Below, piece after piece: positions 1 to 64,000 of a DNA stretch of 64,000 nucleotides. Under the pieces are notes generated by a model, which was given only the letters and a program-made list of their open reading frames with translations, had not been told where the DNA came from and searched no databases. Where the stretch lies: the NCBI GenBank assembly GCA_022181065.1, contig BQMY01000077.1, forward strand, positions 62,001 to 126,000, written 5' to 3'. The position numbers were made by a program, and so were the translations under genes. This DNA is from Melioribacteraceae bacterium. GTDB taxonomy: Bacteria > Bacteroidota > Ignavibacteria > Ignavibacteriales > Melioribacteraceae. The number at the start of each line of letters is the position of its first letter. The stretch's first letter is position 1.

Positions 1-1
1 A

Positions 2-1372
2 CATGTAACCGATACCTTCAAGAAGTTTGCCCTAAGCTATCCGGAAATCGGTTTCAAATTTGTGAATGATGATGACGTTATCTATGATCTTGCGCCGGCG
101 GATTTGGATGAAAGACTTTCTATATTGTTCTCGGATAATATCAATGATGCTCTTGTAGAAGTTAAAGAAGTAACAGATTATCTTAATATTACAGGTTATG
201 TTTCGAAACCTACATTTCTGCGCAGAAGTAAAGGCGATCAATACCTTTTTATAAATAAACGTGCGGTAAGCAGTAAAATAATCAATCACGCGGTTTTCAC
301 CGCATATGAAAATATACTTGAAAAAGGTGAGTATCCTTTTTTTGTTCTCTTTCTGGAGCTTGATCCAGCGAAAGTTGACATAAATGTTCATCCCAGCAAA
401 CTGGAAGTCAAGTTTGATGATGAAAACGGGATTTACACTTTTGTGCAGGCAGTAGTTAGAAAAAGCCTTGGAAGTTATGATCTGGTTCCTACCATGACTT
501 TTAACACCCCGAATGATGAAGGTGAAAAGTTAGGTTTTAATAAAGGTAACAGAGTATCGCAGCAGGATTTTGCCGACCGTCCGGACTACGGTTCCGGAGG
601 ATACAGTTCCAGAGCATACAGGGAAGAATCCAAAGCACCAAATTACAGTGATGATGATATAGATCTGTTGTTCAGTTCGCTAAATACTGAAATCAAGCAA
701 AACGCGCCTGCAACTCCTGTAGAACACCCATTCAGAGAGAAGCAGCAGATTGAAGTTTATCATGAAAGCTCTTCCGGGGAAAACGATAAACAAGATGCGC
801 ATGATTCCAGTTTTATTGTGCTTCTTCACAACAAATATATCCTTGCCCAGATCAAAAGTGGTTTGATGATCATCGACGCGCACGTTGCCCATGAGAGGAT
901 ATTGTATGAAAAAGCCCTTAAATCTTTTAACGCCAATATACCATTCTCGCAGCAATTGCTTTTTGCGCAGCGTGTAAAGCTTGATCCGGGTGATTATGCT
1001 TTAACAAAAGAATTATATCCGCACTTGATCAAGCTTGGTTTTGAAATTAATTTCATGTCAAAAAATAATATTGAAATCTCAGGTGTTCCATCAGACGTCA
1101 ATATCGGCTCGGAAATAGATACGCTCCGCGAAATCCTCTCCGAGTTCAAAAAGAACCAGATTGAGAAAGATCTGGAGATACGAGATAATGTCGCAAAATC
1201 ATATTCGTGTAAGGCTGCTATAAAAGCAGGTGATAAAATTTCCGAACGGGAAATGAAATTGCTTGTGGATCAGCTTTTCGCGACATCAATGCCTTATGTA
1301 TGTCCGCATGGAAGACCAATAGTAATTAAAATACCACTTCTTGAGCTCGACAGAAGGTTCGGGCGAACATAA
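2..1372 (+). CDS. mutL: DNA mismatch repair protein MutL (5' truncated by window edge)
   Basis: MutL couples mismatch recognition by MutS to strand incision. The reading frame is open from base 2, and the residues before the first possible start (GTG at 62) already match MutL, so the gene begins outside the window; about 456 residues are visible. Seen: the end of the GHKL/S5 ATPase half with FINKRAV and LDPAKVDINVHPSKLEVKF, an acidic linker, and the dimerisation/endonuclease domain. The endonuclease metal motif, usually DQHAxxE(x4)E, reads DAHVAHERILYE, so D, H and both E are kept while Q and A differ. The downstream CPHGRP and FGR motifs typical of nicking MutLs are intact, so incision activity is likely. 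The next gene starts 29 bp downstream. The family assignment is secure; activity is inferred. Confidence 0.96.
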   Translation, partial: HVTDTFKKFALSYPEIGFKFVNDDDVIYDLAPADLDERLSILFSDNINDALVEVKEVTDYLNITGYVSKPTFLRRSKGDQYLFINKRAVSSKIINHAVFTAYENILEKGEYPFFVLFLELDPAKVDINVHPSKLEVKFDDENGIYTFVQAVVRKSLGSYDLVPTMTFNTPNDEGEKLGFNKGNRVSQQDFADRPDYGSGGYSSRAYREESKAPNYSDDDIDLLFSSLNTEIKQNAPATPVEHPFREKQQIEVYHESSSGENDKQDAHDSSFIVLLHNKYILAQIKSGLMIIDAHVAHERILYEKALKSFNANIPFSQQLLFAQRVKLDPGDYALTKELYPHLIKLGFEINFMSKNNIEISGVPSDVNIGSEIDTLREILSEFKKNQIEKDLEIRDNVAKSYSCKAAIKAGDKISEREMKLLVDQLFATSMPYVCPHGRPIVIKIPLLELDRRFGRT

Positions 1373-1401
1373 ATTTATCACTATGCTAAAGGGGTTAGCA
1401 A

Positions 1402-3057
1402 ATGAATAAGGAATTCTTCCTGAAGGCGAAAGCCACGTATGAAGAGAATATAAAAAAAGCTAAAACTACCGGTATGAAGTTTACCACAGTTTCCGGTGAA
1501 GATATAAAACCACTCTACACACATGAAGATACAAAAGGAGCAGGGTTTAATGAAGAGATTGGTTTTCCGGGTCAATTTCCATACACAAGGGGAATTCATG
1601 TAAACGGTTATCGCGGGAAAGTTTGGACCATGCGTCAGTTTGCCGGGTTTGGATCTCCAGCCGATACCAATGAAAGATTTAAGTACTTGCTCAAAAATGG
1701 TCAGACGGGGCTTTCAGTAGCCTTCGATTTACCAACACTTATGGGTCGGGATTCGGATGATGAATTCAGTGAAGGAGAGGTTGGAATCTGCGGTGTTGCG
1801 ATATCATCACTTGAAGATATGGAAACATTGTTTGATGGTATCCCACTTGATAAAGTATCTACTTCTATGACAATAAATTCACCTGCCGCAATGATATTCG
1901 CGTTTTATCTTGCGGTCGCTAAAAAACAGGGTATTTCGTTCGACAAGCTGCGTGGTACTTTGCAGAATGATATCCTTAAAGAGTATATCGCACAGAAAGA
2001 GTACATTTATCCGCCAAAACCTTCGATGCGAATAATCGCGGATATGATTGAATATTGTACAAATGAGGTTCCTCAATGGAACCCTGTTTCTGTGAGCGGA
2101 TATCATATCAGGGAGGCAGGCTCGACAGCCGTTCAGGAACTCGCCTATACTCTGGCTGATGGATTTGCTTATATTGAAGAAAGTATGGAAAGGGGAATGG
2201 ATGTTGACTTATTTGCTCCGAGGATTTCATTTTTCTTCAATTCTCATCTTGATTTCTTCGAGGAGATAGCAAAATACAGAGCGGCAAGAAGAATTTACGC
2301 GAAGCGACTTAAAAACAGGTATGGTGCTAAAAATCCGAGATCATGGTGGCTACGATTCCACACACAGACTGCCGGTTGTACGCTAACCGCTCAGCAGCCT
2401 GAAAATAATATTGTCAGAACCGCGTTTCAGGCTATGGCGGCAGTTATGGGAGGAACGCAGTCTCTTCATACCAATTCCATGGATGAAACACTGGCGTTAC
2501 CTTCCGAGAAGGCAGTTAAAATAGCTTTGAGAACTCAGCAACTTCTTGCATATGAAACCGGAGTAATTAATACTGTTGATCCGCTTGGCGGAAGTTATTT
2601 CGTTGAACAACTTACCGATAAAATGGAAGCTGAAGCTGAGAAAATATTTGAAGAAATAGATTCTTTCGGCGGCGTGATCCCGGCAATTGAAGCAGGGTAT
2701 TTCCAAAAAGAAATCGCAGACTCTGCCTACAGATATCAGCTTGAACTTGAACGCAAGGAGAAGTTCATGGTTGGTATAAATGAATTTGTTGAGGAGGAAG
2801 GCGAAATAGATATTCCAATTTTGCAAATCTCACCGGAAGTTGAAAAAAACCAAAAAGAACGTTTGGCAAATCTCAAATTAACAAGGGATAATGCAAAAGT
2901 TGAAGCGTCGATCAGGAAAATAAGGGAAGCCGCTACATCCGGGGAAAACCTGATGCCGATTTTTATTGAAGCCGCCGAAAATTATGTTTCGCTCGGTGAA
3001 ATGATAGACGCGTTAAAAGAACCATTTGGAATTTATGAGGAAGCTGCTGTTTTCTAA
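1402..3057 (+). CDS. Methylmalonyl-CoA mutase-type acyl-CoA mutase, catalytic subunit without B12 domain
   Basis: This is the TIM-barrel catalytic chain of a coenzyme-B12 acyl-CoA mutase (methylmalonyl-CoA <> succinyl-CoA, or a related carbon-skeleton rearrangement). Seen: [20 protein letters not shown] and RQFAGFG near the N-terminus, [23 protein letters not shown] carrying the active-site His, [14 protein letters not shown], and [13 protein letters not shown]. At 551 residues it matches the split large subunit; single-chain mutases are over 700 residues and end in a DxHxxG cobalamin-binding domain, which is absent here. A separate small B12-binding subunit is therefore expected elsewhere; none lies in this window. 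A ribosome site (aaagggg) precedes the ATG. Its stop overlaps the next start by one base (taATG), which suggests translational coupling. Isobutyryl- or ethylmalonyl-CoA mutase activity is an alternative. Confidence 0.9.
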
Positions 3058-3926
3058 TGATTAAGCACTACATCAAATTGTTGCGTATTTCGCACTGGAT
3101 AAAAAACTCGTTTGTTTTTGTCCCCTTGATTTTCGCGGAATTACTCTGGGAGAAGGAGTATCTTGTTACGGTAGCTTTTGCGGCCTTTGCTTTCAGCGTG
3201 GTTTCGAGTATGATATATGTTTTCAATGATATTGTGGATGTAGAATCTGATAAAGAGCACCCTCAGAAGAAATTCAGACCTCTGGCCTCGGGGGTCATTT
3301 CAATCTTTCAGGCAAAGATCACTATTATCCTATTAATGGTACTCGTTAGCGGTTTGGTATTTATTTTTCCACTGGAATTTAACCTTATCCTTATCGCGTA
3401 CATTATACTAAACGTACTCTACTCGCTGGTACTAAAGAATATTGTAATACTTGATATGATAAGTATCTCGATAGGTTTTTTACTTCGTGTAGTTGGGGGA
3501 GCATATGTAATTGGAATATATATATCATCATGGTTGATACTTACCACATTATTTATTTCTCTATACCTCGCTGCCATGAAACGACGTTCTGAACTCGTAC
3601 ATACCCATAAAACAAGTTATATTACCAGAAAAGTGCTGGAAGAATACAGCCTCTATTTTATTGATCAGATTTCGGCTATTACCGCCGGTGGTGTTATAAT
3701 CTCTTACGCGTTGTATTCTGTTTCGGAGCATACTGTAAGTCACTTCCAGACAGAAAATTTAGTTTTTACCACAATATTTGTGATTTTTGGTATTTTCAGG
3801 TATATGTATCTTGTATTTAACAAGCATAAAGGGGAAAACACTGTTGAAATTTTATTGACTGACATACCCTTAATTGTTAATATACTTCTTTACATAATCA
3901 CAGTTACGTTAATAATATATTTTTGA
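3057..3926 (+). CDS. UbiA-family prenyltransferase, decaprenyl-phosphate phosphoribosyltransferase-like
   Basis: Integral-membrane prenyltransferase of about nine membrane helices (289 residues, normal for the family). The first Asp-rich motif reads NDIVDVESDKEHP followed by KKFRPLASG, the form NDxxDxxxDxxHPxKxxRPxASG known in decaprenyl-phosphate 5-phosphoribosyltransferases rather than in quinone-pathway UbiA/MenA proteins. Members transfer phosphoribose from PRPP to polyprenyl phosphate at the membrane. It overlaps the mutase stop by one base and is followed directly by a lipoprotein gene, so it sits in a run of + genes. No partner epimerase (DprE1/2) is seen, so the final product is unknown. 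Family assignment is firm; substrate is inferred. Confidence 0.8.
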   Translation: MIKHYIKLLRISHWIKNSFVFVPLIFAELLWEKEYLVTVAFAAFAFSVVSSMIYVFNDIVDVESDKEHPQKKFRPLASGVISIFQAKITIILLMVLVSGLVFIFPLEFNLILIAYIILNVLYSLVLKNIVILDMISISIGFLLRVVGGAYVIGIYISSWLILTTLFISLYLAAMKRRSELVHTHKTSYITRKVLEEYSLYFIDQISAITAGGVIISYALYSVSEHTVSHFQTENLVFTTIFVIFGIFRYMYLVFNKHKGENTVEILLTDIPLIVNILLYIITVTLIIYF

Positions 3927-3928
3927 GA

Positions 3929-4423
3929 ATGGATAAAATCAAAATATTTTCCGGTGCGCTACTTTTAATTCTAATTACCGCTTGTTCATTAACTGATGAA
4001 ACAACAAAAACAGAAATCGATAACCCGGTTCCTGAAAAATCCGAAGCACCTGAGCCGGAAAAATTCAGTTTCAACGAATTGGAGAGCTGGATAAATCTGA
4101 TGCCGGGCGGCAGTGACAGTTTTCATTTAAGCGGAGATCTGGTAATTACTGAAAACTCAGGTCTGAACTTGAAAAACGCGCAAATATTGGAAGTGGTTGT
4201 TTTCCAGGATGGAAAGCAGCTATATGAATTTAAACCCGAAACGAAAAAAGGGTATGTTAGTGAGGAGGAATCTGCATATTTTCAGTTTTCTACCAAACGA
4301 GGATTAAAGATCTCGGGATTACTAAAAACCGAGTTCCCGATAGTGGTAGAAGTACATCTTACCGATGGTGACGAAAATATGGTTGTAACAGTTGACAAAG
4401 TTTTAGTCCAGAAGATATATTAA
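3929..4423 (+). CDS. Hypothetical lipoprotein
   Basis: Small secreted lipoprotein of unknown function (164 residues from this start). A hydrophobic signal segment ends in the lipobox LITAC, placing the acylated Cys at about residue 19, followed by a Thr/Glu/Pro-rich linker and a compact domain with alternating beta-type segments. An in-frame TTG at 3923 overlaps the previous stop (TTGA) and could be used instead; ATG at 3929 was chosen because it gives a normal signal peptide. It lies between a prenyltransferase and a CNNM-type membrane protein with almost no spacing, suggesting the same transcript. No domain was recognised. Confidence 0.7.
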   Translation: MDKIKIFSGALLLILITACSLTDETTKTEIDNPVPEKSEAPEPEKFSFNELESWINLMPGGSDSFHLSGDLVITENSGLNLKNAQILEVVVFQDGKQLYEFKPETKKGYVSEEESAYFQFSTKRGLKISGLLKTEFPIVVEVHLTDGDENMVVTVDKVLVQKIY

Positions 4424-4424
4424 G

Positions 4425-5672
4425 ATGCTGACAGATTTTTTGATACTTGCCGGATTGATAGTTCTAAGCGGCTTTTTCTCCTCATCCGAGCTTGCTTACG
4501 TGGTTGCAAATAAAATTAAAATTGAGATCAGAGCACGAAAAAACAAATTTGCCGCCAAATCGGCGCAATTTTTTGTAAACAATCCGGAAAAGTTCTTTTC
4601 TACGATACTCATCTCCAACAATATTGTGAATATTACATTTGCGTCTTTAATCACAGTATTTCTGACAAATCTGTTTCAATGGAGCGATATTGAGATTTTA
4701 TTATTTTCATCATTTGTCTTGTTGATATTCGGAGAGCTGATACCAAAATATTTTGCGCGAGAAATTGCAGATCGTTTCATCATGTTTTCTATTTTGCCAA
4801 TAAGATTTGTCTCTATTATCATCTTCCCAATCGTGCAGATCACTTCCTTTTTATCAGAAGTGCTTACAAATACCAGTAAACTTAATGAATCGAATATTTC
4901 ACAATTATTCGATAAGGAAGATATTCAGACGCTACTTAATGAAAGTTCGGAAGCCGGTATGGTTGGTGAAGAGGAGAGTGATATCATCAACAAAATGATC
5001 GAGCTTAAAGAAAAACGATTATATGAAATTCTCACACCAAGAACAGATATTGTTGCCCTCGAAATTAATAGTTCCATTAAGGAGGCGGTAGAACAATTTG
5101 TAGAATCCGGGTATAGCAAACTGCCTGTATTCGAGGAGAATATTGATAATATCAAAGGACTTGTTTACGCGTACGATATGTTTAAAATTCCGGCTGATAT
5201 AAAGAGTATTATGAGGGAAGCTGTTTTCGTGCCCGATTCAAAAAAAGGTCTGGATCTGCTCAATGAGCTACTGGAAAAGCAAATATCTATTGCAATAGTT
5301 ATAGATGAGTTTGGCGGCACAGCAGGCGTTGTTACTGTTGAGGACATTCTGGAGGAAATGCTCGGTGATATCAAGGATGAGTATGACGTTGAAGAGGAGA
5401 TCGCGAAAAAAATTGACGATACTACTTATATTATCAGCGGTAAAGTTGATATAGATTACCTCAACGATGAATTTGATCTTGACCTTCCTGAAGGTGATTA
5501 CGAAACACTCGCGGGGTATGTCACCTCAAAAACAGGGAAAATTCCTCTTAAAGGTGAGCTTTTCCAAATAGATCACTTCAAGGCACTTATCATACGATCT
5601 GATAAAACGAAAATTGATCTGATTAAATTGTTTGTCGATCCCGACGGGATTGATGACCTACCAAACGTATAA
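4425..5672 (+). CDS. CNNM/CorC-type membrane protein (DUF21-CBS-CBS-CorC_HlyC)
   Basis: 415-residue inner-membrane protein of the hemolysin/CorC/CNNM family, associated with Mg2+/Co2+ homeostasis. Residues 1-180 form the DUF21 region with several hydrophobic helices and the opening SGFFSSSELAY; about 195-315 are a CBS pair (MTPRTDI-like ILTPRTDIVALE, then VIDEFGGTAGVVTVEDILEE); about 330-410 form the C-terminal CorC_HlyC domain with GDYETLAGYV. It starts one base after the lipoprotein stop, and its own stop overlaps the next start by one base. Family assignment is strong; transported ion or regulatory role is inferred. Confidence 0.92.
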   Translation: MLTDFLILAGLIVLSGFFSSSELAYVVANKIKIEIRARKNKFAAKSAQFFVNNPEKFFSTILISNNIVNITFASLITVFLTNLFQWSDIEILLFSSFVLLIFGELIPKYFAREIADRFIMFSILPIRFVSIIIFPIVQITSFLSEVLTNTSKLNESNISQLFDKEDIQTLLNESSEAGMVGEEESDIINKMIELKEKRLYEILTPRTDIVALEINSSIKEAVEQFVESGYSKLPVFEENIDNIKGLVYAYDMFKIPADIKSIMREAVFVPDSKKGLDLLNELLEKQISIAIVIDEFGGTAGVVTVEDILEEMLGDIKDEYDVEEEIAKKIDDTTYIISGKVDIDYLNDEFDLDLPEGDYETLAGYVTSKTGKIPLKGELFQIDHFKALIIRSDKTKIDLIKLFVDPDGIDDLPNV

Positions 5673-6079
5673 TGGGTGATCATTTCATAAATGAGATAAT
5701 TATTTTTGATGGCGATTGTTTGTTGTGCAATTCATTCGTGAGAGTGTTGATTGGTATCGATAAAAATAAGAGATTTTATTTTACTCACCCCGGTTCAAAT
5801 TATTTTGCTAAATATCTATCGCGTCACGAGATATCGGATCCTGATAAAACTGTATATCTGATATCCGGCAACAGATTGTATTCTAAATCTGATGCTGTAT
5901 TACTGATACTTGGAAAATTACCTGTCCCATGGAAATATTTCAAATACCTGCGCTTTTCCCCCCGTTTTTTACGTGATATGATATACGACCTGATTGCCCG
6001 AAACCGTAAAAAATTGTTTGGCAGCAAAAATTATTGCGACTTTATGTCGGAAAACGAAAGAAAAAGAATACTCGACTAG
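5672..6079 (+). CDS. Thiol-disulfide oxidoreductase, DCC family (DUF393)
   Basis: 135-residue member of the DCC family. The signature DGDCLLCN (Cys16 and Cys19) lies in a beta-strand-turn near the N-terminus, followed by the typical ISGNRLYSKSDAVLLILGKL segment and a basic C-terminus. The CxxC is thought to act in thiol-disulfide exchange, but no member has a firmly established cellular role. The ATG overlaps the stop of the CNNM-type gene by one base, so translation is probably coupled. It ends the first + strand block; a 73-bp gap precedes tgt. Confidence 0.88.
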   Translation: MGDHFINEIIIFDGDCLLCNSFVRVLIGIDKNKRFYFTHPGSNYFAKYLSRHEISDPDKTVYLISGNRLYSKSDAVLLILGKLPVPWKYFKYLRFSPRFLRDMIYDLIARNRKKLFGSKNYCDFMSENERKRILD

Positions 6080-6131
6080 TTTTTCGATTATAATGGAAGA
6101 TGTGTGAAATTTGCATTAAATTTAATATTGA

Positions 6132-7301
<1,170 letters not shown>

Positions 7302-7613
7302 ATGGAATATATAATTGCAATGACACCTCAGGGTGGTGATGGAGGCGGATTATTAAGCACATTTATTATGTTTGGTGCTATTTTCGCTATCTTTTATTTT
7401 ATGATTATCAGACCTCAGCAGAAAAGAGCAAAAGAGAGAGATAAAATGCTGAGCGAAACTGGTAAAGGTGATAAAATTGTTACTTCCGGTGGAATGCATG
7501 GAACTATCGCCGGAATGGATGAAAAAACTATTCTTGTTGATGTTGGCAATAATGTTAAAATTAAATTTGAAAAGTCTGCCATCGCTAGCGTAACCGCACA
7601 AAAAGACAAATAA
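7302..7613 (+). CDS. yajC: Preprotein translocase subunit YajC
   Basis: Small single-span inner-membrane partner of SecDF. 103 residues: a short Gly-rich N-terminus, one hydrophobic helix (about residues 18-36) ending in IIRPQQKRAKE, then the soluble domain with GDKIVTSGGMHGTI and VDVGNNVKIKF. A strong ribosome site (ggagg) overlaps the end of tgt, and the ATG immediately follows the tgt stop. A clear terminator follows, so secD/secF are not in this transcript and no secDF is in the window. Confidence 0.96.
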   Translation: MEYIIAMTPQGGDGGGLLSTFIMFGAIFAIFYFMIIRPQQKRAKERDKMLSETGKGDKIVTSGGMHGTIAGMDEKTILVDVGNNVKIKFEKSAIASVTAQKDK

Positions 7614-7619
7614 GATTGT

Positions 7620-7652
7620 AATGGCAGTTTAAAATTAGCTGCCATTTTTTTT
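7620..7652 (+). terminator. Rho-independent terminator after tgt-yajC
   Basis: Perfect 8-bp inverted repeat AATGGCAG / CTGCCATT with an 11-base loop, followed by a run of eight T. It starts seven bases after the yajC stop. Confidence 0.9.
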
Positions 7653-7718
7653 CCCCAATATTTTCATTTCTTTAGTAGCCTCTTTTATTTATTTTACTCT
7701 AATGTTATTGGAGATTTA

Positions 7719-8609
7719 ATGGAATACCTCGCAAAAGATAAAAACTTTCTCGCGGTGGATGAAGAATATTCTTCATATGATAATTCTGAAATAGTTATAG
7801 TTCAGGCACCACTTGAAGAGACCGTAAGTTACGGTGGCGGAACAGCAAAAGGACCGGCGGCAATACTGGATGCTTCCCATTATGTTGAATTCTACGATGA
7901 AGAAATGGATGGCGAAGTTATTTTTAAACATGGTATTTGCTCACTTCCGGCTTTGGATTTCGATGGTTTGGAAATAAAGGAATCAATCGACAAGATATAC
8001 AGAGCTGTTAAAGAACAAGTGAATAATGGTAAGTTCGTGGTTACGCTCGGCGGTGAACATTCGCTTTCCTCCGCTCCATTTAGAGCTCATTTTGAGAAAT
8101 ATGAAAACCTTTCCGTATTGCAGATTGACGCGCACTCGGATTTCAGAGACGAATATGAAGGATCGAAATATTCTCACGCATCTGTTATGGCTAGAGTTGC
8201 CGAATCTACCAAAGCTATCACACAGGTAGGGATCAGGGCTCAGTGTCTTGAGGAATCTCTGTTTATAAAGGAAAATAAGATCAATGCTTTTTACGCCCGT
8301 GATATCCGCAGGGGTAAATTTGGGCAAAAATTTTATGAAAAGGTTGCAGAAACACTTTCTGAAAATGTTTATTTGACGTTCGACGTTGATGGACTGGATC
8401 CTTCTGTCATCTCTGCCACAGGTACACCCGAACCGGGTGGACTTTTGTGGGATGAAACCCTTGACATGATGAGGTATATCGCGGAAAGAAAAAATATTGT
8501 TGGCTTTGATGTTGTTGAACTTGCGCCGGTTGAAAGTAATACGATTTCGGATTTTAATACCGCCAAACTTATTTACAAAATGTTGAATTATATCTTCAAT
8601 AAAAGATAA
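7719..8609 (+). CDS. speB: Agmatinase / ureohydrolase
   Basis: Mn-dependent ureohydrolase of 296 residues, probably hydrolysing agmatine to putrescine and urea. All metal-binding motifs are present: GGEHS, DAHSDFRDEY, SHASVM, FDVDGLDPS and the closing ATGTPEPGGL / VVELAP. Size and motif wording resemble bacterial SpeB more than arginase. The ATG has ggaga seven bases upstream. It follows a terminator and is five bases ahead of the NfeD-type gene, with which it probably shares a transcript. Formiminoglutamase or guanidinase activity cannot be excluded. Confidence 0.92.
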   Translation: MEYLAKDKNFLAVDEEYSSYDNSEIVIVQAPLEETVSYGGGTAKGPAAILDASHYVEFYDEEMDGEVIFKHGICSLPALDFDGLEIKESIDKIYRAVKEQVNNGKFVVTLGGEHSLSSAPFRAHFEKYENLSVLQIDAHSDFRDEYEGSKYSHASVMARVAESTKAITQVGIRAQCLEESLFIKENKINAFYARDIRRGKFGQKFYEKVAETLSENVYLTFDVDGLDPSVISATGTPEPGGLLWDETLDMMRYIAERKNIVGFDVVELAPVESNTISDFNTAKLIYKMLNYIFNKR

Positions 8610-8613
8610 AACT

Positions 8614-9945
8614 ATGAAAAAGTTAAAGTTCTACCTTCTGTTCTTGTTTGTTCTAACCTCGGCAATACAAGCCCAGGATAAAGTTTATATCGGAAATATT
8701 AACGGGGAAATTGATCTCGGACTTGTGCCATATGTAAAACGTGTAATCAGTGAAGCCGAAAAAAACTTTGCAGATGCCGTGATATTCAGGATCAACACCT
8801 TTGGTGGAAGGGTTGACGCCGCGACACAAATCAAGGACGCGATTTTGAATAGTGAAGTCACCACAATTGCGTTTATCGACAAACGCGCGATCTCTGCGGG
8901 TGCGTTGATTTCTCTTTCATGTCAGAAAATAGCAATGGTTCCCGGTGCTTCTATCGGCGCCTCAACGGTTGTTGATCAGACAGGACAGAAAGTATCAGAG
9001 AAATATCAATCCTATATGCGTTCAGAGATGCGAGCGACCGCAGAGAAAAATGGTAGAAGAACGGATGTTGCTGAAGCGATGGTTGATGAGACTGTTGTTG
9101 TTGAAGGATTGGTTGACAGCACAAAGCTTGTTACTTTAACCTCTGCTGAAGCTATTATATATGGTATAAACGACACAACTGTCGCTACTACTTCTCAGTT
9201 GCTTGAAGCCTTTAATTTGAAAGATGCCGATATCGTTGAACTTAACGAAAACTGGGCGGAAGGAGTGGTCAGGTGGTTGAATCATCCGATTATTTCATCG
9301 TTACTTATCATGATTGGTATGATAGGAATGTTCACCGAAATTAAAACTCCCGGATGGGGTTTACCCGGCACAGCCGCACTAGTGGCACTGGCGATCTATT
9401 TTGGATCAGGGTTTTTACTGGATTTGGTATCAGTGATTGAGATATTATTATTTGTAGCGGGTGTTGTGCTTCTGGCTATCGAAATTTTCGCCGTACCGGG
9501 TTTCGGAGTTTTCGGTATTCTTGGAATTGTAATGATGGTATCGGGAATATTCCTTGGTCTTGTTGGTGATTTTGAGTACATCGACTGGAATATAATTTCT
9601 GCCGCGATAATACAGCTTGCTGTTACGATAATGCTCTCTATCGTTGTGATGGTATTACTTGCAAAATATTTGCCCCGGACGAGGGCGTTTAATGCTTTTA
9701 TTCTCCAGGATCAGTTAGTGACTACCAGTGGTTACACTTCTTCAAAGCCCACATTTGGTCATCTGGTTAATGAGAAGGGAACAGCATATACCGACTTGCG
9801 ACCGGCTGGAACCGCGATAATCAATGGTGAAAGAGTTGATGTTACTACTGCCGGCGAATACCTTAAACATGGCACGAATGTAATGGTAAAAAGTGTTTCA
9901 GGCAGCAGGATTGTTGTTGAGGAAATTGTTAATTCAGGGAATTAA
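8614..9945 (+). CDS. NfeD-type membrane-bound serine protease (stomatin-operon partner family)
   Basis: 443-residue long-form NfeD protein. Order: signal peptide (about 1-20, ending AIQAQ), ClpP-like protease domain (about 22-200) with NTFGGRVDAA and KRAISAGALISL, where Ser94 matches the catalytic Ser of the Ser-Lys dyad; then four to five membrane helices (about 230-345); then a C-terminal OB-fold NfeD domain (about 375-440) with GTAYTDLRPAGTAIINGERVD-like wording. Members act in membrane-protein quality control, usually with a stomatin/SPFH partner; none is adjacent. A terminator follows. Confidence 0.93.
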   Translation: MKKLKFYLLFLFVLTSAIQAQDKVYIGNINGEIDLGLVPYVKRVISEAEKNFADAVIFRINTFGGRVDAATQIKDAILNSEVTTIAFIDKRAISAGALISLSCQKIAMVPGASIGASTVVDQTGQKVSEKYQSYMRSEMRATAEKNGRRTDVAEAMVDETVVVEGLVDSTKLVTLTSAEAIIYGINDTTVATTSQLLEAFNLKDADIVELNENWAEGVVRWLNHPIISSLLIMIGMIGMFTEIKTPGWGLPGTAALVALAIYFGSGFLLDLVSVIEILLFVAGVVLLAIEIFAVPGFGVFGILGIVMMVSGIFLGLVGDFEYIDWNIISAAIIQLAVTIMLSIVVMVLLAKYLPRTRAFNAFILQDQLVTTSGYTSSKPTFGHLVNEKGTAYTDLRPAGTAIINGERVDVTTAGEYLKHGTNVMVKSVSGSRIVVEEIVNSGN

Positions 9946-10010
9946 CCGCATATATATGTGATTGTTTAGGAGTTAATTATCTCTTAATTTTAATTGTACT
10001 AATTTATTTG

Positions 10011-10035
10011 CGAAGTGTTTGGCTACTTCGTTTTT
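10011..10035 (+). terminator. Terminator after the NfeD-type gene
   Basis: Six-bp stem CGAAGT / ACTTCG, eight-base loop, followed by TTTTT. The rest of the 9946-10057 gap shows nothing else recognisable. Confidence 0.75.
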
Positions 10036-10057
10036 GTTATTCTAATACAGGTTCTAT

Positions 10058-12286
10058 ATGCTGCAGCTAAAAAAGTGGGGAGTGCTTTTAGTTTTACTAA
10101 TACTTCCAAACTTGCTTCTTGCCCAGAACTCCGGTAAGATGCGAGGTTTTGTTACAGATGAAAAAAATGGCGAAGCTCTTGCTTATGGTAATGTTTACAT
10201 TGAAGAACTGAAAACAGGCGCGTCCACTGATGAGAACGGATACTTTTTCATCACTTCAATACCCGCCGGTAAAGAGTATACTGTGGTTTTTTCCTATGTT
10301 GGCTATCAATCGAAATCAATTGATGTTTTTGTCGCGCCAAATAAAACGACACAGCTTGATGTTGAGCTTTCATCAGAGGGTGTTGAATTACAGACGATTG
10401 AAAAAATTGGTGAAAAAGTTATTGAGCAGAACGCTACCGATATCGGATTGCAGAGAATTGCCGTTAGACAACTTGAAGCATTACCAAAAGGTGTTGAGAC
10501 GGACGTGTTCCGTTCATTGCAGTTTATTCCCGGTGTTAGATCTACGGGTGACGTTTCGGCAAGATATTACGTTCGTGGGGGCGCAAGTAACGAAAACCTT
10601 GTGATGCTTAATGGTACTACTGTTTATAATCCGTTCCACGCAATGGGTTTGTTCAGTGTCATTGATCCCGATATGATCAATAGCATCGAGTTTTACAAAG
10701 GTGGCTACGGAGCGCAGTTTGGTGAGCGTATGTCATCGGTGCTCAAGATTACATCAAAGGATGGAAATAAATATAATTTTGGAGTCAAGGCAAGCTCTTC
10801 TTATCTGACCGGTAAAGTTCTTCTTGAAGGACCAATCCCGGATGGTTCATTTATACTTACCGCCAGAAAGAGTTACAACAATGATATATTAAGAAAGTTT
10901 TTTAATGAACAAAATGCTCCATTCGATTTCTACGATGGATTTTTCAAGATAAATTATTCAAATCCCGACTTTATTCGCGATGCCAAGTTTGAAGTTTACG
11001 GTTTTTTGAGTTATGATAAACTTGATGAAGATGATCCTTTTAAAGAATCTTTTAACTGGCAGAATAACCTTTTCAGTTTTAAGTGGCTTCAGGTGTATGA
11101 TAGCCCGCTGCTAACTGATTTTGGTATTCACGTAAGTCAGTTTAAGGGGGAAGTTATACCAAATCTTAGTCTGGTATCCCCAAAATCGAATGAAGTTAGC
11201 GATGTTACATTCAAGGGGGATTTTACATATTTGTTTGATTCGAAGGATGAAGTTGGTGTTGGTGTTCATATCAAAACCATTGACACAAAACTTTTTCTCT
11301 TGAACCCAAATGGTTCTCCTGCAGAGATTGAAGACTTTTCGAGCAACATTTCACTCTACGCAAAATATAATTTTTTACGGTATGAAAATTTCGGACTTGA
11401 GTTTGGAAACAGATTCAATCTTATCGGGTTAACTGAAGCAGGCAGTTTCAGGATGGAACCGCGAATCAGCGCAACTTACATGATTTTCCCATTCATGAAA
11501 TTCAAAGCTGCATGGGGTTTATATATTCAGGAAATTACAACTCTTACTGATGAGAATGAAGTTATAAGTCTGTTTGAACCCTGGGTAATTATTCCTGATT
11601 ATCTTAATCCTTCGGTATCACGACACTATACAGCCGGTCTGGAAACCAATCTCGAAAATTTTACCATAAATATTGAAGGTTATTATAAAAGTATTACCGA
11701 CCTTCCGGCATTAAACCAGAATAAAAAGACCGCTGATGACGAGGACCTCGTTTCGGGAAATGGTGAAGCTTATGGCGCCGAGGTTTACGCTAAATATGAT
11801 TTTAATCCTTTTGCGCTTACAACAACATATACACTCAGCTACGCCTATAAGGATATCGAAAATTGGGTTTATTATCCAAGATATGATTCAAGACACGCGT
11901 TCAATGTTATTCTTGAATATAAAATTGGCTGGGGATGGGAAGCCAGCGCATTGTGGACATACAATACAGGTCTTCCATTTACTCCGCTTATCGGGTTTTA
12001 TGATAGAGCCGAGATAGATAATCTTCATAATTATCCCTACATCATAGAATCGTTTTATCCCTACTCATTGCTGGGTGATAAAAATATTGGAAGATTACCC
12101 GACTATCACAGACTTGATCTTAGTGTTTCGAAAAGTTTTGAAATCGGATTTGCTAAATTCAGTCTGGATTTCAGTGTGATAAACGTTTATAACCGAAAGA
12201 ATATATTCTATTTCAAACGTGATTCGGCTGAAAGAGTTAATATGTTGCCATTTTTACCAACCGCTACAATAAAAATCGAAATATGA
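10058..12286 (+). CDS. TonB-dependent outer-membrane receptor with CarboxypepD_reg-like domain
   Basis: 742-residue outer-membrane receptor. Order: signal peptide ending LLLAQ; carboxypeptidase-regulatory-like beta domain (about 27-110; GFVTDEKNGEALAYGNVYIEE wording); plug domain (about 125-235; FRSLQFIPGV, YVRGGASNENLVMLNG, VYNPFHAMG, GGYGAQFGERMSSVL); then a beta-barrel to the C-terminus, ending in a short aromatic/isoleucine-rich strand. Typical of Bacteroidota nutrient or siderophore uptake. Its stop overlaps the next ATG (ATGA), coupling it to the DUF4249 lipoprotein. Ligand unknown. Confidence 0.92.
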   Translation: MLQLKKWGVLLVLLILPNLLLAQNSGKMRGFVTDEKNGEALAYGNVYIEELKTGASTDENGYFFITSIPAGKEYTVVFSYVGYQSKSIDVFVAPNKTTQLDVELSSEGVELQTIEKIGEKVIEQNATDIGLQRIAVRQLEALPKGVETDVFRSLQFIPGVRSTGDVSARYYVRGGASNENLVMLNGTTVYNPFHAMGLFSVIDPDMINSIEFYKGGYGAQFGERMSSVLKITSKDGNKYNFGVKASSSYLTGKVLLEGPIPDGSFILTARKSYNNDILRKFFNEQNAPFDFYDGFFKINYSNPDFIRDAKFEVYGFLSYDKLDEDDPFKESFNWQNNLFSFKWLQVYDSPLLTDFGIHVSQFKGEVIPNLSLVSPKSNEVSDVTFKGDFTYLFDSKDEVGVGVHIKTIDTKLFLLNPNGSPAEIEDFSSNISLYAKYNFLRYENFGLEFGNRFNLIGLTEAGSFRMEPRISATYMIFPFMKFKAAWGLYIQEITTLTDENEVISLFEPWVIIPDYLNPSVSRHYTAGLETNLENFTINIEGYYKSITDLPALNQNKKTADDEDLVSGNGEAYGAEVYAKYDFNPFALTTTYTLSYAYKDIENWVYYPRYDSRHAFNVILEYKIGWGWEASALWTYNTGLPFTPLIGFYDRAEIDNLHNYPYIIESFYPYSLLGDKNIGRLPDYHRLDLSVSKSFEIGFAKFSLDFSVINVYNRKNIFYFKRDSAERVNMLPFLPTATIKIEI

Positions 12287-13242
12287 AAAACTTGATAAAA
12301 ATATTTTCACTATTAGTATTACTTATCGGACTTATCTCGTGTGAAGAAGAATTTAGTCCTAAAAACGAATTTCAGGAAAAATATGTGCTCAGCTGCATAA
12401 TCAGGGCAGATACTACCCAGCAAATCGCGGTAGTAACACGAAGTTATGATGTTCCGGGTTATAACCCGTACTCCAATACTACCGATCCTGCTCTCGATGG
12501 CGCATACATACGAATCTGGTATCAGGATACTGTGTACACACTTACTGATACACTTGTTGACCGTATTGATACTACACGTTACGATACACCTGTAAAAATC
12601 TATAAAATTGATAACTTTCAGCCAGCGCTTGATAGTGAACTTGAGATCGAGGCTCTCCTGAATAATGGCAGAAGATTGCGCGCTTTTACCAGCTTACCTC
12701 AAACTTTCAAGTTTAATTATAATTCTGATTCAAGTATCCCCGGTAATGAGGAAGATGCTGTTACAATTGGCTGGTACACCGCCAGTAATAAAATGATGTA
12801 TCTTCCACAACTGAAAGTTTATTGGTACAGAAAAAGCATTGGCAAGCAGGATATCAGACAACTTGAAATTCCACTCGATTATGTGAATAGCGGTGGAAGT
12901 GAAGTTGAATATTATCCACCGGCAAGTAAAACACTCGGGATTACATACAAGATGGATGTGATCGATAAAGCCTTGCGTGGCATTTCAGAAGGAAATGAAA
13001 ATAAAGAGGACTACTATATTATATTTGCCAGACTTGAAGTAATCGCCATGGATGAGAATCTTGCAAGTTATTACGCGTCAACCTCGGTTGGTGGTGATAA
13101 TTTTTCTGTACGACTGGATGAAGCTGACTTCAGCAACGTTCAGGGCGGGTATGGAATATTTGGCTCCTATATTAAAAAATCGACATCAATTTCACTCGAT
13201 TCCGATTATATCCGCTCATTAGGTTATAAACCGGAATTATAA
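12283..13242 (+). CDS. DUF4249-family lipoprotein
   Basis: 319-residue lipoprotein with lipobox LISC (Cys20) and the family opening EFSPKNEFQEKYVLSCIIRAD, followed by a beta-rich body. DUF4249 proteins in Bacteroidota usually sit next to TonB receptors and are thought to be surface accessory proteins, a role similar to SusD in position though not in sequence. It overlaps the receptor by four bases. The family is recognised; function is inferred from position. Confidence 0.82.
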   Translation: MKNLIKIFSLLVLLIGLISCEEEFSPKNEFQEKYVLSCIIRADTTQQIAVVTRSYDVPGYNPYSNTTDPALDGAYIRIWYQDTVYTLTDTLVDRIDTTRYDTPVKIYKIDNFQPALDSELEIEALLNNGRRLRAFTSLPQTFKFNYNSDSSIPGNEEDAVTIGWYTASNKMMYLPQLKVYWYRKSIGKQDIRQLEIPLDYVNSGGSEVEYYPPASKTLGITYKMDVIDKALRGISEGNENKEDYYIIFARLEVIAMDENLASYYASTSVGGDNFSVRLDEADFSNVQGGYGIFGSYIKKSTSISLDSDYIRSLGYKPEL

Positions 13243-13265
13243 GTTTTACGGAAGAATATTCAGTT

Positions 13266-14744
13266 ATGAAAAAATATATTTTAAGTATCTCCTGGATAAT
13301 TATAGGTCTATTTTTAGCATCATGCGAGCGGGATGTTTCTACATCTCCCGATGTTAGTGAAAAGATAAATAACTCTGTCCTCAAAGTTTCATCAACTCCG
13401 ACCGGTGCCGCAATTTATCTTAACGGTAAAATTAGTGGTAAATATACTCCGGATAGTCTTGTTTGGCTTCAGGATACAACCCACTTCATTACCCTAAAGC
13501 AACCCTTGATAAAGGACACTACCTTTACAGTAAATCTTGGCGAAGATGAACGTTCGGAGATTGAGGTTGATTATTACGCCAACCCTACGATGTACGGCTC
13601 TATAGAATGTATTACTGAACCACCTAACGCGGAAATCTATCTTGACGGTCAGCCGACCGGACTGTTGACTCCTGATACACTGGATGGTCTGTTTCCCGGA
13701 AATTATCAGATTACATACAAGCTCGACATGCATATGGAAGAAAGGCGCGAATTTGAAGTTAGCAGTAGTAATACTGCCGGTGTGACTGTCGCGCTTGAAG
13801 ATACAACAATTTGGGTTACATTTACTGCTCAAAACTCCATGCTGCCGGAAAACTTCATTACCAGTTTGGCTGTTGATCATGATGATAATGTCTGGGTAGC
13901 AACAGCTACACAGGGACTGGCAAAATTTGATGGTAAAAACTGGACTCTTTTCAACACAACAAATTCCAACTTGCCAAGCAACGAACTTACAGCTATGGTT
14001 TGTGATGATTTTGGCAAAATCTGGATGGGAACATCGGCAGGGGTCGCGCGATATGATCAAGGGGCATGGACGATATTAACTCCTCAAAATTCAGGACTAC
14101 CGGATGAGCGTATCACTTGTATGTCGATTGATGTGAGGAGCGGGCAATGGTTCGGTACACAAGCAGGCATTGGTGTCCTCAGAGATACCGGTTGGGCGCA
14201 ATATACCGTTAATAATTCCAATATCGCAGGCGATTATATAACCGCGATTCATACAAATGTTCTCGGTGAGATCTGGATGGGAACGAGCAGAAATGGTCTA
14301 AACAGATATTACGGTGAATGGAAGCCTATCACCAAGTTTTACTGGGTGCCTGCGTATGGTATTCCGGGAACAACCATTTCAGATTTTGCAGCCGAAGAAG
14401 AGACCGGTATAGTATGGGTTGGTTGGTTGCCTGAATCATTCGATGGTGGTGGTCAGGGTGGATTAACAACATATAGTGGTGGGAGATGGAGCAATAATTA
14501 TCCCGGACTACCAAGCAGGTATATAGGCTGTATTTATATCACTGATGAAAATGTAAAATGGATAGGCACAGATAAAGGTCTGGTAAGGTTCACAAATTTT
14601 GCGAACAAGCAAACATTTCGTACTGAATATACCGGTATGAAATCAAACGATGTTCGTGATGTAATTCAGGATAGAAAAGGTAATATCTGGATAGCCACAA
14701 AAGATGGTGGGCTGACTAAATATAAAGGAGAAGCTAACGGCTGA
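13266..14744 (+). CDS. PEGA + beta-propeller lipoprotein, tandem copy 1
   Basis: 492-residue lipoprotein. Order: signal with lipobox LASC (Cys20); two PEGA domains (about 38-110 and 112-185; STPTGAAIYLNGKISGKYTPD and TEPPNAEIYLDGQPTG... wording); then a propeller of about six repeats of the two-component-regulator/Reg_prop type, recurring as NxWVATxxxGLAKFDGxxWT (about 195-490). Such propellers usually form sensor domains, but there is no kinase or membrane anchor here, so it is probably a lipid-anchored periplasmic or surface protein. First of three neighbouring paralogues, 23 bp after the DUF4249 gene. Confidence 0.85.
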   Translation: MKKYILSISWIIIGLFLASCERDVSTSPDVSEKINNSVLKVSSTPTGAAIYLNGKISGKYTPDSLVWLQDTTHFITLKQPLIKDTTFTVNLGEDERSEIEVDYYANPTMYGSIECITEPPNAEIYLDGQPTGLLTPDTLDGLFPGNYQITYKLDMHMEERREFEVSSSNTAGVTVALEDTTIWVTFTAQNSMLPENFITSLAVDHDDNVWVATATQGLAKFDGKNWTLFNTTNSNLPSNELTAMVCDDFGKIWMGTSAGVARYDQGAWTILTPQNSGLPDERITCMSIDVRSGQWFGTQAGIGVLRDTGWAQYTVNNSNIAGDYITAIHTNVLGEIWMGTSRNGLNRYYGEWKPITKFYWVPAYGIPGTTISDFAAEEETGIVWVGWLPESFDGGGQGGLTTYSGGRWSNNYPGLPSRYIGCIYITDENVKWIGTDKGLVRFTNFANKQTFRTEYTGMKSNDVRDVIQDRKGNIWIATKDGGLTKYKGEANG

Positions 14745-14749
14745 TAAAA

Positions 14750-16219
14750 ATGAAGTCGCGTTTTTATTCCATATTGGTTTTGCTCTCTATTGTCTGGGGT
14801 TGTGAAAGAGAAGTTTCTACTTCTCCCGATCTTATTGAAAATCCGGTTAACTCAAAATTATTTATTGATAGTGAACCATCCGGCTCCCTTATTTATCTGA
14901 ACGGAAAAATTACAGGTAAAGAAACTCCGGATACACTTTTCTGGCTGGATGACACGACCCATACCATTACCCTTAGAAGACCATTATACCGCGATACTAC
15001 TTTTTCCATGAGTGGTGTCGCGAACGAAATCAGATCAATTGATGTAAAATATCACGAGAACCCCAAAATGCTGGGGCGTATTCAATGCTCTTCCACGCCG
15101 GATAGCGCGGAAGTGATTTTCAACGGGGTTTCAACAGGTGAATATACTCCACATCTTATAAAAGAATTAATACCTGGTCATTATACAGTTAGCTACGTAA
15201 AATCAGGTTTTCGCTCTGCAGTGTACGATTACGAGGTTTCCAGTGATGAAACGATGGGTAACAACGCTGCACTTGAAGATACAAGCGTTTGGGTTACATA
15301 TAGCTCACATAATTCGGATATGCCGGAAGACGCTGTTTGGTCTGTCGCTATTGATAAAGAGAACACAGTTTGGATAGGTACCGCAACCGCCGGATTGGTC
15401 AGTTATAAAAATGGTGCCTTTAAAACTATTCCACAGTCATATTTTGGAATGGAGGATGTAGCAATCTATAAGATGAGCGTGGATTCCTCAAACAATCTCT
15501 GGATGGGTACTTCGCAAGGTATAGTTCGTTATGACGGTAGTTCATACGATATTTTCACAACAGATAACAGCGGGCTTCCCGGGGATGTAATCAATCATAT
15601 AGCGGCGCATTTCAGTACAAAACTGTGGGTATCCACATCATTCGGGGCGGGTGTTTATGACAATAGTGGCTGGACAGTATATAATACCTCAAACAGTGAG
15701 ATTCCCGGAAACGTAATAAATGTAGTTAACACTAATGTTTTTGGTGAAGTCTGGATAGGATTTTCCAGAAGTGGACTGGCAATCTGGAATGGTTTAAGAT
15801 TTAAACCCATTTCCAATTTTGGATGGGCTTCGGGTCCAACAGCTCAGCCATATCCCGGTAACAGTGTTTATGCTATTGATCAGGAATCGAATGGTATGAC
15901 CTGGGTGGGTTTCTTTCCCGAAGATTTTCCCGGAGGTGGCGCGGGAGGTTTAACATCTTTTGATGGTACCAGATGGTCAAACAACTACAGTGGGCAGATT
16001 TCCCGCGAGATTTATGATATACTCGTTGGACCGGATGATACCAAATATGTTGCCACACCCGGAGGCTTGACAGTCTTTAATAGCTGGGGGGACAGAAGGT
16101 TTTTCAAAACTATAAATTCAGGTCTTTATTCTGATGATATTCGGGATCTGGAATTAGACAGAGATGGTAATCTTTGGCTTGCTACAAGAGGAGGGATTAC
16201 CAAGTACAAAAGGAAGTGA
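14750..16219 (+). CDS. PEGA + beta-propeller lipoprotein, tandem copy 2
   Basis: 489-residue paralogue of copies 1 and 3: lipobox VWGC (Cys18), CEREVSTSPD after the Cys, two PEGA domains with IYLNGKITGKETPDTLFWL and VIFNGVSTGEYTP, and the same propeller with NTVWIGTATAGLVSYKNG and NLWLATRGGITKYK at the C-terminus. It begins five bases after the stop of copy 1; an aaaggag lies about 18 bases upstream, rather far for a ribosome site, so coupled translation is likely. Ligand and role are unknown. Confidence 0.85.
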   Translation: MKSRFYSILVLLSIVWGCEREVSTSPDLIENPVNSKLFIDSEPSGSLIYLNGKITGKETPDTLFWLDDTTHTITLRRPLYRDTTFSMSGVANEIRSIDVKYHENPKMLGRIQCSSTPDSAEVIFNGVSTGEYTPHLIKELIPGHYTVSYVKSGFRSAVYDYEVSSDETMGNNAALEDTSVWVTYSSHNSDMPEDAVWSVAIDKENTVWIGTATAGLVSYKNGAFKTIPQSYFGMEDVAIYKMSVDSSNNLWMGTSQGIVRYDGSSYDIFTTDNSGLPGDVINHIAAHFSTKLWVSTSFGAGVYDNSGWTVYNTSNSEIPGNVINVVNTNVFGEVWIGFSRSGLAIWNGLRFKPISNFGWASGPTAQPYPGNSVYAIDQESNGMTWVGFFPEDFPGGGAGGLTSFDGTRWSNNYSGQISREIYDILVGPDDTKYVATPGGLTVFNSWGDRRFFKTINSGLYSDDIRDLELDRDGNLWLATRGGITKYKRK

Positions 16220-16220
16220 T

Positions 16221-17690
16221 ATGGGCAGGTTTACGCCATATATTATACTGGCTATTCTGCTTTTTTTATATAGTTGTGAAAGAGAAGTTACCCGCTCAAC
16301 AGCCATTGATGTAAAACCAATAAACGGGAAAATATTTATAAACAGTTCTCCTGAAGGTTCTGAAATTTATCTTAATGGTAAAATTCAGGGAAAATATACC
16401 CCCGATTCACTAAACTGGCTTCCCGCTGAAGAAATCCCCATTACTCTGAAAAGACCAAATTACCGGGATACAACCTTTTTAATGCTTCCTAAAGTAGATT
16501 CAGTTGAATCAATATTCGTTGATTATTTTGCCAATCCAATGATGTACGGGCGCATCAAATGTATCACTGAACCTGCTGGTGCCGGCATATTTTTGAATGA
16601 TTCCAATACAAACAGAGTAACACCTGATACCCTTCATAATTTGGTACCGGGTAACTATAACATTCGTTTTGAAAAAGTGGGTCACAGATCAATAAATTTT
16701 GACTACCTTGTAACCAGTAATGAAACCGTAGGAAATTTTTACGCAATGGAAGATACTACCGTTTGGGTAACTTACTCTTCTGATAATTCACCACTCCCCG
16801 ATAACAATATTTTTGCTGTAGAAAATGATAAATATGGAAATATTTGGGTTGCCTCCGAGAATTACGGACTTATAAAATATGACAGGAAAAATTGGGAAAT
16901 ATATACATCGGATGATCATCCTGCTTTAGGATATACCAGCTATTCTCTGGCGGTGGATTCCAATAATGTGTTGTGGGTTGGGTCTTCTCAAGGTCTGTTG
17001 TCTTGTAGAGATGGTAACTTCAGTTATTACAATAGTGAAAATAGTTCTTTGCCGGAGGACCAGGTTTATGATCTGAAAGTGGATGCGCAAAACAGGCTTT
17101 GGGTTTCTACTTACGGTGGAATTGCCAAACTGGATAATGGGAGTATTACGATCTATTCCAAAGAGAACGGGAAGAGTTTCGCCAACTATGTGAACTGTGT
17201 TGAAACACATGGATTCGATATGGTTTGGGCAGGGCATTCAAGAGTTACAATGAGTAACCTTGCTAATGATTATTTTGCTGAAATGCTACCATTGTGGGAA
17301 GAGACGCAGCCGGAAATATTTCTTGGCAGCAGTGTCAATGCAATTGCGGCTGAATCGAATGGTGATCTTTGGATAGGCTTTTATCCTGAATACCGCCCGG
17401 GGGGAGGAATTGGTGGATTGGCATTTAAACGAGATACACTCTGGTATAAAGATTTTACACCGCAGATATCTCGTGAAATTCATGATATTACTATCTCAGG
17501 GTACGGAGAGAAAGTTATCGCAACCTCCGGCGGGTTGGTAGTCTTTACTCAATGGAATGATCGTGAAATATTTACGATAACTAATTCAGGGTTATATTCT
17601 AGTCATATCAGTGATATCTGTATCGATAATCAGGGTATTATCTGGCTGGCAACAGAACATGGAGTAACCAAGTATAAAAGAAAATATTAG
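16221..17690 (+). CDS. PEGA + beta-propeller lipoprotein, tandem copy 3
   Basis: 489-residue paralogue. ATG at 16221 was chosen over an upstream in-frame start because it gives a clean signal with lipobox LYSC (Cys19) followed by EREVTRST, and it has aggaag just upstream, one base after the stop of copy 2. Two PEGA domains (IYLNGKIQGKYTPDSLNWL; IFLNDSNTNRVTPDTL) precede the propeller with NIWVASENYGLIKYDRKNW and the closing IIWLATEHGVTKYKRKY. The gene converges on the patatin gene with a four-base overlap of stops. Confidence 0.85.
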   Translation: MGRFTPYIILAILLFLYSCEREVTRSTAIDVKPINGKIFINSSPEGSEIYLNGKIQGKYTPDSLNWLPAEEIPITLKRPNYRDTTFLMLPKVDSVESIFVDYFANPMMYGRIKCITEPAGAGIFLNDSNTNRVTPDTLHNLVPGNYNIRFEKVGHRSINFDYLVTSNETVGNFYAMEDTTVWVTYSSDNSPLPDNNIFAVENDKYGNIWVASENYGLIKYDRKNWEIYTSDDHPALGYTSYSLAVDSNNVLWVGSSQGLLSCRDGNFSYYNSENSSLPEDQVYDLKVDAQNRLWVSTYGGIAKLDNGSITIYSKENGKSFANYVNCVETHGFDMVWAGHSRVTMSNLANDYFAEMLPLWEETQPEIFLGSSVNAIAAESNGDLWIGFYPEYRPGGGIGGLAFKRDTLWYKDFTPQISREIHDITISGYGEKVIATSGGLVVFTQWNDREIFTITNSGLYSSHISDICIDNQGIIWLATEHGVTKYKRKY

Positions 17691-18511
17691 TAAAGCAGCT
17701 CTCCCAATTTCCTTTTCAGTTCTTCCTTGTAGATCTCGGCCTGTTTAAGTATTGACGGAGCCTTATTAAATTCCAGCATTCTGATATCCGGTATGTCTGC
17801 CCGGATAAGAATATCGGGTTTTTTACTGTTAAGTTTTTCGTTTATTATGGAGTTCTGCATAATCTGAAATGTAGAAAAAAGTACATCCGCCGCGGAGGGA
17901 GTTTGACCATTACCATTATTTTTTTTCGCTGAAACATCGAGGGCTATTGTTATATCGCATTCTTCATGCAGTAAATCAAATGGAAGCGGATTTACCATAC
18001 CGCCATCAACCAGAAGTTTGCTTTTTATTTCAATTGGAGTAAAGAGACCGGGAAGGGAATAACTTGCTCTGACGGGCGAGAGCAGGTCACCAGAATCGAA
18101 TACTACTTCTTCTTTATCCCAATAATTGGTAGCAACAACTTTAGTTTTTATTTTTAACTCTTCAAAAGTTTTTACATCTAAAAAATCAGCATAATATGTC
18201 CCAAACTTTTCTCCCTTTATCATTCCGCCCGAATTAATTGAGGGATCTACAAGTTCGAGGATTTTAAACCAGTCATTCTTTTTATGAAATTCCCAAAATT
18301 TAACATTTTTTGAGAAAATTAAATCGTTCATTGCTTCGATTATTTCTTTGGAAGTTTTGCCGGAAGCATATGCGATACCAAAAATAGCACCGATACTCGT
18401 ACCGCTGATGACCGATGGAGTAATGCCAAGCTCTTCAAGCGCCGAATACATTGTTATATGAGCCAATCCTCTTGCTCCGCCGGCACCAAACGCAACTCCA
18501 ATCCTACTCAT
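17687..18511 (-). CDS. Patatin-like phospholipase (NTE family)
   Basis: 274-residue acyl hydrolase with the complete patatin set: oxyanion GAGGARG at the N-terminus, nucleophile elbow GTSIG (Ser39) and LLVDGGMVNPLP with the catalytic Asp near residue 165. Bacterial NTE-like proteins release fatty acids from phospholipids; no signal peptide is visible, so it is probably cytosolic or peripherally bound. Its start overlaps the end of the small membrane protein gene by eight bases, indicating one transcript. Confidence 0.92.
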   Translation of the reverse strand: MSRIGVAFGAGGARGLAHITMYSALEELGITPSVISGTSIGAIFGIAYASGKTSKEIIEAMNDLIFSKNVKFWEFHKKNDWFKILELVDPSINSGGMIKGEKFGTYYADFLDVKTFEELKIKTKVVATNYWDKEEVVFDSGDLLSPVRASYSLPGLFTPIEIKSKLLVDGGMVNPLPFDLLHEECDITIALDVSAKKNNGNGQTPSAADVLFSTFQIMQNSIINEKLNSKKPDILIRADIPDIRMLEFNKAPSILKQAEIYKEELKRKLGELLY

Positions 18512-18809
18512 TGCTCTCGGATATTTCTTGTGCAGATTCTTTTATTTTTGATTCCTTTTTCTTATCGCTACGATTTTTCAAGATTATCCTGAAATTTAAT
18601 AATAGCAGTATCAAGACAGATAAGTGAAATGCGATGAAAGCTATTCCGCTAATTATAAATAGCATGGAACTAATCCCAAAATCAACATCAATCTTCTCTC
18701 TGAGATCAGTATAGACGAGATAGTCAATGACAATCCATGTTGCGGAGATTATCAGCAGAATTCCGGTGATTATTGAATTAGTCTTAAGTTTATCTAATAG
18801 TTTTTCCAT
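18504..18809 (-). CDS. Small two-helix membrane protein, function unknown
   Basis: 101 residues from the ATG at 18809, chosen because agagg lies just upstream (an in-frame start 33 bases further out has none). Two hydrophobic helices (about residues 12-32 and 47-75) are followed by a highly charged Lys/Glu tail. No family recognised. Translationally coupled to the patatin gene downstream and separated from the citrate cluster by a strong terminator. Confidence 0.65.
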   Translation of the reverse strand: MEKLLDKLKTNSIITGILLIISATWIVIDYLVYTDLREKIDVDFGISSMLFIISGIAFIAFHLSVLILLLLNFRIILKNRSDKKKESKIKESAQEISESNE

Positions 18810-18861
18810 GTGTTCCTCTAATGAATGTACAAACTTAAGCACTCAATGTTTCCGATTCAAT

Positions 18862-18898
18862 AAAAAAGCCTGATCACAACAAATCATGATCAGGCTTT
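18862..18898 (-). terminator. Terminator of the citrate cluster
   Basis: Twelve-bp perfect inverted repeat AAAGCCTGATCA / TGATCAGGCTTT with a ten-base loop. On the minus strand it is followed by a T run, and it lies about 20 bases after the citF stop (18918). Confidence 0.92.
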
Positions 18899-18917
18899 AA
18901 TGAATTGTTTTTGTCTG

Positions 18918-20471
18918 CTATTTTACAACCTTGAATACTGTATCAATGATAGTTCCGTCAACCCATTTTATTACTGCCACAGGTTTAGATTTATCAACGA
19001 CAGGTAATTCAGGTTTGCCGCAAATAGAGTGAACTTCATCACGTATTTCCTCAATCGTCTTTATCGGTAAATCTGAATCTTTAACAGCTTCTAGCAAATC
19101 CGTACGTTTTGGATTTATTGCTATGCCGCGTTCTGTTATAATGACGTCAACTAATTCTCCCGGGCCCGTAATGGTGGTTACTTCATCAACGATAACCGGA
19201 ATTCTGTCACGGAATGAAGGGATAGCTAAAATTGTACATTTACTGAAGAGGCAATTTTGCCAGCCTCCAATACCGTGGAGCAGATATCCATCGGAATGAG
19301 TCACAACATTAGCGTTGAAGTTAACATCAACTTCTGTGGCGCCGAGAACAACAGCGTCTATCATCGAAGCGAAATTACCTTTACCATGATAATTGTATGA
19401 GGTAAACGGACTAGTATTAACATGATTTGCGTTTTCACGCATGGAGCGCACACCTTCGAGATCAAATGTCTGCCCGTCAAGAATGTATTCAGTCAAACCT
19501 TCTTCCAACATCTGTACTAGGTATTGTGTACTACCACCTCGCATAAATCTTGCTTTAACGCCTGCTTTTTTCATCTTCTCCTTCAGGAAAAGCGCGAAAG
19601 CAAGGTTTGTGCCTCCCGCACCGGCTTGAAGTGAGAATCCGTCTTTCATGATTCCCGCGGCTTCAATAAAATCAGCGACATATTCAGCGATGAGAAGTCG
19701 ATCCGGACTTTTAGTCACCTGTGTTGTACCGGATACAATTTTGGAAGGATCACCGAGTGAATCAATTTCCACAACGTAATCGACGTTGTTTCCTTGTATC
19801 TGCCATGGAATACACGGGAATGGTACCAGGTTATCTGTAACCACAATAACACGGTCTGCGTATTCAGAATCGGCGAGAGCAAAACCGAGCAATCCGCAAG
19901 CTGTCGGACCGCGATCGCCCGTAGCGTTTCCGAACGTATCGGCGGTCGGGGCTGCTATGACCGCAATATCGATATGCACTTCACCATCCTGTACTGACTG
20001 GTATCTTCCTCCATGTGAACGAAGAATACCTAATCCACTCATCTTTCCCTCGGTGGTATAGCGACCAAGAGGACCATTCATACTTCCTTCAATATGGTGG
20101 ATGGTACCATCATCGAGGTATTGGATCAAGTGTTCATGACATGGGAATGAAGCGCTGGGAAACCATCGGATCCCTTTTACACCCATTTCGTGAATTACAT
20201 CGAATAAATAATTGGTTAACACATCCCCATTTCTTAAATGATGATGTGTAGATATTGTCATACCGTCTTTAAGTCCGGCAGACTCAAGGGCTTCCCTCAG
20301 GTTAGCCTTGATTTTATTTCCATCTTCAGGATAATCAGCGCAGGTGCGAATGGGCGGTTTTGCCTTGGCACCAGTCGGTTTGTATTTCCCGACACCCATA
20401 AATGGTGTATGTTTTTCTCCATTTACTTCTACAGGAACCATTCTGCCTGCGGAGTTTTTAACCATTTCCAT
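18918..20471 (-). CDS. citF: Citrate lyase alpha subunit (citrate CoA-transferase)
   Basis: 517 residues, the usual size of CitF, which moves the acyl-carrier thioester from acetyl to citrate before cleavage. The sequence follows CitF throughout: STHHHLRNGDV near the N-terminus, GPLGRYTTEG, HIDIAVIAAPTADTFGNATG, FSLQAGAGGTNLAFALFL, FMRGGSTQYLVQMLEEG and a closing VDGTIIDTVF. It starts 20 bp after the CitD-CitE fusion and is the last gene of the cluster. No citC (ligase), citG or citX (prosthetic-group genes) is adjacent. Assignment is strong; whether the substrate is citrate or a close relative such as citramalate rests on inference. Confidence 0.92.
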   Translation of the reverse strand: MEMVKNSAGRMVPVEVNGEKHTPFMGVGKYKPTGAKAKPPIRTCADYPEDGNKIKANLREALESAGLKDGMTISTHHHLRNGDVLTNYLFDVIHEMGVKGIRWFPSASFPCHEHLIQYLDDGTIHHIEGSMNGPLGRYTTEGKMSGLGILRSHGGRYQSVQDGEVHIDIAVIAAPTADTFGNATGDRGPTACGLLGFALADSEYADRVIVVTDNLVPFPCIPWQIQGNNVDYVVEIDSLGDPSKIVSGTTQVTKSPDRLLIAEYVADFIEAAGIMKDGFSLQAGAGGTNLAFALFLKEKMKKAGVKARFMRGGSTQYLVQMLEEGLTEYILDGQTFDLEGVRSMRENANHVNTSPFTSYNYHGKGNFASMIDAVVLGATEVDVNFNANVVTHSDGYLLHGIGGWQNCLFSKCTILAIPSFRDRIPVIVDEVTTITGPGELVDVIITERGIAINPKRTDLLEAVKDSDLPIKTIEEIRDEVHSICGKPELPVVDKSKPVAVIKWVDGTIIDTVFKVVK

Positions 20472-20490
20472 AATTTTCTCGTATATAATA

Positions 20491-21705
20491 TTAATTTAAT
20501 TCTTTCCAGTTTTCGGAGAGTAAATTATTTAAAATCGCCAGTTTGATTGTATTCTGCGCGCGTTTAACCACAGGCGCGTCAATCATTTTGCTTCCGAGTG
20601 ATACTACTCCCAAACCTTTGGCGGTCGCTTCATCAAAAGCCAACACAATTTTTTTAGCTTTTTCTATCTCTTTCTCTTCGGGCGCGATCGCTTCATGAAT
20701 TACTTTTATCTGGCGGGGATGAATACATCCTTTCCCTTCAAATCCCAGACTTTTAGCTTCGATTACACTTTCTCGCAGTCCTTCCATATTTGACACATCC
20801 GAGTAAACGGTATCTATAGGTTGAATCCCCGCTGCTTTGGCTGCGTTAATTAAAGTTGATCGGGCAAAAATACTTTCCTTGCCTTCATCGGTGCGTTGTG
20901 TACCGAGGTCAGCTGTGTAATCTTCAAGTCCGATCGCCAGTGAGCAGTTATATTTGCTCGCTGTAGCAATTTCGTATGCTTTCATAACACCAAGCGCGCT
21001 TTCAATAATGGGCATGAAATATACCTCGTTTTCAAGATTGTGTTTCTTTTTAAGTTCCAGAACCTTTTCTTCAACCTGTTTTATCTGATCCGCGCTTTCT
21101 ACTTTCGGGATGAGAATAACATTTACATTGTGTGGAACGATAAAGTTTAGATCTTCAAGTCCCATTGGAAGCTGATTGATACGAACCATTCTCTCAGCTT
21201 TGTAGAAATTGATAGCGCGTAATGTATTTCTTACAAGAAAGCGCGCAGAAACTTTTTCGGTAGGTGCAACACTATCTTCCAGATCAAGGATAACACCATC
21301 GGGTTTGTGCAAACCGGCGTTAGGATAGAACTTTGGTTCGTTACCCGGCAGGTACAAACGGCTTCTGCGTAATTTGTCCTTTGTTGTTCCATACAGGTTC
21401 TCAGGATGAAACTCGGGAAGATATTCTTTTTTGGTTTCCGGAAACATCTGCTTAACAGCCTGTTCAAATCTGGCGGCTATTGTTGGTTGAAGCGCACCAA
21501 AATCCTCCAGGTAAACCTTTACATTTTTTAGTTCAAAGTAATCGCAAAGTGATTGAAGTTGGGTTTTCAACGTCTTCCCATACATAGCGCTCACTTTACT
21601 TTTTAATTCAATATCAATTCCGGATGGGGCAGGGGACAGCTCAATATAACAATCGGAACGAACCTTATCTCCTCTTTTGCCCGCGGAAAAAGTTTTTGTT
21701 TCCAT
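20491..21705 (-). CDS. citE: Fused citrate lyase gamma (acyl carrier, CitD) and beta (CitE) subunits
   Basis: 404 residues from the ATG at 21705 (gagg nine bases upstream; an in-frame start 36 bases further out lacks one). Residues about 1-97 align with CitD: AG, then RSDCYIELSP where Ser17 corresponds to the CitD Ser that carries the phosphoribosyl-dephospho-CoA group, and a later LEDFGALQPTIAARFEQAV that matches the VDDKGALDCILRARLEA region. Residues about 113-404 are a CitE lyase domain: RSRLYLPGNEPKF, DGVILDLEDSV, VRINQLP, PIIESALGV, GLEDYTADLGTQRT, KGCIHPRQI. In known operons citD and citE are separate genes. Adjacent to citF; prpD lies upstream across a repeat-bearing gap. Confidence 0.9.
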   Translation of the reverse strand: METKTFSAGKRGDKVRSDCYIELSPAPSGIDIELKSKVSAMYGKTLKTQLQSLCDYFELKNVKVYLEDFGALQPTIAARFEQAVKQMFPETKKEYLPEFHPENLYGTTKDKLRRSRLYLPGNEPKFYPNAGLHKPDGVILDLEDSVAPTEKVSARFLVRNTLRAINFYKAERMVRINQLPMGLEDLNFIVPHNVNVILIPKVESADQIKQVEEKVLELKKKHNLENEVYFMPIIESALGVMKAYEIATASKYNCSLAIGLEDYTADLGTQRTDEGKESIFARSTLINAAKAAGIQPIDTVYSDVSNMEGLRESVIEAKSLGFEGKGCIHPRQIKVIHEAIAPEEKEIEKAKKIVLAFDEATAKGLGVVSLGSKMIDAPVVKRAQNTIKLAILNNLLSENWKELN

Positions 21706-21790
21706 AATTTGCCTCAAATAGACGGTTTGTAATATCCTCATACAAAGTTTGTTTGTGGAGGATGATAATTTGTATCGGTCTTTATATCAG

Positions 21791-21838
21791 ACCTCACCCC
21801 TAACCCCTCTCCATCAAAAGGAGAGGGGAATAAGTGAG
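21791..21838. repeat. Intergenic hairpin repeat, family A copy 1 (prpD-citDE gap)
   Basis: On + it opens acctcacccctaaccc and contains a nine-bp stem CCCCTCTCC / GGAGAGGGG with a CTCAC / GTGAG outer pair. The same unit recurs at 23501-23550 in the same orientation. It occupies the 140-bp gap between prpD and the CitD-CitE gene. Confidence 0.85.
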
Positions 21839-21845
21839 TTTAAAT

Positions 21846-23288
21846 TTAAATAACGAGTTTATTCATGAATTCTTTTGCGGATAAAGTTTCGCAATTAAAT
21901 ATCATTTCTTTAATTTCTTTCTGACGTTCAGAAGAGAGAACTTCGTCAGATAGGGCATTGAATTTATTCTCAAGGTCTTCCATGCTCATTGGTTCACGAG
22001 GATCACCTTTCGGGAATTCGAGATACTCACTGAATTCTCTGCCATCTTTTGTTTTTACAACAACTTTTGATGGTTGTTTTGCAGGGAACATTTTTTCAAA
22101 CTCAAGAGATGCTTCACCTCTGATTTTGTCAATTACTTCCCAGATTTTAGGGTCTTTCATTTTTTCATCGGAGAATGAGTTTGTGGTGATCTTATGATCA
22201 ACAAGCGCAGCAGCAATACAATAAGGTAAAGAGTGGTCTGCTGTTTCTCGTGATTCCGGACGATATTTGTGAGGATCGAAAAGAATATCACATGCTCTTG
22301 CAATGGTGGTGATAGTAACTTCTTCAATCTGATCGTATGTAATATTATTACCTGTAACCACTTTCAAAGTAGCGGTGATATGTGTATGAGTAAGAGCTTC
22401 AGTAGGGAACGCTTTCATGCTGCATTCCATAATTTTGTAGCTTTCACCAAGTCCGCCGATAAGCGCGTCAATATCCCATGTCCAATCGGGAAGGGTTGCG
22501 CCGGCATCTCTGCCTTCCATTTTGATAGGAGCTTCAACTTCTTTTTTGCTGTCCCATCCAAGGAAACAATCCATGAAGCCTTCTTTTCCTTCAAAAACTT
22601 TTTCAGTTCCGGAGTAACCTTTCTGAGCCATTAACGCCGCAAACACACCACTCTGTACAGCCATAGGATCAACTGTGTTTTTCATCATAGTTAGTTTACC
22701 GGCAGTTGGACAACCGATTGTGTGGTTATGAGAACCGTTGATACCAACAGCATTTACAAGCTGGTCAACTGTAAGTCCCATTACTTTACCGGCAACAAGA
22801 GGAGATACAAACTGAGTAAGTGTTGCGTGATGCCATTTGCGTTCTCTGATACCGGGAACAGCGAACAGGCACATTCTCTGTTCAAATTCATAGGCGATTA
22901 CAATTGCGGTAATGACCGTTTTCATATCAGCACCGACCAGTTCTGCGGCAGTTAGAGCTGCAGGAATTATATCAGAAGGATGAGATGGATCTTCTTTCCA
23001 GTAGATATCGTTAAAATCCAAAGCCCTGATCATTAGCGAGTTAACAAGGGTAGCGTTAACAGCAGGCATTTTTTCTTTAAAGCCAAACAGGGATGCTTCT
23101 TCCTTACCGCCCATTTCAGTATAGATATCTTTAATTATGTTTACGTCTTTTGTGTGGTAACCACCGTAAGCGCAACCGACTGAATCATAAAGATATCTTT
23201 TAACTTCATTTACAACTTCCGCCGGAAGGTCTTCATATTTTAGATTGTATGTCCATTCCGCCATTACGCGTGCAATGCTTTTATCCAT
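21846..23288 (-). CDS. MmgE/PrpD family protein (2-methylcitrate dehydratase-like)
   Basis: 480 residues, normal for the family. Seen: YDSVGCAYGGY, LVNSLMIRALDFNDIYWK, SHPSDIIPAALTAAE, INGSHNHTIGCP, LTMMKNTVDPMAVQSGVFAALMA, MKAFPTEALTHTHI and ETADHSLPYCIAAALVD, the usual PrpD blocks. Members include 2-methylcitrate dehydratase and cis-aconitate decarboxylase. Standing between aconitase and citrate lyase, it may dehydrate or decarboxylate a tricarboxylate, but no prpB or prpC is nearby, so the methylcitrate cycle is not supported. A good agggaa ribosome site precedes the ATG. It is flanked by direct copies of repeat A. Confidence 0.88.
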   Translation of the reverse strand: MDKSIARVMAEWTYNLKYEDLPAEVVNEVKRYLYDSVGCAYGGYHTKDVNIIKDIYTEMGGKEEASLFGFKEKMPAVNATLVNSLMIRALDFNDIYWKEDPSHPSDIIPAALTAAELVGADMKTVITAIVIAYEFEQRMCLFAVPGIRERKWHHATLTQFVSPLVAGKVMGLTVDQLVNAVGINGSHNHTIGCPTAGKLTMMKNTVDPMAVQSGVFAALMAQKGYSGTEKVFEGKEGFMDCFLGWDSKKEVEAPIKMEGRDAGATLPDWTWDIDALIGGLGESYKIMECSMKAFPTEALTHTHITATLKVVTGNNITYDQIEEVTITTIARACDILFDPHKYRPESRETADHSLPYCIAAALVDHKITTNSFSDEKMKDPKIWEVIDKIRGEASLEFEKMFPAKQPSKVVVKTKDGREFSEYLEFPKGDPREPMSMEDLENKFNALSDEVLSSERQKEIKEMIFNCETLSAKEFMNKLVI

Positions 23289-23343
23289 TGTAGTTCCCTA
23301 AAATTTTTGTGATAAAATTTAGTAATATCAATAATATTTAAGT

Positions 23344-23358
23344 GTTATCGATGATAAC
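23344..23358. promoter_or_regulatory. Small palindrome upstream of prpD
   Basis: GTTATC-GAT-GATAAC, a perfect six-bp inverted repeat 56 bases upstream of the prpD start. Could be an operator; it has no T run. Evidence is the symmetry alone. Confidence 0.25.
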
Positions 23359-23381
23359 TTATGCTAATAAATCCTGAAGCT

Positions 23382-23432
23382 ATCATCCTCCGTCTTCCGA
23401 TCTCGTCGGAAGACACCTCCTTCAAAGGAGGA
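23382..23432. repeat. Intergenic composite hairpin repeat, family B copy 1
   Basis: Two hairpins in tandem: TCTTCCGA / TCGGAAGA followed by CCTCCTTcaAAGGAGG. The reverse complement recurs at 41672-41723 with few differences. It lies in the aconitase-prpD gap, the largest gap of the citrate cluster. Confidence 0.85.
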
Positions 23433-23464
23433 CACTTAGAGTAATACAAATTGTCAAGGTGCAG

Positions 23465-23484
23465 ATACCCGCTTTCGCGGGTAT
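23465..23484. repeat. Intergenic hairpin repeat, family C copy 1
   Basis: Eight-bp stem ATACCCGC / GCGGGTAT around tttc, followed by gac. A decayed relative lies at 31298-31325. The element resembles the widespread 'CCCGCTTTCGCGGG' intergenic repeats of many bacteria. Confidence 0.8.
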
Positions 23485-23500
23485 GACAAATTTTTATTTG

Positions 23501-23550
23501 ACCTCACCCCTAACCAATCTCCTTCAATAGGAGAGGGGAATAAGGTTGAG
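23501..23550. repeat. Intergenic hairpin repeat, family A copy 2 (aconitase-prpD gap)
   Basis: Opens acctcacccctaacc and ends ggagaggggaataag, matching copy 1 at 21791-21838 in the same orientation; the left arm has a two-base change that weakens the stem. Confidence 0.85.
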
Positions 23551-23558
23551 CTAATCTT

Positions 23559-25535
23559 TTATAATCTGTTGCTGACCCATTTTTCGAGTCCGCCTTCAAC
23601 GACGAGTTCCTGAGCGGCTACGCCTACAGATCCCATTTCATACTCTTTGTCATTGAACGCAATTTTTGAGTTCTTGAAATCAATAACAGCTTTTTTGCCT
23701 GTTTTAACCGTGAGTTTATCTGAACCATATTCGGCATTGATATCCTCAACTAACTCCGGAAGTTCTATTACCAAAAATCCGTTGTTCAAGGCGTTACGAG
23801 TATAAGTCGCGCTTGCTGAACCTGCAATAACAAGTGTGATCCCGCGATATTTAAGCGCAGTTGCGGCTTGTTCGCGTGAACTACCTGTACCGAAGTTAAA
23901 TCCACCAACAAGAATATCGCCTTCGTTCACAACTTTTCCGAATTCAGGATCGTAATTTTCCATGACAACCCGAGCCTGATCTTCAGGTGTCATATCATCG
24001 ACATACGTATATTTACCGGGGTAGATACCGTCAGTGTTCATATTATCCTGATGGCACCATACAAGCTCGCCTTCAAGTTTTTCGGGGAAACCTTCGATAA
24101 TTTTTACTGATTTCGCGCCACCTGATTTCTTTTTATTTGTGGTGACGGAGCCGGTAATTTCAGATTGCGGGTTATCCCAATCGAATGAAATTTTTCCTGC
24201 GAGCGCTGAAGCTGCTACAACAGCTGGTGAAGCCAGATACGCTTCAGCATTTGGTGAACCCATTCTGCCTTTGAAGTTTCTGTTTGTGGCAGAAATCCCA
24301 ACTTCGCCATCTTCAAGCAGACCAGTGCCGAGACCGATACATGGTCCGCATCCGGGGGGAAGGGGTTTTGCGCCGGCATCTATCAGAGCCTGCCAGTCAC
24401 CATTTTTCTCACTTTCAGCCTGAACTTCACTTGAAGCGGCTGCTACGTAAAATTCAACACCGTCGGCAATCTTTTTACCGCGAAGAACTTCAGCAGCTTC
24501 ATGGATATCATCAAGTCGGCTATTAACACAAGAGACAAGATATGCCTTGTGAATCTTCATCTCTTTCGCTTCAAGCTCTTTAACAGAATTCATTACTTTA
24601 ACGGTATTTGGACCGGAAACGTAAGGTACAACAGTAGATAAGTCAATTGTCAATTCTTTTGCGTAAAAGGCATCAGCATCAGGTTGCAATGAATACATTT
24701 CATCCTTCAGCTGAGTCAGTCGATTAGCATTCATCCTTGGGTGTTCACCATCTTTACTATCACTATCTGATGGGACACCTGCTAAACCGCGAGCCTTAAC
24801 GTATTCAATCCGTTTTTCAAGCCACGAGGTAGTAACTTCGTCAATCGGGAATAATCCTCCGAGCGCACCCCATTCTGTAGTCATGTTTGCGATAGTAAGG
24901 CGTTGATCAACATCAAGGTCTTTGATTCCGTCACCACTAAATTCAACAATATGGTTAAGCACTTCATCATTGTTGAAATAACCGCAGAGTGCGATAATTA
25001 CATCTTTACCACGTACGCCCGGTTTCATTTTTCCTATCAGGTTAACTTTCGCGACAGGTGGTACCTGCCACCATGTTCTTCCAGTTGCCCAGATGGCGGC
25101 TGCGTCTGTGCGCACAATCGGGGTACCAAGAACGCCCAAACCACCGTACATGTTTGAATGAGAATCGGATGCGACAACTATTGTTCCCGGCCACGCGTAC
25201 CCTTCTTCCACCATAATCTGATGGCCGATACCACGTCCGGCAGGGTAGAAGTCGTTACCCATTGATTTTGAGAAATTTTCAATTTTTTTGTATTTAGCGA
25301 GGTTCTTTTCCCCTTTATCCTGGATGTTATGGTCAAGTGTGTGGACAACCTGACGTGGATTGGCGAATTTAGTTGCACCAATAGATTTAAACTTGGGAAT
25401 GACCGCGCCGGTATTATCGTGGGTCATAACATGCTGCGGTTTGATCGAGAGGAAGTCTCCACTACTAACGAGCTGTTCTTCATCTAGTCCCACCGCAAAT
25501 TTTTGTGCTATTTTTTCTACGAGATTCTGTCCCAT
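23559..25535 (-). CDS. Aconitase-family hydratase, Lys4/homoaconitase-like single chain
   Basis: 658-residue [4Fe-4S] hydro-lyase, shorter than AcnA/AcnB and close to single-chain homoaconitase size. Seen: QHVMTHDNTGAVIPKF, DFYPAGRGIGHQIMVEEG, ASDSHSNMYGGLGVLGTPIVR, ANMTTEWGALGGLFPIDE, the first cluster Cys in YLVSCVNSR (about residue 335), the pair GCGPCIG (about 397 and 400), ATNRNFKGRMG, and the C-terminal swivel domain with FGTGSSREQAATALKYRG. The wording is closer to fungal Lys4 than to TCA aconitases, yet the context (isocitrate dehydrogenase, citrate lyase) favours citrate/isocitrate as substrate. aggggaa precedes the ATG; 15 bp after the HD-like gene. Confidence 0.88.
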   Translation of the reverse strand: MGQNLVEKIAQKFAVGLDEEQLVSSGDFLSIKPQHVMTHDNTGAVIPKFKSIGATKFANPRQVVHTLDHNIQDKGEKNLAKYKKIENFSKSMGNDFYPAGRGIGHQIMVEEGYAWPGTIVVASDSHSNMYGGLGVLGTPIVRTDAAAIWATGRTWWQVPPVAKVNLIGKMKPGVRGKDVIIALCGYFNNDEVLNHIVEFSGDGIKDLDVDQRLTIANMTTEWGALGGLFPIDEVTTSWLEKRIEYVKARGLAGVPSDSDSKDGEHPRMNANRLTQLKDEMYSLQPDADAFYAKELTIDLSTVVPYVSGPNTVKVMNSVKELEAKEMKIHKAYLVSCVNSRLDDIHEAAEVLRGKKIADGVEFYVAAASSEVQAESEKNGDWQALIDAGAKPLPPGCGPCIGLGTGLLEDGEVGISATNRNFKGRMGSPNAEAYLASPAVVAASALAGKISFDWDNPQSEITGSVTTNKKKSGGAKSVKIIEGFPEKLEGELVWCHQDNMNTDGIYPGKYTYVDDMTPEDQARVVMENYDPEFGKVVNEGDILVGGFNFGTGSSREQAATALKYRGITLVIAGSASATYTRNALNNGFLVIELPELVEDINAEYGSDKLTVKTGKKAVIDFKNSKIAFNDKEYEMGSVGVAAQELVVEGGLEKWVSNRL

Positions 25536-25550
25536 AATATTCCCCTGATC

Positions 25551-26096
25551 TTATAATCTTACGGCTGATCTGAAAGGATCGAAGCTAACAAAATCAGCAT
25601 GGTGAACAATGATTGATTCAACGGTACGTTTACCGAGATCACCTTCCTTGGAATGAGTGCCAATGATGTGTTGTACATCTGCAGGAAGCCCAAATCTGTC
25701 AGCGATGGCAATACCACTGAACGGATGACGAACAAGCGCGCCCGCACGAGAGGTAGTCAGTTTGCCGTCTACAATTTCATATTCTATCAATTTGCCTACA
25801 TCAATAAGGATAGCGCCTGAGATGAGCAGATCCATATTTATTTCTATTTCATCACCAAAATTGTTTTTCATGATCTTCGCCATTTCAACGCTTAGTTGTA
25901 CAGCGGTTCGCTTGTGGTTCATGAAAGTTACATTGCAATTATCGATTAGCAGAGAGAATGGGATTTTTTCCAGGTCTTCCGGAGAGAGCACGCTGTTTTC
26001 AATGGCGTAAACCCAACAATCGAGGGTTTTTTCTCTTAGCTCTTCATCCTGGATCCAGTCAATTTCGGGCCAGATTTTTTTTACTTTTTCACGCAT
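25551..26096 (-). CDS. HD-domain-like protein lacking the HD histidine
   Basis: 181 residues with the HD-phosphohydrolase layout: a first His in MNHKRTAVQLSVEMA, the doublet position GAILIDVGKLIEYE, then VRHPFSGIAIADRFGLP, HIIGTHS and VHHADFVSFDPF. The canonical doublet would be HDxGK; here it is Ile-Asp, so one metal ligand is missing while the other His residues remain. It may bind a ligand or use an altered metal site. It lies between isocitrate dehydrogenase and aconitase, 15 bp before the latter, so a role tied to this pathway is likely. Function unknown. Confidence 0.75.
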   Translation of the reverse strand: MREKVKKIWPEIDWIQDEELREKTLDCWVYAIENSVLSPEDLEKIPFSLLIDNCNVTFMNHKRTAVQLSVEMAKIMKNNFGDEIEINMDLLISGAILIDVGKLIEYEIVDGKLTTSRAGALVRHPFSGIAIADRFGLPADVQHIIGTHSKEGDLGKRTVESIIVHHADFVSFDPFRSAVRL

Positions 26097-26129
26097 GGTT
26101 GTAATTCCTTGTTAAAATTAAAAGAGCTT

Positions 26130-26158
26130 AAAAAAAGGAGGCTGCGGGAGCAACCTCC
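26130..26158 (-). terminator. Terminator between isocitrate dehydrogenase and the HD-like gene
   Basis: On the minus strand GGAGGTTGC / GCAGCCTCC (one G-T pair) around tccc, followed by seven T. It starts about ten bases after the dehydrogenase stop, so that gene is at least partly transcribed separately from the five genes downstream. Confidence 0.88.
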
Positions 26159-26167
26159 GTAAAAAAG

Positions 26168-27349
26168 TTATTTCAATTTAGCTATAACCGCATCGGTAAG
26201 TTCCTGAGTAGTACAAGCACCCTGCTCAAATACTTTCGGACCACCACGTAATTTCATCATATCGTATGTACGAGCTTTACCTTCTTCGACAACTTCCGCA
26301 ATCGCTTTTTTAATTTTGTCTGATACTTCATTCTCACCAATGTGATCAAGCATCATACAAGCACTAAGGAACATGGCGATTGGATTAACAATTGAAGGAT
26401 CAAGTTTTTCGTATTTTGGAGCAGAACCATGTGTAGGTTCAAATACAGCAACTTCATCACCAATATTTGCTGAACATGCGAATCCAAGTCCGCCTATAAG
26501 ACCGGCAAAACCGTCGGATATAATATCACCGAACATATTTTCGGCAACAACGACACCATAATCTTCAGGATTTTTTGTCAGCCACATCATCTGCGCGTCG
26601 ATGTTTGTGTCCCAAAGATCGATATCCGGATATTCTTCCTTGATTTGTTTTGCGATAGAAAGCATCATACCGGAGGTTTCGCGGAGTACGTTTGGTTTTT
26701 CACAAACAGTTACATTTGAGTAACCAAATTTTTTGGCGTATTCAAAAGCTGCGCGGATAATTCGGGTAGCAGCTGTTTTGGTAATAATTCTGGTAGAGAT
26801 TGCCATTTCCTCTTTGGGAACGTCAGCGAATTTTTTCCACTTTGGATGTGTCGCAAGAGCCGCGTGTACATTTTCCGGAGGATTGGTCCATTCAATTCCC
26901 GCATAAAGACCTTCGGTATTCTGACGGAAAATTGCTGTGTTAACCATTGGCTCCTCAAAGCCACCATCAGCCGAACGTCTGATAAAATTGAGTGGATTTC
27001 CTTTGAGGGAAACACACGGGCGAATACAGATGTCAAGGTTAAAACGTTGTCTCAAACCCACGATAGGAGAGAAGTAAACATATCCTTTGTCTCTCAATTC
27101 AGGCGCAAGTTCTTCGGCAGCAGCGTCTTTAGGCTTACTGGTTATCGCGCCGAACAATCCAATTTTGTGTTCTTCAAGCAAATCAATTGTTCGCTGCGGT
27201 AACGCGTTACCTTCTTTCTGCCAAAATTCCCAGCCGATATCTCCATGTACATATTCGGCTTTAAATCCTGCTGCATCCAACAAACGGATAGCTTCAGGCA
27301 GTACAACTTTCCCAATACCGTCACCCGGCATAGCTACGATAGTTCTCAT
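26168..27349 (-). CDS. NAD(P)-dependent isocitrate/isopropylmalate-type dehydrogenase, probably isocitrate dehydrogenase
   Basis: 393-residue beta-decarboxylating dehydrogenase. Seen: MPGDGIGK at the N-terminus, FRQNTEGLYAG, CEKPNVLRETSGMM, NIDAQMMWLTKNPEDYGVVVAENMFGDIISDGFAGLIGGLG with the metal-binding Asp residues, and FEPTHGSAPKYE in the cofactor loop. The neighbourhood of aconitase and citrate lyase favours isocitrate over 3-isopropylmalate or tartrate. The cofactor preference cannot be read safely. aaagga precedes the ATG. A terminator follows, and an inverted repeat lies about 107 bases upstream. Confidence 0.85.
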   Translation of the reverse strand: MRTIVAMPGDGIGKVVLPEAIRLLDAAGFKAEYVHGDIGWEFWQKEGNALPQRTIDLLEEHKIGLFGAITSKPKDAAAEELAPELRDKGYVYFSPIVGLRQRFNLDICIRPCVSLKGNPLNFIRRSADGGFEEPMVNTAIFRQNTEGLYAGIEWTNPPENVHAALATHPKWKKFADVPKEEMAISTRIITKTAATRIIRAAFEYAKKFGYSNVTVCEKPNVLRETSGMMLSIAKQIKEEYPDIDLWDTNIDAQMMWLTKNPEDYGVVVAENMFGDIISDGFAGLIGGLGFACSANIGDEVAVFEPTHGSAPKYEKLDPSIVNPIAMFLSACMMLDHIGENEVSDKIKKAIAEVVEEGKARTYDMMKLRGGPKVFEQGACTTQELTDAVIAKLK

Positions 27350-27455
27350 AAAAAAGTATCCTTTTTTTGATAGAATTATGGTTCAAATCCAATTTAAAAT
27401 TAGACACTAGAGTTTCATTTAGCAATAAAATTCGGTCGTTCTGTGTCGTTTTTTG

Positions 27456-27476
27456 GTAACAATTTTTAATTGTTAC
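27456..27476. promoter_or_regulatory. Perfect inverted repeat upstream of the isocitrate dehydrogenase
   Basis: GTAACAATT, three bases, AATTGTTAC. On the minus strand it has no T run, so it is more like an operator than a terminator. It sits six bases beyond the stop of the upstream barrel gene and about 107 bases before the dehydrogenase start. Confidence 0.35.
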
Positions 27477-27481
27477 AGTAA

Positions 27482-29338
27482 TTATAACATTAAATCGAAT
27501 TGAAAAGCAAGTTGGCTGTCGGAACTTTTTTCATCGTTGTACGATTTTCGTATTGAACGGTAATTAATTGATAGTTCGAGGGTATTAATCAGACGATATT
27601 GCAGTAAAATATTATAGCCGTAACCCTTTCCGGTTTGAGACAGGATATTGTAACTCCCGGGTACTCCGTAACTGTAAAGGTAAATCCGGGATTCGTAATC
27701 CTGAAGGTCAAATATATATGATGATAATATTATTTTAATCGGAAATTCAGGAGAAAAAATGTTGACTTGTTCGATGAACCATCCGGCAGAAGTTCCGGGA
27801 GATGAGATATTATTTGAATAGTTTGATGTTTTACCTGTCAATTTCGCGCTGAAATTTTCATTCACATCCAATACCCCGGTTATGGAAGTTCTGAAAATTG
27901 AGTCATCCGTGGGTTCTCCCTTTAATTCATAAGTAAGTTTTGTGTTAATCCTTGCATTTCCGAAACGAGGAGAATAATATTGAAATGTGTATTCATCACC
28001 GCTTTCATCAAGATTAGTTAAACTTCTGAACTCAATTCTGGAATACTTATCATAAAAAATATAAAATATTCCGAACGGCGAGGAATATTTACTTCCGAAA
28101 TAAATTCCTTGTTCATTTCTCCCATTAAATTCTGCTACGCTGTTCCCGTAAGGGGAGTACCAGTCGGGTGAAAAAATTCTGTACCCAACGTAAAATGAGA
28201 GATGTTTATAAGGTGAAATTTCCGATGTGATAGCTCCGGCGTATTCTTGCCGGGAAAAACTCATTTCAAAGTTAAAAGCCACGCGTTTTGATTTGTACTC
28301 ACCTCCGGCGGATAAGTAAGGGATATTGGAGAATGTACCCATTAAATAAGTAATCGGAGATGAATACTGTATAGAAGCATAAAGCACTGAAAGAGAAATA
28401 TTTTTGTTTAATTTGCTTTCCAATACTCCACCGTATATTATCTCTTTTACTCGATCAGCAAGATTGTGATAGCTCCCTCGCAGATGAGTATATTGGTCAG
28501 AAAAATAGAGCATATCTTCTGATTTCTTCACATAAATCATTTTATTAGAATAAAAAGCGTCGATAGTGAAGCTATCGTTCAGTTTTACGCTGGTGGAAAA
28601 ACCCTCGAGTTGCACATTCTCTTCGATTGATTTCAGGGTAGTGCTTTGTGAACCGAAATATCGATTGAGAGTATTCAGATCTTTGAATGCGGGAAATGAG
28701 TTATTTATTACCAGTCCTTTTCCAAATCTGAATTTGTATTTCCCCAAAACAGCATGGTTAAGAATACCTATATCGGTTAATTTCAGTCCCACAGAATTGA
28801 ATCTAAAATATTCTGATTGCTCCGGAAGTCTATCAACAAGAAATATGAATCCGAAATGCTTTCCGTTCACCATCAGGCGGTTATATTGTCTTGTTTCTGA
28901 AAATGATTCTGTGAAATCATAACGATAGATACGACCGCGCAAATGTGCATTAGTTGTGGAAAGAAAATTATCGCCCCTCTTTAGTGGTAGAGTGTCTGTT
29001 AAAAAATGGATGATGTACAATAGTTTTTCATAGGGAATATTATCTATCTCCAAAAGTTCATGGCGTGACAGGATTTTTCCCGATTGAACGAATTGTTCAA
29101 GAATTGAAGCTTCCTCAAAATTTACAAGCGGGATTTTTTGAAAATCAAAATCCACAAGTTCACCAATATATACAGGATTTGCGGCAAGTCCTTCAATTTC
29201 TGTTATAATGGCTTTTGAATCGAGATTTTCATTTGAGAGAAAATCGAGGAGATACCTGTTTTCAAAAATTGAATTTTCCTGAGCCAACAACACCACAGAA
29301 CTGAGCGATATTATTATCAGGATAATTCTAAAATTCAA
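27482..29338 (-). CDS. Outer-membrane beta-barrel protein with helix-hairpin-helix-like N-terminus
   Basis: 618 residues. A signal peptide (ending VVLLAQ) is followed by a helical region (about 25-115) that resembles the degenerate HhH region of certain Bacteroidota envelope proteins (LAANPVYIGEL...LSRHELLEIDNIP), then a long region of amphipathic strands with many Tyr/Phe/Ser residues (about 130-618) typical of a beta-barrel, ending in FQFDLML. It overlaps the upstream PorV-like gene by 11 bases. No precise function known; it could be a transport or assembly barrel. Confidence 0.68.
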   Translation of the reverse strand: MNFRIILIIISLSSVVLLAQENSIFENRYLLDFLSNENLDSKAIITEIEGLAANPVYIGELVDFDFQKIPLVNFEEASILEQFVQSGKILSRHELLEIDNIPYEKLLYIIHFLTDTLPLKRGDNFLSTTNAHLRGRIYRYDFTESFSETRQYNRLMVNGKHFGFIFLVDRLPEQSEYFRFNSVGLKLTDIGILNHAVLGKYKFRFGKGLVINNSFPAFKDLNTLNRYFGSQSTTLKSIEENVQLEGFSTSVKLNDSFTIDAFYSNKMIYVKKSEDMLYFSDQYTHLRGSYHNLADRVKEIIYGGVLESKLNKNISLSVLYASIQYSSPITYLMGTFSNIPYLSAGGEYKSKRVAFNFEMSFSRQEYAGAITSEISPYKHLSFYVGYRIFSPDWYSPYGNSVAEFNGRNEQGIYFGSKYSSPFGIFYIFYDKYSRIEFRSLTNLDESGDEYTFQYYSPRFGNARINTKLTYELKGEPTDDSIFRTSITGVLDVNENFSAKLTGKTSNYSNNISSPGTSAGWFIEQVNIFSPEFPIKIILSSYIFDLQDYESRIYLYSYGVPGSYNILSQTGKGYGYNILLQYRLINTLELSINYRSIRKSYNDEKSSDSQLAFQFDLML

Positions 29339-30134
29339 AATTTATCTCTATTTGATGAGTAATTCCCAAATAATCGTGCATCAAAAATGAATAATCGATT
29401 CCCGCATACAAGTAATTTACGCCAGCGCCCAGAGTTACCATATTGTAAACATTGTTGATGCCGCAGCGCAGGTTAATATTCTCGTGTACAAAGACCTCCA
29501 TGCCATAGCCGAGCGCGGTTTTACGAGCTGTTTCGGTGGATAATGTGGTAGAGATTTTTAGCAGGTCAGTGATGAACATTGAGGCACCCAGAGCAGCAGT
29601 AGTTTCGATCTCCTCACTATTTCGGAAATAGGTGAAGCCGAAGGGGTTTCCAAGTGTGGAAGAAATGGAGAGATATTCAACCGGAAACCAGGTCAGTCCG
29701 AATAGGATATTTATTGCGCCCGTATTTCCATAATTTTGTATTGAAAGCTGCCTGTACTCTGCCGTTAGACCAGCGTAAACCGAGGGTAATATCTCTCTTC
29801 CGTGCGAAATGAGGATGCTGTTTCTGCTGTATAGCTCAAAACCATAGCGAAGATATGCAATACCCAGGTTACCAAACTCAAAGTTATAGTTTACAGCAGC
29901 AGCGGAAGTTGAGAGCTCTTTCAGCTCAAATGGGGCAGGGGAGTGAAAAATTGAGGCATTGTTTGTTTTTTTATACCCCAGGCTCGCGGGATTAACAAAT
30001 TGGACGAAGTTGTTACCATAACCCGATATGTCGGAAAACGCAAGTGAAGAATTTATTGCGCCGGGGTCAAGCTGCGCAGTGAGTGGTGAAAATATTATTA
30101 TTAAAAATAAAGGTATTTTAAGTGGAAATTTCAT
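29328..30134 (-). CDS. PorV/PorQ-like outer-membrane beta-barrel protein
   Basis: 268 residues with a signal peptide ending FSPLTAQ, then INSSLAFSDISGYGNNFVQFVNPASLGYKK, an opening typical of the PorV/PorQ/UPF0164 barrels, and repeated amphipathic strands to a terminal Phe (INFEF). PorV helps shuttle cargo in type IX secretion; with a PorD-like gene diverging next door and a T9SS cargo in the window, such a link is plausible. It could also be a general FadL-like barrel. Overlaps the next gene by 11 bases. Confidence 0.68.
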   Translation of the reverse strand: MKFPLKIPLFLIIIFSPLTAQLDPGAINSSLAFSDISGYGNNFVQFVNPASLGYKKTNNASIFHSPAPFELKELSTSAAAVNYNFEFGNLGIAYLRYGFELYSRNSILISHGREILPSVYAGLTAEYRQLSIQNYGNTGAINILFGLTWFPVEYLSISSTLGNPFGFTYFRNSEEIETTAALGASMFITDLLKISTTLSTETARKTALGYGMEVFVHENINLRCGINNVYNMVTLGAGVNYLYAGIDYSFLMHDYLGITHQIEINFEF

Positions 30135-30216
30135 TTGCCCTCACAAATTACATCATAATATTGCAGATTTATTAAGATAAAAGCAACCTCTTATTTTTTA
30201 CACTTGAATTAAACGG

Positions 30217-30222
30217 TATAAT
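30217..30222 (+). promoter_or_regulatory. Candidate -10 element upstream of the porD-like gene
   Basis: TATAAT in an AT-rich gap between divergent genes, 71 bases before the chosen start. No convincing -35 at 17 bases, so weak evidence. Confidence 0.3.
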
Positions 30223-30292
30223 ATTTGAGCAAAACTATATGAATTTTATTAAATTGATATTAAATAAAGCGATCAATCACAAACCCGGAAAA

Positions 30293-31186
30293 ATGATGAA
30301 AAAAATTCTGATTATACTGATACTGTTTCCTGTTTTACTTGTTGCCCAGGAACTGGACGCGACTGTAAGAGTTAATGTGGAGCAGCTTGAATCCAGGGCG
30401 AGAGAAAATCTTTACAACTTTGAACGTACTATTTCCGATTATCTTAACAACAATAAATTTACGGGAACAAACTGGGAATACCCCAGGATAAAATGTAATT
30501 TTGAAGTGTTTTTTGTCTCGGCGGGTGATCAGATGAACTATTCAGCGCAAATAGTTATCAGTAGTCAGAGACCAATTTATAATTCACAAAAAAGCTCACT
30601 GATGTTCACTGTTTTGGACAATAGCTGGGATTTTATCTATGAAAAGAATCAATCGCTATATTATGATCCGATCACATTTAACAGTTTGACGAGTTTTCTT
30701 GATTTTTACGCGCTGGTAATTATCGGATTTGATATGGATAGCTATGGTCCTGATCCTTACAATGGTTCGGATATGTTCTCAAAAGCGCTTGATATTGCTG
30801 TCAGGGGAGGATCATCTCAATATTCCGACGGGTGGCAAACTAAAAGTACATCATATAACAAACGCGGACTTGTTGATAATCTAATGAACGCCAACTATCA
30901 GGAATTTCGCAGAAATTATATGATATATCACTTCGACGGACTTGATATTTATAGTGAAGATAAAGCCCGGGCGATGAACAATATGGCGAAACTCGCCTAC
31001 GATCTGGGTAAGAAGCGCGATAAACTTGACCCGCGAAGTGTTTTACTGAAAGTCTTCTTTGACGCGAAAGCCGGTGAATTTGTTGAATATCTAAAAGAAT
31101 ATCCGGATGCTGAGTTATTCAATATTCTAAAAAAAGTAAATCCGGGTAATATTTCCAAGTATGATCAGGTGCTTGATAACAGATAA
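30293..31186 (+). CDS. porD: PorD-like protein (DUF4835), type IX secretion-associated
   Basis: 297 residues from ATG at 30293, chosen because ccgga lies just upstream and the signal peptide (KKILIILILFPVLLVAQ) then starts normally; a longer frame opens at 30239. Body: ELDATVRVNVEQLESRARENLYNFERTISDYLN-type start, KFTGTNWEYPRIKCNFEVFF, and a later GGSSQYSDGWQTKSTSYNKRG. DUF4835 is annotated as PorD of the type IX system in Bacteroidota. Periplasmic location expected. It diverges from the PorV-like gene. Confidence 0.78.
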   Translation: MMKKILIILILFPVLLVAQELDATVRVNVEQLESRARENLYNFERTISDYLNNNKFTGTNWEYPRIKCNFEVFFVSAGDQMNYSAQIVISSQRPIYNSQKSSLMFTVLDNSWDFIYEKNQSLYYDPITFNSLTSFLDFYALVIIGFDMDSYGPDPYNGSDMFSKALDIAVRGGSSQYSDGWQTKSTSYNKRGLVDNLMNANYQEFRRNYMIYHFDGLDIYSEDKARAMNNMAKLAYDLGKKRDKLDPRSVLLKVFFDAKAGEFVEYLKEYPDAELFNILKKVNPGNISKYDQVLDNR

Positions 31187-31444
31187 GATTTTGACGGGGT
31201 GTGTGAACAGAAGTGTGATAATTTGAAAATACTACTCCCGGGGAGTAAATTTAAAACTTGCATCGATATTAAAAATATGCGTGATTTTGAAAAGAATGGA
31301 TTCCCGCTTTCGTGAGAATGACATGAAAAAAGTTATTATTGCTCGTATTTAGTAATAAACTGGTATCAATAATACGCAGAAAAAATTTAGTTAAACTATA
31401 TCAACTACTGTGTTATTTCTGGAGAACCGATATTGAGGTTTGTT
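31187..31444. other. Intergenic region with palindrome and decayed repeat
   Basis: About 260 bases with no credible gene. It holds a seven-bp palindrome (TACTCCC-G-GGGAGTA, 31233-31247) and a decayed family C repeat (31298-31325: ttcccgctttcg...gagaatgac). Nothing else recognised. Confidence 0.6.
31298..31325. repeat. Intergenic repeat, family C copy 2 (decayed)
   Basis: ggattcccgctttcg then tgagaatgacatg: shares the core CCCGCTTTCG and trailing ATGACA with 23465-23488, but one arm is mutated, so the stem is weakened. Confidence 0.6.
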
Positions 31445-31473
31445 AAAGGGAAGGTTTTAATCTTCCCTTTTTT
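31445..31473. terminator. Bidirectional terminator
   Basis: Nine-bp stem AAAGGGAAG / CTTCCCTTT with T runs on both strands. It overlaps the stop of the HEAT-cyclophilin gene (minus) and also faces the porD-like gene. Confidence 0.88.
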
Positions 31474-33430
31474 ATTTGATCAATTCTATTGATCTGATAA
31501 TATCATTTCTCTGAATTTTATCCACAGTTTCCATACCCCCGGTTACTTCTCCGAATATGGTATATCTTCCGTTGAGATGGGGAAACTCGGAATGTGTTAC
31601 AAACCATTGAGACCCTTCCGTATCAGGACCCGCGCTCGCCATACCAACTTTACCACGTGTATATTTCAGGTAAGAAAATTCCGAGGATATGGAATAGCCG
31701 GGGCCACCCCATCCTGTACCGGTAGGGTCACCAGTCTGAATAACAAAATTCGGTACAACTCTGTGGAATTTAACGTTATTATAATATCCCCGTTCCGCTA
31801 GCATAACAAAGTTTCCGACGGATACGGGTGCGACATCGGGTGCTAATTTAATAATAAAACTTCCCCGGTTAGTGTTAATTTTAGCAGATTTGTATTTGAA
31901 CGAATTAGCCCACATCTCTTCAAAATAATCGGTGGAATATAATGTCCTTTCTGACTCTTTATCAAGTTCTTTCAGTGCGAACATTTTAACTGCGGGAATT
32001 GAAACACCGGTTAGTCTGTTTAATGTTTCCAATCTGGATGTGGAATCTATTTTTCCGGACAAATCAGCAAAAACGAGGAACGTTTCGGTGAAATTATCAT
32101 TGTCGTAATTACGGATTATCGAATTGTTTATTACCTCAGTTATTCTGTTTTTATACTTTTTCGCAAATGAGGTATCAATATTTACAGCAACAATTGCCGC
32201 CGTAGCCCCATTTTCGCTTCCCAAAAATTCAAAGACAAGATTGAGATAATCTCCTCTGTCAGACAGTTTTTCCTGAAGTGACATTAACGCGTCAAGACAA
32301 TATGGAGTATTGTGTTCCTGTAAATTGACGAGTGAATCTAACAGGATATTAAAACTTTTTTCAGAGTCTTTTACGTTCTGAATAAGCCTAAAAACAGACT
32401 TTTGTGAAATTTCCTTCTGGTATGATTTCAATAATACAGAGGCTTTCTCAGATTTTGTTTCAGCGAGCAGGTTTACTATTTCACCCTTAACATCAGGGGA
32501 AAAACCGGTTTTTTTAATTTCATCACCCAGAAACGAGGAGAGAGTTGTTTTTTCTATTTTCGAATCAGTTTGAAGTGCTTGAAGCAATCGTAATGATACA
32601 TGTTCACTTCTGTCATAAAGTAGCTTTTTGGCGTATGAGAAGAACGTGTTCTCAGGTATTTTAATTTGAGGAAGCAGTGCGGCTGCCTCACAACGTACAC
32701 GCCAATCTTTGTGTGTGATAATTAAATCTATCAATTGTTTATTAAATGTATCAAAGTTTGCTTTTCTCAAAGAACCAATTGCGTATTGAAGCAGGACAGG
32801 TGAGTTTTGATGAGATTGTATTATCTCTACAATTTTTTTGTTGTAGTCAGCATTTGCGCCCATACGGTAGTTTGCGTAAAGTGCTTCCCGGATACGCAAC
32901 ACATTGCTAGAGTTCAATTCATTTGAGAGTATGAAGTTAGCGAGTGAATCTGAAGTTATCACACCCCTCATAAATAAATTTGTGAGGAAAATAGGAATTC
33001 CAGCTTTAGTCTGTTTCGATAATTTACCGTATGCATTACCGATTAGATCGTATTCTTTGGTGGTGCCAATTTTACCGAGGGCATCGAATGCAACAGGGAG
33101 GATATCGGGTTTCGTATTGGAGAGAATGTTATTTACCAGAAAACTTCGGGAAAGATCTGTATCGAGATAACCCAAAGTAAATACAAGTTCCTTACCATAT
33201 TTTTTAATTTCAAGCTCGGTAATAAACTTTGTAAAATCGGTATTCCCGGTATTCGCGAGTGAGAGGAGTAATGCTTTTATTTTTCTTTCATCGAAAGAAT
33301 AGTAGTAGCCTGCAACTGTATTCTCATCAAGCTCGCGAAGAAATGTTTGTCTTACAAGTTGTTCATCTTCAGGAGAATATTGCGCAAAACATGTCATTGC
33401 GAAGATAAGCAAGAAAAAAAGTTGCTTCAT
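31472..33430 (-). CDS. HEAT-repeat protein fused to a cyclophilin-type peptidyl-prolyl isomerase
   Basis: 652 residues, exported (signal MKQLFFLLIFAMTCFAQ). Residues about 25-490 are helical HEAT/Armadillo-like repeats (for example WRVRCEAAALLPQI). Residues about 505-652 are a cyclophilin: GSFIIKLAPDVAPVSVGNF, KFHRVVPNFVIQTGDP, GTGWGGPGY, MASAGPDTEGSQWFVTHS and LNGRYTIFGEV, with the active-site Arg (FHRV) and Gln kept. Likely a periplasmic folding factor with a client-binding scaffold. It follows the GNAT gene by 55 bp. Confidence 0.9.
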   Translation of the reverse strand: MKQLFFLLIFAMTCFAQYSPEDEQLVRQTFLRELDENTVAGYYYSFDERKIKALLLSLANTGNTDFTKFITELEIKKYGKELVFTLGYLDTDLSRSFLVNNILSNTKPDILPVAFDALGKIGTTKEYDLIGNAYGKLSKQTKAGIPIFLTNLFMRGVITSDSLANFILSNELNSSNVLRIREALYANYRMGANADYNKKIVEIIQSHQNSPVLLQYAIGSLRKANFDTFNKQLIDLIITHKDWRVRCEAAALLPQIKIPENTFFSYAKKLLYDRSEHVSLRLLQALQTDSKIEKTTLSSFLGDEIKKTGFSPDVKGEIVNLLAETKSEKASVLLKSYQKEISQKSVFRLIQNVKDSEKSFNILLDSLVNLQEHNTPYCLDALMSLQEKLSDRGDYLNLVFEFLGSENGATAAIVAVNIDTSFAKKYKNRITEVINNSIIRNYDNDNFTETFLVFADLSGKIDSTSRLETLNRLTGVSIPAVKMFALKELDKESERTLYSTDYFEEMWANSFKYKSAKINTNRGSFIIKLAPDVAPVSVGNFVMLAERGYYNNVKFHRVVPNFVIQTGDPTGTGWGGPGYSISSEFSYLKYTRGKVGMASAGPDTEGSQWFVTHSEFPHLNGRYTIFGEVTGGMETVDKIQRNDIIRSIELIK

Positions 33431-33485
33431 GGAGCCTCCCGTATATTAGTAAGGAACAACAATAAATATAAGAATATTATGGTGA

Positions 33486-34607
33486 TTATACAGCTATTTC
33501 GAAAATCCTGTACTTTTTGTAAAGAGTGCCGTTCATCATTTCAGCGCCTCTTACCATCATAGTATTATCCTCAAGTACCCAGCTGGCTTCACCTTTATAG
33601 ATATTTCTTTTTGCGGCTCTTTTGAGAATATCATGATAAAGCACAGCGTCGAGTCCTTTTTTCTGATATTCGGGGAGAACACCAAGTACGATAATACGTG
33701 CCCATGGAATTTCTTTATTTTTAGTGAACAATTTGAGGAAGTTAAACGGGAATAGCTTTCCGTTCATTTCCTTGAAAATGTAGTTATAGTCGGGAACCAC
33801 CAGAGCAAAACCGATGGTTTTATTATCTATTTCGGCAAAGACAACGAGTGTTGGGTCAATGATTTGCTTAAATTCGGCAGCCATTTTATCAATTTCTTCA
33901 TTGGTCATCGGAACAAAACCCCAATTCGGCTCCCAGGCTTTGTTGTAAATATCTTTAAAGAGATTCAATTCATTCGCAAAATCTTTAAGATTAAGTTCAC
34001 GAAGTTTCATTTTGTATCTTTCCTGAACCATCTTGCCAACTCGAACAATTTTGTCATTACTGCTCATCTTTTCGTTCTCAATCTTGAACGCGAATAAGTC
34101 CTTTGCTTTTTGAAGTCCGTAATTTTCAAGAAGTGTTTTATAATATGGCGGATTATATGGCATCATAATTCGAGGTGGATCGTCAAAACCTTCAATGAGA
34201 AGAGCTGTTTCGTCATTCATGGATGGATTAACAGGACCACGCATCGTATCGAGCCCTTTTTCCTTGATCCATTCTTTCGCTGTGTCTAAAAGTGTATTGG
34301 CAACATCCTGATCTTCAATCGATTCAAAAAAGCCGAAAAATCCAACTTTATCATTGTGCACTTCATTATGGAGATCATTTTTAATAGCCGCAATTCGTCC
34401 CACGAGTTCGCCATCTTTATATGCAAGGTAAGTATCCATCTCTGCATGGAGAAAGAAAGGATTTTTCTTTTTATCAAGCAGTCCTTTTCGTTCCATAATA
34501 AGTGGCGGTACCCAATTGGGATAGTTTTCGTAGATCTTCCACTGAAACTTAATGAAGGTCATTAGGTCTTTTTTAGATTCGACTTTTTTTACTGTAATAT
34601 TGCTCAT
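33486..34607 (-). CDS. GNAT-fold acyltransferase, candidate bacterial ceramide synthase
   Basis: 373 residues from ATG at 34607 (CCGGAG ribosome site). N-terminal wording: FIKFQWKIYENYPNWVPPL, then KKKNPFFLHAEMDTYLAY, VGRIAAI, GFFGFFE, GPVNPSMNDETALLIEGFDDPP; C-terminal GNAT core: IIVLGVLPEYQKKGLDAVL with the Q-x-x-G acyl-CoA motif, and EASWVLEDN. Proteins of this shape sit beside serine palmitoyltransferase in other Bacteroidota, and the Caulobacter ceramide synthase bCerS is a GNAT-family enzyme. N-acylation of a sphingoid base is inferred from family and position, not shown. Confidence 0.75.
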   Translation of the reverse strand: MSNITVKKVESKKDLMTFIKFQWKIYENYPNWVPPLIMERKGLLDKKKNPFFLHAEMDTYLAYKDGELVGRIAAIKNDLHNEVHNDKVGFFGFFESIEDQDVANTLLDTAKEWIKEKGLDTMRGPVNPSMNDETALLIEGFDDPPRIMMPYNPPYYKTLLENYGLQKAKDLFAFKIENEKMSSNDKIVRVGKMVQERYKMKLRELNLKDFANELNLFKDIYNKAWEPNWGFVPMTNEEIDKMAAEFKQIIDPTLVVFAEIDNKTIGFALVVPDYNYIFKEMNGKLFPFNFLKLFTKNKEIPWARIIVLGVLPEYQKKGLDAVLYHDILKRAAKRNIYKGEASWVLEDNTMMVRGAEMMNGTLYKKYRIFEIAV

Positions 34608-34625
34608 ATCAACTCCGGAATGGAA

Positions 34626-34647
34626 AATGCCCGGAATACCGGGCATT
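34626..34647 (-). terminator. Hairpin between the palmitoyltransferase and GNAT genes
   Basis: Nine-bp perfect stem AATGCCCGG / CCGGGCATT around four bases, with only four T after it on the minus strand, just downstream of the SPT stop. It may be a weak terminator or attenuator that sets the ratio of the two genes. Confidence 0.55.
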
Positions 34648-34653
34648 AAAAAA

Positions 34654-35844
34654 TTAAACTAAGCCTAACTCTGCACCAACTTTTTTGAAAGTATCGATGA
34701 TGTAATCCAAATGCTGATCCTCATGAGTAGCCATATAGCTGGTTCTCATCATCTGGCGGCCGGGAGGGACACCCGGAGAAATAAATACATTAACGAAAAT
34801 ACCTTCGTCATAAAGTCTTCTCCACATCTTAAATGCGATAGTGTCATCACCTACAATAACCGGAACGATACCGGTTCTACCCTGGATTACATTAAATCCT
34901 GCGGCTGTAAAACCTTTTCTGATTTTATCAGCATTTTCGATAAGTTTAGTAACTCTCCATGGTTCTTCTTCGAGCAGGTCCAATGCTGCAAGCGCTGCCG
35001 CAACGGAGGAAGGAGTGGGAGACGCGCTGAAAATAAGAGCTGCAGAATGGTGTTTTATATAGTCAATAACTTTTGCGTCACCTGTTACGAATCCACCGAG
35101 AGAAGCAAAAGTTTTGCTGAATGTTCCCATTGTCATGTCAACTTCGTCAACGAGATCAAATTCACTTGCGGTACCTCTACCGCCTTTTCCGATAACACCA
35201 ACGGAATGCGCATCATCTATAAGAGTGCGAGCATTATATTTTTTAGCGAGTTCCATAAGTTTTGGTAGATCAACTATTTCGCCACCGGTTGAGAAAACGC
35301 CATCACTTACGATAAGTTTCGCTGCATCAATCGGCGCTTTCTGAAGAACTCTTTCAAGATCATTCATGTCATTATGTTTGTAGCGTAAAAGCTCTGCTGT
35401 CGCGCCGCGTGCCATTAAGTTACCCGCGACGATACACGCGTGATTATCTTTGTCAGAAATTACATATTCACCACGTTGAACAAGAGTAGGAATTATTCCC
35501 TGGGCTGACTGGTAGCCTGTACTGAATAAAAGAACAGCTTCTTTACCGAAAAATTTAGCCAATCTTTCTTCGAGTTCGATATGAAGATCGAGTGTTCCGG
35601 TAAGATAACGGGAACCCGAACATCCTGTACCATATTTTTCAATCGCCTTAATAGCCGCTTCTTTAACTCTCGGGTGAGCTGTTAAACCGAGATAATTATT
35701 AGAGCCGGCCATGATCTTTTTCTCACCTTCTATAAATACAACGGGACCTTCATTTTCCTCGATAGCTCTGAAGTACGGATACATACCTATTGCTTTTATC
35801 TCATCAGCTCGAGTAAAATCATAACACTTCTTAAATAAATCCAA
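34654..35844 (-). CDS. spt: Serine palmitoyltransferase-like alpha-oxoamine synthase
   Basis: 396 residues from TTG at 35844: AGGAGG lies six bases upstream, and the extra N-terminal frame back to 35946 has no family match. PLP enzyme of the AOS family: [50 protein letters not shown] with the PLP-stacking His, [35 protein letters not shown] with the Schiff-base Lys (about residue 240), and [10 protein letters not shown]. The wording follows bacterial SPT, which makes 3-ketosphinganine from serine and palmitoyl-CoA; 2-amino-3-ketobutyrate CoA ligase is the main alternative. Its neighbours support SPT. Confidence 0.85.
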
Positions 35845-35966
35845 ATCCTTCCTCCTGACATGGTTAGATATTATAGTACAATAATTGTTATATTGGACAT
35901 TTGAATTCCAGATGCTAAAATTAAATTTAAAATGGTTCAAAATCAATTTGTCGGGTAATAAATAGT

Positions 35967-36968
35967 ATGGAAGTAAATAAGACTGGTACGATTTCTGTTG
36001 TTACAGGTGGTTCAGGGTTTGTCGGGAGCCATCTTGTTGACCTATTAATTAGTAAAGGACACGAAGTTAGATGCATTGTTCGAAAAACAAGTAGCCTGAA
36101 GTGGCTTGAAGGTAAAAATGTAAAAATATTTGATTGCGGGATAAGCGATGTTGAGGCGCTTGAGGATGTACTTGCAGGTGCCGATTATCTTTTTCATGTG
36201 GCAGGTGTAGTTAAAGCCAAAAATGAAGAAGGTTATAAAAAAGGGAATGTTGAGACGACCAGGAACTTGTTAGACGCGTTGTTGAAGTTCAAGGTTGATA
36301 TCAAAAAGGTTGTAATTGTAAGCTCATTAACCGCTGCCGGTCCTGCAGTTCCGGGAAAACCACTCACTGAAGATATGCCTGTAAATCCTATTACACGATA
36401 TGGGAAAAGCAAAGCGGAACAGGAGGCTCTGGTTAAAACTTATCTTGATAAATTACCAATCAGTATTGTGAGACCGCCGGCTGTCTATGGTGAACGTGAT
36501 ACAGAGATATATTTGATGTTCAAAACGTTTAAGCAAGGGCTAATGACCTTCATTGGGTTTGATAAAAAAGAACTTAGTCTGGTTCATGTAGCAGACCTTG
36601 TTAACGGAATATATCTGGCGGGGATTTCAGAAAATTCGAAGTCGCAGACATATTTTATCAGTTCGGAAGAAATTTACAACTGGTATCAGGTGGCTGATGA
36701 AATGCAGAATTCGATTGGTAAAAAGGCAATAAGATTGAACTTGCCTCATTTTCTTGTTTATTCAGTTGCCGTATTTGCTGAATTTTTTGCGATGTTTCAG
36801 AAATCAGCGGCTACATTTAATATTGAAAAAGCACGTGATTTTGTGCAATCGGCATGGACATGCGATGTAAGCAAGGCGAAAAAAGAACTTGGTTACGAAC
36901 AGAAAGTTTCCCTGGCGGATGGTATTAAGCGCACGGTTGACTGGTACAAGGATAATAACTGGTTGTGA
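35967..36968 (+). CDS. NAD-dependent epimerase/dehydratase, candidate ceramide reductase
   Basis: 333-residue extended SDR. The N-terminal dinucleotide motif is [11 protein letters not shown]; the catalytic YGKSK (YxxxK) follows SSLTAAGPA; later [11 protein letters not shown] and a C-terminal hydrophobic stretch ([19 protein letters not shown]) that could dip into the membrane. It diverges from the serine palmitoyltransferase gene across about 120 bp. In Caulobacter an epimerase-like SDR, CerR, reduces the keto group after acylation; the same role is inferred here. Its 3' end overlaps the DUF123 gene on the other strand by 76 bases. Confidence 0.8.
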
Positions 36969-37363
36969 TCAATTTCTTCCTTTGTAAATAAAAGGTGTGA
37001 GCGGCAAACATTACAATCTGAGTTACCAAAATTATCGAGTGGAAAATCCAAATTGAATTTTTGAGATAGAGTCGCTACAATTTCACACTCAAAATCAGCG
37101 TTTGCATTGGGGAAAATGAATGCGTCAAGAAATGTAAACGCCGGATTTGAGGTTATATGATCGATGTGCCAGTGAATTTTTTTATCAGTACGCAGATGTC
37201 GGCAAATCCTCTGTGTTAAACCCTTCTGAGCACTTCCGGAGTAGTAGTAATAACCTGGCGCAAGTAATTCTGAAGCAAATCTCTTTATTGAGCTCAGGCT
37301 ACCAGGCTGCGCAAGATAATAGCGTAAAAGGTAAGTTCCGTGATTATCAGTTAGCTTTCGCAC
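36893..37363 (-). CDS. GIY-YIG nuclease-like DUF123 protein
   Basis: About 156 residues from GTG at 37363; an in-frame TTG at 37390 is possible, so the start is uncertain. Seen: NHGTYLLRYYL, PGYYYYSGSAQKGLTQRICRHLR, KKIHWHIDHI and GNSDCNVCRSHLLF, the DUF123 layout of GIY-YIG superfamily proteins that in archaea are linked to endonuclease III. Nuclease activity in this small form is unproven. Its start overlaps the end of the haem lipoprotein gene upstream, and its end overlaps the epimerase gene on the opposite strand by 76 bases. Confidence 0.75.
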   Translation of the reverse strand: MRKLTDNHGTYLLRYYLAQPGSLSSIKRFASELLAPGYYYYSGSAQKGLTQRICRHLRTDKKIHWHIDHITSNPAFTFLDAFIFPNANADFECEIVATLSQKFNLDFPLDNFGNSDCNVCRSHLLFTKEEIDHNQLLSLYQSTVRLIPSARETFCS

Positions 37364-37760
37364 CTTCAGCAACCCACGCTTCAATTCCAATGATCTGATC
37401 TTCTGTCAACGGCTGATAACCGAGCGGGGGCATGTTTTTAGCGCCATTGTTTCCTCTGATCGCCCAGATAAGAATACTGTTATCGGGATCACCGGGAAAT
37501 ACGATCGAAACGTTCGAAGTAGTCCCAGCCCAGGAAGTTAACATTAAGCCCCCGGCGGCGTCTTCTGTATTATGACAACCGGAGTAATTACAGTAAATGT
37601 TAAAAACGGGTTGAATATGCTGATTGTAACTAACATTTACTGATGGAATAAACAGGTCAGCTTCATTGATTGTGTCCTTGCATCCGCCTAGTAAAATAGC
37701 TATAAAGATTGATGTGAGTACGAAGTTAACAAGATATGTTTTAATGTTTTTTATTTTCAT
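37347..37760 (-). CDS. Small cytochrome-c-like lipoprotein with a CX4CH motif
   Basis: 137 residues. Lipobox LLGGC (Cys27), then a domain with HIQPVFNIYCNYSGCHNTEDAAGG-type wording. The haem motif is C-N-Y-S-G-C-H, that is CX4CH rather than CXXCH, as in Planctomycete-type cytochrome domains; a Met in KNMPPLGYQPLTEDQI may be the sixth ligand. Probably an envelope-anchored electron carrier, if haem is attached. It overlaps the DUF123 gene. Confidence 0.72.
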   Translation of the reverse strand: MKIKNIKTYLVNFVLTSIFIAILLGGCKDTINEADLFIPSVNVSYNQHIQPVFNIYCNYSGCHNTEDAAGGLMLTSWAGTTSNVSIVFPGDPDNSILIWAIRGNNGAKNMPPLGYQPLTEDQIIGIEAWVAEGAKAN

Positions 37761-37862
37761 GCACTAAATATAAAGTATTTCCTGTGCAACTGAAAAAAAA
37801 TATGATTAACGAAAAAATATTTACCCTCTGAAGAAAAGAAATATTAAGATGGGAGTTGGTAT

Positions 37863-37891
37863 TTGACAAATGTTAAAAAGTTGGTTAAATT
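37863..37891 (+). promoter_or_regulatory. Sigma70-type promoter of tRNA-Ala
   Basis: TTGACA, 17 bases, TAAATT, ending 21 bases before the mature tRNA 5' end. Confidence 0.65.
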
Positions 37892-37912
37892 AACGGTCTA
37901 AATTAAGTACAT

Positions 37913-37985
<73 letters not shown>

Positions 37986-37990
37986 CAATT

Positions 37991-38018
37991 AAAGACGTCG
38001 TATGACGTCTTTCTTTTA
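37991..38018 (+). terminator. Terminator after tRNA-Ala
   Basis: Nine-bp stem AAAGACGTC / GACGTCTTT around gtat, followed by a T-rich tract. Confidence 0.85.
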
Positions 38019-38116
38019 TCAGAAGAGCATAATAGCTATCTTACTTATATTATTTAATCATATCGATTTTCTACCTATTACTCCCGAACAATCATTTATA
38101 AAGAAAAGGATAAACT

Positions 38117-38548
38117 ATGTCTAAGGCAAAAACCGGTGATAATGTATCCGTACATTATACAGGTAAATTAAAAGACGGAAAAGTATTTGACACATCAAAA
38201 GAAAGAGGTCCGCTGGATTTTGAAATTGGCGCTAACGCTGTGATAGAAGGTTTTGAGACCGGTGTTGTTGGTATGGAGGCCGGTGAATCGAAAGTTATTG
38301 AAATTCCATCAGATAAAGCGTATGGTCCATGGAGAGAGGAAATGACTATTCAGGTCGAAAAAGATAAATTGCCTCCTGATTTGAATCCTGAAATTGGTCA
38401 AACTCTACAGGTACCACAGCAGAATAATCCGCAGCCGTTGCTTGTTACTGTAGTAAAAGTTGAGGAAGCTTCAATAACATTAGATGCAAATCATCCTCTG
38501 GCGGGTGAAGATCTTATTTTTGAAGTTGAGCTGGTTGAGATCAAATAA
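38117..38548 (+). CDS. FKBP-type peptidyl-prolyl isomerase (SlyD-like)
   Basis: 143 residues. FKBP core NVSVHYTGKLKDGKVFDTS, IGANAVIEGFETGVVGMEAGE, an inserted flap (about 70-125) as in SlyD, and a final LIFEVELVEIK. The His-rich metal-binding tail of enteric SlyD is absent and there is no signal peptide, so it is a cytosolic chaperone-isomerase. aaaagga precedes the ATG. It stands alone between tRNA-Ala and the secreted protein gene; the 193-bp gap that follows shows no other gene. Confidence 0.93.
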   Translation: MSKAKTGDNVSVHYTGKLKDGKVFDTSKERGPLDFEIGANAVIEGFETGVVGMEAGESKVIEIPSDKAYGPWREEMTIQVEKDKLPPDLNPEIGQTLQVPQQNNPQPLLVTVVKVEEASITLDANHPLAGEDLIFEVELVEIK

Positions 38549-38741
38549 GATTTCAAGAAAAATTATTTATTTAGGTAACAACTGATAGCAGATTAAATCT
38601 TTTTGGGAATTATCTGCAAAAATTTATGTTTTAAATGCTATTAAAGAATTAGCGTCTTTTTAATACATTGATTTCATGTTATTTAATATTTAATTTACCC
38701 AAACATTATAACTAAAGCATTTTATACTAAATGGAGTAACC

Positions 38742-41585
38742 ATGAGAAGTATTCTCTCCTTTTTATTAATGATTGCAACGGCTTTTTCCTTGTTCGCACA
38801 GGCGGGACCCGCGGCGGGCTCTCTTTCTTCAGGTACTGTTAAAAATACCAACGACTTCAGTACCTATTCAGAGTCTTCCGGTAGAATTAAACTGTTTAAT
38901 AAAGTTTCGGATCCAATCGATGAGTACAAACCCACAGGTTTGGAATCATTAATTTATGTTGACGATCATGCCTTCAATTCCAACAGAGCGGATGGCAGAG
39001 ACAGCGTAATTATTTATCAAGATTTCGGAGGTATTCCCCAGACAAGCTCAATCCCTCCAGATCCATATATTGCAGTTGGTCCGGATCACATAATTGAGAC
39101 AGTGAACACAAGCTGGAGAATCACCGATAAGGACGGGAATGCAATGGCAACTATTGACGCAGGTCAGTGGTTCTCATATCCTGGTAAAAACTTCGATCCA
39201 TTCGATCCGAAAGTAATTTATGACCACCATAATCAGAGATGGGTTCAGGTTTGGCTACATGCTGATGATGGTAATTCGGAAGCATATTTCCTTTTCTCCG
39301 TAAGTGACGACTCTGATCCTAATGGTGTCTGGTATAACTGGGCGTTACCTTCAGATCAGAATGGTAATACTTTCGCAGGTAACTGGGCAGATTATCAGGG
39401 TGTAGGTTATGATGATAAAGCGATTTACCTTACATCAAATCAGTTTACTTTCGGTAGTAACGCTTCTTACCAATATTCAAAATTAAGAATCGTTCCTTCC
39501 GCAGACCTTTATCAGGGTTCTGCCGGTGAAGTTACATGGAATGATTTCTGGAATATTTATGATTTTGGTCTTCGTCCGGTAAGAACTATGGATGTTATGG
39601 ACAAGTCATATATGGTAAGAACTTTCCAGAACGGTGGAGCTTACATTTACGTTTATGAAATTAATGATCCGGTTGGGTCTCCAACATTATCAAAATCTTT
39701 GGTTCAGGTTAACCCTTACGGTGGACCACCACTTGGTAACCAGCTTGGTGGAAATCAGTATGAATCGGGTGGAGCAAATCTCAGAAACGAACCGGTTGTT
39801 CAGGATGGTGTAATTCATTTTGCACACGCTGTTTCAATGGGCTCTTATTCTGCAGTTCGCTACTGCGCGTTTGACGCTTCTACTAATACTGTAGTCAAAG
39901 ATATGGCTATGGGTACAGGAACTCATTATTACTCATATCCTGCACTTGCTGTTGCCGAGAATAATGATGTGGTTATTTCTTATAGCCGTTCTTCCAGCAC
40001 TGAATATATTGGAAGTTATTTTACTGTTGTCAAAGCCGATGCTAATGAACCACTTGGCAGTTTTCAACTTCAGGATGGTAAAGCGAATTATTTTAAAACT
40101 TTCGGCGGCACCCGCAATAGATGGGGTGATTATAACGGTGCGTGGACAGATCCAAAAGACCCGAATAATGTTTGGGTTTACGCAGAATATGTTGCTGCCG
40201 CAAATACATGGGGCAACTGGTTGGCAGGTGTGAGAACATCTCCTTTTGATAACGCAACTATCAATACCAGCACCAGCGAAATTGTTTTTGGTGATGTTGA
40301 GGTAGCGTTTGAAAGTGATGTTGTATCTTTTACCCTGAGAAATTACGGAAAAACCGAATTGAGCATTTCCGGAATTTCAAATGCGAATAGTGATTTGGTA
40401 TTACAGACTCAGCTCAGTTTCCCGGTTACTCTTTCTGCGTACGATAGTGTATTGGTAGAATACAAATTTATTCCTTCGGAAGAGGGCGCTTTAACTGATG
40501 AAATTACTATCACTTCCAACGATCCTAATTATCCTGCAACAGTTGTAAATGCTTCCGGAATTGGTTACATGATCAATTCACCCTCAAAAGGTAAATTGCT
40601 TGGTCTTTCTTCAGCAAGTAACGATTTAATTGATATCAACTTTGTTGATGGTTCAGCCGAGGAATTGGGTTCATCAGTAATCGATGAGCAGCGTAGCCTG
40701 GCTTATAATCCTGAATCAGAAAAATTATGGGCTATCGTTTCTGAAGCTGATGGCGACGATGAGATGACAAGCTTCATCAGGGTAAATGGTACTCTTGGTG
40801 ATTCTTATGTTAAGTTCACATTGCCATATTTCTTTGACGCGGTTACATTTGATTCTGCCGGTACTTTGTGGGGAATATCAAACACTAACAATTTACTAAC
40901 AATAGACCTGGTAAATGAGAGTCCGTTTCTACAGACCAGTCTTGAAAAAGGATTTAGTTCATTAGCATACAACAAAGCTGATGGATTGTTATACGGTGGT
41001 ATCCACGAAGATAGTACCGATAATGATAGGATCTACACTATCAATCCAACCGACGGAACATTAACTTTACTTGGTCAAACAGGTCAGGGTAGATCAACCG
41101 CGGCAATGGCATTCGATAGTGAAGGAAATCTATACGCGAGTGTTATAAAATCTTTCGCAAACAGCTATCTCTATTCAGTTGATCTTGCTACAGCCGCTGC
41201 TACTGAAATTGGTAAAATTGGTAGTTTCAAATCTGTTGAGGGACTGGTATTTACCGCTGATAGTGTTACCTCATTGAGATCGGTAGAGAACAATATACCA
41301 TCTGATTTTTCACTGGGTCAGAATTATCCTAACCCGTTTAACCCTTCAACTACGCTTACTTTTGCGTTACCTGTGGAAGGAAATGTTAAACTTGCTGTAT
41401 ATAATTCAATTGGTGAGGAAGTTGCGGTACTTGTTAATAATTACCTGAAAGCCGGTACTTACAATTATTCGTTTAATACGGCAAATGGTAACTTCAGCAG
41501 TGGTGTTTATTTCTACACAATTACTGTAGAAGGTGCTGAAGGTAACAGATTTAACGAATCGAAAAAAATGATATTACTCAAGTAA
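38742..41585 (+). CDS. Large secreted protein with type IX secretion C-terminal sorting domain
   Basis: 947 residues: signal peptide (ending LFAQ); a long beta-rich region (about 70-500) with PPDPYIAVGPDHIIETVN and DPFDPKVIYDHHNQRWVQ; an HYDIN/ASH-type 'choice-of-anchor D' module (about 505-605; FGDVEVAFESDVVSFTLRNYG, EITITSNDPNYPATVVNASG); a propeller-like segment (about 610-855); then the sorting domain (about 865-947) with LGQNYPNPFNPSTT, a conserved SGVYFYTI and the ending KKMILLK. Likely exported by T9SS. The enzymatic role, if any, was not recognised. ggag precedes the ATG. A terminator follows. Confidence 0.9.
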   Translation: MRSILSFLLMIATAFSLFAQAGPAAGSLSSGTVKNTNDFSTYSESSGRIKLFNKVSDPIDEYKPTGLESLIYVDDHAFNSNRADGRDSVIIYQDFGGIPQTSSIPPDPYIAVGPDHIIETVNTSWRITDKDGNAMATIDAGQWFSYPGKNFDPFDPKVIYDHHNQRWVQVWLHADDGNSEAYFLFSVSDDSDPNGVWYNWALPSDQNGNTFAGNWADYQGVGYDDKAIYLTSNQFTFGSNASYQYSKLRIVPSADLYQGSAGEVTWNDFWNIYDFGLRPVRTMDVMDKSYMVRTFQNGGAYIYVYEINDPVGSPTLSKSLVQVNPYGGPPLGNQLGGNQYESGGANLRNEPVVQDGVIHFAHAVSMGSYSAVRYCAFDASTNTVVKDMAMGTGTHYYSYPALAVAENNDVVISYSRSSSTEYIGSYFTVVKADANEPLGSFQLQDGKANYFKTFGGTRNRWGDYNGAWTDPKDPNNVWVYAEYVAAANTWGNWLAGVRTSPFDNATINTSTSEIVFGDVEVAFESDVVSFTLRNYGKTELSISGISNANSDLVLQTQLSFPVTLSAYDSVLVEYKFIPSEEGALTDEITITSNDPNYPATVVNASGIGYMINSPSKGKLLGLSSASNDLIDINFVDGSAEELGSSVIDEQRSLAYNPESEKLWAIVSEADGDDEMTSFIRVNGTLGDSYVKFTLPYFFDAVTFDSAGTLWGISNTNNLLTIDLVNESPFLQTSLEKGFSSLAYNKADGLLYGGIHEDSTDNDRIYTINPTDGTLTLLGQTGQGRSTAAMAFDSEGNLYASVIKSFANSYLYSVDLATAAATEIGKIGSFKSVEGLVFTADSVTSLRSVENNIPSDFSLGQNYPNPFNPSTTLTFALPVEGNVKLAVYNSIGEEVAVLVNNYLKAGTYNYSFNTANGNFSSGVYFYTITVEGAEGNRFNESKKMILLK

Positions 41586-41610
41586 TTCTCGCAAAAATAT
41601 TTTATTTTTT

Positions 41611-41640
41611 GAAGGGAGAGTTTTTTTACTCTCCCTTTTT
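41611..41640 (+). terminator. Terminator, copy 1 (after the T9SS cargo gene)
   Basis: AAGGGAGAGT / ACTCTCCCTT stem with a T-rich loop and TTTTT tail, 26 bases after the stop. Near-identical to 41842-41869. Confidence 0.88.
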
Positions 41641-41671
41641 AGTCTGTTGACAAAGTCATTTTGTTACAAAG

Positions 41672-41723
41672 TCCTCCTTTGAAGGAGGTGGATTCCGACG
41701 TAAGTCGGAAGACGGAGGATGAT
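41672..41723. repeat. Intergenic composite hairpin repeat, family B copy 2
   Basis: Reverse complement of the element at 23382-23432: CCTCCTTtgAAGGAGG followed by TTCCGAC / GTCGGAA. About 50 bases, well conserved between the two. Confidence 0.85.
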
Positions 41724-41764
41724 TTATTTCATCTCTTGTGACTTTTGGTCATCCCCAATCACAA

Positions 41765-41812
41765 AATCCGCCGTTGGCGGAGTGATTTCCCCCTTCGGAA
41801 GGGGGACGTGAT
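41765..41812. repeat. Two further hairpins in the same gap
   Basis: TCCGCC gttg GGCGGA followed by TCCCCCTTC / GAAGGGGGA. These look like extra repeat units next to family B; no second copy was seen in the window. Confidence 0.6.
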
Positions 41813-41841
41813 AATCAACAACTAGGTTTTTGAACATTTTC

Positions 41842-41869
41842 AAAGGGAGAGTTTTTGCTCTCCCTTTTT
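41842..41869 (+). terminator. Terminator, copy 2 (near-duplicate of copy 1)
   Basis: AAGGGAGAG / CTCTCCCTT with loop tttttg, followed by TTTT and then AGT as in copy 1. It lies 230 bases after copy 1, with the repeats in between; the whole 41586-41907 gap holds no gene. Confidence 0.85.
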
Positions 41870-41907
41870 AGTTTAAACCAAAACTTTCTCTCTCTGCAGG
41901 TGATATA

Positions 41908-42807
41908 GTGAATACTTTATTTTATCCCGTCAAATCAGCCATCTTGTTTATGCTTCTGCCATTATTGATTATGGGGCAGGCTACGGATATTGAATCAAAA
42001 TTGAAAGATTATCTATCCCATTATAACGCAGATGTTGGAATAGCTGCACAGTATTTTACAAATGGTGAAACAATTATAGTCAATGATGATAGTTGTTACC
42101 CAATGCAGAGTGTGTATAAATTCCCTTTGGCTATGGCTTTGTTACATCAGGTCGATCAAGGACGGTTCTCTTTTGATCAGGAAATTGAAGTGAAGCGGAG
42201 TGAATTATTACCAGACACCTGGAGTCCTTTAAGAGAGAAGTACGGGATGAAAGATATAAGAATAAAATTGAAAGAAATCATTGAATACACTATTACATTT
42301 AGTGATAATAATGGCTGCGATATTTTATTCAGACTTCTTGGCGGTACTGCGGAGGTAGAACAATATGTGAAAAACCTCGGTGTTGAAAACATGAATATTG
42401 TTGCAACAGAGGAAGAAATGCACGCTGATTGGACTATTCAATTCAGCAATTGTTCTCAACCTTATGCTATGTTAAAATTATTGGAAATATTTTATAGCGG
42501 AAAAGTTCTGAGTGAAAAAAGTCATAAGTTTTTGTGGGAAATAATGGCTGTTAAAAAATTCGGAATGAAACGTATTCAGGGTAAGTTACCGGAAAGTTTC
42601 GTTGTAGCTCATAAAACAGGTACATCAGGAACAAATGATGAGGGTATTGCGGCGGCTACAAATGACGCGGGGATAGTGGTCACTCCGGAAAATAACGCAT
42701 TTGGAATTGTAGTTTATGTGAGTAATTCTGCCGACGAGATAGAAGTTAGAGAAGAAATAATCGCTGATGTTTCCAAAATGATTTGGGAAGAATTTTCTGC
42801 CAAGTAA
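41908..42807 (+). CDS. Class A (subclass A2, PER/VEB/CfxA-like) beta-lactamase
   Basis: 299 residues from GTG at 41908 (caggtgat upstream). Signal peptide ending LLIMGQ. Catalytic set complete: MQSVYK with Ser68 and Lys71, SDN at 132-134, Glu168 in TEEEMHAD, and HKTGTSG with Lys236; numbering runs two above Ambler. Gln before Ser and His at Ambler 170 match PER-type enzymes, as does the extended SELLPDTWSPLREKYG insertion. Exported penicillin/cephalosporin hydrolysis is likely; spectrum unknown. No regulator or mobile element adjoins it, so it looks chromosomal. Confidence 0.92.
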   Translation: MNTLFYPVKSAILFMLLPLLIMGQATDIESKLKDYLSHYNADVGIAAQYFTNGETIIVNDDSCYPMQSVYKFPLAMALLHQVDQGRFSFDQEIEVKRSELLPDTWSPLREKYGMKDIRIKLKEIIEYTITFSDNNGCDILFRLLGGTAEVEQYVKNLGVENMNIVATEEEMHADWTIQFSNCSQPYAMLKLLEIFYSGKVLSEKSHKFLWEIMAVKKFGMKRIQGKLPESFVVAHKTGTSGTNDEGIAAATNDAGIVVTPENNAFGIVVYVSNSADEIEVREEIIADVSKMIWEEFSAK

Positions 42808-42820
42808 TTCGATGTTAAAA

Positions 42821-42847
42821 AATCCGGAACCAAAATGATTCCGGATT
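42821..42847 (-). terminator. Terminator between the convergent beta-lactamase and peptidase genes
   Basis: Nine-bp stem AATCCGGAA / TTCCGGATT; on the minus strand it is followed by TTTTTT, serving the S9 peptidase gene. Confidence 0.8.
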
Positions 42848-42867
42848 ATAAAAACAATCAATTTTTT

Positions 42868-45012
42868 TTACAGGTTATCAATAAAATACTGAGTTAGTTT
42901 AGTGTAAAGGTTCAACGCGTCTTTCCCGGTAACACCATGAGGGTGGTGCACATACGGATAATATTCCAGCGGTTTATTTTTAGATGTGGCTTCCTGAACA
43001 AATTTTATTGTATGCTGCCAAACCACGGTTGGATCTGATGTGCCATGTACGAGAAGAAGTTTACCATTAAGATTGTCAATATAGTTCAACAAATTCGCTT
43101 CTTCATATCCTTCCGGATTAGTCTCGGGTGTATCCATATAACGTTCGGTGTACATTATTTCGTAATATTTCCAATCGATTACAGCACCGCCGCCAACTCC
43201 AACCTTAAAGAGATCATTGCTTCTCAGCATCAGGGAGGTAGTCATAAAACCGCCGTAACTCCAGCCGAATACACCAATTCTGTCAGGATCTACAAACGGA
43301 TTTTCCATAAATTTTTTCAGCGCGAAAATCTGATCCTGTACTTCAACTGTACCCAGTTTACGGAATGTAGCCTGCTCAAAATCTCTGCCACGGTTTGCTG
43401 TGCCTCTGTTATCCATTGTAAATACAATATATCCTTCCTGAGCCATTTTCATAAACCAGAACCTGTATCTACCGTAAGCCCATGAATCTTTTACAAGCTG
43501 AACGTGAGGACCGCCGTAAGTATAAACTATAACAGGATATTTTTTTGTTGGATCAAAATCGGGAGGGTAAACGGCTCTGCAATGGAATTCAACATTCTCA
43601 TCATTTTGTACCGTGAATATTTCAGTCTTGCCGATCTTATATTCAGTCAGAGGATTATCAAATTTTTCGAGAACTTTTTCGGATTTGCCATCTACTGTTT
43701 TAACAGCGGCATAACCCGGATCATTAAGTGAACTGAATTTGTCAATGAATATCTGATTTCCTTCCTCAAATGAGATGTTATGTGATCCCTGCTCATTTGT
43801 TAGTTTGGTAATGTTTTTATCATTCAGGTTTACCGAATAGAGGTGATTTTGCTCAACGCCATCCTTTGTCGACGTAAACAAAACGTTTCCGGTTTTGTCA
43901 AAGCCGAAATATTCTTTTACAACCCAATTACCTTTTGTGATTTGATCAAGTTCCGAACCCTCTGTATTATAAAGATACATGTGTTCAAAGCCGTCTTTTT
44001 CAGTAAGCCATAAGAATTTTGAATCATCGTTCGGCAGAAAATATAGCGGATGTTCATTTTCTACATATTTGTCATTTTTTTCTTCAAACAGAGTTTTAGT
44101 GTAATTACCGCTTGAAACATCATACTCTTTTAGTTGAAAATGGTTTTGATCTCTGTTAAGGTGACCGATGTAAAAGCTACTTCCCTTTGGATGCCATGTT
44201 AGAGATGTAAGATATTGATCTTTTGGTTCCCCGGTTGCTAAATATTGAGTCTCTGATGATTCAACATTGAAAATCCCGACAGTGACTTGATGACTTGCTT
44301 GTCCGGCCATCGGATATTTTATATTTTCAAGGGTTGCCGGAGTTTCATCAAAGTTTATTATGGGATAGTCTGTTACCATTGACTCATCTTTTCGGTAGAA
44401 GGCGATATTTTTGCTGTCGGCCGACCAGTAAATACCTTTAGATATGCCAAATTCATTTCGGTGAACTGATTGTCCGTAAACTATATCTTTATTTTCTTCA
44501 TTGCTGATAGCTACAGTTTTACCATCAGAATCTACATACCAAAGATTGTTATCAATGGTGTATGCAATCTTTTTCTTATCGGGGGATAATGAAAGGTTAT
44601 CGGCATTTTCAGGAGCGGTGATAACTTTTGTTATTTCATTATTATCGATGCTGAAAAAAACATATGAAGTTTTTATTTTGAAGTAAAACTCGTTGTGACT
44701 TAGCCATTTTACTTTTGGAAATCTTGCGGGAGGCTCGATATCAACCTGTTTTAACAATCTCGCGAGCACATTTAAATACAATATGTCCTCAGTTTTTTCA
44801 GATGTAACCGAGCTTTTAGCCAAAACGAATTGTTCATTTCTATCCACAACATAAGAATACGAATCAGAGCCGGGAATAGTTGTAATTCCAGTAGGTAAAT
44901 GTGGTACAAGTCTGCCGTATGAGTGGAAAACTACATCTTCAATAGTAAAATCTTTTTGTGCAAAAACTTGAATGGATACTAAAAGGAGGGTAAAGATAAT
45001 TAAACGTTTCAT
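42868..45012 (-). CDS. Dipeptidyl peptidase IV-type S9 peptidase
   Basis: 714 residues, exported (signal ending IQVFAQ). Residues about 25-470 form the DPP-IV propeller (SADSKNIAFYRKDES, LTWHPKGSSFYIGHLNRDQN). The C-terminal alpha/beta hydrolase carries all three catalytic residues: GWSYGGF (Ser), HGTSDPTV (Asp) and HHPHGVTGKD (His). The acidic pair that binds the peptide N-terminus is not certain from reading alone. Likely cleaves dipeptides in the periplasm. It follows clpP across a terminator. Confidence 0.94.
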   Translation of the reverse strand: MKRLIIFTLLLVSIQVFAQKDFTIEDVVFHSYGRLVPHLPTGITTIPGSDSYSYVVDRNEQFVLAKSSVTSEKTEDILYLNVLARLLKQVDIEPPARFPKVKWLSHNEFYFKIKTSYVFFSIDNNEITKVITAPENADNLSLSPDKKKIAYTIDNNLWYVDSDGKTVAISNEENKDIVYGQSVHRNEFGISKGIYWSADSKNIAFYRKDESMVTDYPIINFDETPATLENIKYPMAGQASHQVTVGIFNVESSETQYLATGEPKDQYLTSLTWHPKGSSFYIGHLNRDQNHFQLKEYDVSSGNYTKTLFEEKNDKYVENEHPLYFLPNDDSKFLWLTEKDGFEHMYLYNTEGSELDQITKGNWVVKEYFGFDKTGNVLFTSTKDGVEQNHLYSVNLNDKNITKLTNEQGSHNISFEEGNQIFIDKFSSLNDPGYAAVKTVDGKSEKVLEKFDNPLTEYKIGKTEIFTVQNDENVEFHCRAVYPPDFDPTKKYPVIVYTYGGPHVQLVKDSWAYGRYRFWFMKMAQEGYIVFTMDNRGTANRGRDFEQATFRKLGTVEVQDQIFALKKFMENPFVDPDRIGVFGWSYGGFMTTSLMLRSNDLFKVGVGGGAVIDWKYYEIMYTERYMDTPETNPEGYEEANLLNYIDNLNGKLLLVHGTSDPTVVWQHTIKFVQEATSKNKPLEYYPYVHHPHGVTGKDALNLYTKLTQYFIDNL

Positions 45013-45025
45013 TATTACTCCGGAA

Positions 45026-45092
45026 ATAAAAAAAGGGGTTAAATTTATTACTACTACAATATAATATAGTGGTAAATAAAAATTAACCCCTT
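45026..45092 (-). terminator. Terminator of clpP
   Basis: Ten-bp stem TTAACCCCTT / AAGGGGTTAA enclosing a 40-base AT-rich loop, with a long T run on the minus strand before the peptidase start. Confidence 0.7.
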
Positions 45093-45112
45093 CAAATAAA
45101 ATGAAGTTATAT

Positions 45113-45727
45113 TTATTTAATCGGCAATCTCGATTCGAGAATATTGTCGATTAATTTATATTCTTTTGCTTCTTCAGCAGAAAGATAATAATCGCGGTCG
45201 CAATCTTTGGCAATTTGCTCCATTGGTTTTTCAGTATGTTTGGAGAGTATTTTGTAAAGCGTGTCACGAGTTTTAATCATTTCTTTTGCATGGATTTCAA
45301 TATCAGTTGTTTGACCCTGCAGTCCACCAATCCAAGGCTGATGGATCATAATTTTTGAATGGGGGAGGGAAGTACGTTTCCCGGCCGCTCCACCTGCGAG
45401 AAGCACTGCACCCATACTTGCCGCTAAACCTACACAAATAGTAGCAACGTCGGGCTTGATGTAACGCATTGTATCATAAATCGCCAGACCTGCGGAAACA
45501 CTACCGCCTGGTGAATTTACATATAACTTTATATCTTTTTCGGGATCTTCCGCTTCGAGAAACAAAAGCTGTGCAATTACCAAACTGGCAACATGATCGT
45601 CAACTCCGCTACCGAGGAAAATGATCCTCTCACGAAGGAGACGTGAAAATATATCCATACCACGTTCACCACGACCGGTCTGCTCAATAACGTAAGGTAC
45701 CAACTGATTTAAGATTTCACCTTTCAT
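45113..45727 (-). CDS. clpP: ATP-dependent Clp protease proteolytic subunit
   Basis: 204 residues, standard ClpP. Catalytic triad in place: GLAASMGA (Ser104), KIMIHQP (His129) and [13 protein letters not shown] (Asp179). A short N-terminal propeptide-like extension ([22 protein letters not shown]) precedes the YSRLL-like [13 protein letters not shown]. It is 32 bp after tig. clpX does not follow; a terminator and an unrelated peptidase do. Confidence 0.98.
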
Positions 45728-45759
45728 AGAAAATTCCTTTTAATTCTGAAAACCTGCTA

Positions 45760-47082
45760 TTATTCTTCTGATTTATCTTCAGATTCTTTGGCCGCTTCCT
45801 GATTCTCTTTTGCTTTCTCTTCAGCGTCCACTTCCTTAACAACGGCATTGTCTTTCAGAAAATTCAATATTTTGTCATCAAGTAAAGAATCTTTTCTGCC
45901 CGATTCTTTATAGTAGTTTACAAGTTTGTCAACAGAGATACCGGTTTTTTCTGCGTCTTTGGCGGCCATTTCCTTAAGATCATCATCGTTAACGGTGATT
46001 TCTTCAACTCTGGCAATATTTTCAAGTATTATTTGCCATTTTGCGGTGAACTCGGCTCTGGGAGCAGCTTGCTCATTTAACAGAACATCATGCACCATTT
46101 GACCCTGACGTTTGGCATTTTCTTTTTCCATCTTGATGATGTTTTCTCTGATCGAATCTACATACCCGGATGGAGGGGTGAAATCATTATTTTCAACTAT
46201 TTTATTGATCAAAGCGTTTGTGAATAGATCATCCGACTGCTTCTCATTGTATTTATCAAATTCTTCTTTTATGATCGCTTTCAATTCATCCATATTGGAG
46301 GCTTTGTCGCGTGATACTTTTTTGAAGAATTCTTCATTTTCTTCAGGTGATACTATTTTTTCAATATTTTTAACTTCTACATCGTAGTGATAATCAACTT
46401 TATGAACTTCTTCACCATGCATATGTTCATCTACAAAGTGGAATTTGAAAGTCTCACCAACTTTTTTACCCTGAGAGTTTTCGAACAAATCAGGATGTAC
46501 GTTCGGATCGTTAAGATTTACATCGAGATTTTCTTTTTTGGTACCATCAACAGGAGTGCCATTTTCATCAACTCTCTGAAGATCAAGATTTACCTTGACA
46601 TCTTTCCCTTCAACTACATCGGTTTCTTCAAATGAGGAATTTGACTGTTTCAAACGGGCAATTTCACCATCAATATCTTCATCTCTGATTTTGAAGATTA
46701 TTTTTTCAACTTCGACACCTTTATAATCTTTAACTTCCAATTCCGGTTTGACCTGGAATTTAACTTTGAAGGTAAGTTGTTTTTCTTTTTCGTAATTAAG
46801 GTCTGTTAGAGAGGGGGTATTAACCGGCTGTAATTCTGAAGATTTCATTACCTCGAAAAATTTGTCATTGGCAATATCTTCACAAGCCTTATATTCGATT
46901 GCTTCACCATACATCTTCTTTATCATTCCCATTGGAACTTTACCCTTTCTAAAGCCGGGCATGGCAATGTTTTTTCTCTCTTTGTGGTAAGCCTCTTCTA
47001 ATTCTTTTTTAATTTCATCGTAACCTAAAATAACTTCAATTTCCTTTTCAATATCGGAAATTTTATTGATCCTGGTATCCAA
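45760..47082 (-). CDS. tig: Trigger factor
   Basis: 440 residues: ribosome-binding N-domain with MPGFRKGKVPMGMIKKMYG (signature GFRKGK-P), a PPIase-like middle domain (about 145-245; KDVKVNLDLQRVDENG) that looks divergent, and the C-terminal chaperone domain with an acidic Glu/Lys tail. Start is TTG at 47082 with acgagg eight bases upstream; no ATG is available nearby. Ribosome-associated folding of nascent chains. clpP follows, the common order. Confidence 0.95.
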   Translation of the reverse strand: MDTRINKISDIEKEIEVILGYDEIKKELEEAYHKERKNIAMPGFRKGKVPMGMIKKMYGEAIEYKACEDIANDKFFEVMKSSELQPVNTPSLTDLNYEKEKQLTFKVKFQVKPELEVKDYKGVEVEKIIFKIRDEDIDGEIARLKQSNSSFEETDVVEGKDVKVNLDLQRVDENGTPVDGTKKENLDVNLNDPNVHPDLFENSQGKKVGETFKFHFVDEHMHGEEVHKVDYHYDVEVKNIEKIVSPEENEEFFKKVSRDKASNMDELKAIIKEEFDKYNEKQSDDLFTNALINKIVENNDFTPPSGYVDSIRENIIKMEKENAKRQGQMVHDVLLNEQAAPRAEFTAKWQIILENIARVEEITVNDDDLKEMAAKDAEKTGISVDKLVNYYKESGRKDSLLDDKILNFLKDNAVVKEVDAEEKAKENQEAAKESEDKSEE

Positions 47083-47134
47083 ATTAACCTCGTAAATTAT
47101 TATGGTAAGTATAAGGAAGAGAAAAAAAAGATTG

Positions 47135-47216
47135 TACGAGTGGAGGGACTCGAACCCCCAAGCCTCTCGGCACTAGATCCTAAGTCTAGCGTGTCTACCA
47201 ATTTCACCACACTCGC
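47135..47216 (-). tRNA. tRNA-Leu (anticodon UAG)
   Basis: 82-nt class II cloverleaf on the minus strand. Acceptor GCGAGTG / CACTCGT (with a terminal G-U), anticodon loop CTTAGGA in stem CTAGA / TCTAG, variable arm GCC-gaga-GGC, T arm GGTTCGAGTCC. CCA is not encoded. Confidence 0.95.
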
Positions 47217-47437
47217 ATCTCTTTGCAGAATTTTAATAACAACAGATTTCAAATATAATAACAATCCTATCGAAACAAAAACAAAAAATAAAAATAAATA
47301 AATATTTTTTCAGTTCGTTGTGATAAACTGAAATAATATTGGAACAGAACAGTATTAACGCTAAAGAAATTAGTGACGTTGAGTTGAGAAATTTATTATA
47401 TTAGAATTCAGTTTGCTCATCAAAAATACGGGATTTG

Positions 47438-49339
47438 ATGGAAGATTTAGTAGGCGTAATTGTTGATAATTACAAGATAGTTTCAACCCTTGGTAAGGGT
47501 GGAATGGGTATTGTTTATAAAGGGTACGATACCAAACTTGACCGCGAAGTTGCAATAAAGATGATGTCTTCAAAGATGTTTGAAAATGAACGCAATATTG
47601 AGCGGTTTAAAAGAGAGGCGAAAAATCAGGCGAAGATGCTTCATCAGAATATCGTGACGGTATATGGTTTTATTGAATACTCTGATCTGCTTGGTATCGT
47701 AATGGAGTACGTTGAAGGTGAAAGCCTTGAAAAAGTAATTTATCGTCAAAAGAAATTCAGCTTGTTTGACACAGTCTATATCATGCGTCAAATCTTTTCA
47801 GGGTTACATCTTGCCCATAACAAAGGGTTTGTTCACAGGGATATTAAACCTTCAAATATAATCTTGAATAACGAAGGTATCTCCAAAATAATGGATTTTG
47901 GTATTTCTAAATCAGCTTCCGATAAACGGTTTACCAAAACCGGTTCAAAAATTGGTACTGTTTATTATATGAGTCCGGAACAGATAAATGGTGAGGAGGT
48001 TACGCATCTATCCGATATCTATTCCCTGGGCTGCACCATATATGAAATGCTAAGCGGTGTGCCTCCATTTTATTACAAGAGTGAGTATGAAATAATGGAT
48101 GCTCACATGAACAAGATGCCTACACCATTATCTCAGTTAATTCCCGGAATGCCTCCACTGGTTGATGATATTGTTTTCAGAGCGATGAGCAAAAACCCGT
48201 ATGACAGATACAATTCTTGTGAAGAATTCAGCAGAGCTTTAGATCATATAGAAAAATATATTGAAGATGTTAAAATTCAATCCGCAAAAAGAGAAGAATC
48301 CAAAAAGACCAAAACCAAAACTTTTTCATTATTTGGTGTGGTTGGGTTTGTTGTAGTCATTTTGATTGTTTCATTTTTAATTCTGAATCAGGCAAAAGAT
48401 TTGCTGCAAAGTGGAAAAATTGAAGAATTTGACCGTGAACACAATATCCAGTCGATGTTTAACGATAACAAAGTTGGAGAAGATGTTAAAGTTAGTAAAA
48501 GATATACCGGTGTATATAATGAGCTTAACTCCATCCAGATATTGAGGAATAACAACGCTTTTATCACTGCCGATTCGGGGCTGATATTGAAATCAACTAA
48601 CGGTGGTCAATCCTGGGACAAGGTTCGTTTACCGGGCAAAAATATTTTATATGATTCATTTTTCTTTGGAAGTGGAAGAGGATTTATTGTTGGAGACGGT
48701 TCTTATTGTATTTCCACAATAGATTATCTCAGAAATTTTGAAAAAATAAATATGCCACCCGGCTATACTTTACTTAACGTAGAATTTATTGATACAAAAG
48801 TTGGATTTATTACAGGAAGCCTCGGTCTTGTTATGCGTACCCTTGATGGAGGTATGACGTGGGAAAGAATTCGTGTTGAAACTTCCCAAAATCTTTATGA
48901 TATAGCCTTCGCTGACAAAAAAACGGGTTACATAGTAGGTTGGGATGGTGTAATTCTAAAAACTACCAATCTTGGTCAGAGCTGGGAGTCGCTCCCGAAA
49001 TTCACCAACAAGTACCTTAAATCGATCGATTTTCTTGATGATGATACCGGTGTAATTGTTGGAGGTGGAGGAACCATCTATAAAACAAACAATGGTGGTT
49101 CACGCTGGAACGAAATAAAACCACCACAGGTAGCAAGTTTTCAGAGTGTGAAGTTTATTAATGATGACCTTGCGCTTATTACCGCAAATAAGGGTCTGAT
49201 TCTACGATCAAAGGATGACGGAACTACATGGCGGGTAATAAAATCAGGAGTTTACACTAATCTTAATGATATAGCCGTAACTTCGGGGAACCAGGTTTAT
49301 GTTGTCGGTGTAAATGGTACGATATTAAAATTGTTCTAA
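47438..49339 (+). CDS. Transmembrane Ser/Thr kinase with extracellular Ycf48/BNR-type propeller
   Basis: 633 residues from ATG at 47438 (a TTG three bases earlier is also possible). Residues about 12-270 are a complete PknB-type kinase: GKGGMG (19-24), Lys41, Glu60, HRDIKPSN (Asp135), DFG (153-155) and GTVYYMSPEQ. A basic linker leads to one membrane helix (about 292-313). The outer part (about 345-633) has repeated units such as GLILKSTNGGQSWDKV, VMRTLDGGMTWERI, VILKTTNLGQSWESL and TIYKTNNGGSRWNEI, the Ycf48/photosynthesis-system-II-assembly BNR fold. Probably a sensor kinase whose ligand is detected outside the cytoplasm. murA follows 15 bp downstream. The 220-bp gap before it holds no gene. 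Confidence 0.9.
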   Translation: MEDLVGVIVDNYKIVSTLGKGGMGIVYKGYDTKLDREVAIKMMSSKMFENERNIERFKREAKNQAKMLHQNIVTVYGFIEYSDLLGIVMEYVEGESLEKVIYRQKKFSLFDTVYIMRQIFSGLHLAHNKGFVHRDIKPSNIILNNEGISKIMDFGISKSASDKRFTKTGSKIGTVYYMSPEQINGEEVTHLSDIYSLGCTIYEMLSGVPPFYYKSEYEIMDAHMNKMPTPLSQLIPGMPPLVDDIVFRAMSKNPYDRYNSCEEFSRALDHIEKYIEDVKIQSAKREESKKTKTKTFSLFGVVGFVVVILIVSFLILNQAKDLLQSGKIEEFDREHNIQSMFNDNKVGEDVKVSKRYTGVYNELNSIQILRNNNAFITADSGLILKSTNGGQSWDKVRLPGKNILYDSFFFGSGRGFIVGDGSYCISTIDYLRNFEKINMPPGYTLLNVEFIDTKVGFITGSLGLVMRTLDGGMTWERIRVETSQNLYDIAFADKKTGYIVGWDGVILKTTNLGQSWESLPKFTNKYLKSIDFLDDDTGVIVGGGGTIYKTNNGGSRWNEIKPPQVASFQSVKFINDDLALITANKGLILRSKDDGTTWRVIKSGVYTNLNDIAVTSGNQVYVVGVNGTILKLF

Positions 49340-49354
49340 TGAAAAGGATCTAGT

Positions 49355-50620
49355 TTGGATAAGTTTGTAATTAATGGTGGTAAAGCTCTCAACGGAAGTG
49401 TAAAAGTCAGCGGCGCAAAGAACTCTTCTTTAGCGATTATGCCCGCGGCATTACTCAACAATGGTTTGAACAGTTTTACCAACATTCCGGAAGTGAATGA
49501 TATTTATACAATGATTAAATTGCTCAATTTTCTGGGCGTTGAATCTGAATTTGACGGCTCAAACCTCAAACTGGATACAACTAATATTTCGGAATTAACA
49601 GCGCCTTATGAGCATGTGAAAAAAATGCGCGCCTCGGTATATGTTTTAGGTCCGCTTCTTGCTCGTTACGGGTTTGCAAAAGTATCGATGCCGGGTGGTT
49701 GCGCGTGGGGACCACGCCCCATCAATCTGCATCTCGAGGCAATGGAGAAATTGGGTGCGGAAATATTACTCGAGCAGGGATATATTGTAGCAAAGGCGAA
49801 GAAACTTCATGGAGCGAAAATTCACTTTGACGTATCATCTGTTGGCGCTACCGGGAACGCACTAATGGCAGCGGTTCTCGCCGAAGGTTCATCCGTTATA
49901 ACCAATGCCGCGATAGAACCTGAGATTACAGCACTTGTGAAGTATCTTGCTGGTATGGGCGCGAAAATTTCGGGTGTTGGTACCAGTACTCTTGAAATAG
50001 AAGGTGTGAAAGAATTGTCACCTGCGAAAGCAGACAATATTTATGACCGAATTGAAGCCGGAACGCTCCTGATCGCAGGCGCGATGACGCATGGTAAGGT
50101 TTCGATCTATTATCCGGAACAGGATAATCTTTCTGCTGTTTTAACAAAATTGGAAGACAGCGGAGTGAAGTTATCTTACAATGATAATAATATCCTCCTC
50201 GATGCTACTGATAGCGAAATTAAAAATGTTGATGTTACTACCGCAATTTTCCCCGGTTTTCCTACAGATATGCAGGCACAGTGGACCGCATACATGTGTG
50301 TCGCAAATGGTGCTTCCACAATTACAGATAATATATATTTTGACCGATTCAAACATGTCCCTGAATTGAACCGACTTGGAGCTGATATTGAAAATATCAA
50401 AAACAGTTCTATTGTACGCGGATCCGCGAAACTTAAAGGCGCGAAAGTAATGTCAACCGATTTAAGGGCAAGCGCGAGTCTGGTTCTCGGTGGACTTGCG
50501 GCAAAGGGAACTACTGAAGTTCTCAGAATTTATCACCTCGACAGGGGATACCAGAGAATTGAAGAAAAACTTCGCTCTCTTGGTGCGGACATAGAGAGGA
50601 TTCAAACGAAAGAATATTAG
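49355..50620 (+). CDS. murA: UDP-N-acetylglucosamine 1-carboxyvinyltransferase
   Basis: 421 residues. First committed step of peptidoglycan synthesis. GAKNSSL with Lys22, PGGCAWGPRPINLHL with the catalytic Cys116 (the fosfomycin target), and TAIFPGFPTDMQAQW are all present. Start is TTG at 49355 with aaaagga upstream. It lies between the kinase gene (15 bp) and the membrane metallopeptidase gene (one base), suggesting one transcript and a possible cell-envelope link for all three. Confidence 0.97.
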   Translation: MDKFVINGGKALNGSVKVSGAKNSSLAIMPAALLNNGLNSFTNIPEVNDIYTMIKLLNFLGVESEFDGSNLKLDTTNISELTAPYEHVKKMRASVYVLGPLLARYGFAKVSMPGGCAWGPRPINLHLEAMEKLGAEILLEQGYIVAKAKKLHGAKIHFDVSSVGATGNALMAAVLAEGSSVITNAAIEPEITALVKYLAGMGAKISGVGTSTLEIEGVKELSPAKADNIYDRIEAGTLLIAGAMTHGKVSIYYPEQDNLSAVLTKLEDSGVKLSYNDNNILLDATDSEIKNVDVTTAIFPGFPTDMQAQWTAYMCVANGASTITDNIYFDRFKHVPELNRLGADIENIKNSSIVRGSAKLKGAKVMSTDLRASASLVLGGLAAKGTTEVLRIYHLDRGYQRIEEKLRSLGADIERIQTKEY

Positions 50621-50621
50621 T

Positions 50622-52787
50622 TTGAAAACACTATTTCAGAATCGAAAGTATATGATAATGGGGGGAATATTGATTCTCCTCAATATTATATTTGTAAACC
50701 TGCCATTGCTTAATGTCGTTGGATATGAGTTCTCGGTTGTAAACGCGTTAGTGTTATATCTTTTGGGTGGCATTATAGCTTTAGCGCGGGAATTCCCATT
50801 TTCTGCCGGTAATCTCGGCAAGATAGTTCTCCTTCTTTTAATCCCTCTGATTCCCGGACTTTTCGGAAATTATTTATTAAGTGTTTGTCCCCTCAGTGAT
50901 TCAATCTGGTTTTATTTTATAATTGCCATTCCTGCAATGTTTATAGGAATTTCTACAGGGATAATCGCAACAGTGATAACTTTGAAGTACAGGATATTGC
51001 TCTTTATCTTTTTTACTGTGATGATGGTTTTATCACCTTTGGAAGAATTGTACTTCAATCCGCAGGTTTATTTTTATAATCCGATAATAGCCTATTATCC
51101 CGGTGTGATTTATGATGAGTTAATTACGGTGGATTTTAAACTGGTGATTTACCGACTGTTGAATATCGGCTTTTTCAGTGGTGTACTCTATTTTTTACTT
51201 AAATACCAAAAACTTGCACAGAAATTAGTGGTGGTGCTATCGGGATTGATACTTCTTTTACTATTTTCACTTCTCAAACCTATTTTGGGTTTTGAAACTG
51301 ACATATCAAGGATCAAATCCGAGTTAGGGGCTGCCAGTAATACGGAGCATTTTATTATTTTCCATTCAGATTCCCTTACCGAAAAAGAAGTGAAATCACT
51401 CAAATGGGAACATGAGTATTATTATGATCTTCTTTCAAAAGATACCGGATTTGAAACAAGCAATAAAATTACATCATTTGTATTTGAAGACCGTAAAACA
51501 AAAAAAGAACTGATTGGTGCGGGAAACGCAGAAGTTGCAAAACCGTGGTTGGGGCAAGTGTATATAGAGCGATCTTCCATACAGGGTAGCCTGCGGCACG
51601 AACTTGCTCATGTATTTAGCGCGGAAGTTGGGAATGGTCTGCTTCGATTACCAGAGGGATTTAATCCGGCGATGATAGAGGGTTACGCGATGGTCTTTGA
51701 AGATGACTTTCGTGGCGAACCCATATATAACATGGCTGCCCTCGCAAAACATAAAGGATTTAACTTGCCGATAGAGTCGTTATTTAGCGGATTTAACTTT
51801 TTTGGCAGCTATAGTGGTTTATCCTATCTCTACTCGGGAGCGTTCCTGAAATATTTAAGGGAAAACTATAATCCGGATATAGTTAATAAATTATATGGCG
51901 ACGCTGATTTTGATAAGTACACAGGTAAATCGATTCAAGCACTTGGTGAAGAGTTCAATCTATTCCTCGATTCGGTAAAGTACGATTATAATCAACATAC
52001 AGCAAATCTTCATTTTGGCTACAAACCATTAATAAAGAAGATTTGTCCGAGATACCTGGCATCGGAACTTCAAAATACAACAGAACTTCTTTTTAAGGGT
52101 GATACCACGGCAGCTCTTAAAAATTATGATGACCTGCTTCTTTATTCAGAGAATTACAATGTTTTGCGAAACTATTTTAACTTATTATTAAAGGCAGAAA
52201 AGAGTGAAAAGGCGGATTCAATCCTTGCGGAAAGGATGGAACAGTTCAGGGGAACCGGTTATTTTTATAACCTTCGATTACTGAAAGCCAAGTCATTAAT
52301 ATATTATGGTAATATTTCGGGCGCGGTAGCTCAGCTTGATTCTCTGATATTTGAAAACCCATCATCAGGATATACTGCCGCAGCAAAAATGATGAAATAT
52401 ATCACCAAAACAGAACCAAACCCGGATCGATTTTGGAATTCTCCCGATACCGTTAAAGAGGAAAAACTTTTATCTTATCTGGAGAATGGTTTATATTTCG
52501 GGTTTGTTTTTGAATATCTTGAGTTAATTGAAGAAAAATGGACTGAAGAAGAGCAGAACCTGTTCCTGCAGAATATGATAAACAAATATGAAGATGAAAT
52601 TACCCCTCGCGATTTATGGGTGGTATCAAATTACTATTATGGTAAATACGATTATGAACTTGCGAAGAAGTATTTAATCCGATTATTAAAATTAACAGAA
52701 AGCGATACGATGAAATGGAAAGCGGAGAAGCTACTTATGAAAGTTAACCGTTTTGCATTGTTGACTGAAATGAGTGAAAATGGATAG
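50622..52787 (+). CDS. Unassigned membrane protein with gluzincin-like metallopeptidase and TPR-like region
   Basis: 721 residues from TTG at 50622 (ATG at 50652 is an alternative). About seven membrane helices fill residues 10-225. Residues about 235-460 resemble a peptidase_MA-like domain with HELAH (His326, His330) and Glu353 in EGYAM, 22 residues after the motif, as in gluzincins. The C-terminal 250 residues are helical with TPR-like pairs (LLLKAEKSEKADSILAERM; RLLKAKSLIYYGNISGAVAQL). The combination was not recognised. It starts one base after murA and overlaps the CCA-adding enzyme. Confidence 0.72.
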   Translation: MKTLFQNRKYMIMGGILILLNIIFVNLPLLNVVGYEFSVVNALVLYLLGGIIALAREFPFSAGNLGKIVLLLLIPLIPGLFGNYLLSVCPLSDSIWFYFIIAIPAMFIGISTGIIATVITLKYRILLFIFFTVMMVLSPLEELYFNPQVYFYNPIIAYYPGVIYDELITVDFKLVIYRLLNIGFFSGVLYFLLKYQKLAQKLVVVLSGLILLLLFSLLKPILGFETDISRIKSELGAASNTEHFIIFHSDSLTEKEVKSLKWEHEYYYDLLSKDTGFETSNKITSFVFEDRKTKKELIGAGNAEVAKPWLGQVYIERSSIQGSLRHELAHVFSAEVGNGLLRLPEGFNPAMIEGYAMVFEDDFRGEPIYNMAALAKHKGFNLPIESLFSGFNFFGSYSGLSYLYSGAFLKYLRENYNPDIVNKLYGDADFDKYTGKSIQALGEEFNLFLDSVKYDYNQHTANLHFGYKPLIKKICPRYLASELQNTTELLFKGDTTAALKNYDDLLLYSENYNVLRNYFNLLLKAEKSEKADSILAERMEQFRGTGYFYNLRLLKAKSLIYYGNISGAVAQLDSLIFENPSSGYTAAAKMMKYITKTEPNPDRFWNSPDTVKEEKLLSYLENGLYFGFVFEYLELIEEKWTEEEQNLFLQNMINKYEDEITPRDLWVVSNYYYGKYDYELAKKYLIRLLKLTESDTMKWKAEKLLMKVNRFALLTEMSENG

Positions 52788-54189
52788 TTATAACGATATA
52801 ATAATTGAAAACGTAAAAAAGGAACATTTTAGAATCGCATCCGAGGTGGCGGCAGAATGCGGGACGCGATTATATATTGTAGGTGGTTTTGTCAGGGATA
52901 TTATTTTAGGCAGACCCCGAAATGAGATCGATTTCCTGGTGCTGGGACAGGGAATAACTTACGCCCAGAAACTTGCCGGAAAACTTGGTGTCACGAAGGT
53001 TACAATATTCAAGAATTTTGGTACCGCTCATTTCAGATATAAGGAAGTTGATTTCGAATTCGTTGGAGCCAGAAAAGAATCGTACAACCGCAACAGTAGA
53101 AAGCCCGTTGTCGAAGACGGAACTTTCGAGGATGATATCCAGCGGCGTGATTTCACTATAAATACTCTTGCTATTTCACTGAATAAAGAGAGTTATGGTG
53201 AGATTGTTGACAAATATAACGGTATGCAGGATATCGAAAATAAAATTATTCGTACTCCTTTAAATCCGCGTGAAACTTTTAGCGACGATCCTCTGCGAAT
53301 CATGCGCGCATTCAGGTTCGCGAGTCAGCTTGATTTTGAGGTTGCTGATGAAATCAAGAAAGCTGCCAACGAGATGGCTGCCAGACTAAAAATAGTTTCA
53401 AGTGAGCGAATAACAGATGAATTTCTTAAAATTATGGATTCTCCCAGGCCTTCTATCGGGCTTGTATTATTGTATGAAACGGAAGTGATGAAAGTTATTT
53501 TTCCCGAAGTAGCCGAACTTGGTGGTGTTGATCAGAGGAAAGATTATCATCATAAGGATGTGTTTTATCATACATGTGAAGTTATAGATAATATAGCTCC
53601 GCACACAAACGACACGTGGTTGAGAATCGCCGCGCTTCTTCATGATATCGCTAAACCGGTCACAAAGAAATTTGTGGAAGGCACCGGCTGGACCTTTCAC
53701 GGGCATGAGGAAATCGGCGCGAGAATGATAAAAAGAATTTTCAGAAAAATGAAATTTCCGTTTGCCAAAATTGAGTACGTTGAAAAACTGGTTAGGTTAC
53801 ACCTTCGTCCTATAGCTCTGGTTAATGATCATGTGACAGATTCGGCCATCAGAAGAATGGTTGTCGCTGCGGGTGAAGCGCTTGATGATCTGATAACGTT
53901 ATGCAGGGCTGATATAACCAGTAAAAATCAAAACAAGGTGACTCGCTATCTCGCAAATTACGATAAGGTAATGCTAAAGGTTAAAGAGGTTGAAGAAAAA
54001 GATGAATTAAGGGCATTTCAATCACCCGTAAGAGGGGATGAAATAATGAAAATCTGTAACCTTGCCCCCGGCAGAAAAGTCGGTAATATCAAGTCAGCCA
54101 TTGAAGACGCAATCCTCGAAGGCGAAATTCCTAACACTTATGAAGCTGCTTACGATTATCTTTTAAAGATTAAAGACGATTTTATCTAA
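52780..54189 (+). CDS. cca: CCA-adding tRNA nucleotidyltransferase with HD domain
   Basis: 469 residues from ATG at 52780; a GTG six bases earlier is possible. Class II nucleotidyltransferase head: IVGGFVRDIILG, EIDFLV (metal Asp), and RRDFTINTLA, then DDPLRIMRAFRFASQL; a C-terminal HD domain with ALLHDIAKP and FHGHEEIGA. It adds or repairs the 3' CCA of tRNAs, needed here because neither tRNA in the window encodes it. It overlaps the previous gene by eight bases. Confidence 0.93.
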   Translation: MDSYNDIIIENVKKEHFRIASEVAAECGTRLYIVGGFVRDIILGRPRNEIDFLVLGQGITYAQKLAGKLGVTKVTIFKNFGTAHFRYKEVDFEFVGARKESYNRNSRKPVVEDGTFEDDIQRRDFTINTLAISLNKESYGEIVDKYNGMQDIENKIIRTPLNPRETFSDDPLRIMRAFRFASQLDFEVADEIKKAANEMAARLKIVSSERITDEFLKIMDSPRPSIGLVLLYETEVMKVIFPEVAELGGVDQRKDYHHKDVFYHTCEVIDNIAPHTNDTWLRIAALLHDIAKPVTKKFVEGTGWTFHGHEEIGARMIKRIFRKMKFPFAKIEYVEKLVRLHLRPIALVNDHVTDSAIRRMVVAAGEALDDLITLCRADITSKNQNKVTRYLANYDKVMLKVKEVEEKDELRAFQSPVRGDEIMKICNLAPGRKVGNIKSAIEDAILEGEIPNTYEAAYDYLLKIKDDFI

Positions 54190-54316
54190 TATCTTTAGCC
54201 ACTTAATAAACCTGCCTGAAATATTTTTTGTCTAATAATGTAACTTTTATAATAAGGTTACGTCTTAAGTGATGAAAAAAATAATATTCCTGAACTTTTC
54301 TTTTAAGGAGAATGTA

Positions 54317-55657
54317 ATGTCAAGAGTTTTCGTAATTTTCTTTTTAATACTCGGTGTCGCCTCAAGCGCATTCGCTCAGAAAGTAATTACTCTTGATGAA
54401 GCGGTAAGTATCGCGCTTCAGCAAAACAGTGGACTGTTAAAGAGTACCGAAAGATTAAAATCGAGTGAAACAAACGTAAAAAGTAAATATGGTGATTTCC
54501 TTCCTGATTTGGATGTATCAGGTTCTTTTAACTGGCAAAGAAATGAAGGAATTCAAAGTTATGACGCGAATATCGGTCAGTTTATATCTGCAGACCAGGA
54601 TTCACGTTCATGGAGCGTGAGAGCAGGCGGTGGAGTAATGCTATTCAACGGTCTGGCGAATTACGCGAATCTTGAGAGCGCGAAAAATACACTTGATGCG
54701 GGAAAATTCAACCTTATCAAGTTGAAGCAGGATATTGTTTATTCCACTACCGGATTATATTACAATATTCTGGCCGCTGAAGAATTATTGAAGGTTAGAA
54801 ATGAAAATGTAAAATATAACCAGAAATTATTGGAAACAATCGAAGAGCGCAACAGACTTGGTTCGCTTCCAATCGCGGATGTATATGCCCAGCAGGTTCA
54901 GTTAGGTAACGCTCAGCTGCAGGCTATAAATGCGGAAAACGCTCTGGATGCAGCTAAAAACACTTTACTTGATTATCTGGCTCTTGATGTTTTTGAAGAT
55001 TATATCTTCTCTGATCCATTTGGGGACGATGATACTATTGATATGGATTCTGTGCTCGAAGAGTTTGATAATTATAAAAGCATGGTAAGTGAAGCGATGA
55101 AAAACAGATACGATTACAAGGCAGGGAAAAAATCGCTTGAAAGTACTATGAATAATCTGACCATTTCAAGAAGCGGGTTCTACCCGACACTCTCAGGTTC
55201 CTATTCATTCAGTACAGGAGCTGCTACTCCCGGTGATCTGTTTGACGCAAGAACATATTCTGCGGGTCTTACTCTAAGAATTCCCATTTTTAGCAACTGG
55301 AATACCGAATATTCTGTTCAGATAGGTAAAGTATCTGTTTTTGAAGCGGAAGAAGACCTTAAAGCACTTGAAAGAAGCATTTCAATTGAAATCAAGCAGG
55401 GTCATCTTGATTTGGTCGCGGCTAAAAAGGCTCTTGAAGTTTCATCTAAAAATGTGATTTCTGCCGGTGAAAACAGAAAAATTAACAATGAAAAATATTC
55501 TCTTGGTTCAGGTACAATTCTGGACGTGTTGCAAGCTGTCAAAGATTACCAGGAGGCTTTGAGAAATAAAATTGACGCTAAATATGATTATTACAACAAG
55601 CTTGACAACCTGATGAATGCTCTTGGCAAGCTTGACTACAATAAATTTGAAAATTAA
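54317..55657 (+). CDS. TolC-family outer-membrane efflux protein
   Basis: 446 residues from ATG at 54317, chosen for the aaggag just upstream; a longer frame opens at 54269. Signal peptide ending SSAFAQ. Two OEP repeats with long coiled helices (KVITLDEAVSIALQQN at the start; repeated LEVSSKNVISAGENRKINNEKYSLGSGTILDVLQA-type segment near the end). Outer-membrane channel for the adaptor and ABC genes that follow with short spacing. Confidence 0.93.
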   Translation: MSRVFVIFFLILGVASSAFAQKVITLDEAVSIALQQNSGLLKSTERLKSSETNVKSKYGDFLPDLDVSGSFNWQRNEGIQSYDANIGQFISADQDSRSWSVRAGGGVMLFNGLANYANLESAKNTLDAGKFNLIKLKQDIVYSTTGLYYNILAAEELLKVRNENVKYNQKLLETIEERNRLGSLPIADVYAQQVQLGNAQLQAINAENALDAAKNTLLDYLALDVFEDYIFSDPFGDDDTIDMDSVLEEFDNYKSMVSEAMKNRYDYKAGKKSLESTMNNLTISRSGFYPTLSGSYSFSTGAATPGDLFDARTYSAGLTLRIPIFSNWNTEYSVQIGKVSVFEAEEDLKALERSISIEIKQGHLDLVAAKKALEVSSKNVISAGENRKINNEKYSLGSGTILDVLQAVKDYQEALRNKIDAKYDYYNKLDNLMNALGKLDYNKFEN

Positions 55658-55685
55658 AATTATATCTATCAAGGAGATTTGATAT

Positions 55686-57002
55686 ATGGCTATTTCGCAA
55701 GGCAAGAAGTCGAAAACTAAAAAAAGAGTTATTGTTTTTGGATTGTTGGCGGTTATCATAGTTGCATTAGTGTTTGTCGTACTAAGCGGCAGCAATAAAG
55801 AAATGATTCATTCCGTACAGACAGAAGATGTTCAAAAACGTACTATCACACAGTTAGTTGCTGCTACCGGTAATATTAACCCTGTTGATCAGGTAATCAT
55901 TACTCCCGAAATTTCCGGTGAGATCGTAGAACTTCCGGTTGAGGAAGGTGATGCGGTTGATAAGGGTCAGCTTCTTATCAAGATCAAACCTGAAATTTAT
56001 ATTGCGCAGGTTAGAAGAGCTAAAGCAAGCAAGCAGTCTGCTGAAGCAACACTTAAAATCAGAGAAGCTTCTTTGGAAAAAGTAGAGTCGGACTATAACA
56101 GGATCAAGGGTCTGTTTGAAAAAGGACTTGCCAGTGACTCACAGCTTGAAGCGACAAAAGCTGAATATCTTTCAAGTGTTGGTTTGCTCGAAGCGCAGAA
56201 GGCATCTGTAATACAGGCTTCTGAAAGTTTGAAAGAAGCTGAAGAACAGCTAGCCAAAACAACTATCTACTCTCCACTAACAGGTACTGTTACAAAACTT
56301 AATGTTGAACTTGGTGAAAGAGTTTTGGGCAGTAATTTCAGCCAGGGTACAAATATCATGACCGTTGCCGATCTTTCAAGAATGGAAGCTATCGTTGAGG
56401 TTGATGAAAATGATGTTGTACTTGTCTCTGAAGGTGATGTGGCAAGAATTGAAATTGATGCATTCGGTGAAAAGAAATTTAACGGTATCGTTACACAGAT
56501 TGGTAACAGCGCTCTTTCAACAGGCATGGGTACACAGGATGAGGTTGTGAATTTTGAAGTAAAAATTGAATTGGATCAGCCGGATAATACTATTCGTCCG
56601 GGAATGTCATGCGACGCCGATATTGAAACTGAAACCAGAACAAATGTTCTTTCTGTGCCAATCCAGAGCGTAACAGCAAGAATGCCTGGTCTTGATAAAG
56701 AGAAAAAAGGTCCCGGTGAAAAGGGTGATTCTGTGATGGCGCAGGAAAAACCTGCCGAGATGGATGCACCAAAAAATAACAAACCTGTAGAAGCGGTATT
56801 TATCGCGTCCGGTAATGAAGCTAAAATTGTATATGTTGAAACCGGAATCAGTGATGATACATATATGGAAATCATATCCGGGTTAAGCGATAGTTCAAAA
56901 GTAATTAGCGGCCCATATCGCGCTATTTCAAAAGAACTGGAACATGGAAGCAAGATCATGGTTCAAAGTAAAGGTGGTTTTGGTAAAAAAGGTGAAAATT
57001 AA
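55686..57002 (+). CDS. Periplasmic adaptor (MacA-like membrane-fusion protein)
   Basis: 438 residues. N-terminal membrane anchor (about 12-35), lipoyl/barrel-sandwich (ATGNINPVDQVIITPEISGEI), long coiled-coil hairpin (about 115-185) and beta-barrel (IYSPLTGTVTKLNVELGERV). A Pro/Lys-rich insert (about 335-365) near the C-terminal part. aaggagatt precedes the ATG. Links TolC to the MacB-like permease pair. Confidence 0.92.
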   Translation: MAISQGKKSKTKKRVIVFGLLAVIIVALVFVVLSGSNKEMIHSVQTEDVQKRTITQLVAATGNINPVDQVIITPEISGEIVELPVEEGDAVDKGQLLIKIKPEIYIAQVRRAKASKQSAEATLKIREASLEKVESDYNRIKGLFEKGLASDSQLEATKAEYLSSVGLLEAQKASVIQASESLKEAEEQLAKTTIYSPLTGTVTKLNVELGERVLGSNFSQGTNIMTVADLSRMEAIVEVDENDVVLVSEGDVARIEIDAFGEKKFNGIVTQIGNSALSTGMGTQDEVVNFEVKIELDQPDNTIRPGMSCDADIETETRTNVLSVPIQSVTARMPGLDKEKKGPGEKGDSVMAQEKPAEMDAPKNNKPVEAVFIASGNEAKIVYVETGISDDTYMEIISGLSDSSKVISGPYRAISKELEHGSKIMVQSKGGFGKKGEN

Positions 57003-57014
57003 ACGGTAAAAAAT

Positions 57015-57734
57015 ATGAATATTATCAGAATTGAACATATCGCTAAAATTTATCAGGTTGGTTCTGAAGAGGTACATGCCCTGAGGGATGTATCTCTTAC
57101 CATCGACAAAAATGAGTATGTTGCCATCATGGGGCCTTCCGGTTCCGGAAAGTCAACTTTGATGAATATACTCGGTTGTCTTGATACTCCAACCAAGGGG
57201 CTCTATGATTTCAAAGGAATTAACGTTTCGGAAATGACAGACAATGAACTTGCGAATATTCGGAACAGAGAGATTGGATTTGTATTCCAGACGTTTAACC
57301 TTTTGCCTCGTTCAAATGCGTTGCACAATGTTGAACTACCTCTAATTTATTCGGGTGTTTCTTCATCCGATCGTAAGGAAAAAGCCCTTGAAGCACTGGA
57401 AAAAGTGCAGCTTTCTGATCGTGTTACACATAAACCTAATGAGCTATCGGGTGGTCAGAGACAAAGGGTTGCTATTGCCAGAGCACTGGTTACTTCGCCT
57501 GCGATAATTCTTGCGGATGAGCCTACGGGTAACCTCGATACAAAAACCGGTGAAGATATTATGGCTCTCTTTAATGAACTTCATCACCAGGGAAATACTA
57601 TTATTCTGGTAACTCATGAAGAATATATCGCTGAACATGCCAACAGAATTATCAGGATCAGAGATGGTATGATTGAAAGTGATACAGAAGTGAGAAACAG
57701 GATTATCCCAAAAGCTCATAACGTAGAAAATTAA
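57015..57734 (+). CDS. ABC transporter ATPase, MacB/LolD type
   Basis: 239 residues. Walker [11 protein letters not shown]-loop [11 protein letters not shown], signature [15 protein letters not shown], Walker [12 protein letters not shown] and switch VTHE. Stand-alone ATPase; the permeases are encoded by the next two genes. Twelve bp after the adaptor. Confidence 0.95.
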
Positions 57735-57752
57735 AAAATCAGTGGTGATTTT

Positions 57753-58994
57753 ATGAATAGTATATTATTCGAAATAAAAGAAGGACTTCTTATCTCATTA
57801 AGAGCCATAAAAGCGAATAAAATTCGCTCGGTCCTGACTACGCTGGGTATTGTTATTGGTGTGTTTGCGGTCGTAGTAATGAGTAACGCGGTTAGAGGAA
57901 TTGATAAGAGCTTTCAGGAAGGTGTCTCCTCACTTGGGAGTGACAACCTTTATATAGACAAATGGGCATGGTTCAATAGTGAAATTCCCTGGTGGGAGAT
58001 GAGGAATCGTAAAAATCTTACACTTGAGGATTTTGAGAAGTTTAAAGAACTCGCCAGGCTTCCCGTTGCCGTTGCTCCAAGTATGTGGTCAACTGAAAAT
58101 GTAAAATATGAAGATGAAATTGCCCAGTTTACAAACGTTCAGGGTACAACCGCGGAATATATTGAAACAACCAACCTTGATTTTGAATCGGGCAGATTTT
58201 TTACAGAACTTGAATCGAACGCTTCGAGAAATGTAGCTGTGATTGGAAGTGCTATAGCCGATGTATTATTTGAGGAAGGTCAGGGAGTTGGTTACGAGAT
58301 AGAAATTGAAAATAAGAAGTTCAAGGTTGTTGGAATTTTATCTGAACAGGGCAGCCATGTGATGGGCAATTTTAATCCTGATAACCAGGTTTACATAACA
58401 ATTGGCTCGATGTTTAAATATTTCATGAGTACACACCGCCGCAGTCTTACCATCAACGTTAGAGCAGGAAGTAGTTTGGAAGTTGCTGATGTTAAGGAAG
58501 AGGCAATAGGTGTAATGCGCAGAGTAAGAGGATTAAAATTTAACGAAATCAATGACTTTTCGATTAACCAGCAAGAAGGTTTGTTATCAGAAATTAACAG
58601 TACAGTTGGAGTAATACAGATTGCAGGATTTATCATTACAGGTTTATCTCTCTTTGTGGGAGCAATTGGTATTATGAATATCATGTTTGTTTCTGTGAAG
58701 GAGAGAACCAAGGAAATTGGTATCAGGAAAGCTATTGGCGCGAAAAAACGTACTATATTAAGCCAGTTTATTGCGGAATCGGCTATTATATGTCTGTTGG
58801 GAGGTATGATCGGTCTCTTCTTCTCGGTATTGGCGACACTCATGATCCAAAACACCGATTTCCCGATATCACTAGATTTTGACGCTGTAATACTCGCTGT
58901 ATCAATTTCTCTTATTGTAGGAGTGTTCTCAGGGTTTGCACCGGCTTACAAAGCCTCTACTCTTGATCCGGTTGACGCTTTAAGGTACGAATAA
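57753..58994 (+). CDS. MacB-type ABC permease, copy 1
   Basis: 413 residues: N-terminal membrane helix after the LRANKIRSVLTTLGIVIG-like segment, a large MacB periplasmic core (about 45-270), then FtsX-type helices with ERTKEIGIRKAIGA and a final LDPVDALRYE. Mechanotransmission-type transporters use two permeases; here two different ones follow each other, suggesting a heterodimer with one shared ATPase. Confidence 0.94.
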   Translation: MNSILFEIKEGLLISLRAIKANKIRSVLTTLGIVIGVFAVVVMSNAVRGIDKSFQEGVSSLGSDNLYIDKWAWFNSEIPWWEMRNRKNLTLEDFEKFKELARLPVAVAPSMWSTENVKYEDEIAQFTNVQGTTAEYIETTNLDFESGRFFTELESNASRNVAVIGSAIADVLFEEGQGVGYEIEIENKKFKVVGILSEQGSHVMGNFNPDNQVYITIGSMFKYFMSTHRRSLTINVRAGSSLEVADVKEEAIGVMRRVRGLKFNEINDFSINQQEGLLSEINSTVGVIQIAGFIITGLSLFVGAIGIMNIMFVSVKERTKEIGIRKAIGAKKRTILSQFIAESAIICLLGGMIGLFFSVLATLMIQNTDFPISLDFDAVILAVSISLIVGVFSGFAPAYKASTLDPVDALRYE

Positions 58995-59008
58995 TAAAAG
59001 GAAAGAAG

Positions 59009-60244
59009 ATGTTCAAATTTATAGAGATGTTAAAAGTAGCGTTTAATTCGCTTTCAGCGAATAAATTAAGATCGTCTTTGACCATTTTGGGTATAGTTGT
59101 AGGAATCTTTTCGATTATTGCCATTAGTACCGTCATCGCGATGCTTCAAACCAGTATTGAGGAAGGTGTTTCCGCCCTCAACCAAAATACATTCCAGATA
59201 CAGAAATGGCCGGCAATCAGGACAGGTGGTGCTGAAGAACGAGCTAAAATAAGAAACAGAAAAGATATTACCGTAGATGAATATTACGCGTTCAAGGATA
59301 AAATGAATGGTGGTAGCGCAGTTGGAGCCGAACAATGGAATTTTGGCAAAAGATTGAAGTTCGGTTCAACTGAAACCAATCCTAATGTTTCCGTATCGGG
59401 GTGTACACCGGAAGCTTTTATAAATAATGAATGGATAATCGGACAGGGAAGAGACTTCAATCAAAATGATGTATCTTCGGCTAGCAGAGTTATTGTGCTC
59501 GGTTCAGACGTATCAGAAAGATTATTCGATTTTCTTGATCCAATTGGTCAGGAAATCTGGATGGATGGAAAAAAGCTGCGCGTGATTGGAGTACTTGAAG
59601 AACGTGGTGATGTATTTGGTCAGAGTCAGGATAACTTTGCGCTCATTCCACTAAATACTTTTCAAAGTTTTTACGGGAAACGCTCAAGAAGTGTTAACAT
59701 AACCGTTAGAGTACCAGAAAACGGATCCTACGATGATATGCTTGAAAGAGCTGTTGGACATATGCGTACCGTTCGAAAAGTTCCTGCCGGTGAAGAGAAT
59801 GATTTTGATATACGCACAAATCAGGCTATGCTCGATCGTATAAATGAAATGACCGCCAACGTTAGGATAGGCGCGCTGGTAATAGCAGCAATCGCATTGT
59901 TAGCTGCCGGTATAGGAATTATGAATATTATGCTTGTATCTGTTACCGAGAGAACCAAAGAGATTGGTATCAGGAAAGCGATTGGCGCAAATAAGAGTAA
60001 TATTATGGTGCAGTTTCTTTCCGAAGCGGTGGTGTTGTGCCTTGTGGGAGGGGCAATAGGAATAGTGATGGGAGTCGCTGTTGGGATTGCCGCCGGAAGT
60101 ATGCTCAACGCAATTGCCACAATCCCGATGGATTGGGTAGGTATTGGTGTAGGACTTTGTGTAATGATTGGAATTACATTCGGGACTTACCCCGCGTTAA
60201 AAGCGGCTAATCTTGATCCGATTGAAGCTTTACGTTACGAGTAA
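59009..60244 (+). CDS. MacB-type ABC permease, copy 2
   Basis: 411 residues, paralogous to the previous gene with the same order: SANKLRSSLTILGIVVG, periplasmic core (about 45-270), ERTKEIGIRKAIGANK and the ending LDPIEALRYE. Fourteen bp downstream of copy 1; converges with the ABC-2 permease gene, with only three bp between stops. Confidence 0.94.
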   Translation: MFKFIEMLKVAFNSLSANKLRSSLTILGIVVGIFSIIAISTVIAMLQTSIEEGVSALNQNTFQIQKWPAIRTGGAEERAKIRNRKDITVDEYYAFKDKMNGGSAVGAEQWNFGKRLKFGSTETNPNVSVSGCTPEAFINNEWIIGQGRDFNQNDVSSASRVIVLGSDVSERLFDFLDPIGQEIWMDGKKLRVIGVLEERGDVFGQSQDNFALIPLNTFQSFYGKRSRSVNITVRVPENGSYDDMLERAVGHMRTVRKVPAGEENDFDIRTNQAMLDRINEMTANVRIGALVIAAIALLAAGIGIMNIMLVSVTERTKEIGIRKAIGANKSNIMVQFLSEAVVLCLVGGAIGIVMGVAVGIAAGSMLNAIATIPMDWVGIGVGLCVMIGITFGTYPALKAANLDPIEALRYE

Positions 60245-60247
60245 TTT

Positions 60248-61558
60248 CTAAAATACTTTTCCTTTACGGAATCGCAGAAGAGAATAAAAATTAGCGATAA
60301 AAGCAGTAGATAATAAAACCATTACGTGCGGCGCTATTGTACTGAAATTAGCGCCGCGCCATAATACTTGCAAAAATGCTTCAACCGACCAATAAGTAAT
60401 AGTACCTTTCGAAATAACCTGCATCCAGTCGGGTAGCAATGAAACCGGAAACCACGAACCTCCCAAAGCGGAAATAACGAGTATCAACAATGTCGAGATA
60501 CCGTTTGCCTGATTTAAACTTTTTGCGAATGAAGTTATTATCATCCCGAATGATACCGCCGCCGCCGCTGAAGATATTATTACAATCGCCAGATTCAGAA
60601 AATTAGCGAATATATCAACATCAAAGACCAGCCAGGCAAAGATGAACATAACCGATAGCTGAACCACACCAAGTGACATCGACCAGATATATTTGCTCCA
60701 GAGTATCTGACTGCGCTGAACAGGCATACACAGTAATCTTTTAAGAGTACCTTCTGTTTTCTCTTCAAAGAGTGACATTGCCGCGCCCGTAAGTGAAAAA
60801 AGGAGGAACATAATCGCCCACCCGCCAACGATTCTCGTTACGCCAGGGTTTGCAACTTCCTTACCCACAAGCTGAACAGAATCAAACTTAATGAGGTTAC
60901 TTATTGGATTATCAGCTTTATTAACACTGGTATTCAGGACTGCATCTTCTGAATCTGAAAGAAGACTAATTGAATCGGGGTTAACATCGAAAAATTTACC
61001 TATTAAACCGGTTAGTCTGCTCTGAAAATTGCCTGCTTCAGCTTTGCCGATCTGTTTGTTTATCTGCTTCCTGAAAAGGTAGGGAAGAAGAGCAGGTACT
61101 TCCGACATCACCAGCTTTTGAACCGAGCCCTGAATAAGTGAAATCTCGATTTCATTGCTCGGATCATAATAAAATTTAATGTTTAGCGAAGATGATGTAT
61201 CACTGATAAAATCGGTAGGAAAGACTAACGCGGCTCTGAAAATACCTGCTTCTACCGCCGACTTTGCTCGTTCCTCATTGTAATATACTTTTTCTCTGGG
61301 TTTATCATCGATATAATATTTTACCGGTCGGATATTATCCGAAGAATCAAGTTTAGCCTCAATAGTTTTTGCTATTTTTGATTCCGATTCGTTTACAAAA
61401 ATGACGTTAATTTTACCTCTGGAACCTCCTCCGCCACCAAAGATATTACCAAATATCAGAATCAATATTATCGGTACGATAAATGTTAAAACTATCGCGG
61501 CAGTATCAGCCTTGAACCTGAGAAAATCCTTTCTGATTAGAAGTAGTACAGTTTTCAA
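60248..61558 (-). CDS. ABC-2 type exporter permease
   Basis: 436 residues of the ABC2_membrane_3 family: N-terminal membrane helix (about 18-40), large extracytoplasmic domain (about 45-225) after GGGGGSRGKINVIFVNE-type wording, then five helices, with EEKTEGTLKRLLCMPV. Overlaps the ATPase gene by four bases. Substrate unknown. Confidence 0.92.
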   Translation of the reverse strand: MKTVLLLIRKDFLRFKADTAAIVLTFIVPIILILIFGNIFGGGGGSRGKINVIFVNESESKIAKTIEAKLDSSDNIRPVKYYIDDKPREKVYYNEERAKSAVEAGIFRAALVFPTDFISDTSSSLNIKFYYDPSNEIEISLIQGSVQKLVMSEVPALLPYLFRKQINKQIGKAEAGNFQSRLTGLIGKFFDVNPDSISLLSDSEDAVLNTSVNKADNPISNLIKFDSVQLVGKEVANPGVTRIVGGWAIMFLLFSLTGAAMSLFEEKTEGTLKRLLCMPVQRSQILWSKYIWSMSLGVVQLSVMFIFAWLVFDVDIFANFLNLAIVIISSAAAAVSFGMIITSFAKSLNQANGISTLLILVISALGGSWFPVSLLPDWMQVISKGTITYWSVEAFLQVLWRGANFSTIAPHVMVLLSTAFIANFYSLLRFRKGKVF

Positions 61559-62472
61559 TCTCTCATACTCCTTCCTGTCATATGTAAAAAAACATCTTCC
61601 AGAGAAGCTCTTGTAAGGGCGATTTCCTCCGGATTTATATTTATCGATTCAATTTTTGAAAAGATTTCAGATAGTTTTGAGTGGGTCTCATCAGGAATTA
61701 GTTCAAAGTGAAATTCATGTTCAATAATGTTTCCAATTTGCTTGACTTGAGTAAGTTGTTCATCGGAAATATTTTTAAGTAATTTGACACTCTTTTGTTG
61801 ATCGAGGTTTTCAAGTAATTGTGAAAGTGTACCTTTTGTGATTATTGTACCATTATCGATAATTGCCATACGTGAGCACAAGCGTTCAGCTTCTTCCATG
61901 TAATGAGTAGTGTAAACAACTGTTTTCCCTGACTCATTCAGATGTTTTAACATATCAAAAATAGCGTTTCTTGACTGAGGATCGACTCCGACTGTCGGCT
62001 CATCACATAGGATAAGTGGAGGGTTATGCATGATTGAAGCAGCAAGATTTAACCTGCGTTTCATTCCACCCGAAAATGTTTTCACGGTATCTTTCTTGCG
62101 GTCAGATAGTTGAACCAGCTCTAACACTTCATCAATTTTGGTCTGGAGTTTTTTACCGGAAAGTTCAAAAATGCTGCCAAATATCTTCAAATTATCAATG
62201 GCTGAAAGTTCCTGATAAAGCGCGATCTCCTGAGGAACGTATCCGATGTTACTCCTCATCTCCATACTTTCATACACCATCATACGATCATCTACCGATA
62301 CACTTCCGGCATCCGGTTTCAGATACCCGACGATGATATTCATCAGGGTCGATTTACCAGCTCCATTGGGCCCTAGCAGTCCGAAGAACTCTCCTCGAGC
62401 CACTTCAAGATTAATATCTTTAAGAGCGGCGATTCGCCCAAAATGTTTTACAATATGATGGATTTTTAGCAT
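61555..62472 (-). CDS. ABC transporter ATPase, DrrA/CcmA type
   Basis: 305 residues from ATG at 62472; a TTG 18 bases earlier is also in frame and neither has a clear ribosome site. Walker A GPNGAGKST, signature FSGGMKRRLNLAASI, Walker B ILCDEPTVGVD, switch TTHYMEEAE, and a C-terminal domain typical of DrrA-like exporters. Partner of the ABC-2 permease. Confidence 0.93.
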   Translation of the reverse strand: MLKIHHIVKHFGRIAALKDINLEVARGEFFGLLGPNGAGKSTLMNIIVGYLKPDAGSVSVDDRMMVYESMEMRSNIGYVPQEIALYQELSAIDNLKIFGSIFELSGKKLQTKIDEVLELVQLSDRKKDTVKTFSGGMKRRLNLAASIMHNPPLILCDEPTVGVDPQSRNAIFDMLKHLNESGKTVVYTTHYMEEAERLCSRMAIIDNGTIITKGTLSQLLENLDQQKSVKLLKNISDEQLTQVKQIGNIIEHEFHFELIPDETHSKLSEIFSKIESININPEEIALTRASLEDVFLHMTGRSMRD

Positions 62473-62574
62473 TAGAATTCTGATAAACAATTTAATTGAC
62501 GAAAATTAAAATAACGTTTTGCAAGTATTTTACAAAAAAAATTTGTTAATTCGGAGGATGAATTGTGAGAAGAT

Positions 62575-64000
62575 ATGAATCCGGAAGAAGTACTAAAAAC
62601 ATATTTCGGCTTTGATAATTTTCGCGGAGAACAGGCGGGAATCATCAACGCCATTCTTGCAGGAGAGCGTGTTCTTGCCCTGATGCCCACAGGAGGCGGG
62701 AAGTCACTTTGTTACCAGATACCCTCAATTCTGAGCAATTCGTTTGGTATAGTAGTATCACCGTTGATCGCTTTAATGAAAGATCAGGTTGATTCAGCCA
62801 ACGTTAAAAAAAAGTTTGCCGGATATATAAATAGTACGCTCGAATATATCGATCAGGAAAGAACGCTTTCAGCAATCTTTGAGAAAAGGTTAAAACTGCT
62901 TTATGTATCCCCTGAAAAACTGGAATCAATCCAGTTCGCGGAGCGGATTAAGGAATTGGCTCCCGAATATCTATTCGTGGATGAGGCACACTGTATTAGC
63001 CAGTGGGGACATAACTTCAGACCGAGCTACAGAAAGATAACCGATTTTGCAGAGTTTACCGGAATCGAAAAAATCTCGGCGTTTACCGCAACCGCTACCC
63101 CTGATGTTAAACAGGATATACTAAGGCAGCTTGGAATTGAGGACGCGAAAGTTTTTTCGGGTGGATTTGAGCGAGAAAACATTGCAATTTCTGTTATAAG
63201 AACATCAAAAAAGAAAGAGAAAGCACTTGAGATCTTTAAGAGTAGCAGCGTTCCGGCATTAATATATTCTGCTACGCGAAAGTTTGCTGAAGAATTTCAT
63301 GATTTTCTTCGAATCAATGGGTTTAACAGTTCAATTTACCATGCGGGATTGCCGAACGAGATGAGGCGGATGATTCAGGATGATTTTATAACCGGTAAAC
63401 TTGATTGTATTGTTGCCACCAATGCTTTCGGAATGGGAATAGACAAGAGTGATATCAGAACTGTGCTTCATCTGCATATGCCCGGCTCTCTGGAGAATTA
63501 CTATCAGGAAATTGGCAGAGCAGGAAGAGATGGTAAACCATCAAATGCATTTTTACTCTTTGATGAACGTGATATCAATATTCAAAAATATTTCATTGAA
63601 AACTCAAATCCCGGGTATGATGAAGTTCAGATTGTTTATAATACAATTTGTAACTACTATAAAATATCGGTGGGGAGTGGGTACGATAAAGTAATAGAAT
63701 TAAATAATGATATTGTGAAATTGCTTGAAGTAAGAGGAATTAATAAAGCCAAACTCGATTCTTCACTTAGGATTTTATCCCGACTTGAGTATTTCGTTCC
63801 GGGAAGAGATAATAAATCGCAAACTAAATTCAGATTCATTCCGGTAAATAACGAGTTAAAAAGGTTTGTTAAAAAGATAGCTTCCCGCGATCTAAAAATA
63901 TTGATCATACATCTTTTAAGAAACTATGGTAGTGATACATTTTTCAAAAAAGTCGGGCTGAACCTCGAAAGAGATTCTGAACTAATCGGTATTACAGTAC
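62575..64000 (+). CDS. recQ: ATP-dependent DNA helicase RecQ (3' truncated by window edge)
   Basis: 475 residues visible from ATG at 62575, with gagaag just upstream; the frame stays open to the window end. Helicase motifs: FRGEQAGII (motif 0), MPTGGGKSLCYQIP (I), VVSPLIALMKDQV (Ia), FVDEAHCISQWGHNFRP (II), FTATATP (III), and QEIGRAGRDG (VI). The region after the helicase core, where RecQ normally has four Zn-binding Cys, shows only one (ICNYY), so this is a Zn-less form. It diverges from the ABC ATPase gene. Confidence 0.93.
   Translation, partial: MNPEEVLKTYFGFDNFRGEQAGIINAILAGERVLALMPTGGGKSLCYQIPSILSNSFGIVVSPLIALMKDQVDSANVKKKFAGYINSTLEYIDQERTLSAIFEKRLKLLYVSPEKLESIQFAERIKELAPEYLFVDEAHCISQWGHNFRPSYRKITDFAEFTGIEKISAFTATATPDVKQDILRQLGIEDAKVFSGGFERENIAISVIRTSKKKEKALEIFKSSSVPALIYSATRKFAEEFHDFLRINGFNSSIYHAGLPNEMRRMIQDDFITGKLDCIVATNAFGMGIDKSDIRTVLHLHMPGSLENYYQEIGRAGRDGKPSNAFLLFDERDINIQKYFIENSNPGYDEVQIVYNTICNYYKISVGSGYDKVIELNNDIVKLLEVRGINKAKLDSSLRILSRLEYFVPGRDNKSQTKFRFIPVNNELKRFVKKIASRDLKILIIHLLRNYGSDTFFKKVGLNLERDSELIGITV

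Follow-up and report, generated by a model that had tools for sequence, protein, structure and literature searches.

A candidate ceramide-backbone locus in a Melioribacteraceae bacterium of the Ignavibacteria

In the genome of a Melioribacteraceae bacterium (assembly GCA_022181065.1), a compact locus very probably encodes a ceramide-backbone module, made up of a predicted serine palmitoyltransferase (SPT), a tandem-GNAT N-acyltransferase and an extended SDR. The locus lies in the window, by which we mean the whole stretch of 64,000 nucleotides that was analysed (contig BQMY01000077.1, positions 62,001 to 126,000). The ceramide pathway itself is already known, and the view that the locus is a further member of it is well supported. 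The families to which the three proteins belong, and the conserved linkage of their genes, are direct observations.

Layout of the locus and identity of the three products

The GNAT gene is found just downstream of the SPT gene on the same strand, 46 bp apart, and the SDR gene is divergent from this pair (Table 1). The three open reading frames were present at the coordinates given in the original prediction, and the shared gap that it had put at about 120 bp measured 122 bp. Translation of the SPT likely starts at the TTG at 35844, which has AGGAGG at 35856-35851 before it. This TTG is residue 35 of the long open reading frame, and in 29 of the 53 relatives' orthologues the match starts at residues 30-36; in the others it starts earlier, many of them reading through stop codons. 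For the GNAT gene, the ATG at 34607 is the likely start. A promoter scan of positions 33300-37300 gave 7 sites for 10.5 expected, which is no excess over shuffles. The Pfam families Aminotran_1_2, Acetyltransf_1 and Epimerase all scored above cut-off at the locus.

Table 1. Features of the locus in window coordinates
Feature	Position	Strand	Remarks
Tandem-GNAT N-acyltransferase, bCerS/Aca/YghO-like	33486..34607	-	373 aa; full ORF 33486-34646
SPT	34654..35844	-	396 aa from the TTG start; full ORF 34654-35946
Shine-Dalgarno AGGAGG	35851..35856	-	6 nt upstream of the SPT TTG; read from sequence
Divergent intergenic region	35845..35966	.	122 bp; presumed site of both promoters
Extended SDR, Epi/CerR-like	35967..36968	+	333 aa; predicted 3-keto-sphinganine or 3-keto-ceramide reductase

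The assignment of the PLP enzyme as a serine palmitoyltransferase of the Bacteroidota type is well supported by sequence comparison, and the original designation as SPT-like was confirmed by the tree. In a tree of 42 rows, the window SPT sits in a 26-row SPT clade (support 99/98) together with the crystallised Sphingobacterium enzyme 3a2b and the SPTs of Bacteroides, Sphingomonas, Roseomonas and E. coli; KBL, BioF and Thermus AONS/KBL all fall outside it. Four paralogues from three relatives join E. coli KBL and 7v58 in a KBL clade. The best NCBIfam model was NF047600 (SerpalmtaseCFB) at 490 bits, the next one scoring 371 (120 bits lower); the protein is under the equivalog cut-off of 640 bits, and is not filed there despite this best score, whereas a Bacteroides SPT passes the cut-off with 700 bits. 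The top PDB chains were those of the Sphingobacterium SPT (3a2b, 379 bits), the source organism being given as such in excerpts of PMC9304779, and weaker matches were an AONS/KBL (275 bits) and KBL 1fc4 (235 bits).

The catalytic residues N49, H135, D211, H213, K244 and R367 are present, most of them being common to the whole superfamily, and the seven active-site positions that were checked agree with those of the Sphingobacterium SPT. In the alignment, position 274 is Ala, the SPT type. Ala occupies it in all 26 SPT-clade rows, Asn in all six KBL-clade rows and Thr in E. coli BioF and Thermus AONS/KBL; it is not exclusive to SPTs, being found also in 4 of the 16 rows outside the clade. The gene product is the sole alpha-oxoamine synthase match in its genome at an E threshold of 0.001. 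A phage origin of the SPT is not indicated: 19 phage records were matched, all with less than 60% identity, and the six that carry annotation at the matched position are all KBL or BioF.

Judged by alignment, the GNAT protein is a full-length homologue of the aca/YghO N-acyltransferases, with 35% identity to E. coli YghO, 96% of the length aligned, and 17 invariant columns among 12 sequences. Its predicted structure is a tandem GNAT fold (pLDDT 88), and fold comparison matched tandem-GNAT folds, among them N-myristoyltransferases with a Z of about 16. According to excerpts of PMC9386255, YghO is the E. coli counterpart of Caulobacter CC_1154 and epi that of CC_1164. The deep forks of the GNAT tree toward the proteobacterial YghO clade were weak, and one fork (87/80) unites the window group with the Bacteroides-type GNAT (Bacteroides finegoldii, row L043). 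The GNAT and SPT genes adjoin in most relatives.

Alignment of 21 SDR sequences showed T13, G14, G17, G20, Y145 and K149, which represent the nucleotide-binding motif and YxxxK, to be invariant. Best-match searches were run in one direction, from SPT-linked SDRs of other bacteria to this genome, and the window SDR was the best match both of the E. coli epi homologue, which represents a published cluster (72.7 vs 37.6 bits, 24% identity), and of the SPT-linked SDR of Rubrobacter (144.9 vs 49.2 bits). In this one-way form of the reciprocal best-hit search proposed at the outset, E. coli YghO and epi stood in for the Caulobacter proteins; they came from E. coli PN43, whereas the paper used BL21. 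In the SDR tree, six of the seven other SDRs from this genome split away at 97/92; the seventh, on a long branch, and two unlinked SDRs of relatives (L150, L152) lie among the SPT-linked rows, and the deeper forks toward the proteobacterial Epi clade were weak. By fold, the SDR matched mainly nucleotide-sugar epimerases and dehydratases, which tied at Z of 33 to 35, and this is uninformative on substrate. No ceramide enzyme was among the matches listed in the fold comparisons of the SDR and the GNAT, a result that excludes nothing.

Conservation of the gene set and comparison with known systems

All three genes were found in 53 of 58 genomes and none of them in three, and the tandem-plus-divergent layout is retained in 50 of the 58, the host counted. 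Of the 80 best-matching named SPT loci, 54 show the same layout, while 15, several of them on short contigs, have neither neighbour beside the SPT homologue. Thus, retention of the layout in so many genomes and named loci places the locus beyond chance. The three classes are adjacent in Aureispira, Rubrobacter and Streptomyces, and are within about 14 kb of each other in E. coli, Klebsiella, Sphingomonas and Roseomonas. A close parallel in layout is that of Aureispira anguillae (AsAng_RS29425, RS29430 and RS29435), where the SDR is likewise divergent from SPT and GNAT, with identities to the window proteins of 63% for SPT, 43% for GNAT and 44% for SDR; its bearer belongs to the Saprospiria and has the locus on a plasmid of 122 kb.

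The dihydroceramide cluster of Caulobacter and E. coli comprises five genes, spt, acpR, aasR, epi/cerR and aca/bcerS, and excerpts of PMC9386255 report that the GNAT and SDR members are required for dihydroceramide formation in Caulobacter. SPT, GNAT and extended SDR are linked in both this cluster and the window locus, but the window SPT falls outside the proteobacterial SPT clade, the layout is divergent, and no ACP or fatty acyl-AMP ligase gene adjoins the SPT gene. The latter is flanked by the GNAT and SDR genes at 46 and 122 bp, and therefore leaves no space for an adjacent acpR; a motif scan for ACP in frames of 50-160 codons between 24000 and 47000 gave one match, by eye not ACP-like. 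The claim that the locus covers the three activities of the Caulobacter route was supported for the GNAT and the SDR, as aca/epi homologues, and was refined for the SPT, which is of the Bacteroidota type.

The SPTs of Sphingobacterium multivorum (3a2b) and Bacteroides share with the window SPT the catalytic residues, an FSAS motif and the clade, whereas the window SPT belongs to a separate sub-clade (100/99), in which its companions are rows from Kapaibacterium, Saprospiraceae, Chitinophagales and Chlorobiaceae. The Bacteroides pathway (SPT BT_0870) has a related SPT, that of B. finegoldii being 44% identical to the window SPT, but the Bacteroides GNAT identified in this analysis is of a different subfamily and is encoded away from the SPT. 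As far as excerpts of PMC9278070 describe it, the Bacteroides 3-ketosphinganine reductase BT_0972 is an SDR that was found via similarity to yeast Tsc10p and is unclustered with SPT.

Predicted pathway and alternative readings

What each enzyme does, which acyl donors are used, how the steps are ordered and which lipid results are all inferred from characterised homologues. The PLP enzyme would make 3-keto-sphinganine by condensing a long-chain acyl thioester with an amino acid, most probably L-serine, the tandem-GNAT protein would put a second fatty acyl chain on the amino group, and the NAD(P)-dependent extended SDR would reduce the 3-keto group, before or after N-acylation. The product would be a dihydroceramide, destined for the envelope. 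CerR of Caulobacter is periplasmic. The CerR-like label originally given to the SDR holds for the type of reaction and not for the order of the steps. Sphingolipid production by the host is likewise a prediction, and no lipid measurements of the host or its family were found in the literature searched.

It is possible, although rather unlikely, that the same enzymes make another product, the SPT preferring alanine or another amino acid and yielding 1-deoxyceramides or other ceramide analogues, a reading that overlaps with the main one. Excerpts of PMC11334938 state that alanine is usable by bacterial Spt, and propose abundant Desulfobacterota and/or Bacteroidota as 1-deoxyceramide sources in the Black Sea. 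On the other side, the seven active-site positions agree with the Sphingobacterium SPT, and sequence does not separate alanine from serine use.

That the locus serves sulfonolipid (capnine) synthesis, with the PLP enzyme as the cysteate acyltransferase SulA/CFAT and the SDR and GNAT completing N-acyl capnine, is very improbable. Bacteroidetes contain sulfonolipids, the synthesis of which is held to be parallel to that of sphingolipids in the available portions of PMC9304779 and PMC11211663. However, the window SPT has Ala274 where SulA-type enzymes, as excerpted from PMC9304779, carry Lys281, and it scores 222 bits to the cysteate acyltransferase 28eh and 196 to SulA (7u7h) vs 379 to the Sphingobacterium SPT, the tree having been built without SulA rows.

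A role in threonine degradation, with the PLP enzyme as 2-amino-3-ketobutyrate CoA ligase (KBL) and the SDR as an SDR-type threonine dehydrogenase, appears highly implausible. The alpha-oxoamine synthase superfamily is common to both readings, extended SDRs include some threonine dehydrogenases, and the KBL model PRK06939 reaches 370 bits, though under its cut-off of 460. Against this, the enzyme groups with SPTs, separate from the KBL clade, and position 274 is not Asn. The SDR is not likely to be a threonine dehydrogenase, since its matches to 3a1n and 5y1d, which we take to be such enzymes, reach 44 and 39 bits, vs 94 bits for 3wj7; moreover, we know of no role of a GNAT in threonine degradation. 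The original prediction had named grouping with KBLs, or a neighbouring threonine dehydrogenase in relatives, as signs against it; the tree puts the enzyme among the SPTs, and most relatives have the GNAT and the SDR as neighbours. A BioF of biotin synthesis has a negligible probability: the enzyme is the only one of its class in the genome and scores 360 bits with the bioF model TIGR00858, but this is under the cut-off of 426, E. coli BioF lies apart in the tree (on a long branch), bioB is above cut-off in 0 of 58 genomes, and bioA is under cut-off in this genome (best 229 vs 405 bits). The KBL, BioF and cysteate-transferase readings thus fail on the SPT clade, Ala274, the sole alpha-oxoamine synthase match and the bioB and bioA scores.

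Ignavibacteria as candidate ceramide producers

According to excerpts of PMC10667739, Ignavibacteria were previously cited as potential sphingolipid producers, and the taxa with which subsurface 1G-ceramides correlate include Ignavibacteriales. The ceramide-backbone module described here predicts sphingolipid synthesis by a compact three-gene set across most of a largely uncultured order, and ceramides seen in subsurface lipidomes may therefore come from Ignavibacteria.

GTDB counts Ignavibacteria within Bacteroidota. In the text available from PMC11334938, the three genes of sphingolipid-producing Bacteroidota are stated not to be close together; if Ignavibacteria count as Bacteroidota, the clustered locus qualifies this statement. 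More speculatively, and with considerable doubt on our part, Ignavibacteria might possess a compact ceramide module that lacks a dedicated ACP or ACP synthetase, unlike the Bacteroidota with dispersed genes; this module might use a non-serine amino acid, or its reduction step might take place in the cytoplasm ahead of N-acylation. Transfer of the module is suggested in this proposal because distantly related bacteria (Aureispira, Rubrobacter) have related modules on plasmids.

Gene models and novelty of the locus

The ceramide pathway itself is already known; PMC10667739 cites genetic potential for it in 'Ignavibacter' and reports a correlation of 1G-ceramides with several taxa, Ignavibacteriales being one. 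The present analysis adds a three-gene locus, conserved across the order. In sphingolipid-producing Bacteroidota the three genes are said not to be close together, as repeated in PMC11334938, and we found no earlier report of this divergent layout among open-licence papers, covered mostly through listings.

The predicted coordinates of the three open reading frames were borne out, and the shared divergent gap, put originally at about 120 bp, measures 122 bp. The SPT frame is too long on the 5' side, and translation likely starts at the TTG at 35844: AGGAGG stands six bases 5' of it, and in 29 of 53 relatives the match to the orthologue sets in between residues 30 and 36 of the long frame, the remaining matches starting further 5', many of them running over stop codons. 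The GNAT likely starts at 34607, 46 bp beyond the SPT stop. On the opposite strand a DUF123 frame shares 76 bp with the 3' end of the SDR gene.

Coordinates of the features discussed (window positions, or positions in fetched loci)
Feature	Sequence	Positions	Strand
Tandem GNAT	window	33486-34607	-
SPT (PLP enzyme)	window	34654-35844	-
Shared divergent gap	window	35845-35966	
Extended SDR	window	35967-36968	+
DUF123 frame	window	36893-37390	-
Second GNAT	L155	4254-5381	-
Aureispira anguillae three-gene layout	L035	3329-7158	
Rubrobacter radiotolerans SPT-GNAT-SDR operon	L036	4704-8071	
E. coli spt-acp-epi-ligase and yghO cluster	L039	3540-9137	

Placement of the PLP enzyme

The best NCBIfam model for the PLP enzyme is SerpalmtaseCFB at 490 bits, with the next model 120 lower; this is below the model's cut-off of 640 bits, whereas a Bacteroides SPT reaches 700. 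The top solved structures, 3a2b and 8guh (379 bits), are both annotated as SPT. In a 42-row tree the enzyme lies inside a 26-row clade (branch supports 99/98) together with the SPT rows of Sphingobacterium, Bacteroides, Sphingomonas, Roseomonas and E. coli. The residue said to discriminate SulA from Spt is Lys281 versus Ala (PMC9304779), and the window enzyme has Ala274 at that position, which does not fit a SulA. All 26 clade rows have Ala there. Beyond the clade, 4 of 16 rows share it (the others having Asn in 6, Thr in 4 and Ser in 2), and thus Ala274 alone is no proof of SPT. A KBL identity was rejected, E. coli KBL and 7v58 falling outside the clade, as does the Thermus AONS/KBL; four paralogues from three relatives group with KBL. 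A BioF identity was likewise rejected: E. coli BioF is also outside, as a long branch, and bioB was above cut-off in none of the 58 genomes (57 relatives and the window's own).

The closest named SPT relatives, among the best 80 of 151, are MAGs of Melioribacteraceae and other Ignavibacteriales, with up to 87% identity; a Melioribacteraceae bacterium is the most likely source of the window. No second SPT match was found in the window's own genome at E 0.001. One relative carries a second SPT-clade enzyme (L128, G010:C4), 50% identical to the window SPT and away from the locus.

Partner enzymes and putative pathway

The GNAT is 35% identical to E. coli YghO over 96% of its length; its predicted structure (pLDDT 88) is a tandem GNAT fold, and 17 columns are invariant among 12 sequences from several phyla. 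According to PMC9386255, yghO corresponds to CC_1154, and Caulobacter needs a set of genes that includes CC_1154 and CC_1164 to form dihydroceramide. In the GNAT tree a Bacteroides-type subfamily splits off at 100/100 on a long branch; one fork (87/80) sets it beside the window group, with the YghO group apart and weak forks between. A further GNAT match, 27-36% identical, was listed in 20 of the 58 genomes, and four of five fetched fall in the Bacteroides type. Those at L153 to L156 share 45-51% identity with a GNAT of Bacteroides finegoldii and 31-33% with the window GNAT. The window's own genome has the SPT-linked copy only.

The extended SDR keeps its nucleotide-binding glycines and Y145/K149, invariant in 21 aligned sequences. 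When SPT-linked SDRs were searched against the window's genome, the window SDR came first with both the E. coli query (72.7 vs 37.6 bits, 24% identity) and the Rubrobacter query (144.9 vs 49.2 bits, 30%). It groups with SPT-linked SDRs of Melioribacter, Saprospiraceae, Chitinophagales and Aureispira (100/99). Six of seven other SDRs fetched from the same genome form a separate clade (97/92), joined by one relative's SDR, L151, at 88/91. The seventh, on a very long branch, lands among the SPT-linked rows, as do two relatives' SDRs away from SPT (L150, L152); deeper forks there are weak.

The SPT clade, the YghO homology and the SDR searches largely support the original reading of a candidate ceramide pathway with a CerR-like reductase. 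The PLP enzyme would perform the SPT condensation, most likely with serine, possibly with alanine or another amino acid; the GNAT would N-acylate, and the SDR would reduce the 3-keto group before or after N-acylation, giving dihydroceramide. Caulobacter CerR is reported as periplasmic and proposed to work after N-acylation (PMC11087976), whereas BT_0972 reduces 3-ketosphinganine (PMC9278070).

Conservation and wider distribution

All three orthologues are present in 53 of the 58 genomes (identity at least 68% for SPT, 53% for GNAT and 52% for SDR); in a few of them (G007, G008, G048, G053) contig ends or apparent frameshifts interrupt the genes. The GNAT adjoins the SPT on the same strand in 52 genomes, the SDR is divergent in 52, and both hold in 50; the other disrupted arrangements, in G007, G009, G029 and G051, come from contig breaks or moves. 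Two genomes have an incomplete set: in G009 (86% complete) the SDR is present only as a 33% match, and G018 (68%) has no SPT orthologue. With an SDR limit of 1e-40, all three orthologues are absent from G004 (88% complete), G011 (91%) and G017 (99%). In G017 there are two fragments of some other alpha-oxoamine synthase, with 33 and 40% identity. G011 retains the second GNAT only, without any SPT, and the second GNAT is therefore not tied to the SPT locus.

Among the best 80 of 151 named SPT loci, 54 have both neighbours in the window's layout, 6 a GNAT only, 5 an SDR only and 15 neither, several of these on short contigs. At one GNAT-only locus, L120 (Endomicrobiaceae), an SDR lies upstream in the same orientation. 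In Kapaibacterium and other Ignavibacteriae (L098, L100-L103), SPTs 67-70% identical have no GNAT or SDR match beside them. In a phylum sample, a GNAT match at 1e-60, counted alone and not as linkage, occurs in 223 of 296 genomes.

The same three gene classes sit side by side in Rubrobacter and Streptomyces; in E. coli, Klebsiella, Sphingomonas and Roseomonas they are spread over about 14 kb or less. Aureispira anguillae has them adjacent in the same divergent layout on a 122 kb plasmid, pAUEa. Rubrobacter radiotolerans has a plasmid SPT-GNAT-SDR operon followed by an LTA-synthase-family gene. The E. coli spt-acp-epi-ligase and yghO cluster is at least 80% covered in 4022 of 5426 complete genomes.
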